Assembly: GCA_029239365.1 (NCBI GenBank)
Contig: JAQZBA010000006.1
Coordinates: forward strand, 1-36,473
DNA from: Herbinix sp.
Lineage (GTDB): Bacteria; Bacillota; Clostridia; Lachnospirales; Lachnospiraceae
Direction of reading: 5' to 3'
DNA: 36,473 bases
Made by a program: the position numbers and the translations under genes. The notes below the pieces were generated by a model. It was not told where the DNA came from, did no database searches, and was given only the letters and a program-made list of their open reading frames with translations. This document shows, in pieces, positions 1 to 36,473 of the stretch. Numbering within the stretch: the first letter of the stretch is position 1; every line of letters begins with the position of its first letter.

Positions 1-308
1 GGAGCGAAAGATGATCTATAGGTAATCTATAGAGCGTGTAGCAATAGAAAGAATGAATCAAAGAATTAATCAGGTAATATGTAAGTATATTACATTAAAA
101 TGGTAGTTCCTGTCAATTGAAAACTACCGGATAGACATTAATTTGGTATATATTAACAACAACTTCTTTTTATTCTGCCATTTTTCACAACGCATTCCGC
201 CCTACCGGTTCCTATCCGGATGGAGCCTCTCGCCTTGCTCCTCGTATCTTCTCTTCCCGGAAGAATTCGTCCGGGACATCTCTTCCGGGAAGATAATGTT
301 GTAACAGA
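1..308. other. Intergenic stretch with small inverted repeats
   Basis: No reading frame here looks like a gene. I see two short dyads: GTAATAT (74-80) with ATATTAC (87-93), and GGTAGTT (102-108) with AACTACC (122-128). They could be RNA hairpins of a transcript whose gene lies to the left, but neither is followed by a T-run. The right end holds the inverted repeat described separately at 252-293. Confidence 0.4.
252..293 (-). terminator. 13-bp inverted repeat just downstream of bofA
   Basis: TCTTCCCGGAAGA (252-264) is the exact reverse complement of TCTTCCGGGAAGA (281-293), with a 16-nt loop. Each arm is itself nearly palindromic. It begins 16 bases past the bofA stop, so it probably marks the 3' end of that transcript. 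No clear T-run follows on the minus strand, so intrinsic termination is uncertain. A protein-binding or processing site is an alternative. Confidence 0.4.
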
Positions 309-581
309 TCATGCATAGGAATAATATAGCGATAGGCCATAAAGCAACAGAAATCCAGGTAACCCAAGAAGTCCATTCGTCAAGACTGTAACTCCGTTAA
401 CCCCGACACTAACGGGATACCCCTGAATACTTAGGGCGAGATTCAGAAGATAGATACCTGCCGTTCCAAAACAGGCACGTAGTGCAAAATCAATCAGTAG
501 GTCCGGCCTGCGCCTGATAATACATACGGTGATAAATATTACACAAGCGATAATAATCGCAATAAAGATATAGCTGTTCAT
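309..581 (-). CDS. bofA: BofA-type pro-sigma-K processing inhibitor
   Basis: This 90-residue hydrophobic protein has membrane segments near residues 2-20, 30-50 and 62-88. Its C-terminal half carries the run TNGLLGLPG followed by a hydrophobic end, which is characteristic of the SigmaK-factor processing regulatory protein BofA. In Bacillus subtilis, BofA sits in the outer forespore membrane and holds the SpoIVFB protease inactive until the forespore checkpoint signal. Length matches the family. The start has a strong AGGAGG about 8 bases upstream. It is head-to-head with the DUF2508 gene at 716. In Bacillus the two homologues (yaaL-bofA) are co-directional after recR, so this arrangement is rearranged. 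I did not find a convincing sigma-E promoter by eye. Confidence 0.85.
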   Translation of the reverse strand: MNSYIFIAIIIACVIFITVCIIRRRPDLLIDFALRACFGTAGIYLLNLALSIQGYPVSVGVNGVTVLTNGLLGLPGFLLLYGLSLYYSYA

Positions 582-715
582 ACTCTTATCCTCCTTGTCC
601 AGTGGTAGCTCCTAGTTCATTTATATACTTGTTTATCCATTTTATGTTAATAAATAGAATAAAAGGCAAATATTTTGACTATACTATAAGCAAATATAAT
701 TAGGATGGTGATTGA

Positions 716-934
716 ATGCCACTATTTACTAAGAAGAGACCATTAAAAGATAATCTGATGCTGATAAACGAGATCAATAAGACTAAGATGGCGCTGGAGG
801 CAGCTTATTCTAACTTTGAGAATGTTGTTGATCCGGACCTAATTGATAGCTGTATCTATGAGCTGAATGCAATCCAGAACAGATATCATTTTCTTCTAAA
901 ACAGGCTAAGGCTACGGAGCAAAGATACTGTTAA
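716..934 (+). CDS. DUF2508 (YaaL-like) small protein
   Basis: This 72-residue, soluble, helical protein begins MPLFTKKRP and continues with a charged helical region containing the run YELNAIQNRYHFLLKQAK. The pattern fits the DUF2508 family (YaaL of Bacillus), which has no established function and is often next to recR and bofA in Firmicutes. A GGTGA element sits a few bases before the ATG. It is divergent from bofA with 134 bases between the starts, and a hairpin follows at 973-1003. The bofA neighbourhood supports the call. Function is unknown. Confidence 0.7.
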   Translation: MPLFTKKRPLKDNLMLINEINKTKMALEAAYSNFENVVDPDLIDSCIYELNAIQNRYHFLLKQAKATEQRYC

Positions 935-972
935 TTAACAATTGATAATCGATAACCTTCCAGAAACTATGA

Positions 973-1003
973 ATAAGGCTGTCCCAATTCAGGACAGCCT
1001 TAT
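973..1003 (+). terminator. Hairpin terminator after DUF2508 gene
   Basis: ATAAGGCTGTCC (973-984) pairs exactly with GGACAGCCTTAT (992-1003) around a 7-nt loop, giving a 12-bp stem 38 bases after the stop at 934. The tail TCTTCTTA is only moderately T-rich, so this is a probable rather than ideal intrinsic terminator. Confidence 0.65.
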
Positions 1004-1004
1004 C

Positions 1005-1400
1005 TTCTTATGTATCTTATTATATTCGTAAGTACCTTAATAATTTTATCAATTCATAACTGTAAAGTACATTATTATTCTTTTGTACTCTGAACTTTTC
1101 CTAAGTATCTTGATTATTCCTAAGTATTTTGATTATTCCTAAGTATCTTGATTATTCCTAAGTATCTCGATTATTCCTAAGTACCTTGATTATTCCGAAG
1201 TATCTGATTATTCTTATGTACTCTATACTTCCTTCGTAACTTATCCAATTCTATTGCAGCCTTGGAAGCCTTTGTACTTTTATTTCTTGTTTTCTTCCGT
1301 GTCTCATTACTCTTATGTATTTCAGAATTCTTATGTATCTTTCCTTCGCTTTTTGTCTCAGGCGATTAGCCCTGATGTATCTCATGACAATTCTTTCGTA
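1005..1400. repeat. Degenerate 19-bp tandem repeat block
   Basis: Between 1100 and 1212 there are six head-to-tail copies of a unit close to cctaagtatcttgattatt, at 1100, 1119, 1138, 1157, 1176 and 1195 (the last is 18 bp). Copies differ at one to three positions. Weaker copies of the core TTCNTANGTA extend left to about 1005 and right to about 1400, so the array seems to be an old, decaying minisatellite. The period is not a multiple of three and there are no spacers, so it is neither coding nor CRISPR. It fills the gap between the DUF2508 gene and the 3' end of fliS. Confidence 0.8.
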
Positions 1401-1423
1401 TGCTTCCCTCTTTGGTATCGGCT

Positions 1424-1903
1424 TTATGCAATAAACCCGCGGCTCTTGTTACTCGGATCAACATAGGTCTCATTGAGATAACCTCTGCCGTAGGTTAAGC
1501 CTGCGTAGAGCTGCTGCGTATTACGCATGACAGGACCACTTTTATCGGATTTGCTAACACCCTCGAACCCAACTAGAAGCTTATTCAGTACACTTTCTGC
1601 ACTGTCTAAGGAATCCGGAATTCTACGGATGATCGCTTGAATAATTCTCTTATTAACATATAGATATAGACTGAGTAAGTCATAGGAGATTGCATAGCTA
1701 TAGTTTAATGCTGCCTGCAACTCCGTGATATACTTCTGTGCCAGCTTTAGCTCTTTATCAAAGCCTGCTATGTCACACTTAGCAAATGCTTCCCGCGCTT
1801 CCTTAATCTCTGTCAAAATCATTTCATACAAGATCACGGTTAATTCGCTCTGCGAAGCCTGTGTTACTCTTAAGGAAAATGCTTTGATTGCTTCTTTATT
1901 CAT
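1424..1903 (-). CDS. fliS: Flagellar export chaperone FliS
   Basis: This 159-residue, all-helical protein contains SELTVILYEMILTEIKEA near the N-terminus, matching the FliS pattern in which a short stretch before an LY-x-x-x motif opens a four-helix bundle. FliS binds the C-terminal helices of unpolymerised flagellin in the cytoplasm and delivers it to the flagellar export gate. The bundle ends near residue 115. The remaining 45 or so residues are a tail longer than in the usual ~130-residue FliS. The gene starts 32 bases after the flagellin stop and is surely co-transcribed with it, which supports the call. The degenerate repeat block begins just past its 3' end, and I see no obvious terminator there. 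Confidence 0.85.
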   Translation of the reverse strand: MNKEAIKAFSLRVTQASQSELTVILYEMILTEIKEAREAFAKCDIAGFDKELKLAQKYITELQAALNYSYAISYDLLSLYLYVNKRIIQAIIRRIPDSLDSAESVLNKLLVGFEGVSKSDKSGPVMRNTQQLYAGLTYGRGYLNETYVDPSNKSRGFIA

Positions 1904-1935
1904 ATTCTCCTACCTTCCATTGTAACCAACGGCGA

Positions 1936-3495
1936 TTATTGTTGTAATAGAGTAAGAATAGTCTGGGGTCTCTGGTTGGACTGAGCAAGCATGGAGGTAC
2001 CGGCCTGCGCGAGTACGTTCTTCTGTGTATAGTTTGCCATCTCTTCTGCCATATCTACATCCTCGATACGGGATAAGGACTCAGTCATATTCTCTGAGGT
2101 AGTATCCAGATTGGAGATTGAATGCTCCAGTCGGTTCTGATAAGCACCTAACTTGGAACGAATTGCGGATACTGTATTAATTGCGTTATCCAGCAAGGTG
2201 ATCGCTTCCTGTGCACCATCTGCTGTACCTATATTTATCTTATCTACTCCTAAGGTAGCCGGAGTTACCTCCGGAATTCTTACTGCCATAGTCTGGCCTT
2301 CGTTTGCACCAATCTGAAGATCCATAGGACCGGCATCCAGGACGGATACTGTTACTTCAATATCGCCTGCCGGTGTTGAAGCGGTATCTTCAACTCCCGG
2401 AGTGAAAACTCGTGTTAATGTATTAATATATGCGTCATCAAAAACTGTTCCTCTTGTGCCAGGCTCAACTTCAAAAACCATACTAAAATCATTTCGGTCA
2501 GATACAGTTACTTTATTACCATCAACGGAAACCGTTGCTGTCTCTTTAAATATTGAGGTAGCTGATAATACAACATTTGCCTCTGCATCAAAGCCTTTTG
2601 AAACCGCACCATCAATGGTAAGACCAAGAAGATTGCACAGGTCCTCATTATCGCAGTACAACTCAACTTCTTGACTAGAACCATAATTTCTTGAAACAAA
2701 AATCATGTACGAGTTATCTGCTATCGGATCAACATCATACCCAGCCATCTCAGTAGCTCCGGTTGCTGATGGAGTATTTGCTGCTGATGCAAAAACATTA
2801 ATATCAACATTGTCACAGGCATCTCTAACCTTCTCGAATACATCATCCATGGTATCACCGACATTGACGGAAACAGTCTCGCCATTAATATTGATGGTAC
2901 CCGCTAAATCTTCTGTAATTTTTCCTCCCGATAGATCAGTATAATCTATTTGTGCTCCGACGATAACTGCCTGTCTCGCATCTCGAGTGATCTCTACTTC
3001 ATAACTACCTACGTCTACTGTGTCAGATAACGACACCAGACTTACATTATTGTTACTGGAATATGACTTTCTATCGATATTACCATCAAGCAGCGTCATC
3101 GTATTGAATTCTGTGGTTTCAGAGATTCTGGTGATTTCCTGGTTTAACTGGTCGATTTCGGATTGAATTGCAACACGGTCTGCGGTTGTATAGGTTCCAT
3201 TCGCGGACTGAACTGAAAGCTCTCTCATTCTTTGAAGCATGGACTCAACTTCAACTAATGCACCTTCTGCGGTCTGGATAACTGAGATGCCGTCGGAAGC
3301 GTTTCTGGACGCCTGGTCAAGACCGGAGATCTGAGTTCTCATTTTCTCTGAAATTGCGAGGCCTGCTGAGTCATCTGCTGCACTGTTGATACGGAAGCCT
3401 GAGGATAATTTCTCTAAGCTATTATCGAGTAAATTATTCGTTTTTGCTAATTGGTTGTTAGCTTTTAAAGCCGAAATGTTATGGTTGATTCTCAT
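1936..3495 (-). CDS. fliC: Flagellin with large central domain
   Basis: The filament subunit has 519 residues. The N-terminal D0/D1 region (about 1-145) opens MRINHNISALKANNQL and contains the conserved LSSGFRINSAADDSAGLAIS. The C-terminal D1/D0 region (about 430-519) contains ENMTESLSRIEDVDMAEEM and ends TILTLLQQ. The central part, about 280 residues, is larger than in minimal clostridial flagellins. It includes a segment near 195-290 (GTININGETVSVNVGDTMDD) that resembles the Flagellin_IN repeat. A ribosome site AGGTGA lies 6 bases before the ATG. Upstream, a SigA-like TATAAT can be read at 3632-3627 on the minus strand without a good -35, and I could not identify a confident sigma-28 promoter. 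FliS follows directly. Confidence 0.97.
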   Translation of the reverse strand: MRINHNISALKANNQLAKTNNLLDNSLEKLSSGFRINSAADDSAGLAISEKMRTQISGLDQASRNASDGISVIQTAEGALVEVESMLQRMRELSVQSANGTYTTADRVAIQSEIDQLNQEITRISETTEFNTMTLLDGNIDRKSYSSNNNVSLVSLSDTVDVGSYEVEITRDARQAVIVGAQIDYTDLSGGKITEDLAGTININGETVSVNVGDTMDDVFEKVRDACDNVDINVFASAANTPSATGATEMAGYDVDPIADNSYMIFVSRNYGSSQEVELYCDNEDLCNLLGLTIDGAVSKGFDAEANVVLSATSIFKETATVSVDGNKVTVSDRNDFSMVFEVEPGTRGTVFDDAYINTLTRVFTPGVEDTASTPAGDIEVTVSVLDAGPMDLQIGANEGQTMAVRIPEVTPATLGVDKINIGTADGAQEAITLLDNAINTVSAIRSKLGAYQNRLEHSISNLDTTSENMTESLSRIEDVDMAEEMANYTQKNVLAQAGTSMLAQSNQRPQTILTLLQQ

Positions 3496-3648
3496 TAAGT
3501 ATCACCTAATCCCTTTCTGTTTCGGCAGCCATCCCCCTCCATGTAATGATGGTTCGCACGATATCATTCTTAGTAAATTTTCTGTCTTTTGTTCAGCAAC
3601 TTCCATGTGGCCGAAATACATCTAATATTATACTTTTCTGTTTGCGCA

Positions 3649-6600
3649 TTATTCGCTATCTTCAGCGTATCGTACCATTTGTACCATCGCTTTCGCCAGC
3701 CGGTACAATGCCCGTTCCGTTTCATTTCCTACGGTTTGAGCATGTCCTTCTGTCTCCGGGTGCTGATAACTGTAGTTATCCTTTTCTCTAACTGACACAC
3801 CAAAATCCAGCTGCTTCAAATTTATGTTGCTTTCCTCTGCTACATTTGTTATCTCTGCTGCCTGAGCCTGAAACCGATTCAATCCATTACGGTTATCGCA
3901 AGCGATAAAACCCTTTAAGGTCTGCTCCTTTAATGAGAATTCTGCCCGGATATCACCCAACTCCTCCGACTTTATCGTCACGGATACTCTCCCTGAAGCT
4001 TCAGAGCTTCGCAGAATCGTAAGGTTCATATTCGTTATACCCTTCGTGGTTTCAATCGGTATCTGGTAGAATTCCTTCGATGCTAACCCTCTTAAAAATG
4101 TCATCTGCTTACCGATACTTCTAAGCTCTGCCAGCTTATTGCTATCTATAATCTCCTGCGAACATGCAAGCTCCAGTGTTTGTTTTGCCTGGGCTTCCAA
4201 GCTCTCATATGCTTCGTTCACCGAAGACTTGTCGAATATTGTATCGGATAATTCATTCAATTCCTTTAGCTTATTTTCTGAATTTTCGCTACTATTTTCA
4301 TTTTGTCTTCTTAAAAGCTTTACAATAGGCGATATTCCATTACTTAATATCTGATTGGCTATCAGGATATTCTGGGATGAGCTGTTCATCTGATAATCAT
4401 TTAGGAAGCGAAGCGACTGCTCTGAAGTCTTACATAATTCTCGGAGCTGTTGTACCTTCTGTGTATGTAATTCGGTTGTGCTATCCTCAGCCTCTACATT
4501 TCTCTGAAGCTGTTCCAGCAACATCTCTAAGGGAACATTCTTAATTGTATCCCACATTCCATTATCATCGGCTAAAGCAGCGGTCATTGATTGAAGAAGT
4601 CCTGTCTGAGTAGCTGTCGTATTGCTCCCTATCTGTTGAGCCTCCTGCTGTAATAGCCCTAGCTTCTCAGGAGAGATTTCATCCACGATCTGTTTGAGCA
4701 CGCGGTTAAGGTATTTCACTTGTTCCTCAAGCTGTGCCTTCTCCTCTGACTCTTCGCCCATCGCTTCTTCAGATAAATTGTTGAAACCGTTCAACTGTTC
4801 CGCAATACTCTCCTTGTTACGGCTGATCTCGGTCATACTACCGAATTCATCATCGATTGTTGCCGATATTCTGCCCTTCTTATCGGTCTGAACCGCTGTG
4901 AGCAGATGGGATAGCGTTACCTCCCTGTCCGCCTTAATTACTGATCCCAGAGCCGCACCATCCGATTTCTCAACATTATAGAGCAGACGGTATACACCGA
5001 TATAGGTCTTACGCTCCTGTGGTGTAATTCCATTCTCCTTCTCCAACTTGTGAAGATAATTACTAAACTTATCCTCGGTTGTTATTCCAAGTTCCTTTTT
5101 CATCCGGTCAATGGCAGTATTAAGCTCACTGATTGGCAGGTTCAGAGGGTTAATGCCTTCCTTTATCATCCTTACCGTAACTGCAGGATGCAGGTTTTGA
5201 ATTAAGGTAGTTACTTCTTTATCATAGGCTTTCACCTTATCGATCGCTTCCTGTGTTATCTCCATCCGGTTATAACCAAGAATACGAACCGCTCGTTGGT
5301 TTGCCTCGGTTTGATCAATCCCTAGTTCATTCAGCAAGGAATCCATATTCGCAAAGGCCTTTCGAATCGAATCTCCATACTCTGAGTTCGGTACCGTTGC
5401 CAAGGTCTCATAGGCAGTGCCTGCCTTCGCATATTCTGCCTGAAGTCTTGTGCCGGAGGACAACAATCCCGGTATAGACTGAGTTGACCTCTCAGCAAGT
5501 GTAGCACCTAGTACTGAGGAAGGCATAAGCTTAAGCTGTTCTACATTCTGGGTTGTGGTTCTTAAGGTCTCTAGCGCCTCGAAGGTGTCTTCAATATCTG
5601 CCTCACTTAGAAGCTTCTTATAGTAGCTATCCTCGAGCCTACGAAGCTCCTCTACCACCTTCTCTAGCTTCTCTGTCTCGATATGGATGCCCTTCTTCTC
5701 CAGTCTCCCGGCGGACTCCAGTGTCATCTTCAGACGGATCTCTTCTAATTGTCGCTGAGCCTTTACATCCTCATATTCCTGACGAACTGTATCATCTTTC
5801 CTTGAAGCATCAGTCGTACCTATATCTGACGAGCCCGGATTGCTTGATACCGTCTCCGACGTAGCTTCTTCTTCTCTGACTGTAGCCTCCACCTTAATCT
5901 TCCCAGTGGCTATCTCTGCCTGAACTGTTGCAAGCTTCTTTATTGTTAATTCCAGCTTCTCCTGCACAGCGTAGGTTACTGCCTCATCACTGATAGAGTT
6001 AATATTCGTTATTACCTGTTGTAAGTCCGAGACACTCTGAGACGCTAAGGTTACATCCTTTGGTGCAGTGCCGCTCCTCATGCCTTCGATAATACGGTCA
6101 AGTACCATCTCTGAATTCGTATTATCCTTAATTTCAGCCAACTCCCTCTTATAGGCGAAGGTCTCTGCTGTCAGAGGAAGCTTATTCTCTAGAATCCATC
6201 TTGCTTCTGACAGATTCGTCTGATTAACCTCATAACCAGCCTCTTCGATTACTGCCTTAACCTGGTTCTCCAGCTGACTCCATTCTTGTCCTGATAGCGA
6301 CTCTGTTTTCTCCTGATACTTTGCACTCCCACTGTAATATGCCTTATAGATATTCTCAATGGTAGGCTCTACGTCCTGGGATATGAGGTATTTCATTGCT
6401 TTGTCATCTATTTTTATCACCGTACCACTAAGCGCTAAAGCTTTATTGATACGATCAATATTCTGCTCTGTAACAGGAAGATTCTCAACTTTTAGTCTTG
6501 AGATCAGATCTGCTTCCTTTATTATGTAAGCATTTGCCCCCCCAGTCTTCTCATGGTGTGCCTGTTCTGCCTGGGTCTTCTCTGCTTTGATCCGGTTAAT

Positions 6601-7131
6601 TGCTTCATATAATCCGTGAATCGACATTGTCTCAACCGGAAAGCCTTCCATCTCTAAGGCTTTATAATCCTGCTCGGTGAATTTTATACTGATCTCTTCC
6701 AGCTTATCTAAAGCATCCTGAGTAGCCTTGTCTTTCTCTGACTCCTTGGAAGCCTGTTCCTTCTTAGTTCGTAAGGTCTCCCAATCCGTTTCCTTAACCT
6801 TGATCGCTTTGATGGTTTGGCGTAACGTGTTTATGTTATCCTCTATCAGCTTAAGCTCAATCTCCGCTTTGGATGCTTTGATTACCTCGAAGGTCTTTCT
6901 TTCCCCCGGAACAGCATTCTTTAATACTTCCTTTGAGGTGGTCACTCTTAGACCATCAAAATCAAGGATTACCTGCTCATCGACTGAGAAAACGGTGCCT
7001 GTGATTATTTGCCCCTGCTTCAGTCTTGCCAGCCCATCCTTGTTTTTATCACGCTCCACAGTCGTTTCTAAGCTTCTATTCTTCTCTACTGCTTTTTCTC
7101 TTCTTGCTTCCATTGAAACGTTATAATTCAT
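3649..7131 (-). CDS. Large FliK-like flagellar protein (possibly DUF6240)
   Basis: This 1160-residue hydrophilic protein has no signal peptide or membrane segment. Residues about 36-95 form a small beta-rich module (GQIITGTVFSVDEQVILDF) like the start of FliK hook-length proteins. A very long helical middle (about 100-960) repeats a pattern of a short helix, a hydrophobic-Pro/Thr turn and a second helix, for example LPVTEQNIDRINKALALSG and VEPTIENIYKAYYSG. The C-terminal region (about 1000-1110) contains ITNMNLTILRSSEASGRVSV and SEELGDIRAEFSLKEQTLKG, which follow the FliK C-terminal (Flg_hook) layout. I believe such proteins are grouped as DUF6240, from memory. FliK sets hook length and switches export specificity. 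This protein is about twice the usual length. The start has TGGAGG upstream. Flagellin lies 153 bases downstream, which supports a flagellar role. The function is inferred. Confidence 0.65.
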   Translation of the reverse strand: MNYNVSMEARREKAVEKNRSLETTVERDKNKDGLARLKQGQIITGTVFSVDEQVILDFDGLRVTTSKEVLKNAVPGERKTFEVIKASKAEIELKLIEDNINTLRQTIKAIKVKETDWETLRTKKEQASKESEKDKATQDALDKLEEISIKFTEQDYKALEMEGFPVETMSIHGLYEAINRIKAEKTQAEQAHHEKTGGANAYIIKEADLISRLKVENLPVTEQNIDRINKALALSGTVIKIDDKAMKYLISQDVEPTIENIYKAYYSGSAKYQEKTESLSGQEWSQLENQVKAVIEEAGYEVNQTNLSEARWILENKLPLTAETFAYKRELAEIKDNTNSEMVLDRIIEGMRSGTAPKDVTLASQSVSDLQQVITNINSISDEAVTYAVQEKLELTIKKLATVQAEIATGKIKVEATVREEEATSETVSSNPGSSDIGTTDASRKDDTVRQEYEDVKAQRQLEEIRLKMTLESAGRLEKKGIHIETEKLEKVVEELRRLEDSYYKKLLSEADIEDTFEALETLRTTTQNVEQLKLMPSSVLGATLAERSTQSIPGLLSSGTRLQAEYAKAGTAYETLATVPNSEYGDSIRKAFANMDSLLNELGIDQTEANQRAVRILGYNRMEITQEAIDKVKAYDKEVTTLIQNLHPAVTVRMIKEGINPLNLPISELNTAIDRMKKELGITTEDKFSNYLHKLEKENGITPQERKTYIGVYRLLYNVEKSDGAALGSVIKADREVTLSHLLTAVQTDKKGRISATIDDEFGSMTEISRNKESIAEQLNGFNNLSEEAMGEESEEKAQLEEQVKYLNRVLKQIVDEISPEKLGLLQQEAQQIGSNTTATQTGLLQSMTAALADDNGMWDTIKNVPLEMLLEQLQRNVEAEDSTTELHTQKVQQLRELCKTSEQSLRFLNDYQMNSSSQNILIANQILSNGISPIVKLLRRQNENSSENSENKLKELNELSDTIFDKSSVNEAYESLEAQAKQTLELACSQEIIDSNKLAELRSIGKQMTFLRGLASKEFYQIPIETTKGITNMNLTILRSSEASGRVSVTIKSEELGDIRAEFSLKEQTLKGFIACDNRNGLNRFQAQAAEITNVAEESNINLKQLDFGVSVREKDNYSYQHPETEGHAQTVGNETERALYRLAKAMVQMVRYAEDSE

Positions 7132-7348
7132 TTTTATCCTCCATAATGCAGAATCTAAGCATTATCTTTCATCCCATGTTGTATTTCGGTATAAGCCGTA
7201 AAAAACTTAACCTGTGCTTCGCTTCCATCGTCTAAGGGAAATATTTCATATAGCACTTCTTACTTGGATAATTTACGAATAAATATGAAACAACAATACA
7301 TTTAAAGGGATGCTTATCCCTGTGATAAGTATCCGGCAGGAGGTAACT

Positions 7349-9106
7349 ATGTATCATATACTTCGAAAACGAATTCTTGCCCTCATCGTAAGCTTATGCC
7401 TTTCTATATCGCTTTTCGGCTGCAGCTTCACTACTAAGCCGGAAAAACAGCAAAGCCAATTCGATGATTTCATGAATAATTTGTTTGTTCAAGAGGTCCA
7501 GTCTGACAGTCTATCCCTGAATTATTCCCTCGCAGAGCCTGAGAACTTCGGAATACATCAGACAGAAGCAACCTTCGGAGAATATAGTATTAGCAGAATG
7601 AAGGAAGACCGTGTAGTCTCTGAGAATCATCTTAATCACTTACTTTCCTTTGATTATTCTCTTCTAACTAAGGATCAGCAGTTGACCTATGATATCGTGA
7701 AGACATATCTGGAAACCGATCTCTCCCTGAGTGAATTCAATTATTATTATGAATGCCTTGGCCCAACGACCGGAATACAAGCCCAGCTTCCCATTCTTCT
7801 CGCCGAATATAGCTTCTATGAAAAGGAGGATATCGATGAGTATCTTCGACTCCTTCCCCTTATCTATGATTATTTTGCAAGTATCATCCAATATGAACGT
7901 GAAAAATCGGAACAAGGTCTCTTCATGAGTGATGCCGTAGCAAAACGGATTATTGCCCAATGTGAAGCCTTTATCACTGACCCTAAGAATAATTTTCTAA
8001 TTACATACTTTGACGAAAAAATCTCTGGTTATAAGAATCTTACTAAGAAGGAAGCAACTGCTTATCGAAGAGCAAATGCTAAGATTGTTCTCACTTATGT
8101 AGTACCCGCTTATGAAATGCTGGCAGATGCCTTAGAGAAGCTAATGGGCACCGGAACCAATGCGGCCGGGCTTTACTATTATCCGGAAGGGCAAGCTTAT
8201 TATGAATGTCTCTCAAGATCTAAAACAGGTTCTGATAAAAGCATGGAGGAAATCATCAATATATTAGAGACTGCCATCGGGGATGGTATCGTAGATATTA
8301 CAGCGCTTACCTTATCCGACAAGAATATCATTGATAAATATCTGGAATTCAACTCCTTTCCCCTCACGAATCCAGAAGAGATATTGCAGGATTTAAAGAT
8401 GGATATCACTACCGATTTTCCCAAGGCAAAGACCGTTAATTGTGAGATCAAGTATGTACCGGAATCTCTCGCCAATTACGTGAGTCCGGCCATGTATCTA
8501 GTCCCTCCCCTGGATAGTTATCAGAATAATGATATCTACATCAACGGAAATGACGAAAAGACCTTATCCATGATCTATACTACCGTAGCTCATGAAGGTT
8601 ACCCGGGTCACATGTATCAATGTGTTTATTTCCGCAGCCAGAATCCGGCACCCATACGAAGTATTATGAACTTTATGGGTTATGATGAGGGCTGGGCGAC
8701 CTATGTCGAGATGTGCTCCTATCGTTTTGCAGGAATTGATGATAACCTTGCTGATTTTCTGAGAGCCAATAACATCGTTATATTATGCATGTATGCCCGG
8801 GCAGATATCGGAATTCATTATCAGGGCTGGACCAAGAAGTCGGTGATGAAATATATTATGAACTTTATTGGTGATTCAACCATTGCCGAACTCATCTACA
8901 ATACTCTGCTTGAAGAGCCTGCTATCTATCTTCCCTATGCTGTCGGATATCTGGAGATGCAGGAATTGCGGGATAAAGCGGAGAATGCCTTGGGTGACAA
9001 GTTCATTGCAAAGGACTTCCATCAATTTATTTTGGATATCGGCCCGGCACAATTTGAAATAATCGATAATTATATGGATTCCTGGGTCGATCATAGCCTT
9101 AAATAA
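7349..9106 (+). CDS. DUF885-family lipoprotein, putative metallopeptidase
   Basis: This 585-residue protein starts MYHILRKRILALIV with a lipobox ISLFGC, so it should be exported and lipid-anchored. A start 39 bases further upstream is possible in frame, but a clean AGGAGG precedes the ATG at 7349 and only this start gives a proper signal peptide. The body is helical. Residues 415-421 read HEGYPGH, followed by MYQC, the HE-x-x-PGH signature of the DUF885 family, thought to be zinc peptidases related to the M3/M32 gluzincin fold. Residues near 448-456 (MGYDEGWATY) supply a likely glutamate ligand. The gene stands alone between the FliK-like gene (divergent) and pckA. Substrate is unknown. Confidence 0.85.
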   Translation: MYHILRKRILALIVSLCLSISLFGCSFTTKPEKQQSQFDDFMNNLFVQEVQSDSLSLNYSLAEPENFGIHQTEATFGEYSISRMKEDRVVSENHLNHLLSFDYSLLTKDQQLTYDIVKTYLETDLSLSEFNYYYECLGPTTGIQAQLPILLAEYSFYEKEDIDEYLRLLPLIYDYFASIIQYEREKSEQGLFMSDAVAKRIIAQCEAFITDPKNNFLITYFDEKISGYKNLTKKEATAYRRANAKIVLTYVVPAYEMLADALEKLMGTGTNAAGLYYYPEGQAYYECLSRSKTGSDKSMEEIINILETAIGDGIVDITALTLSDKNIIDKYLEFNSFPLTNPEEILQDLKMDITTDFPKAKTVNCEIKYVPESLANYVSPAMYLVPPLDSYQNNDIYINGNDEKTLSMIYTTVAHEGYPGHMYQCVYFRSQNPAPIRSIMNFMGYDEGWATYVEMCSYRFAGIDDNLADFLRANNIVILCMYARADIGIHYQGWTKKSVMKYIMNFIGDSTIAELIYNTLLEEPAIYLPYAVGYLEMQELRDKAENALGDKFIAKDFHQFILDIGPAQFEIIDNYMDSWVDHSLK

Positions 9107-9139
9107 CGCTTATTTATTCCAAATAGTAGCATTTACACG

Positions 9140-9168
9140 TTGACATTTACATGCATCGGTTTTATACT
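9140..9168 (+). promoter_or_regulatory. Sigma-A promoter of pckA
   Basis: TTGACA (9140-9145), a 17-base spacer and TATACT (9163-9168) give a near-consensus housekeeping promoter 100 bases before the pckA ATG. Exactly the same pair with the same spacing is found before metG. A second TATAAT lies at about 9220 with a poor -35. Confidence 0.85.
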
Positions 9169-9267
9169 TAATGTGGCGGACAATTGATAAATATACAATT
9201 CAAGTTCTATTAATTCTGTGTATAATTCAGAATAAAGGAACAATTTAAAAAAATAGGAGGATATATT

Positions 9268-10923
9268 ATGTCAACAAAAGCGTACTTTAAACGTGACGAA
9301 ATCGGTGCTAACAAACCCGGCTTTTCAAAAACTCGTTCAATCATCGAGGCAGCTTTCTATGGCAACAATGTCATCAAGGTAAACACCTTGAAGGAAGCAT
9401 ACGAGCTCGCAAAAAATTCCCCTGGTACAGTAATCACTGATATGCCTGTTTACCACGGAGAAGAATTTGGTCTTGAAAGAGATGCAAAAGTATTATTATT
9501 CAATGACGGATTTGTAACAGGACGTGCTGCAGCAGCTAGAAAGATTACGGGAGAACCTGGTGTAGACACCGAAGATCTTAATGCTAAGGTAATGGATGCT
9601 ATTTATGATACCAGATTTTCCACCTTATATCATGCAGAAGTATTCATCGGCTTAGATCCCGAATTCATGGTTAAGGCACACTTATTAATTCCGGAAGGCG
9701 AAGAAAACATCCTCTACTCCTGGATGCTTAACTTCCAATATATGACCGATGATTATGTAAAAATGTATAAAGCATCCAAACCGATTGGTGATGAATGCGA
9801 TATCTACATCTTCTCTAATCCTCAATGGAAACATTCTGGTCACCCGATGGGCTTGACCTATTTCAATACAATGACTAACTGTGCTGCTCTTCTTGGTATG
9901 AGATACTTTGGTGAGCACAAGAAGGGTACTCTCACGATCGCTTGGGCAATTGCAAACCGTAATGGTTATGCTTCCTGCCATGGTGGTGAGAAGAGATATA
10001 ACCTTGCTGACGGAAAGTCCTATGTTGCTTCCGTATTCGGTCTATCCGGTTCCGGTAAGTCCACGATTACTCATGCTAAACATGGTGGCAAATACGATGT
10101 AACCGTTCTTCATGACGATGCTTTCATCATCAATACAGAAACCGGTTCCTCCATCGCTATGGAGCCTACCTATTTTGATAAAACTCAAGATTATCCTACC
10201 GATTGTGAAGATAACAAGTATTTATTGACAGCTCAGAACTGCTCCGCTACTTTAGACGAGAATGGTCATATTGTTCTTGTTACTGAAGATATCCGTAACG
10301 GTAATGGCCGTGCAATTAAATCTAAATTATGGTCTCCGAACCGTGTAGATAAGATTTATGAGCCTGTTAACTCCATCTTCTGGATTATGAAGGATCCTAC
10401 ACTGCCCCCTGTTATCAAGTTAAAGGGCGCTTCCCTTGCTTCCGTTATGGGTGCTACTCTTGCTACTAAGAGAACAACCGCTGAGCGTCTTGCACCTGGC
10501 GTTGACCCTAACGCTTTGGTTGTAGAGCCTTATGCAAATCCTTTCCGTACCTATCCTTTAGTAAATGACTATGAGAAGTTCAAGAAATTAGTTGCTGAGA
10601 AGAATGTAGATTGCTATGTAATTAATACAGGCGATTTCATGGGCAAGAAGGTTAAACCTTCTGATACCTTAGGAATCATCGAAGCCATCGTTGAAGGCAA
10701 GACAAACTTCAAGAAATGGGCTGATTTTGCAGATATCGAGATCTTCGAATGGGAAGGCTTTGTTCCTAACCTAGATGATGCTGATTATAAGGCTCAGTTA
10801 AAGGCAAGAATGCTTGACCGAATTGAATTCGTTGAATCCAGAGAGACAGATAAGGGTGGCTTTGATAAGCTTCCTGCAGATGCATTAGAAGCTCTGAAAA
10901 AGGTAGTTTCCGAAATAGTATAA
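9268..10923 (+). CDS. pckA: Phosphoenolpyruvate carboxykinase (ATP), divergent clade
   Basis: This 551-residue cytosolic enzyme is expected to interconvert oxaloacetate + ATP and phosphoenolpyruvate + CO2 + ADP. In fermenting anaerobes it often runs toward oxaloacetate. The P-loop GLSGSGKST is at 258-266. Upstream are EHKKG (metal-site lysine) and ASCHGGEK (metal-site histidine), and downstream are an Asp pair (HDDAF, 282-286), the arginine in GNGRAIKSK and VINTGDF. These line up in order with the Escherichia coli enzyme, although the classical GDDEH and FEGGCYAK strings are replaced. It therefore belongs to a divergent PEPCK branch. AGGAGG lies 10 bases before the ATG. It has its own promoter and a strong terminator, so it is monocistronic. 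Confidence 0.85.
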   Translation: MSTKAYFKRDEIGANKPGFSKTRSIIEAAFYGNNVIKVNTLKEAYELAKNSPGTVITDMPVYHGEEFGLERDAKVLLFNDGFVTGRAAAARKITGEPGVDTEDLNAKVMDAIYDTRFSTLYHAEVFIGLDPEFMVKAHLLIPEGEENILYSWMLNFQYMTDDYVKMYKASKPIGDECDIYIFSNPQWKHSGHPMGLTYFNTMTNCAALLGMRYFGEHKKGTLTIAWAIANRNGYASCHGGEKRYNLADGKSYVASVFGLSGSGKSTITHAKHGGKYDVTVLHDDAFIINTETGSSIAMEPTYFDKTQDYPTDCEDNKYLLTAQNCSATLDENGHIVLVTEDIRNGNGRAIKSKLWSPNRVDKIYEPVNSIFWIMKDPTLPPVIKLKGASLASVMGATLATKRTTAERLAPGVDPNALVVEPYANPFRTYPLVNDYEKFKKLVAEKNVDCYVINTGDFMGKKVKPSDTLGIIEAIVEGKTNFKKWADFADIEIFEWEGFVPNLDDADYKAQLKARMLDRIEFVESRETDKGGFDKLPADALEALKKVVSEIV

Positions 10924-10945
10924 TTATTATGTCCTTATAGTTACA

Positions 10946-10996
10946 AAAAAGCTGCGTACAGGTTCTGGTTTATCCATTGCCTGTACGCAGCTTTTT
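10946..10996. terminator. Bidirectional terminator between pckA and metG
   Basis: AAAAAGCTGCGTACAGG (10946-10962) pairs perfectly with CCTGTACGCAGCTTTTT (10980-10996) across a 17-nt loop. The core GCTGCGTACAGG is GC-rich and flanked by A-runs and T-runs on both sides, so it can end pckA transcripts rightward and metG transcripts leftward. Confidence 0.93.
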
Positions 10997-11006
10997 AATT
11001 TATTAG

Positions 11007-13001
11007 TTATTGAATTTCCGCACCGGAGGGCATCGGTTTCTCCGGAACCATCAGTGCAAGATTGCCTTCTGCATCTTCTGCACAGAGTAACATACCTTCC
11101 GATAACATTCCGGCCAGGGTAGCGGGTTTCAGGTTCACAACGACCATAACCTTCTTACCAACCATCTGCTCCGGAGTGTAATGAGCCTTGATACCGGATA
11201 CAATCTGCTTTACCTGAGAACCGATCTTGACCTGGGAGCACAATAGCTTCTTGGATTTCTTAACCTCTTCACAAGCGATAATCTCACCAATCTGGAATTG
11301 CAGCTTTGCAAAATCATCATAAGTAATCTCTGGCTTCGCTTCAATATCTATGGCCTCTGCAGCACCTAATGCCTTCTCTTCCTTACCTTCCTCTGCTACA
11401 GCATCGGTCTTAACCTCTTGTGCTTCTCTCAATTCATCCACTTTAGCTATAACCTCCTTCAGATCAAGTCTTGCAAACAATATCTCCGGGGCATCAGTTA
11501 CCTTTGTTCCGGATACATATAAGCCATAGTTATTATATTCCTCTAGGCTGCGAGTCTTAGCATTCAACTGTGTCATAATCTTAGCAGCTGTCTCCGGCAT
11601 AAAGGATTCTAATAAGCTGGTACCGATACAGATACTCTCAACCAGATTATAGAGTACTGTCTCGAGTCGTGCCCTCGATGCTTCGTCCTTAGCCAGTGCC
11701 CAGGGTAATGTCTCGTCAATATATTTATTACAACGCTTGAATAAGGTAAATATCTCGCTGATAGCATCTGCTACACGAAGCTTCTCCATCTTAGCAATGA
11801 CCTTCTTCGGTGTCTCAAGTGCAAGGGCAATCAGCTCCTCGTCCACTGGTTCACTTACCTTACCATTGTTCACGATTCCGTCAAAGTACTTATTCGACAT
11901 GGATACCGTACGGTTAACGAGGTTACCTAAGGTATTCGCCAAGTCAGAATTAATCCTCTCCACAAGAAGCTCCCAGGAGATGATACCGTCATTATCAAAA
12001 GGCATCTCATGAAGGACGAAATATCGAACTGCATCTACTCCAAATAATTTAACCAAGTCATCGGCATAAAGTACATTGCCCCTAGATTTGCTCATCTTAT
12101 CTGCCGCACTACCCTGCATCAGCCAAGGATGACCGAACACCTGCTTCGGAAGCTCTACATTAAGTGCCATCAGAATAATCGGCCAGTAGATGGTATGAAA
12201 ACGAATAATATCTTTACCGATCAGATGAAGGTCTGCCGGCCAGTATTTCTTAAACTGCTCGGTACTATTGCCCTCTGCATCATAACCGATACCGGTGATG
12301 TAGTTGCTTAGAGCATCCAACCATACATATACTACATGTCTGTCGTCAAAGTCAACCGGAATACCCCATTTGAAGGATGTACGGGATACACACAGATCCT
12401 GGAGTCCTGGAAGCAGGAAATTGTTCATCATTTCGTTCTTTCTGGATTCCGGTTGTATGAATTCCGGATGCGTATTAATGTGTTCAATCAGACGATCCGC
12501 ATATTTGCTGAGCTTTAAGAAATAGGCCTCTTCTTTTGCAGGCTGTACCTCTCTGCCACAATCAGGACATTTGCCGTTCACCAGCTGTGAAGAGGTGAAG
12601 AAGGATTCACAAGGAGTACAATACATCCCTTCATAATGCCCTTTATAGATATCGCCCTGCTCGTATAAATTACGGAAAATCTTCTGTATCTGTTTCTCAT
12701 GATCTGCATCCGTAGTACGGATGAATTTATCATAGGAGCAGTTCATCATATCCCAAATACCCTTTATTTGTCCTGCAATCCCGTCGACGAATTCCTTGGG
12801 TGTAATTCCTGCATCTGCTGCCTTTAATTCAATTTTCTGTCCATGCTCATCGGTTCCGGTCTGGAAGAATACATCATAGCCTTCCATTCTTTTAAATCGC
12901 GCAATACTATCTGCTAATACGATCTCATAGGTATTGCCGATATGTGGTTTACCTGAGGTATAGGCGATTGCTGTTGTAATGTAATATGGTTTTTTGCTCA
13001 T
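11007..13001 (-). CDS. metG: Methionyl-tRNA synthetase with C-terminal tRNA-binding domain
   Basis: This 664-residue enzyme charges tRNA-Met with methionine. The Rossmann catalytic start reads YYITTAIAYTSGKPHIGN (the HIGH-type motif is PHIGN). A zinc knuckle has Cys pairs at 128/131 and 145/148. KMSKS is at about 302-306. An anticodon-binding helical domain follows. After a linker rich in Glu/Ala, residues from about 562 (ITYDDFAKLQFQIGEI) form a Trbp111/EMAP-type OB-fold that helps dimerise and bind tRNA. A longer in-frame start exists at 13076, but only the ATG at 13001 gives the usual N-terminus. The leader carries a T-box and a promoter of its own, so expression should respond to uncharged tRNA. 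Confidence 0.97.
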   Translation of the reverse strand: MSKKPYYITTAIAYTSGKPHIGNTYEIVLADSIARFKRMEGYDVFFQTGTDEHGQKIELKAADAGITPKEFVDGIAGQIKGIWDMMNCSYDKFIRTTDADHEKQIQKIFRNLYEQGDIYKGHYEGMYCTPCESFFTSSQLVNGKCPDCGREVQPAKEEAYFLKLSKYADRLIEHINTHPEFIQPESRKNEMMNNFLLPGLQDLCVSRTSFKWGIPVDFDDRHVVYVWLDALSNYITGIGYDAEGNSTEQFKKYWPADLHLIGKDIIRFHTIYWPIILMALNVELPKQVFGHPWLMQGSAADKMSKSRGNVLYADDLVKLFGVDAVRYFVLHEMPFDNDGIISWELLVERINSDLANTLGNLVNRTVSMSNKYFDGIVNNGKVSEPVDEELIALALETPKKVIAKMEKLRVADAISEIFTLFKRCNKYIDETLPWALAKDEASRARLETVLYNLVESICIGTSLLESFMPETAAKIMTQLNAKTRSLEEYNNYGLYVSGTKVTDAPEILFARLDLKEVIAKVDELREAQEVKTDAVAEEGKEEKALGAAEAIDIEAKPEITYDDFAKLQFQIGEIIACEEVKKSKKLLCSQVKIGSQVKQIVSGIKAHYTPEQMVGKKVMVVVNLKPATLAGMLSEGMLLCAEDAEGNLALMVPEKPMPSGAEIQ

Positions 13002-13095
13002 TCTTTCATCTATCCTTTCTGTTTTTAATCCCTGCTTCGAAGTAGCTTTCGTATTAGCCCTTCTGATTATTTTCATTCCTTAAGTTCTCTTCAAC

Positions 13096-13134
13096 AAAAA
13101 AAACCCCCATCTTTAATTATTTTAAAGACGAGAG
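13096..13134 (-). terminator. T-box terminator hairpin of metG leader
   Basis: On the minus strand the arm around 13122-13134 (ending CGTCTTTAA) pairs with TTAAAGATGGGGG (13116-13104) over about 13 positions, counting G-U pairs, with a 5-nt loop. Eight T residues (13103-13096) follow. This is the default OFF structure of the T-box switch, with the T-box sequence immediately upstream. Confidence 0.85.
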
Positions 13135-13404
13135 GTGCTCCCGTGGTACCACTTTAATTTACCTTTATCATTAATAAAGGCCTCAATCACTGCATCTTGT
13201 ACAGTGTCGCAGCATAACGGTTGCTTCCGTCGCAGCCTAAGATTACTCCTCGGTGCGCAGCTCCAAGACCATCTTCCACAGTTTTCGCGAGCCTAGTTTA
13301 AATAAGCCGGATCTTCATCCCTCTCCCCTTCTCAGCATAATCGGGGTTCTCTGTTAAGTGCTCCTCTGTGTACTCTTCTTTTCATAGCCTTTACCATGTA
13401 TTTA
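13096..13404 (-). promoter_or_regulatory. T-box riboswitch leader of metG
   Basis: Reading leftward, the leader contains the T-box core AAAGTGGTACCACGGG (around 13155-13140), which is the conserved antiterminator bulge that pairs with the tRNA acceptor end. It is followed by the terminator hairpin at 13134-13096. About 250 bases of structured RNA, the Stem I region, lie between the core and the promoter. Position upstream of metG makes methionine tRNA the expected ligand. Two AUG triplets in the Stem I region could be the specifier, and I cannot choose between them without folding. Uncharged tRNA-Met would stabilise the antiterminator and permit metG expression. Confidence 0.9.
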
Positions 13405-13410
13405 TGTCAA

Positions 13411-13439
13411 AGTATACCATGTGAAATAGGCTTTGTCAA
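13411..13439 (-). promoter_or_regulatory. Sigma-A promoter of the metG T-box leader
   Basis: On the minus strand TTGACA (13439-13434), a 17-base spacer and TATACT (13416-13411) form a near-consensus promoter. Transcription should start near 13404, giving a leader of about 400 bases before the metG ATG. Confidence 0.9.
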
Positions 13440-13556
13440 AGCATTTCCTTTTATACATCCACTTCAAATATAATGCCTCACCACCCGGGATGGATTTATT
13501 TTCTAGCTCATGCTATAATGAAATAATGAAATAATTCGATGTCGATTGGAGCAATC

Positions 13557-15674
13557 ATGAAAATTAAATTAGCAAAGATAAGAACCCGAATACTTTGGGA
13601 AATCTTATTAATCATAGGATTATCCCTCCTACTTACCGGCTGCAACCGTATTGAGAAGAATCCTTCTTTGGATCTTACTGACGCTGCCGGTCAGATAACG
13701 GACGCTGTCACACCGACGTCCCTGCCTACCGTGGCTTTGCCCCAGAGCTCTCCGTCACCTTCTTCCGAGCCACCTTTAACGGAAGCTTATGATTTTATCA
13801 ATGACACCGGTACCGATCTGGAGAGCCGGATTAATCCACCCGGGGGTTACACGCGTGTAACTTCCACTGAGGGAGAGTTGGCGGATTTCTTACGTAAGCA
13901 TCCGCTGAAAAGTAGTGATAGTCAGCTCCTACTCTATAACGGTGAACCCAAGAGTAATCAAGACAATTATGCAGCATTATTTGAGCTTAGTCTAGGAGAT
14001 CGGGATTTACAACAGTGTGCAGATTCAATTCTTCGTATCTATGCAGAATATTATTGGTCCCTTGGTGCGTATGATAAGATTGCCTTTCATCTGACCAATG
14101 GCTTCTATATGGAGTATACCAAATGGCGTGTGGGTAATCGCCTACAAGTCGAGGGGAATAAAGTCAGTTGGGTGAAAACCGCCTCTTACGATGATTCCTA
14201 TGAAGAATTCCTAAACTATCTTACTATGGTGTTTGCCTATGCGGGTACCTTATCCCTTGCAGCGGAATGTGATCCTATCAGCACCAGCGAGCTACTACCG
14301 GGAGACCTATTCCTAAAAGGCGGCTCCCCGGGTCATTGCATCTTAATCGTGGATATGGCTGTTGACACTGAGGGTAATAAATGCTACCTCTTAGCACAAG
14401 GCTATATGCCGGCTCAGGACTTTCATGTACTTAAAAATCCCCTACACCCGGAAGACCCGTGGTATTATGCAGAAGAGATGGGATTCCCTCTCGATACGCC
14501 GGAATGGCAGTTCTCAGATCCGGCTGCTGTACGGTGGGATGCCTTTCCCTTCGAGGGTGCTCAGAATCTTATGGCGAATACTTTCCCTGAGGAAGACAGT
14601 CTTCCTGCCTGGTCTCCTTCTGGCACTGACAAAGAACACGACTCCAGTGTTACTCTGCTCGCAGTTGGCGATAATTTGATTCATATCGAAGTCGTCCAAA
14701 GCGGCAAGCAGGAGGATGGGCGCTTGAATTATGACCATCTGTATTCTAATCTAAAGGAGGAAATTACTGCGGCGGATATTGCTGTTGTGAATCAGGAGAC
14801 GATCCTGGGTGGTGAAGATTTTGTCTACTCCGGATATCCGAATTTCAACTCTCCTACCGAGATTGGAGACGCTCTTGTGAACGCCGGCTTTGATGTCGTT
14901 CTTCAGGCGACCAATCATACCATGGATATGGGGTTAAAGGGTATAGAGAATACCCTTTCTTATTGGAAGACAAAGCCTGAGGTGACAGTTCTTGGTGTCA
15001 ATGAGACCGAGGAAGCCAGTAAAGAGGTCACTATAGTTGAGAAAAACGGAATTAAACTTGCCCTACTTAATTACAGTTATAGTCTGAACGGCTATACTCT
15101 TCCTAAGGACAAGCCCTATCTCGTTAACATGCTGGACAAGAAAAAGATGGCTGAAGATATTGCTAAGGCGGAGGCCTTGGCTGACTTTACAATTATATTC
15201 CCTCATTGGGGCTCTGAATACATCTATGAAGCTACAAAGATGCAGAAGGACCTTACGCAATTCTATTATGAACAAGGTGTTGATCTTGTCATCGGTGCCC
15301 ACCCTCACGTCATTGAACCGGTGGAGTGGATTGAGACTGATGGTAATCATCGTATGCTGGTATATTATTCCTTAGGTAATTTTATGTCCTACCAGAAGGA
15401 ATCCCCTAGAATGCTTGGAGCTATGGCAGGAATTACAATTACCAAAGACGCTCTCGGTACCTATATCAGCGAAGCGAATATTACACCGATTGTAACCCAT
15501 TATGAAAACGGCCCGGCGGATTTTAATTATGGCCTCTATAAGCTCGCGGACTATACACCTGAACTGGCCAAGGTCCATGGCGTCTCCGATATTGCAAAAT
15601 ACGGTGCCATGGATTATCAAACCACTTACGACCTAGCGAAGAAAGTATTAGGCTCTTGGTTTCAGGATAAATAA
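13557..15674 (+). CDS. Lipoprotein with DUF4846-like and CapA phosphoesterase-like domains
   Basis: This 705-residue protein starts MKIKLAKIRTRILWEIL with lipobox LLLTGC, so it should be anchored outside the membrane. The ATG at 13557 has TTGGAG upstream. An earlier ATG at 13539 has no ribosome site. A Ser/Pro/Thr-rich linker leads to a DUF4846-like domain (about 75-340) with PPGGYTRV, LQQCADSILRIYAEY, GSPGHCILIVD and LLAQGYMPAQDFHVLKNP. Residues about 365-700 form a CapA/PgsA-type (PGA_cap) domain with all its motifs: AVGDNLIH, NQETILGG, ATNHTMDMG, FPHWGSEY, GAHPHV and SLGNF. CapA-domain proteins are metallophosphatase-like and linked to poly-gamma-glutamate or envelope functions. Having both domains in one chain looks unusual. 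The gene stands alone, and its substrate is unknown. Confidence 0.88.
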   Translation: MKIKLAKIRTRILWEILLIIGLSLLLTGCNRIEKNPSLDLTDAAGQITDAVTPTSLPTVALPQSSPSPSSEPPLTEAYDFINDTGTDLESRINPPGGYTRVTSTEGELADFLRKHPLKSSDSQLLLYNGEPKSNQDNYAALFELSLGDRDLQQCADSILRIYAEYYWSLGAYDKIAFHLTNGFYMEYTKWRVGNRLQVEGNKVSWVKTASYDDSYEEFLNYLTMVFAYAGTLSLAAECDPISTSELLPGDLFLKGGSPGHCILIVDMAVDTEGNKCYLLAQGYMPAQDFHVLKNPLHPEDPWYYAEEMGFPLDTPEWQFSDPAAVRWDAFPFEGAQNLMANTFPEEDSLPAWSPSGTDKEHDSSVTLLAVGDNLIHIEVVQSGKQEDGRLNYDHLYSNLKEEITAADIAVVNQETILGGEDFVYSGYPNFNSPTEIGDALVNAGFDVVLQATNHTMDMGLKGIENTLSYWKTKPEVTVLGVNETEEASKEVTIVEKNGIKLALLNYSYSLNGYTLPKDKPYLVNMLDKKKMAEDIAKAEALADFTIIFPHWGSEYIYEATKMQKDLTQFYYEQGVDLVIGAHPHVIEPVEWIETDGNHRMLVYYSLGNFMSYQKESPRMLGAMAGITITKDALGTYISEANITPIVTHYENGPADFNYGLYKLADYTPELAKVHGVSDIAKYGAMDYQTTYDLAKKVLGSWFQDK

Positions 15675-15683
15675 AATGAATCA

Positions 15684-15740
15684 AATAAGGTTGACCAAAA
15701 AGGTATATCACGATTGATATACGTTTTAGTCAACCTTATT
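15684..15740. terminator. 57-bp nested hairpin between convergent genes
   Basis: The outer arms AATAAGGTTGAC (15684-15695) and GTCAACCTTATT (15729-15740) pair exactly. Inside them GTATATCA pairs with TGATATAC around a CGAT loop. Located between the CapA-domain gene and convergent galE, it probably acts as a terminator, although no long T-run follows on either strand. Confidence 0.55.
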
Positions 15741-16003
15741 CTATAAATCTTCTACCCTCTCGCTTCCCCAACTTCTTCCTCTGGGTAATACCTTCTCCAG
15801 TACTAACCTTTTCAAGATTATCAAATTTTAGTTATATTGTCAATAGTCTTTCTATTTTTTTGTAAGTTTTATGTCATAATGCACTAATTATAATGACATA
15901 TTTATTAAAATAATTAATAATATTTTAATAAATCTACCAGATATTGTGCTGTATTTTTAACATCCACTATTCATAGTTACAGAACTGTTCTACACCAGTT
16001 GAA
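15741..16003. other. AT-rich intergenic region downstream of galE
   Basis: No credible gene is seen. The only structure is an A/T-only inverted repeat, TTTATTAAAATA (15901-15912) with TATTTTAATAAA (15921-15932), a 12-bp stem with an 8-nt loop. It lies about 70 bases past the galE stop, and being purely A/T it is a weak terminator candidate. Confidence 0.4.
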
Positions 16004-17017
16004 TTACTTGCTGTAGCCTTTGGGATATTTACTCTGCCAACGGTAAGAATCCTCACACATTTTATCAATCCCTCTCTCCGCTTTCCAACCAAGCTCCTGA
16101 TAAGCCTTAGAAGCATCCGCATAGGATACCGCTATATCTCCCGGTCTTCTGGCTACAACCGTATAGGGCAGCTTCTTATTACATGCCTTTTCATAATTAT
16201 GAATGATATCAAATACACTATATCCGATGCCTGTTCCAAGATTATATATTACCAGACCCGGATGGTCAGTAAGCTTTTCAATTGCTTTGATATGGCCAAG
16301 TGCCAAGTCTACAACATGGATATAATCTCTTATTCCGGTGCCGTCCGGCGTATCATAATCATCGCCATTTACATTAATCTTCTCCAGTTCACCGATTGCA
16401 ACCTTAGCAACATAGGGAACCAGATTGTTCGGAATCCCACTGGGATCCTCTCCGATCTCTCCACTCTCATGAGCTCCAATCGGGTTGAAATAACGTAATA
16501 TCGCGATATTCCAAGTGGCATCCGATCGATAAAGGTCCTGGAGTATATCTTCAATCATCAGCTTGGTACGACCGTAAGGATTGGTTACAGATAATGGCAT
16601 ATCCTCGGTAACAGGGACCTTGGCAGGATCTCCATATACGGTAGCAGAGGATGAGAACACTAAACTTTTCACAGCAAATTCCTGCATTACCTCAAGAAGT
16701 ACGATCGTTCCACTCAGATTGTTTCTAAAATAGTTAAGTGGTTTAAGGCACGACTCACCGACTGCCTTTAACCCGGCAAAATGAATCACCGAATCAATCT
16801 TTTCCTTCTCGAATATCTGTCTAAGACTCTCCTTATCCAGGATATCGACTTCATAGAATGCTATCTTCCTACCCGTTAATTTCTCGACTCTTTTTACTGA
16901 TTCCATGGAAGAATTACTTAGATTGTCTACTATTACAACGTCATAGCCTGCATTTAATAACTCTAGATTGGTATGACTGGCAATATATCCGGCACCACCG
17001 GTTACTAATATCTTCAT
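16004..17017 (-). CDS. galE: UDP-glucose 4-epimerase
   Basis: This 337-residue cytosolic SDR-family enzyme interconverts UDP-glucose and UDP-galactose for galactose use and envelope sugar supply. The NAD-binding motif at the N-terminus reads [10 protein letters not shown]. The last Gly of the usual TGGAGYIGSH is Ala. The catalytic Ser is in [10 protein letters not shown] (Ser 124) and the Tyr-x3-Lys pair is Y148/K152 in [25 protein letters not shown] and IPNNLVPYV are typical of GalE substrate-binding segments. Length is normal. AGGAG lies 10 bases before the ATG. It stands alone, convergent with the CapA-domain gene and divergent from the CAP-domain gene. Confidence 0.95.
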
Positions 17018-17230
17018 ATTCTCACTTCTCCTTTAGTCACTCTTAATTCGCATTGATATCATTGTATCTCATATCTTCTGTTTTGCAAATAGTAAAATTA
17101 CATAATTTGGTTCATTTTCCAACAATACAGCCATTCCATTCATGGCCTGATATGCTAGAATTTAACTGAGAGAATGCTTTAATTCACAACTTCCAACCGG
17201 CTTAATTGCTACATAAATAAGGAAAACCAC

Positions 17231-18208
17231 ATGCGAAAATATGGTACTTATAAATATTTACTGCTCGGTGGTTCCCTTCTGATTTTAATCGGTCTTTCCA
17301 CCTTAGGTCCAGGCGAAGAGAAAACCAATCAGTATGAGAACGCCATCACGCAAGGATACATAGAACCAACCCTGACTCCGACTCCTATGATAGATACTGT
17401 GGATCATCCGGAAGCAATAGCGGTCAGGGATACCTTTCTTCAGCTGGGAGACAGCACAGAAGAAGTCATACGTAAGCTCGGACTTCCGGCACGTATTGCA
17501 GCAACCGAATATGAATTTAATTATTACATATACAATAATGATTACAAGAAGCTACTCTTCGTAGCTCTTCAGGATAATCAGGTCGTTGGCTTTTATACCG
17601 ATTCCCTTGACTTTAATTATCATGGCTTTCCTTATGGCGCAACCCTTGAGGAGATCAATGTTGTTCTCGGTGAACAATTTGCTCTCTCTGAGGTCCTGAC
17701 GATGCACCGCTCAGGCTGTAACATATCGATTCTGATGGACCGGTTGGAGACCGGTAAGGCTGTAGGTATCTATGTACTTTCTGAAACCGTAAAGGAAGAC
17801 GGCTATGATGAAGATGTCATGCATCAGGTAGAACAATTGGTGTATGATTTAGCTAATTCAGCACGTGTCCGAAACAAACTAAGCCCATTATCATGGTCCT
17901 CCTCTGCCGGACAGGCAGCAAGTAAACATAGCGAAAATATGGCCTTGAAGGATTTCTTTAGCCATAAGGATCCTTCGCTTAGAAGCCCCGGGGATCGCCT
18001 TAATGCAGAAGGAGTCTATTATCAGCGCTGTGGTGAGAATATCATCGCAGGCTACGGCAGCGCTATCCTATCCAGCCATGGATGGTATAATTCTAAAGGT
18101 CATCGAAACAACCTTCTGAATGAAGAATATCGCTATCTTGGTGTCGGCTTTACCTATGATAAAGATAGTATCTATAAAACCTATATTACGCAAAATTTCT
18201 ATCGATAA
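17231..18208 (+). CDS. CAP/SCP-domain protein with CAP-associated N-terminal region
   Basis: This 325-residue protein has one N-terminal hydrophobic segment (about 8-26, YLLLGGSLLILIGLSTLG), either a signal anchor or an uncleaved signal. A Thr/Pro-rich linker follows. Residues about 60-190 (LQLGDSTEEVIRKLGLPAR, FYTDSLDFNYHGFPYG) match the CAP-associated N-terminal domain seen in Bacillus YlbC. Residues about 205-325 are a CAP/SCP (cysteine-rich secretory protein-like) domain with the hallmarks KHSENMA, FFSHKDP, GENI and GHRNNLLN. The protein should act outside the cell. Bacterial members have no firmly established activity, with envelope or sporulation links proposed for some. GGA lies 8 bases before the ATG. 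Confidence 0.9.
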   Translation: MRKYGTYKYLLLGGSLLILIGLSTLGPGEEKTNQYENAITQGYIEPTLTPTPMIDTVDHPEAIAVRDTFLQLGDSTEEVIRKLGLPARIAATEYEFNYYIYNNDYKKLLFVALQDNQVVGFYTDSLDFNYHGFPYGATLEEINVVLGEQFALSEVLTMHRSGCNISILMDRLETGKAVGIYVLSETVKEDGYDEDVMHQVEQLVYDLANSARVRNKLSPLSWSSSAGQAASKHSENMALKDFFSHKDPSLRSPGDRLNAEGVYYQRCGENIIAGYGSAILSSHGWYNSKGHRNNLLNEEYRYLGVGFTYDKDSIYKTYITQNFYR

Positions 18209-18280
18209 TTGCTTGCATTCACCCTGGAAATCATATATTCTTACAATAGATATTGATGTACAAAGGTTTGGTGATTGACC

Positions 18281-19024
18281 ATGGATAAGCAGCTATTTCT
18301 ACAAGCCTGTGAAGAGGTAATCGGACAGCAGCAGGGTCTGAACGGTATCGGTACCCTCGGTGAGAAGACGGTTCATTCGGTGCTAAAATATTATATCTCT
18401 CCGAATCACCTCAACCATGAGATCAGGGTTGGGGGATTTGTTGCGGATATCTGTACCGGAACAGAAATCATAGAGATACAGACCCGTCAATTTGATAAAC
18501 TTCGTAGGAAGCTTCAGACATTTCTCTCCTTTGCGCCGGTGACCGTTGTCTATCCTATCCCCAACACAAAATGGATCCGATGGGTTAATCCACAAACCGG
18601 GGAGATTAGTCCACGAAGAAAATCTCCTAAGCCGGGCTCCCCCTATTCTATCTTCCCTGAGCTCTATAAAATAAAGGAATATCTTGTGCATCCTAATCTA
18701 AAGCTGAAGATTGTTATGATGGATTTGGAGGAATACCGTTTTCTGGATGGCTGGAGCCAAGACAAGAAAAAAGGCTCTACCCGAAGTGACCGTATCCCAA
18801 CCGAACTGATGAAGGAGTTGGAGATTTCCTCCAATGCTACCGGTTATCAAGTATTAATACCGGAAGCTCTTGAGTACGAATTCACAGCAAAGGAATTTAA
18901 GAAAGCCTCAAGACTATCCTTACAGGTATCCAGAACCGCATTACATGTATTGAATTATGTAGGTGCTGTTGAACGCATCGGAAAGAAGGGTAACACTTTT
19001 ATCTATCGGCGTGCTCCACTGTAA
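18281..19024 (+). CDS. Putative PD-(D/E)XK nuclease-like protein with winged-helix C-terminus
   Basis: I do not recognise a named gene. The 247-residue protein has Glu28 in TLGEKTVHSVLKYYI, Asp56 in GGFVADI and Glu65-Ile-Gln67 in EIIEIQTRQFDKL. This E, D, E-x-Q spacing on an alpha-beta-beta-alpha layout is the pattern of PD-(D/E)XK nucleases, with Gln in place of the usual Lys. Residues about 195-247 (FTAKEFKKASRLSLQVSRTAL, then a basic beta wing with KKGNTFIYRR) look like a winged helix. It is cytosolic. The ATG at 18281 is preceded by GGTGA at 6 bases. A TTG two codons earlier is less likely. It lies upstream of the S1-domain gene in the same direction. A DNA or RNA repair role is inference only. 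Confidence 0.55.
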   Translation: MDKQLFLQACEEVIGQQQGLNGIGTLGEKTVHSVLKYYISPNHLNHEIRVGGFVADICTGTEIIEIQTRQFDKLRRKLQTFLSFAPVTVVYPIPNTKWIRWVNPQTGEISPRRKSPKPGSPYSIFPELYKIKEYLVHPNLKLKIVMMDLEEYRFLDGWSQDKKKGSTRSDRIPTELMKELEISSNATGYQVLIPEALEYEFTAKEFKKASRLSLQVSRTALHVLNYVGAVERIGKKGNTFIYRRAPL

Positions 19025-19099
19025 AAACAATCAAACGAATTAAATTGTGCTTATGAGTTATACTAGATACATTACATAGAAAAATGTGAGGAGGAAAAG

Positions 19100-19111
19100 A
19101 TGGATCTATGA
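19100..19111 (+). other. Three-codon mini-ORF with the strongest ribosome site before the S1 gene
   Basis: A perfect AGGAGG (19089-19094) sits 5 bases before ATG GAT CTA TGA (19100-19111). This ATG is out of frame with the S1-domain protein, whose first plausible in-frame ATG is at 19131, 19 bases after the mini-ORF stop. It could be a re-initiation leader or a sign that the real start is altered by an indel. Confidence 0.45.
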
Positions 19112-19130
19112 TTCCATCCTAACAGAAATT

Positions 19131-20111
19131 ATGAGTGAAGAAATGAATGGTAACAATGAACTTATTCAACCGGACATCGAGGCAGAGCCTGTTGTTGAAC
19201 CGGAGAAAATCCCTTCCATGGATGAGTTCAAGGAAGAAATTACACGTTCCTTAAAAAAGATTCATGAGGGTGATATATTAAAAGGTATCGTAATCGGAAT
19301 CTCCGAGGCCGAAGTAATTCTAGACCTTGGTTATTACACCGAAGGAATCATTAAGCTAGAGGAACTCAGTAATGACCCTAGCTTCTCAATCAAGGCAGAT
19401 GTAATCCTTGGAGAAGAGATCTCAGCCACTGTTATACGCGAGGATGATGGACACGGGAACATTCTCATGTCCAGAAAACGAGCTGATGACATTCTGGCAT
19501 GGGATCATCTAAAGGATGCTATGGTTCACCGTAAGATATTTAAAGTAAAGGTATCACAGGCTGTAAACGCCGGAGTTGTAACCTATCTCCTTGGTGTACG
19601 TGCTTTCATTCCTGCTTCGCACCTCGCATTAACCTATGTTGAGAATCTAGAGGCTTGGGTTGGCAAGGAGCTGGATGTAATCGTGATAACCGCTTCTGCA
19701 GATGATATGAAGCTGGTACTTTCTGCAAAAGAAGTTGCCCGAGACCTGGAGAAACAGGATAAAACCAGTAAGATATCCCGACTACAGACCGGTATTGTAA
19801 CCACCGGCATCGTTGAGAAGATTACTCCCTATGGTGCTTTTGTAAATATAGGTGAAGGCTTATCCGGATTATTACACATCTCGCAGATCTGCGATAAGAG
19901 AATTAAGTCACCCAGTGAAGTGATTAAAGAAGGTGAGACGGTGACGGTTAAGATTCTGGAGATCAAAGACGGAAAGATCAGCCTCAGCATGAAAGCCGTA
20001 GCTGAACAGGAAGAAGTTCTCGACGATGTTGAGGAGGCCGCTGCTACTTTCTCAACCGGAGAGGAAGCAACCACTGGACTTGCTGCCTTACTAAAAAACA
20101 TCAAGTTGTAA
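19131..20111 (+). CDS. S1-domain RNA-binding protein (ribosomal protein S1-like)
   Basis: This protein of about 326 residues contains three S1 OB-fold repeats at roughly 45-115 (IHEGDILKGIVIGISEAEVI), 130-195 (VHRKIFKVKVSQAVNAGV) and 215-283 (LQTGIVTTGIVEKITPYGAFV). The third is closest to the classical S1 consensus and ends in KDGKISLSMKAV. An acidic N-terminal tail and an acidic C-terminal tail flank them. Such short S1 proteins replace or supplement ribosomal protein S1 in Clostridia and bind mRNA at the ribosome. The frame is open from a GTG at 19086, but that codon is immediately followed by the AGGAGG site. The ATG at 19131 has no good ribosome site of its own, and another ATG lies at 19143. 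The start is therefore uncertain. Confidence 0.88.
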   Translation: MSEEMNGNNELIQPDIEAEPVVEPEKIPSMDEFKEEITRSLKKIHEGDILKGIVIGISEAEVILDLGYYTEGIIKLEELSNDPSFSIKADVILGEEISATVIREDDGHGNILMSRKRADDILAWDHLKDAMVHRKIFKVKVSQAVNAGVVTYLLGVRAFIPASHLALTYVENLEAWVGKELDVIVITASADDMKLVLSAKEVARDLEKQDKTSKISRLQTGIVTTGIVEKITPYGAFVNIGEGLSGLLHISQICDKRIKSPSEVIKEGETVTVKILEIKDGKISLSMKAVAEQEEVLDDVEEAAATFSTGEEATTGLAALLKNIKL

Positions 20112-20182
20112 CTAAATTAAGTCATAAACTGTAAGGTTATTATCAGTTAGATGTTAAAGAACAATATTAACAGGACGAACAA

Positions 20183-20225
20183 AGGCTTCGATATTATTCC
20201 TAACTCTGGAATAACCTCGAAGCCT
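20183..20225. terminator. Bidirectional hairpin after S1 gene
   Basis: AGGCTTCGA (20183-20191) pairs with TCGAAGCCT (20217-20225), and inside it TTATTCC (20194-20200) pairs with GGAATAA (20208-20214) with a two-base internal loop on each side. It sits between the convergent S1 gene and the coiled-coil gene and can serve both. T-runs are weak. Confidence 0.7.
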
Positions 20226-20254
20226 ATTTATATACACTAACTCAACGCATCTGC

Positions 20255-20842
20255 CTAAAATGGAATAATCTCCATAACATATAAGATTAAAAATGCAAGA
20301 CCGCTGATGCTGATCAGGTTAAATATAAACAAAAACCAAAGAAGCGTATGACCCTTCGTTACTCTCCTCCCAAGTAGCTCCATATTGGCTGTAAGGTCAG
20401 TCTGATGCTGCTTGTTCTGGAATGCTGTTTGCTTCTGTATCTCAACTAAAAGCTCGGATATACGGTTGATAACATTTTTATCAACCCCTTCCAGACTCTC
20501 ATTCGCATTCATCAGTGCAGAGTTCAACTTCTCAAGCTCCATCTGGATATTGCTGATGGATCCCTTGTTCAAGTCTTCGAGCAGATCCATGGTCCGATCG
20601 CCCTGCTCCTTTAGATATGTGAGGTCTAAGGCGGTCTGAACACTAATTAGTTTTTGATCCGCGTTTCTGTGCTCACTAGTCTCTAGCTTATCTGCATATT
20701 CTAATAACCATCTTTTATAATTTTCTAAAGTCGTCCGATACTCTGCCAGTTTATGCTCATACATTGTAGTTACTTCTTTCGCTTCTTCCTTCATTATGTT
20801 ACTCATATCTTTTACACTAAACAGTCCGAATGGCAAATTCAT
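20255..20842 (-). CDS. Tail-anchored coiled-coil membrane protein, unknown function
   Basis: I do not recognise this 195-residue protein. Residues about 15-155 are almost entirely charged amphipathic helix with heptad-like spacing, indicating a long coiled coil. A single hydrophobic segment at about 165-192 (TLLWFLFIFNLISISGLAFL) near the C-terminus should anchor it in the membrane with the coiled coil in the cytoplasm. There is no signal peptide. AGGAG lies about 10 bases before the ATG. It starts 18 bases after the stop of the alarmone synthetase gene, so the two form an operon. The context suggests a membrane partner or effector of that enzyme, but this is inference. Confidence 0.75.
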   Translation of the reverse strand: MNLPFGLFSVKDMSNIMKEEAKEVTTMYEHKLAEYRTTLENYKRWLLEYADKLETSEHRNADQKLISVQTALDLTYLKEQGDRTMDLLEDLNKGSISNIQMELEKLNSALMNANESLEGVDKNVINRISELLVEIQKQTAFQNKQHQTDLTANMELLGRRVTKGHTLLWFLFIFNLISISGLAFLILYVMEIIPF

Positions 20843-20860
20843 ACGTGTCTTTCTCCTTTG

Positions 20861-21667
20861 TTATGCTCTTAATCCGAATAAGATTCTCTTCTTCCCCGGT
20901 TTACTAGGTGCAGGCTCCTCTTTTTTTGCCTCCTCCTGAACAGCATGTCCTTCTTCCTCTTCAATTATCGTTCCAAAGGTCTCTGCAACTACCGTCTTGT
21001 AGGAACCGGCCAGCTCTTCTCGAAAACCCTCCATACGCTCCCTGCTAAAGTCTTTTATTTCTTCATTTAAGGTAAGCATCTTTTGATCCAGATAAGCTAC
21101 AATCTCAGAGCATTCTTTTAATTCTTTTCTTATGTGTTCCGGTGCATTTCCCTCGAACTTATAATAGATCTTATGCTCCAGACTCGCCCAGAAATCCATC
21201 GCGATGGTTCTGATTTGAATCTCAACCTTGGTTTCCACCATCCGGTCTGTAAGGAACACCGGTATCGTAATAATCATGTGATAGCTGGTATATCCGTTAT
21301 CCTTCGGACACATGATATAATCCTTTACTTTTAATACTTTGATATCACCTTGCTTGGATACAAGATCTGCTATGCGATAGATATCAGAGGTAAAGGAGCA
21401 TATGATACGAATCCCGGCTACATCATTCACATATTTAATTATATTATCTACTGTTAACTCCTTCTGATTATGGCGAAGCTTCTTCGCGATACTCTGAGGC
21501 GTCTTTAATCTCGAGATGATATGCTCTATCGGATTATACTGATGCGCTAATTTGAACTCATTGTTTAGTATCTCTAGTTTAGTATTGACTTCCTTTAACG
21601 CGGCGTCGTATAAAAGCAAAGCAGCATTCCACTCCTCAACCTCATCGTAAAACATGGGGAGATCCAT
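20861..21667 (-). CDS. Small alarmone synthetase (RelA/SpoT synthetase domain)
   Basis: This 268-residue cytosolic protein has the (p)ppGpp synthetase fold and no hydrolase domain. It should transfer pyrophosphate from ATP to GDP or GTP. Motifs seen are SRLKTPQSIAKKL (52-64), VNDVAGIRI (82-90, with the catalytic Asp), the guanine-binding loop DNGYTSYH (123-130), VEIQIRT (148-154) and SLEHKIYYK (163-171). RelQ/YjbM-type enzymes are about 210 residues. Here an acidic, Pro/Lys-containing tail from about residue 235 (EEEEGHAVQEEAKKEEPAP) ends in the basic GKKRILFGLRA. The tail and the downstream coiled-coil membrane gene are not part of the standard RelQ set. The ribosome site is weak (AAGG). Confidence 0.9.
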   Translation of the reverse strand: MDLPMFYDEVEEWNAALLLYDAALKEVNTKLEILNNEFKLAHQYNPIEHIISRLKTPQSIAKKLRHNQKELTVDNIIKYVNDVAGIRIICSFTSDIYRIADLVSKQGDIKVLKVKDYIMCPKDNGYTSYHMIITIPVFLTDRMVETKVEIQIRTIAMDFWASLEHKIYYKFEGNAPEHIRKELKECSEIVAYLDQKMLTLNEEIKDFSRERMEGFREELAGSYKTVVAETFGTIIEEEEGHAVQEEAKKEEPAPSKPGKKRILFGLRA

Positions 21668-22020
21668 TTAATCACAACCTTCATATTGTATAGTCTGTCT
21701 AAAAACAGCCAAATTCCTGTTCATAATTTGTTCATTGTCATCATTATATCATAGAAATATGAATTTTTCTTGAAGAATCCAAAACTTAATGAAAAATTAA
21801 TGAATCCATTATATAGATCGCTCCTATGTGTTACGCAATGTTAAAGCATTACAGCAGGGTCAAGGGGGAAGCGTCCGGACTTGGAGAGTGGTATACCAGT
21901 CAAATAATGGTTGGCACCGTTGATTTTGCTGGATTTATAGTTTTTGAAGTTGGACGAGTTGTCACAAAAAACAGGAACAATTGTATACAAATGAAATAAT
22001 TATAAATTTTATTAAAAAAA
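21668..22020. other. Intergenic region upstream of the alarmone synthetase
   Basis: I found no confident promoter for the leftward synthetase gene. A perfect 10-bp palindrome TGGTATACCA lies at 21889-21898 and could be an operator. A 57-codon open frame runs through here and is listed separately with low confidence. Confidence 0.35.
21826..21999 (+). CDS. Possible 57-residue ORF, unrecognised
   Basis: An ATG at 21826 opens 57 codons ending TAA at 21999. The product begins MCYAMLKHYS and contains GEASGLGEWYTSQIMVG. An in-frame TAG lies just upstream and there is no ribosome site, so it may be a gene remnant or chance. No family is recognised. It ends just before the promoter of the ABC leader. 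Confidence 0.2.
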   Translation: MCYAMLKHYSRVKGEASGLGEWYTSQIMVGTVDFAGFIVFEVGRVVTKNRNNCIQMK

Positions 22021-22024
22021 TGTG

Positions 22025-22054
22025 TTGACAATATACCCAATTCATGCCTATAAT
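22025..22054 (+). promoter_or_regulatory. Consensus promoter of the ABC-exporter leader
   Basis: TTGACA (22025-22030), an 18-base spacer and TATAAT (22049-22054) are perfect sigma-A hexamers. Transcription should start near 22061, about 30 bases before the leader ORF, and reach the terminator at 22266-22295 unless antitermination occurs. Confidence 0.9.
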
Positions 22055-22089
22055 TATGGCAGACTATTACAGAAAGTGAGGTATTAACA

Positions 22090-22185
22090 ATGATTAGCAA
22101 CGTGAAATTTAGATTTAGCGCTATACACAACAATTTCATATCAAGCTCGTTAAGTGATATTACCTCATGGATTCGAAAAGATTAA
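22090..22185 (+). CDS. 31-residue leader peptide upstream of ABC exporter
   Basis: A small ORF begins ATG at 22090 and ends TAA at 22183-22185. Its product starts MISNVKFRFS and ends SWIRKD. GAGGT sits about 8 bases before the ATG, and a consensus promoter lies 36 bases upstream. A strong intrinsic terminator follows 80 bases after the stop, then the ABC half-transporter pair. This is the layout of the BmrB leader peptide that controls bmrCD in Bacillus subtilis by ribosome-mediated attenuation. TACCTCA (22161-22167) within the ORF is the exact complement of TGAGGTA (22077-22083) at its ribosome site, so leader folding could also limit initiation. No sequence homology to BmrB is claimed. Confidence 0.6.
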   Translation: MISNVKFRFSAIHNNFISSSLSDITSWIRKD

Positions 22186-22265
22186 ACCGTGACCTCATAT
22201 CTCTGCCCTACCTTGCTGCCGGTGGGAGAGGAATAGGATTACGCCAATAATTTTACGATAACTGT

Positions 22266-22295
22266 GCCGTGGTATTATCATACCACGGCTTTTTT
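22266..22295 (+). terminator. Strong intrinsic terminator in the ABC leader
   Basis: GCCGTGGTAT (22266-22275) pairs perfectly with ATACCACGGC (22280-22289) around TATC, and six T residues (22290-22295) follow. It ends the leader transcript about 210 bases before the first ABC gene. I see no strong promoter between it and the gene (only a TATAAT at 22356 without a good -35), so it is probably an attenuator. Confidence 0.95.
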
Positions 22296-22506
22296 GTATG
22301 CTCGGATGCACGAAAGAAAAATTTTACAATGACATCCTATGGAACTAGTCTAAGCTATAATGAAATTGACGGTTAATAACACAATGTTGAGGAACACAGT
22401 GAAGCCAAGTGTATTCTCGGAACTATCCTATTTATGATTGTCATACGTAAATCATAAGTTGCTTATTTCCGGTAACATTGAACTTCACAATTGGAACGGA
22501 GGATTT

Positions 22507-24276
22507 ATGAAAAAGATTACAACCTATATTTTAAAGTATTGGTATGCCTATGCACTTGCGATTTTATGTATCGTGATTGCGGTATCACTGGATATGTTAT
22601 CCCCGCTGGTAACGAAGCGGATTATAGATAATGTTATCATCGGAGGAGAAATGGATCTTCTGCCGAAGATGCTTATCTTGATTTTTTTGATCGGTATCGG
22701 AAGATGTATCTTCCAGTATCTGAAGGAACTTATATTTGATTTAGTAAGTGCACGAATTACGGTGAATATTCGGAGGGATTTATTCAACCATATCCAGCGC
22801 TTATCTCTAAACTTTTTTGATAAGAACAATACCGGAGAATTAATGTCTCGTGTTAAGGATGATGTTGATCATATCTGGGCAGCGCTGGGTTTTGTCAGCA
22901 TGCTAATCATTGAGGTCGTTATCCATACCGGTATCGTATTGTTCTGTATGTATAACTTAAGCCCAAGCTTGGCAATATTTCCTACCATGGTTCTACCGAT
23001 TGTAGCGGCTTTGGCACTACTCATGGAGAAGAAACTTGGTAAGATATATGAAGCAATCAGTGAAGAAAATGCCCAACTGAATACCGTGGCGCAGGAGAAT
23101 CTCGCCGGAGTTCGTACAGTGAAGGCTTTTGCGAGAGAAAAACACGAGATAACCAAATTTTTATCTCATAACAAACGTTATTATGATCTGAATATGCAGC
23201 AATCCAAGGTATTTATCAAGTTATACCCATACTTTCAGTTTATTACCAAGCTATTACCGATGCTTGTTATTATGATCGGTGGCTATCAAGTAATTGAGGG
23301 TAAGATTACCTTAGGTACTTTAGGTGCCTTTGCAGAATATTCAACCAATATCGTATGGCCAATGGAAATGCTCGGATGGCTATCCAATGAATTAGCTTCT
23401 GCAATTGCTTCTACCAAGAGAATCAAGAAAATATTTACTGAAACACCACTGATCACAGAGTCTACGCATCCGGTCGTACTGAATGAGGTAAAGGGTTCCG
23501 TCCGTTTTAACCATGTATCCTTTAGCCTCACTGAGAAAAATATCCTTTCCGATATCAGCTTCGATCTGGCAGCGGGCAAGACCATCGGAATTATGGGTGC
23601 AACAGGCACCGGCAAAAGCTCAATTGTTAACATTCTACAACGTTTTTATGATATAACCGAAGGAGAGATTTATCTTGACGGTGTTAATATCAAGGAGATG
23701 ACCTTGCACCAATTACGCAGTAGTATCTCGCTGGTAATGCAGGATGTATTCTTATTCTCTGATACAATCAATGAAAATGTAAAATTGGGCAAAAGAAAAC
23801 ATGTCGGCAATGATGAGGTTATCGATGCAGTTCAAGGTGCACAAGCAAGGGATTTTATCGAACGGATGGAGGAGCAATATGAAACCATCGTCGGTGAACG
23901 TGGTGTAGGTCTGTCCGGTGGTCAGAAACAGCGTTTAAGCATTGCAAGAGCATTGGCAAAGAAGACACCAATCTTAATACTGGATGATTCCACCTCAGCA
24001 CTCGATATGGAGACTGAACTGATGATACAAAGGTCTCTAGCTCAGATTGAGGCAACCAAGATTATTATTGCTCATCGTATCTCTGCAGTACGTAACGCAG
24101 ATGAGATTATCATCTTAGAAGACGGTATGATTGCGGAACGTGGTACTCATGACAGCCTGTTACAGAATAAGGGCTACTATTATAAAACATTTATGGCACA
24201 ATATGGGGATTATCTTGATACTCCGGAGGATCTCGAGGTTGTGAATGACGAAAGGAAGGTGGCCGCATGTCAATAA
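22507..24276 (+). CDS. ABC half-exporter, degenerate-site subunit
   Basis: This 589-residue protein has a six-helix exporter membrane domain (about 15-310) followed by an ATPase domain. Walker A is GATGTGKSS (364-372), the signature is LSGGQ (469-473), and Walker B is ILILDD (489-494). Asp494 replaces the catalytic glutamate, as in TM287 and other degenerate-site subunits. The start at 22507 has CGGAGG 5 bases upstream. A longer in-frame start at 22438 lacks one. Its last 10 bases overlap the next ABC gene, so the two are translationally coupled and should form a heterodimer in the membrane. Multidrug export is likely by analogy to BmrCD. The substrate is unknown. Confidence 0.93.
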   Translation: MKKITTYILKYWYAYALAILCIVIAVSLDMLSPLVTKRIIDNVIIGGEMDLLPKMLILIFLIGIGRCIFQYLKELIFDLVSARITVNIRRDLFNHIQRLSLNFFDKNNTGELMSRVKDDVDHIWAALGFVSMLIIEVVIHTGIVLFCMYNLSPSLAIFPTMVLPIVAALALLMEKKLGKIYEAISEENAQLNTVAQENLAGVRTVKAFAREKHEITKFLSHNKRYYDLNMQQSKVFIKLYPYFQFITKLLPMLVIMIGGYQVIEGKITLGTLGAFAEYSTNIVWPMEMLGWLSNELASAIASTKRIKKIFTETPLITESTHPVVLNEVKGSVRFNHVSFSLTEKNILSDISFDLAAGKTIGIMGATGTGKSSIVNILQRFYDITEGEIYLDGVNIKEMTLHQLRSSISLVMQDVFLFSDTINENVKLGKRKHVGNDEVIDAVQGAQARDFIERMEEQYETIVGERGVGLSGGQKQRLSIARALAKKTPILILDDSTSALDMETELMIQRSLAQIEATKIIIAHRISAVRNADEIIILEDGMIAERGTHDSLLQNKGYYYKTFMAQYGDYLDTPEDLEVVNDERKVAACQ

Positions 24277-26048
24277 ATGCCATCAAAGAAGACGAAATTA
24301 TTATTAATGTCAGCAAGAAAACAACCTTAATACGGTTATTCAGCTACATGCTGGCTTATAAAGGACCAATCATTGCAGTTATTCTGATTATGTTGACCAC
24401 TGTGTCAATCTCAATCGCAAATCCATTGATCATAGATCAGGCAATCGATGTCCACATTGCAAATAAGGATATGAACGGTTTATTCAAGCTAGGCTTACTC
24501 GCCCTTGTATTAAATGTATCCTTTGTACTATTAGTAAAGCTACGAATGTTTCTTATGGCGAAAGTATCGAATAATGTACTCCTAACGATAAGACAGGAAC
24601 TTTACTCTCATATTCAGAAGCTGAGCTTCAGCTTCTTCGACAGCCGCCCTACCGGTAAGATTCTCGCCAGAGTCATCGGTGATGTTAATTCCTTAAAGGA
24701 TGTGCTCTCCAATAGTGTTACGACTTTGATACCTGACTTTATTACGATTATTGCCGTAGTTATCATCATGGTGGTGATCAATTGGAAGTTGGCAGCCGCA
24801 TCCTTGATATCGCTGCCCTTTATGGCCTTTGGTCTATGGTACATCCAGACTCGTTCCCATAAGAGATGGCGTACACACAGAAAAAAGAGCTCCAACCTGA
24901 ATGCCTTCATCCATGAGGACCTCTCCGGTATGAGAATTATTCAAAGCTTTACAGCTGAGGATGAGACCGAAGAGACTTTTGATGAACTATTAGAAGAGCA
25001 TCGTAGCTCCTTTGTCAGTGCAATCGTATTAAATGATGCTTTCGGCTCGGTTATCGATTTTAGCTGGGGTGTCGGATCAATCTGTATGTATTTTGTTGCT
25101 GTAAAGCTCCTAAGAATTGATGCAGGAAATGTTGGTACCTTAATGGCTTTTGCCATGTACATTATGATGTTCTGGCGTCCAATTATGAACTTAAGTAACT
25201 TCTACAATCAACTTATTACTAATATAACAGGAGCAGAGCGTATCTTCGATATTCTGGACACCAAACCTGATATTGCAGATTCCGAATGTGTTACTGAACT
25301 TCCCGAGATTAAGGGGGAAGTAACCTTCGATCATGTATCCTTTGCTTATGATGCCGACACACAGGTATTGAATGATGTAAGCTTCTGTATTAAGCCCGGC
25401 GAGACCATCGCTCTCGTTGGTCCAACCGGTGCAGGTAAGACTACTGTCGTTAATCTGATCAGCCGTTTTTATGATATTCAACAGGGTAATATTTATCTCG
25501 ATGGATATAACATTAGAGACGTATCCATAGAAAGTCTGAGACAGCAGATGGGTATCATGACGCAGGATAATTTCTTATTCTCAGGTACCATTGCAGATAA
25601 TATTCGTTATGGTAAGCTAGATGCGACAGAGGAAGAAATCATCTCTGCTGCCCAGGCAGTGAATGCTCACGACTTTATTATGAAACAGGAAAAGGGATAT
25701 GAAACAGTGCTTAAGGAACGTGGTGCCGGTTTATCCATCGGTCAGAGGCAATTACTTGCTTTTGCAAGAACTATGGTTTCTATGCCGAAGATTTTAATCC
25801 TGGATGAAGCAACCTCAAGCATCGATACCCATACTGAGTTACTGGTTCAACAGGGTATTGAAGTCTTATTAAAAGGAAGAACCTCCTTTGTTATCGCACA
25901 CCGTTTATCTACCATACGTAAAGCAGACCGTATCTTCGTAATTGATGATGGCCGTATCTTAGAGGAAGGCAGCTCTGATGAGTTATTAGCCATGAAGGGT
26001 CAATATTACAATTTATACATGTCTCAGTTTAAGAATCTGGCAGGTTAA
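24267..26048 (+). CDS. ABC half-exporter, catalytic subunit
   Basis: This 593-residue protein has six membrane helices (about 30-320) and an ATPase domain with Walker A GPTGAGKTT (385-393), an altered signature LSIGQ (489-493) and Walker B ILILDE (509-514) with the catalytic Glu514 intact. Together with its neighbour this makes one degenerate ATP site (Asp494 of the partner facing this LSIGQ) and one canonical site (Glu514 facing the partner's LSGGQ). That asymmetry is known from BmrCD and TM287/288. Its ATG lies inside the last codons of the upstream gene, with AAGGTGG upstream. Two hairpins follow the stop. Confidence 0.94.
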   Translation: MSINAIKEDEIIINVSKKTTLIRLFSYMLAYKGPIIAVILIMLTTVSISIANPLIIDQAIDVHIANKDMNGLFKLGLLALVLNVSFVLLVKLRMFLMAKVSNNVLLTIRQELYSHIQKLSFSFFDSRPTGKILARVIGDVNSLKDVLSNSVTTLIPDFITIIAVVIIMVVINWKLAAASLISLPFMAFGLWYIQTRSHKRWRTHRKKSSNLNAFIHEDLSGMRIIQSFTAEDETEETFDELLEEHRSSFVSAIVLNDAFGSVIDFSWGVGSICMYFVAVKLLRIDAGNVGTLMAFAMYIMMFWRPIMNLSNFYNQLITNITGAERIFDILDTKPDIADSECVTELPEIKGEVTFDHVSFAYDADTQVLNDVSFCIKPGETIALVGPTGAGKTTVVNLISRFYDIQQGNIYLDGYNIRDVSIESLRQQMGIMTQDNFLFSGTIADNIRYGKLDATEEEIISAAQAVNAHDFIMKQEKGYETVLKERGAGLSIGQRQLLAFARTMVSMPKILILDEATSSIDTHTELLVQQGIEVLLKGRTSFVIAHRLSTIRKADRIFVIDDGRILEEGSSDELLAMKGQYYNLYMSQFKNLAG

Positions 26049-26108
26049 TTCCTGCCAACAGATAAAATATCTGAGTCAACAAGATGAATTGATAAATCAA
26101 TAGCATGA

Positions 26109-26149
26109 AGTATAGTGGTAGGAATTCATATGTATTCCACCACTATACT
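26109..26149 (+). terminator. Hairpin after ABC exporter genes
   Basis: AGTATAGTGGT (26109-26119) pairs with ACCACTATACT (26139-26149), continued by GGAAT/ATTCC with a single bulged A. The 16-bp stem lies 61 bases after the exporter stop. No T-run follows, so it may act as an mRNA 3' end rather than a classical terminator. Confidence 0.55.
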
Positions 26150-26198
26150 GTCTTTGAAACTATTCTAATTATTGTTCTACATATTATAGGATTCATAA

Positions 26199-26249
26199 AG
26201 CTCCCTAGTAGGACGCCGGTGTTATAACCGTCTTCCTCCTAGGGAGCTT
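26199..26249. terminator. Second hairpin in the convergent gap
   Basis: AAGCTCCCTAG (26199-26209) is the reverse complement of CTAGGGAGCTT (26239-26249). It is followed rightward by CTTAGTCTCT and leftward by TATG. It lies between the ABC exporter pair and the convergent LytTR operon and could end both transcripts. Confidence 0.6.
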
Positions 26250-26303
26250 CTTAGTCTCTCTCCGCTTAAGATCTTAACTTATCCTGGAAATCTTATGATA
26301 ATG

Positions 26304-26741
26304 TTACTCTTCTTTCTTCTCGTCCGGATATTTACTACGAAGCCTTTGATTTATATGATCCGCTGTTCTTTTCTCATGATTGAACATGGCTAAGTTGACA
26401 CTGATATATACTGCTGCCACAAGAAATATCATTGATACTACTTGCACTAAATTGGTAGGATCAATCCAATGACATAGGATCGCAACACCCAATACGATAA
26501 CATTAATATAAGTATAATGAAGAACAAGACGTACTTTCATCTGCTTCTTGCTAATCTCTCGTTTTGAATAAAAGAACAATATCCCACAAGAAGTAATGGC
26601 TGACATTATGATTACCTGCCATACTATAGTGATTGGAAAGGTCAAGCCCGGCCAAAAGATGGTAATAAATATCGCTGTGCTAAGGATACTTCCTGATAAG
26701 ACATAAAAAAAGGTCCTTATTATCTTTTTTAACCAATTCAT
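26304..26741 (-). CDS. DUF3021 membrane protein
   Basis: This 145-residue protein has four predicted membrane helices (about 8-32, 36-56, 70-92 and 98-118 from the ATG) and a charged C-terminal tail, as in the DUF3021 family. These proteins are typically encoded right after a LytTR-domain regulator and are thought to act as its membrane partner, possibly as an inhibitor or signal sensor. The ATG at 26741 is preferred over an upstream GTG because that GTG falls in the AGGAGG site, which also overlaps the stop of the LytTR gene. It is the last gene of the four-gene leftward operon. Confidence 0.85.
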   Translation of the reverse strand: MNWLKKIIRTFFYVLSGSILSTAIFITIFWPGLTFPITIVWQVIIMSAITSCGILFFYSKREISKKQMKVRLVLHYTYINVIVLGVAILCHWIDPTNLVQVVSMIFLVAAVYISVNLAMFNHEKRTADHINQRLRSKYPDEKKEE

Positions 26742-26753
26742 ATCTGCCACCTC

Positions 26754-27191
26754 CTACATTCCAAGCTTTTTCTTTAGTTCCGGTACATATTGTCTGGATA
26801 TTACAACCATTTCACCATTGAATAATTGTGCTTCGAACCTCCCTGAATAAGCCGGACTGATACTTTTAATTTTTGATGCGTTTAATATTATAGATTTGGA
26901 GGCACGGAAAAAGTCCGTATTCTTAAAATCCTCTTCAATCTCATACAGCTTCTGTTTTGTTTCATAGACGTTCTGCTTACAATAAAGGAATACTTTATTG
27001 TCCACTCCCTCAAAATAGTATACACTTGCCGGGTCAATCACAATGATGTTACCATCCTTAATTCCCGTCAGCTTCTTCTGTCCTTGTTTCAACTCTGCGA
27101 TCAGCTTCAAGATATTATCATTCAACTCCTTGCAGCGGAAGATAATCTGGTCTTCTTCGCCTGGGCTGCATTCTTCAATAATTATCTTCAT
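26754..27191 (-). CDS. LytTR-domain DNA-binding regulator
   Basis: This 145-residue protein lacks a receiver domain. Residues about 45-145 form a LytTR beta-fold DNA-binding domain: ILVID-type strands around NIIVIDPASVYYFEGVDNKVFLY, then FFRASKSIILNASKI and VVISRQYVPELKKKL. LytTR proteins bind pairs of roughly 9-bp direct repeats. AGGAG lies 5 bases before the ATG. The gene sits 8 bases after the permease and overlaps the ribosome site of the DUF3021 gene, so it is translated from the ABC operon it probably controls. The direct repeats at 29168-29199 are its likely target. Confidence 0.92.
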   Translation of the reverse strand: MKIIIEECSPGEEDQIIFRCKELNDNILKLIAELKQGQKKLTGIKDGNIIVIDPASVYYFEGVDNKVFLYCKQNVYETKQKLYEIEEDFKNTDFFRASKSIILNASKIKSISPAYSGRFEAQLFNGEMVVISRQYVPELKKKLGM

Positions 27192-27199
27192 AGGATCTC

Positions 27200-28111
27200 C
27201 TATCTGCTCATTACATTTCGCTTTCTTTGTAGTAACGCTGCTATTCCTATGAAGATTATACCACTAATTACCAAAAATGCTATCTTAATTGTTGTAGAGA
27301 TCGCCTCTCCCTCATATAAGATTGTAATTCCCATATATTCCTTATAACCATTCATTAACTCTTCTGGACAATTGGTAAAGGTCTTCGCCAGTATATCCTT
27401 TGTTAGCAAGTCACGCATAAAGGAGCAGCCATGTAGCAGCGGAAAGCATTTCAGCACATTTTGCACCCGCTCCGGAAGCATTCCCATAGGAAGATAGATT
27501 CCCGCAATAAATCCCACCAGTGTTCCAATGATCGTACTTAATCCGCCAAATGCACTCTGGCTATGAACAAAGTTAGCAATTAGGAACACCATCGTTGCTG
27601 AGGTAAATACATTTAACACAATATAGAGGAATACCTTGCCAAGTATCGCTATCGGTAACATGATCCCACCTGTAGCCACGATATAAGCTTCTCCGATGAT
27701 AATGGTGAGACTGCACATAATAATTCCCATAGCAATTGCTGCGATAATATAGCTAAACACGAAAATCCAACGACTTACCGGCGCCACATAGAAGCTGGAT
27801 AGTCTTTTCTGAGCTTCATCCTCAACCATAATACCAACCATGGACAGTGTAATCGTGATGGAGTTCACTACTACGATACCTGCTAAAGTCCAAAGCATTA
27901 CAAGCTGCTCTGCATTCGAGCGATCAAGTACCGTATCTCTCTCTCCGCCGTATTCATTCAACAGGTTAAGAACACTATCGGCATTCATCTTGCCGAGGAA
28001 AACCACCATAAGTCCAATAATAATCAACATAGATAATAATGAGAAGAATATATTGGAACGATCTCTGGTATAAACTAATATATTTCGTTTGACTAATCTA
28101 AATAATAACAT
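27200..28111 (-). CDS. ABC-2 type transporter permease
   Basis: This 303-residue integral membrane protein begins MLLFRLVKRNILVYTRDRSN, the usual cytosolic start of ABC-2 permeases, and has about six membrane helices with an extracellular loop near residues 45-75 and another near 220-265. It should pair with the upstream ATPase to export a drug or peptide, as do many LytTR-linked ABC-2 systems. AGGAGG lies 9 bases before the ATG. The ATPase stop is 15 bases upstream. Confidence 0.92.
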   Translation of the reverse strand: MLLFRLVKRNILVYTRDRSNIFFSLLSMLIIIGLMVVFLGKMNADSVLNLLNEYGGERDTVLDRSNAEQLVMLWTLAGIVVVNSITITLSMVGIMVEDEAQKRLSSFYVAPVSRWIFVFSYIIAAIAMGIIMCSLTIIIGEAYIVATGGIMLPIAILGKVFLYIVLNVFTSATMVFLIANFVHSQSAFGGLSTIIGTLVGFIAGIYLPMGMLPERVQNVLKCFPLLHGCSFMRDLLTKDILAKTFTNCPEELMNGYKEYMGITILYEGEAISTTIKIAFLVISGIIFIGIAALLQRKRNVMSR

Positions 28112-28126
28112 TTTATATTACCTCCT

Positions 28127-29035
28127 CTATAAGCTCTTTCCTGTGATATTTAGGAATACATCATCCATGGTTCCTTGGATTAGTTCAAAGGATTTTAGTT
28201 TATCCTTTACTTTGTTCAGTAGCTCTAAGCCGTACATAGAATCCGGGATGATAACTCGGATATGATTACTTCTATTCTCGAAGGAGAGCTTTTCCTCCTG
28301 CAACTGCTTAGCCATCTCATCCTTATCCTCCGGCACCAGCTTCAGGATATCCTGGGCATGCAGCTGCTTCAGTTCGGAAGGTGTTCCATTTGCCACAAGC
28401 TTGCCTGCCTCCATGATGGAGATGTACCCCGCTTTGGCTGCTTCCTCCATGTAGTGTGTTGTCAGGAATACAGTCATACTGTCTTCCTTTCTCAACCTCT
28501 CTACACTCTCCCAAACATTCTGCCTGGTCTGAGGATCCAATCCGGTCGTAGGCTCATCTAGGAATAATAACTCCGGCCGATTCATTAATGCCTTCGCTAT
28601 CTCACAGCGTCTCTTCTGTCCACCGGATAGCTTCCTGAATTGTCTGTTCAACACATCCCCTATATCAAGAATATCACAGACGTAATCAAGATTCTTATGG
28701 ATGGAGCTTGTGCGGCTGTCATAGAGAGATGCTCTTGTAATCAAGTTCTCCTTAATCGTTAACCGGTTATCCAAAGTATTATCCTGGAATACTACCCCGA
28801 TTTTACTACGAATCTTTTGATCCTCTTTTCCTAACTTATATCCACACACATATGCTTCACCTTCGGTACTGCCGAGTAAGGTGCACAGTATATTGATCGT
28901 TGTAGATTTACCAGCTCCATTTACACCGAGAAATCCATAAAGTTGCCCCTTCTTCACCCTGAAGCTGATGTCATCCACTGCTTTTACCTCAGTGAACTGC
29001 TTCCGTAGATTTTTTACTATTATGATATCCTCCAT
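28127..29035 (-). CDS. ABC transporter ATP-binding protein (ABC-2 drug type)
   Basis: This 302-residue cytosolic ATPase has Walker A GVNGAGKST, Q-loop VVFQDN, signature LSGGQKRRCEIAKAL and Walker B LLFLDEPTTGLD, followed by FLTTHYMEEA, the pattern of DrrA/CcmA-type exporters. A C-terminal domain of about 80 residues (VPEDKDEMAKQLQEE onward) is also as in DrrA. The ATG at 29035 has GGGAG 5 bases upstream. A longer in-frame start at 29065 lacks a site. First gene of the operon ATPase-permease-LytTR-DUF3021. Its upstream region holds the candidate LytTR operator. Confidence 0.94.
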   Translation of the reverse strand: MEDIIIVKNLRKQFTEVKAVDDISFRVKKGQLYGFLGVNGAGKSTTINILCTLLGSTEGEAYVCGYKLGKEDQKIRSKIGVVFQDNTLDNRLTIKENLITRASLYDSRTSSIHKNLDYVCDILDIGDVLNRQFRKLSGGQKRRCEIAKALMNRPELLFLDEPTTGLDPQTRQNVWESVERLRKEDSMTVFLTTHYMEEAAKAGYISIMEAGKLVANGTPSELKQLHAQDILKLVPEDKDEMAKQLQEEKLSFENRSNHIRVIIPDSMYGLELLNKVKDKLKSFELIQGTMDDVFLNITGKSL

Positions 29036-29127
29036 ATTACTCCCTACCTTTCTATCTCTTATCATCTTATAATCAGGCTTATTGAGCCTTAATCAATGGC
29101 CAATTCCTTGTGCCCTCTGTTGTTATG

Positions 29128-29156
29128 AGTGTATTCCGGATGGGAAATTAATGCAA
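29128..29156 (-). promoter_or_regulatory. Candidate promoter of the LytTR ABC operon
   Basis: On the minus strand TTGCAT (29156-29151), a 17-base spacer and TACACT (29133-29128) make a weak sigma-A promoter. The direct repeats end 11 bases upstream of the -35, a common activator position. A second, worse candidate is TTGATT (29096-29091) with TATAAG (29071-29066), which has a 19-base spacer. Confidence 0.4.
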
Positions 29157-29167
29157 TAGCATCGGAT

Positions 29168-29199
29168 GTAAGTTGCAATTATGAAAAGGTAAGTTGCAA
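29168..29199. promoter_or_regulatory. Direct-repeat LytTR operator candidate
   Basis: GTAAGTTGCAA occurs twice exactly, at 29168-29178 and 29189-29199. The 21-bp phase is two helical turns, the spacing typical of LytTR regulators such as AgrA and ComE. TAAGTT fits the first six positions of the AgrA-like 9-mer. It lies between the LytTR operon and the divergent DJ-1 operon. Confidence 0.65.
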
Positions 29200-29208
29200 A
29201 AATACAGC

Positions 29209-29237
29209 TTAAGTGAACTCTCAAAACTACCTATAAT
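29209..29237 (+). promoter_or_regulatory. Candidate promoter of the DJ-1 operon
   Basis: TATAAT (29232-29237) is preceded at 17 bases by a poor -35, TTAAGT (29209-29214). A weak -35 just beside the direct repeats (ending 29199) would fit an activated promoter. If used, the leader to the DJ-1 ATG is about 205 bases long. Confidence 0.35.
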
Positions 29238-29286
29238 TTGTAATTATCGTAAATTAGTGGTATCCATTTTCCACTATATCCTTTAT

Positions 29287-29400
29287 GATTAACATAGTGA
29301 GCATAATGCAAGCTTGCTTGTAAGTATGCGATCGGAGTGAACGATCATGAATACGCTCTATATTCATGATATAGTGATTAACGTAGTGAGCATACTGCAA
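29287..29400. repeat. Direct-repeat and hairpin leader before the DJ-1 gene
   Basis: A 25-bp segment at 29287-29311 recurs at 29376-29400 with two mismatches, sharing GATTAAC and TAGTGAGCATA. Between them lie GATCG/CGATC and the perfect stem ATCATGAATA (29344-29353) with TATTCATGAT (29361-29370). The palindrome GCAAGCTTGC lies at 29308-29317. The whole could be a structured 5' leader RNA or an old duplication. Confidence 0.6.
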
Positions 29401-29448
29401 ATTAAAGTTTTCACCCATAAAAGTTGGATTCATAGGAGGGCGAGTCAC

Positions 29449-30021
29449 ATGAAAGTATTGTTGCTATTAGCCAAAGGCTTCGAAACAATGGAGTTTAGCG
29501 TCTTTGTTGATGTGTTGGGATGGGCCAGAAATGACTTTGGATGCCAGATAGAGGTTGATACCTGTGGTTTTCAGAAAGAAGTAATCAGTACCTTTCATAT
29601 TCCGGTACTCGTAGATAAGACTTTAGATGAAATCAATTGCCATGAATATGATGCGCTGGCTATTCCCGGTGGCTTCGAAGAATTCGGCTTCTATGAGGAC
29701 GCCTACGATGAACGGTTTCTCCATCTGATACGGGAATTTGACAGGCAGCATAAGATCATCGCTACCATCTGTGTTGCTGCCTTACCCTTGGGCAAAAGCG
29801 GAGTTCTAAAGAACCGACGGGCAACCACCTATCACCTGAGAGACGGCTACCGTCAAAAGCAATTAGCACAATTTCAAGTTGATGAACCTATCGTAATCGA
29901 TCATAATATTATCACCTCCTACTGTCCTCAGACAGCTCCTGACGTAGCCTTTCAGTTGTTGGAGATGTTAACCTCAACGGACCAGATGGAAGCTGTAAAG
30001 AAAGCGATGGGGTTTAAATGA
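29449..30021 (+). CDS. DJ-1/PfpI family protein
   Basis: This 190-residue cytosolic protein has the flavodoxin-like DJ-1/PfpI fold: KVLLLLAKGFETMEFSVFVDVL at the start (Glu12 in the conserved position), AIPGGFEEFGFYE in the middle and the nucleophile elbow ATICVAAL with Cys108, then TTYHL. Family members act as glyoxalases, deglycases, amidases or chaperones, and the activity here cannot be assigned. It groups with the YajL/ThiJ-like set by length. An upstream in-frame ATG at 29347 has no ribosome site, while AGGAGG precedes the ATG at 29449. Its stop overlaps the next start as ATGA, so the genes are translationally coupled. Confidence 0.88.
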   Translation: MKVLLLLAKGFETMEFSVFVDVLGWARNDFGCQIEVDTCGFQKEVISTFHIPVLVDKTLDEINCHEYDALAIPGGFEEFGFYEDAYDERFLHLIREFDRQHKIIATICVAALPLGKSGVLKNRRATTYHLRDGYRQKQLAQFQVDEPIVIDHNIITSYCPQTAPDVAFQLLEMLTSTDQMEAVKKAMGFK

Positions 30022-30854
30022 CTATGAAGAATCTAATACGACTTACAGATTATTCAATTAATGATATAACTAATATCTTTACAATAGCAGATCGCATATC
30101 ACAAGGTGAATTCAAGGATTTCTTAACAGATAGTACGATATTATTATTCTTTCCTGCTGCGAGTATAAGAACAAGAGTAACCTTTGAAAAAGGAATTCAG
30201 CAACTGGGTGGAAATACGATTCTTTTTCCAAGTGACGCCTTGGACAAAAAGGAAGCTATTAAAGATGTCATCGGCTATCTTAATAATTGGGCCGATGGAA
30301 TTATTGTTCGACATAATGATATTACTAAGCTTGATGAAATGGCAAGGCATTCAACCGTTCCCGTGATTAATGCTATGACCGGCGTCAATCACCCCTGTGA
30401 GGTGCTATCTGATTTATATTCCTTGTCAAAACGAAGAACAGATTATCTGGAGGCAAAGTATTTATTTATCGGTGAAAAGGGAAATATCGGATTAGCCTGG
30501 CAGGAAGCCTCTAAAGTTCTTGGGTTTTCGTTAACACAAAGTTGCCCTGTAGGTTATGAAATGGATCATATCCCGGTAGAGTATGATATTCATAAAGCAG
30601 TTCAGGGTAAGGACATAATTCTAACAGATTCCCTAAGAAAAGAGATGATCAAAGACTTTAATAATTATCAGGTAACGCTTACTTTGCTTGATAAAGCCAA
30701 TCCCAATGTACTTTTTAATCCATGCCCTCCCTTCTTCCGAGGAGAAGAGGTAACAGATGAGGTAATACAAAGCGAATATTTTGTTGGTTATCAATTTAAG
30801 AGTACACTAATAGAGATTCAACAAGCAATTATTATTTATAATATGATGAGCTAA
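30018..30854 (+). CDS. Ornithine carbamoyltransferase-like protein, altered motifs
   Basis: This 278-residue protein has the aspartate/ornithine transcarbamylase fold. The carbamoyl-phosphate motif S-T-R-T-R reads SIRTR (49-53), the HPCQ motif reads HPCE (125-128), and RGEEVTDEV (241-249) is exactly as in ornithine transcarbamylase. However, the ornithine-binding VSMG segment is replaced by SLRKEM (205-210), and the usual HCLP before RGEEV reads NPCPP (234-238). It is also about 40 residues shorter than a normal OTCase. The carbamoyl-phosphate half is largely kept and the second-substrate half is changed, so another acceptor or a non-enzymatic role is likely. It is the middle gene of a trio with DJ-1 and Nudix proteins, and its ATG overlaps the upstream stop. 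Confidence 0.75.
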   Translation: MTMKNLIRLTDYSINDITNIFTIADRISQGEFKDFLTDSTILLFFPAASIRTRVTFEKGIQQLGGNTILFPSDALDKKEAIKDVIGYLNNWADGIIVRHNDITKLDEMARHSTVPVINAMTGVNHPCEVLSDLYSLSKRRTDYLEAKYLFIGEKGNIGLAWQEASKVLGFSLTQSCPVGYEMDHIPVEYDIHKAVQGKDIILTDSLRKEMIKDFNNYQVTLTLLDKANPNVLFNPCPPFFRGEEVTDEVIQSEYFVGYQFKSTLIEIQQAIIIYNMMS

Positions 30855-30870
30855 TATATTGGAGGCTATT

Positions 30871-31383
30871 ATGAAATTAATCAGAACAATAACAGATCAA
30901 GATTTTCTTGCTTCCAACCTCATGTCAGAAGCCAAGCCAAGAGATACGGTAAGAACCTTATTATTTAATGAAGAAGGCAAAATAGCCGTGATGCATGTCT
31001 CCAGATACCAGCTCTATTCCTTTCCTGGCGGAGGTGTTGAATCAGGGGAAAGTCTAGAAGAGGCCCTTAAGAGAGAAATCCTTGAGGAAACCGGCTGTTG
31101 CTGCGAGATTATTCAGGAATTAGGGTATATCAAAGAAAACCGAGGACTCCTGGACTATACTCAACAGTCTTATTATTATGTCACCCAGAAACTCGGTGAA
31201 GCTCAGAAACCAATATTAACAATTACTGAGGTGAATAACGGAACCAGCTATGCTTGGTATGAGATAAACGAAGTAATGAATTTGCTTATGCTAACTGCAC
31301 ATGAAACCCTGCAGCAGAAATACTTACAGGCGAGAGATCTTGCAGCATTGGAGGAGTACCTTACTATTGTAAAAGGGAATTGA
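30871..31383 (+). CDS. Nudix hydrolase
   Basis: This 170-residue cytosolic enzyme has a perfect Nudix box at 54-76: GGVESGE then REILEETGCC, satisfying G-x5-E-x7-RE-U-x-EE-x-G-U. Nudix enzymes cleave nucleoside-diphosphate-linked compounds, and the substrate cannot be read from the sequence. The ATG at 30871 has TTGGAGG 6 bases upstream. A start 12 bases earlier overlaps that site. It is the third gene of the DJ-1 operon, 16 bases after the transcarbamylase-like gene. Its stop codon lies inside the left arm of a perfect 28-bp inverted repeat. Confidence 0.92.
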   Translation: MKLIRTITDQDFLASNLMSEAKPRDTVRTLLFNEEGKIAVMHVSRYQLYSFPGGGVESGESLEEALKREILEETGCCCEIIQELGYIKENRGLLDYTQQSYYYVTQKLGEAQKPILTITEVNNGTSYAWYEINEVMNLLMLTAHETLQQKYLQARDLAALEEYLTIVKGN

Positions 31384-31432
31384 GCCTGTACCAAGAAGAT
31401 ATGGTATCTTCTTGGTACAGGCTCAATTCCCT
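31374..31432. terminator. Perfect 28-bp hairpin overlapping the Nudix stop codon
   Basis: Bases 31374-31401 are the exact reverse complement of 31405-31432 with only a TGG loop. The left arm includes the last codons and TGA of the Nudix gene. On the minus strand a T-run of four follows, so it may chiefly end the convergent histidine kinase transcript. In the plus direction it would block exonuclease at the very end of the reading frame. Confidence 0.85.
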
Positions 31433-31535
31433 CTGTTATATAGAATCCATAATTATTTTTTGATTAGGGTCCTTGAGATTCAGACTGATGAATCAATTAA
31501 TATAAACCTAATCCTATTACTTCTATCCGTTAAAG

Positions 31536-32963
31536 CTAGAATTTTCTCTTAGGAATAGTAATAATGAAGCTCGAACCTTTCTTAAACTGGGAATGTATCT
31601 TAATCTTACCTGTATGGGCAAGAATAATTAACTTCGCTAAGGATAATCCAAGTCCATGCCCGCTGATATTCTGGTTTCTTACATGATCCGAGCGGTAGAA
31701 GCGATTGAAGATATGGTCAATGTCTTTCTTCGTCATACCGATACCTGTATCCGAAACCGTAATGACACAGTCATCATTCATCTTCTGGCATTTGATCGTA
31801 ATCTCGTCCCCGTCCTTGGAATATTTCACAGCATTATCAATAAAGATACGAATTGCCTGCTTCAGTGCCTGCTTGTCCCCGTAGACAATGACATCCTCCA
31901 TAATTGGATTATTAATGATCCGGTTACCTGCAACCAGCTTGGTCTCCCTCACCATATCCTCAACTAACGGACGCATATTAAAGCGCTTCTTTGTTAATTT
32001 TAATGTCTTCTTATCATGTCTGGATAGGAAGAGAAGCTTCTCTACCAGATCCTGCATCGATCTTGCTTCATTTTGGATCGCTTCAATTGATTCCTGGAGT
32101 ACTTCTTCATTCGTACTACCCCAACGGTTCAACATATTAATGTAGCCTTGGATTACCGCAATGGGAGTACGTAGCTCATGGGATGCATCCGATACAAATT
32201 GCTTCTGGCTCTCATAAGAGGTCTCTATTCGATCCAGCATTGCATTGATGACATTGGCAAGATCCTTTAACTCATTCTTGGTGCCTTCTACATTCAATCG
32301 TTCACTATGAAGATTATTCACGGTCAAGCGATTCGCTGTCGCTGACATTACTCGAATAGGCTCTAAGAGCTTTATGTCACTTCGTTTTCCCTTACGGATA
32401 ATCGACGCAACAATGACAAGATAAAGGAGCAACAGTTTCCATGCAATTGCTATGAAACGTTCATAACTGTCTGTCAGATTGTATTGAAATCTTCCCACAT
32501 AATCCTTGTTCCTCACAGAGAAGTTCCGGTCATCATTAATCACTATGGCGTATCTTGCATTTGTGAGGTCCATATGAATTCCATAGAAGAATTCCGTCGT
32601 CCCCCTTGGTTTATATGCAATATCATCATAGATCTTTTCCATAGAGACTTTATTTTGTATCCTCATAGAAAAACCTTGTGTACTATATGGATTAAGAAGA
32701 TTCTCATCTCCCCGGGCTTCAACACTTTTAATAATATCCTCGGACATCTTCTCATAAGCATCCTTCTCAGATGACATGAAAATCAAGAAGAAACCGAACA
32801 TAAGCAGGACACCATGAGTTACGAACAATTTTAAATATGCCATTGAAATACGAAATGCCATAGAAAGCCGGAAGTTACTTAACCATTCCTCCCGTTTTCT
32901 ACGAAAGGGGAGGACCGTTCTTCGTAGGAACGTTCTTATCGCTTCCAATAATATTTTACTCAT
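31536..32963 (-). CDS. Sensor histidine kinase
   Basis: This 475-residue membrane kinase has a basic N-terminal region of about 40 residues, a membrane helix at about 42-64, an extracellular sensor loop of about 105 residues, a second helix at about 170-190 and a HAMP-like linker (195-245). A HisKA domain follows with the phospho-acceptor His262 in SDASHELRTP. The ATPase domain has IFIDNAVKYS (N box), DTGIGM (G1) and GHGLGLSLAK (G2). The class is that of OmpR-partner kinases. It follows its regulator by 58 bases. I see no ribosome site before the ATG, and a GGCGAAGC/GCTTCGCC hairpin lies in the gap. The ligand is unknown. Confidence 0.95.
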   Translation of the reverse strand: MSKILLEAIRTFLRRTVLPFRRKREEWLSNFRLSMAFRISMAYLKLFVTHGVLLMFGFFLIFMSSEKDAYEKMSEDIIKSVEARGDENLLNPYSTQGFSMRIQNKVSMEKIYDDIAYKPRGTTEFFYGIHMDLTNARYAIVINDDRNFSVRNKDYVGRFQYNLTDSYERFIAIAWKLLLLYLVIVASIIRKGKRSDIKLLEPIRVMSATANRLTVNNLHSERLNVEGTKNELKDLANVINAMLDRIETSYESQKQFVSDASHELRTPIAVIQGYINMLNRWGSTNEEVLQESIEAIQNEARSMQDLVEKLLFLSRHDKKTLKLTKKRFNMRPLVEDMVRETKLVAGNRIINNPIMEDVIVYGDKQALKQAIRIFIDNAVKYSKDGDEITIKCQKMNDDCVITVSDTGIGMTKKDIDHIFNRFYRSDHVRNQNISGHGLGLSLAKLIILAHTGKIKIHSQFKKGSSFIITIPKRKF

Positions 32964-32972
32964 TTATGTTTA

Positions 32973-32997
32973 GGCGAAAGCAAAAGCTTCGCCTTCC
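32973..32997 (-). other. Hairpin between response regulator and kinase genes
   Basis: On the minus strand GGCGAAGC and GCTTTCGCC pair around a short loop just after the regulator stop and 10 bases before the kinase ATG, which lacks a visible ribosome site. It could tune the kinase level or protect the upstream mRNA end. Confidence 0.45.
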
Positions 32998-33021
32998 TCC
33001 CTCTAGTCGGTAATCTGTCAA

Positions 33022-33699
33022 TTAGTCCTTGATAATATAGCCAACACCGCGAACCGTTGAGATTAAGTGGATACCGTATTTCTCATCGATTTTCTGTCTA
33101 AGATAGCGGATATATACATCAACTACATTGGTATCACCGAAGTATTCATAATCCCATACATTATTCAAGAGCTGCTCTCTGGTTAATGCAATATTCTTAT
33201 TGCGCATCATATATTCGATAAGCTCATATTCCTTCTTCGTTAATATTAGTTCTTCCTCACCGTAGAAAGCGCTGTGACTCATAAGATTCAAAGTGACTCC
33301 GCCAATCTGTAGCAGATCCCCCTTCGCCTCAACCGTATGTTTCTTGCGATTTAAAGCTACCCTAATTCTAGCCAGAAGTTCTTCAATCGCAAAAGGCTTA
33401 GTCATATAATCATCCGCGCCGGTATCCAGTCCTGCAACCTTATCCGTTACATCATCCTTCGCAGTGAGCATAATAATCGGAACCTGCGATTCAAGGCGGA
33501 TTCTACGGCATACTTCAATACCATTTAAGCCCGGAAGCATAATATCCAGAATTACCATATCAACATTATCCTTCAATGCCTTCTCAAGTCCTGTTCGTCC
33601 ATCTGCAGCAAGCAATACTTCATAGCCCTCATGCTTTAGCTCCAGCTCCAGAAATCTTCCAATCTTAATCTCATCTTCAACAATTAATATCCTAGCCAC
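33022..33699 (-). CDS. OmpR-family response regulator
   Basis: This 225-residue protein starts at a GTG (33699) preceded by GGAGGG at 7 bases. The upstream in-frame ATG at 33744 gives an extra 15 residues with no family match. The receiver domain (about 1-115) shows VEDE, the phosphorylated Asp52 in VILDIMLPG and the conserved Lys in TKPFA. The C-terminal winged helix (about 125-225) shows LTKKEYELIEYMMRNKN, DTNVVDVYIRYLRQKI and STVRGVGYIIKD. It should bind DNA as a dimer when phosphorylated by the kinase encoded downstream. It is the first gene of the pair. Confidence 0.96.
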   Translation of the reverse strand: MARILIVEDEIKIGRFLELELKHEGYEVLLAADGRTGLEKALKDNVDMVILDIMLPGLNGIEVCRRIRLESQVPIIMLTAKDDVTDKVAGLDTGADDYMTKPFAIEELLARIRVALNRKKHTVEAKGDLLQIGGVTLNLMSHSAFYGEEELILTKKEYELIEYMMRNKNIALTREQLLNNVWDYEYFGDTNVVDVYIRYLRQKIDEKYGIHLISTVRGVGYIIKD

Positions 33700-33983
33700 C
33701 GTATGACCCTCCTCACACCATCTTAACCTATATGCCCCTATCAAAGTTTACACCATGTAATCCCATATACTCTGGTCACACAGGGTAAACATCAGCATCT
33801 TCTATCATTGTATCGGTTACTGCCAATTATTTCAATACATCTATATTAAAATTATATTAGAATACCGGTAGAGAAAGTTCAATCCTCTTCCATTAGAATT
33901 GCTTTCTATATAATTATTTAAAAATACGTGGTTTACCAATGATCTTGTCATAAATAACAAAGGGCATTTGCAGAATAGGTAGT
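33700..33983. other. Intergenic region with no clear signal
   Basis: Upstream of the response regulator I see no confident promoter. A TATAAT on the minus strand at 33856-33851 lacks a good -35. No reading frame looks like a gene. Confidence 0.35.
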
Positions 33984-34036
33984 AAAAAGAACAAGGAAGG
34001 ACAGTGTATTAAGAAGTATACTGTCCTTCCTTGTTC
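33984..34036 (-). terminator. Terminator of the transaldolase-transketolase transcript
   Basis: On the minus strand GAACAAGGAAGGACAGT (34036-34020) pairs perfectly with ACTGTCCTTCCTTGTTC (34005-33989), extended by three inner pairs around an 8-nt loop. Five T residues (33988-33984) follow. It lies 50 bases after the transketolase stop. Confidence 0.92.
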
Positions 34037-34085
34037 ATAGGATGCAATTAGTTAAAAGCCTTTATGCTTTATTTAGATATTACTA

Positions 34086-36068
34086 TTATAATACACTTTT
34101 CACTGCCTTCACAACGTTCTCAGTTGTAAAGCCGAATTTCTTGAAGAGTGTTCCAGCCGGAGCAGATGCGCCAAAGCCCTTCATCGTAACTGTAGTTCCG
34201 TCAAGGCCAACATACTTGCCCCATCCGAAATCAGCACCGGCTTCCACTGCTACTCTTGCTCTTACCTTCTTAGGCAGGATGCTCTCCTTGTATTCGTCTG
34301 ACTGAGCCTCATATAAATCCATCGAAGGCATACTTACTACTCTTACGTCGATACCTTCTTTGCTAAGCTCCGCCTGAGCATTCACTCCAATCTCAACCTC
34401 AGAACCGCTTGCCAGGATGATTGCATCCGGAACTGACTTCTTAGCGTCAGAGATAATATAGCCACCCTTTAATGCTTCCTTTGAGGAACCTGCATACTGG
34501 GGAAGATTCTGACGGGTTAATACTAATGCGGTAGGTGTACCGGTAGAGGTTACCGCATAATACCAAGCAGCGATACACTCGGTAGCATCAGCCGGACGGA
34601 ATACGGTAAAGTTTGGCATAGCACGAAGCATTGCTAACTGTTCGATAGGCTCATGGGTAGGACCATCCTCGCCAACACCGATACTATCATGGGTAAGCAC
34701 GAAGGTTAAGGGAAGACCCATTAATGCGGAAAGTCTTGCCATCGGCTTAACATAATCACTAAATACGAAGAAGGTGGATACATAAGCTCTTAATCCGCCA
34801 TGAAGTGCAATACCGTTGCCGATCCCCGCCATAGCTAACTCTCTAACACCGAAGTGAAGGTTACGTCCGCCGTAATTCTCCTTTGCATAATCGCCCATAT
34901 CATTCATATAGGTCTTAGTGGATGGAGCAAGATCTGCTGCACCTCCGAATAAGTTGGGAAGAGTATTCTTTAAACGGTTAATAATCATTCCGGATAAGTT
35001 TCTGGTTGCATCCGGCTTATCCGTATATGCCCAGAAATCATCATTATCAATTAAATTCTTCGCAGCATTTACATCATGGTACTGATCCCATAATGCTTTC
35101 ATCTCAGGAAATGCCTTGCTATACTCAGCAAATAACTGTTTCCAGGATTCTTCTGCTTTAGCGCTCTCCTTAGCAAGAGCTTTATAGTTATCATAAACTT
35201 CCTCAGGAACGAAGAACGGTTCCTGGCTCGGCCATTCTAATTTTTCTTTTAATGCTTTAATATTGTCAGCACCCAGAGGTTCGCCATGAGCACTAGCCAT
35301 ACCTTCTCTCGGGCTTCCGAAGCCTATCTTAGTCTTAACAGTGATCATTGTAGGTCTGGAAAGATCAGCCTTAGCAGCTTCAATCGCAGCACCGATCTCT
35401 GCAAGATTGTTACCATCCTCAACAACTAAGGTCTGGAAACCATATGCTTCAAAACGTTTCTTAACATCTTCTGTGAATGCAATATTGGTACTTCCTTCGA
35501 TGGTAATCTTATTACTATCATATAATACGATTAATTTACCAAGACCTAAGGAGCCTGCTAAAGACATAGCTTCAGAGGTAATACCCTCCATCATACATCC
35601 ATCTCCGCCAAGTACATAGGTATAATGGTCAACTACCGGGAAGCCATCCTTATTAAACTTAGCTGCAAGATGAGTCTCGCCCATAGCCATACCTACTGCC
35701 ATAGCCATACCTGCACCAAGAGGTCCTGTGGTTGCTTCTACGCCAACCGTGTGACCATACTCCGGATGACCGGGTGTTAAGGAACCATCCTGACGGAAAC
35801 TAGCTAAATCTTCTGTAGTAAGACCATAACCGAATAAATGTAATAAGGAATATAACAGCATGGAACCATGTCCACCTGATAATACGAAACGATCTCTGTT
35901 ATCCCACTTCGGATTGGCCGGATTGTGTTTCATATGCTTAGCCCATAACTCATAAGCCATAGCTGCTGAACCTAATGGTAAACCTGGATGTCCCGAATTC
36001 GCTTTTTGAACGCCATCAGCGGATAATATTCTTATCGCATTTACTGACATTGTGTCGATGTTGCTCAT
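34086..36068 (-). CDS. tkt: Transketolase
   Basis: This 660-residue thiamine-diphosphate enzyme moves two-carbon ketol units between pentose-phosphate sugars in the cytosol. Visible hallmarks are SGHPGLPLG near the N-terminus, GGHGSMLLYSLLHL, TGPLGAGMAMAVG, the ThDP/Mg motif GDGCMMEGI followed by LYDSNKITIEG, and in the middle domain FGVRELAMAGIGNGIALHGG and HDSIGVGEDGPTHEP. Length is normal, and AAGGAGG lies 8 bases before the ATG. It starts 50 bases after an FSA-type transaldolase, so the pair forms a non-oxidative pentose-phosphate unit ending at the terminator near 34000. Confidence 0.98.
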   Translation of the reverse strand: MSNIDTMSVNAIRILSADGVQKANSGHPGLPLGSAAMAYELWAKHMKHNPANPKWDNRDRFVLSGGHGSMLLYSLLHLFGYGLTTEDLASFRQDGSLTPGHPEYGHTVGVEATTGPLGAGMAMAVGMAMGETHLAAKFNKDGFPVVDHYTYVLGGDGCMMEGITSEAMSLAGSLGLGKLIVLYDSNKITIEGSTNIAFTEDVKKRFEAYGFQTLVVEDGNNLAEIGAAIEAAKADLSRPTMITVKTKIGFGSPREGMASAHGEPLGADNIKALKEKLEWPSQEPFFVPEEVYDNYKALAKESAKAEESWKQLFAEYSKAFPEMKALWDQYHDVNAAKNLIDNDDFWAYTDKPDATRNLSGMIINRLKNTLPNLFGGAADLAPSTKTYMNDMGDYAKENYGGRNLHFGVRELAMAGIGNGIALHGGLRAYVSTFFVFSDYVKPMARLSALMGLPLTFVLTHDSIGVGEDGPTHEPIEQLAMLRAMPNFTVFRPADATECIAAWYYAVTSTGTPTALVLTRQNLPQYAGSSKEALKGGYIISDAKKSVPDAIILASGSEVEIGVNAQAELSKEGIDVRVVSMPSMDLYEAQSDEYKESILPKKVRARVAVEAGADFGWGKYVGLDGTTVTMKGFGASAPAGTLFKKFGFTTENVVKAVKSVL

Positions 36069-36118
36069 TGTAGATCCTCCTTAAAATAATAAATTGTATA
36101 GTTTTTATTGCCCCTTAT

Positions 36119-36473
36119 TTATTCACCAAATACTGCTTTATAATCCTGTTGAAACTTTTCAATACCGGACGATGTCATCGGATGCTTTGTACATTGCTCG
36201 ATAAGGCTATAAGGAACGGTAGCGATGTCTGCACCGGCTAAAGCGCATTCAGTAACATGAATTGTGTTACGGATGCTAGCTGCAATAATCTCGGTTTTTA
36301 TATTGTAGAGTCGAAAGATTTGGGAAATTGTCTTAATTAAATCTGAACCCAGTGTTGAGATGTCATCAAGTCGACCAACAAAGGGGGATACATAAGTAGC
36401 ACCTGCTCTAGCTGCTAGCAGGGCTTGATTTGCAGAAAATATAAGAGTTACATTTGTCTTAATACCTTCAGAA
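36119..36473 (-). CDS. Transaldolase, FSA/TalC type (partial, 5' end outside window)
   Basis: This is the C-terminal 117 residues of a small transaldolase or fructose-6-phosphate aldolase. By eye the translated part includes [54 protein letters not shown] and [14 protein letters not shown], and ends YKAVFGE. These are the conserved C-terminal blocks of the ~215-residue TalC family. The Schiff-base lysine normally lies just upstream, near the window edge; I cannot confirm whether the Lys in GIKTNVTLI is that residue. The stop TAA is at 36121-36119. It is upstream of transketolase in the same operon and provides the three-carbon transfer half of the pentose-phosphate cycle. Confidence 0.93.

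Follow-up and report, generated by a model that had tools for sequence, protein, structure and literature searches.

A conserved direct-repeat operator very probably used for autoregulation by a LytTR-DUF3021 operon of Herbinix sp.

Two-component LytTR activators of the AgrA and ComE type combine a LytTR domain with paired 9-bp direct repeats that precede the -35 element and are spaced by about two helical turns. For the LytTR Regulatory Systems (LRS), a direct-repeat operator arrangement was described by Zou et al. 2018 (PMC6193735), and all of the operators that these authors tabulated lie ahead of the promoter of their own operon, with the motif in one direction. In the ABC transporter-linked systems, the operator of SMU_1070c/1069c reads GCAACTTAG-11 bp-GCAACTTGA and is located 11 bp from the -35 element, and that of lmo0984/0985 reads GCATCTTAG-12 bp-GCATGTTAC and is located 10 bp from it (PMC6193735). 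HdrR was shown to bind and to activate through such repeats (PMC6193735). For the present comparison, we considered as an LRS operator 9-bp direct repeats separated by 11-13 bp and placed ~4-11 bp upstream of the operon's -35 element, and as an LRS a stand-alone LytTR regulator whose gene is directly followed by that of a membrane protein of the DUF3021 or DUF2154 type.

In the stretch of Herbinix sp. DNA analysed here (the window; 36,473 nt), two exact copies of GTAAGTTGCAA are located at 29168-29178 and 29189-29199, 21 bp from start to start and with a gap of 10 bp, as a previous sequence-only reading had noted. The window holds no further exact copies, and the pair occurs only once in the 3.8-Mb genome, where a reversed control pattern gave no matches. 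Read toward the ABC-LytTR-DUF3021 operon, the arrangement corresponds to GCAACTTAC-12 bp-GCAACTTAC, followed by 11 bp to the -35 element. The features of this side are the following:

26304..26750, minus strand: DUF3021 membrane protein, presumed inhibitor of LytTR (Pfam DUF3021, 8.3e-10; several strongly hydrophobic stretches)
26754..27191, minus strand: 145-aa LytTR regulator lacking a receiver domain (Pfam LytTR, 2.6e-24; no Response_reg)
27200..28111, minus strand: ABC-2 permease (Pfam)
28127..29032, minus strand: ABC ATPase, encoded at the head of the LRS operon (Pfam ABC_tran and DrrA1-3_C; start at 29032 inferred from homologues)
29128..29133, minus strand: candidate LytTR-operon -10 element TACACT, with the operator core 34 bp away (at most of the 22 other loci, the distance is 33-34 bp)
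29151..29156, minus strand: candidate LytTR-operon -35 element TTGCAT, which shares bases with the conserved TATTGC(A) (most homologues have TATTGC or a like sequence equally far from the repeats)
29168..29178, minus strand: operator half-site nearer to the LytTR operon, with its core GCAACTTAC at 29176-29168 (exact; conserved in homologues)
29189..29199, minus strand: operator half-site farther from the LytTR operon, with its core GCAACTTAC at 29197-29189 and 12 bp between the cores (exact; conserved in homologues)

The gene content of this operon is that of an LRS. Pfam LytTR is the sole match of the regulator, which has no receiver domain and is therefore not a response regulator; in this it differs from the AgrA/ComE-type activators, with which it shares the LytTR domain and the paired 9-bp direct repeats upstream of the -35 element. 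The gene of the membrane protein, of the DUF3021 type, lies directly downstream and begins 3 bp past the LytTR gene, whereas the ABC genes open the operon. For the ATPase, homology favours the start at 29032 over a further in-frame one upstream, at 29065. The 9-bp direct repeats, 12 bp apart and 11 bp from TTGCAT, also fall within the LRS operator definition. The locus has in common with the SMU_1070c/1069c LRS the LytTR and small membrane proteins, the link to an ABC transporter and a near-identical repeat (GCAACTTAG/GCAACTTGA), separated in both cases by 11 bp from the -35 element, whereas the spacer is 11 bp there and 12 bp here. With the Listeria monocytogenes lmo0984-lmo0987 LRS (PMC6193735, Table 3), a system of a different species, it shares the repeat (GCATCTTAG-12 bp-GCATGTTAC there, 10 bp from the -35 element) and an operon that joins LytTR and membrane protein genes to those of an ABC transporter.

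The family Lachnospiraceae includes both Herbinix and Anaerocolumna. With the published LRS motif, narrowed to GCAWCTTA(C/G), i.e., to the variants nearest this repeat, we scored 260 bp ahead of each of 25 homologous ATPase genes, namely that of the window, those of 12 near-relative loci and those of 12 loci belonging to other genera in the family. Toward the LytTR operon, the best match reached 14/18 or more at 23 of the 25 loci, and in the opposite direction at none (0/25); in shuffled sequences, scores of at least 14 appeared in 1.6% and of at least 16 in 0.04%. At most of the homologous loci, TATTGC or a similar sequence is located 9-10 bp past the repeat, and the -10 element lies at 33-34 bp. 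Two loci (L036 and L164) have no clear operator, and two more (L171 and L173) present a scored match that no -10 element follows at the usual distance. Among the more distant LytTR-DUF3021 paralogues, those with a scoring match carry the site in the direction of the operon, with spacers of 11 or 12 bp. The sequence-only reading had interpreted the repeats as a LytTR operator and had called for a search of relatives; repeat, spacing and -35 distance as in the published LRS, together with the single orientation across the operons, strongly support this interpretation. The comparison provides an operator model for LytTR systems of the DUF3021 type in this clostridial family, 5′-GCAWCTTAC-12 (or 11) bp-GCAWCTTAC-3′ followed by TATTGC and by a -10 element at 33-34 bp.

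A functionless chance duplication is an extremely improbable origin of the repeat pair. Counted singly, 11-mers with up to two mismatches are not overrepresented in the window (6 found versus 9.5 expected by chance), a point in favor of chance that leaves the signal to be carried by the pair and its conservation. Nevertheless, the pair keeps its sequence, its spacing, its orientation and its distance from the promoter across genera, and the chance repeat was rejected based on this conservation in homologous operons. Given the conservation in homologues and the likeness to published LRS, autoregulation by LytTR is strongly supported and would represent a known kind of switch. Judged from the comparison, the operator belongs to the LytTR operon. 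We consider it very probable that the LRS operon regulates itself through the repeat pair as its operator, with LytTR as autoactivator and DUF3021 as a membrane-bound brake. Binding, activation and inhibition by the membrane protein are modelled here on the S. mutans LRS. Two 145-aa LytTR molecules would occupy the tandem 9-bp sites, which are spaced by two helical turns and lie just upstream of the weak -35 element, and would recruit RNA polymerase to the promoter of the ABC ATPase-permease-LytTR-DUF3021 operon. The DUF3021 membrane protein would keep the regulator inactive until an envelope signal frees it, and the released LytTR would then exert positive feedback on the exporter.

Genome-wide, with 12-bp spacing and up to two mismatches, only the window's site was recovered, and with 11-bp spacing a single site, located upstream of a LytTR paralogue on contig C284. 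An operator regulon in this genome was thus rejected, as at up to two mismatches there are no sites beyond the operon's own and that of the C284 paralogue. In another genome (G030), a 17/18 operator match (L082, G030:C175:327-356) is followed after 15 bp by an ORF whose translation resembles NADH:flavin oxidoreductase, a possible extra operator target there. Additionally, three tandem LytTR half-sites with spacers of 12 and 11 bp are located upstream of the ATPase gene at one locus (L124, in G003).

On the other side of the repeats lies a divergent operon headed by a DJ-1 gene, with these features:

29209..29237, plus strand: candidate DJ-1 operon promoter (-35 element TTAAGT at 29209-29214, -10 element TATAAT at 29232-29237)
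29449-30021, plus strand: DJ-1 (Pfam)
30018-30854, plus strand: ornithine-carbamoyltransferase-like (OTC-like) carbamoyltransferase (Pfam)
30859-31383, plus strand: NUDIX protein (Pfam)

The start of DJ-1 was placed at 29449 and not at the upstream ATG 29347, based on homologues and a Shine-Dalgarno-like AGGAGGG. After the NUDIX gene come a histidine kinase and a response regulator, both on the minus strand. The repeats are 11 bp from the candidate -35 element on the LytTR side and 9 bp from that on the DJ-1 side; TTGCAT and TTAAGT each match the consensus at 3 of 6 positions. Both the weakness of the -35 elements and these distances agree with the sequence-only reading. The same reading had placed the operator symmetrically between the two operons. 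This is true of distance alone, the 9-bp core lying exactly 34 bp from the -10 element on both sides, because a direct repeat has direction: the repeats are oriented toward the LytTR operon only and away from DJ-1.

The locus of the closest relative (L032), whose LytTR is 90% identical, keeps the operator, the LytTR promoter and the far-side flank up to AGCTTAAGT (window plus strand); the DJ-1 block is absent there, and the histidine kinase is directly upstream. Homology between the window and this locus breaks near 29214, and therefore the candidate DJ-1 -35 element would lie in old shared sequence and the -10 element in the inserted block. The DJ-1/carbamoyltransferase/NUDIX block (~29215-31487) is missing from this position in 12 of 12 other genus-group loci (L032-L041, L124 and L125). 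Based on these comparisons, the block was most likely inserted next to the operator in this lineage, and the neighbourhood of operator and DJ-1 genes is, on the same grounds, a recent arrangement of one lineage. The junction may instead reflect an assembly error, judged from the sequence alone, but the copies of a repeat found in the DJ-1 leader are mostly only ~80-85% alike, and the right end of the block rejoins the expected kinase gene.

The sequence-only reading had further proposed that one regulator might co-control the ABC exporter and DJ-1 operons, which the comparison does not support. Activation of the DJ-1/carbamoyltransferase/NUDIX promoter by LytTR at the single repeat pair would be an addition to autoregulation and compatible with it; we regard it as possible, albeit unlikely. 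The perfect TATAAT, at an exactly mirrored 34 bp that is compatible with activation, follows a poor -35 element, and no promoter-like site besides this candidate passed the scan of the plus strand at 29200-29450. A perfect -10 element within 30-37 bp was present in 1.1% of composition shuffles, in a test chosen after the sequence was seen. Nevertheless, the repeats face away from DJ-1, and the published table lists LRS operators in one motif direction (PMC6193735). No second, properly oriented site is evident on the DJ-1 side, where the best reverse match (12/18) is at background level. Moreover, the arrangement is not conserved in relatives: the block is present at this position only in this genome and absent from all other loci examined, and the four DJ-1 orthologues (68-75% identical) at other loci of G003, G005, G024 and G032 all lack the site. 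Co-control is thus conceivable because the DJ-1 -10 element sits at exactly the mirrored distance, and less likely because of the orientation and the missing conservation.

Bound at the operator, LytTR could also activate its own operon and at the same time repress or disturb the DJ-1 promoter. With the site inverted and only 9 bp from the candidate DJ-1 -35 element, interference is no less natural than activation, and a possible precedent for a dual effect of one LytTR-family protein is S. mutans ComE, reportedly described by Kreth et al. in 2007 as both an activator of mutacin and a repressor of CSP production. However, the operator overlaps neither the -35 nor the -10 candidate of DJ-1, and we find such repression distinctly unlikely. 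Beside repression, the alternative to co-activation is that bound LytTR is indifferent for DJ-1. It also appears unlikely that the inserted DJ-1 operon took its promoter from the outer side of the operator, one unidirectional direct repeat then driving two divergent operons over a mirrored 34 bp. If it did, LRS operators could work in both orientations and recruit new targets by insertion; the locus offers a natural test case for an operator acting backwards on a neighbouring operon.

The DJ-1 block itself presents several minor features. Eight relatives of the carbamoyltransferase gene from other genera adjoin neither DJ-1, NUDIX nor this LytTR gene, and a conserved DJ-1/carbamoyltransferase/NUDIX trio was rejected, as the 8 carbamoyltransferase and 4 DJ-1 loci sampled lack the other members. 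The carbamoyltransferase (30018-30854) is short (278 aa) and scores below every NCBIfam equivalog cut-off; its relatives occur in 22 of 396 other family genomes sampled, mostly at 50-60% identity and scattered over genera. A structured RNA leader for DJ-1 was rejected, with no meaningful Rfam match and folding not better than that of shuffles (z -0.83). The leader contains, at 29291-29400, a copy of an interspersed repeat with one full unit and part of the next (period ~88 bp), each unit having three small hairpin-like stretches and no Rfam family match; this repeat has 34 matches in this genome, dozens in some relatives and none in many others. Between the NUDIX and histidine kinase genes, a hairpin with a 20-bp stem (31380-31426) is probably a terminator, and it gives weak below-threshold matches to animal microRNA families. 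Elsewhere in the window, positions 1098-1213 hold a tandem array of 6.2 copies of the 19-bp unit TTCCTAAGTATCTTGATTA.
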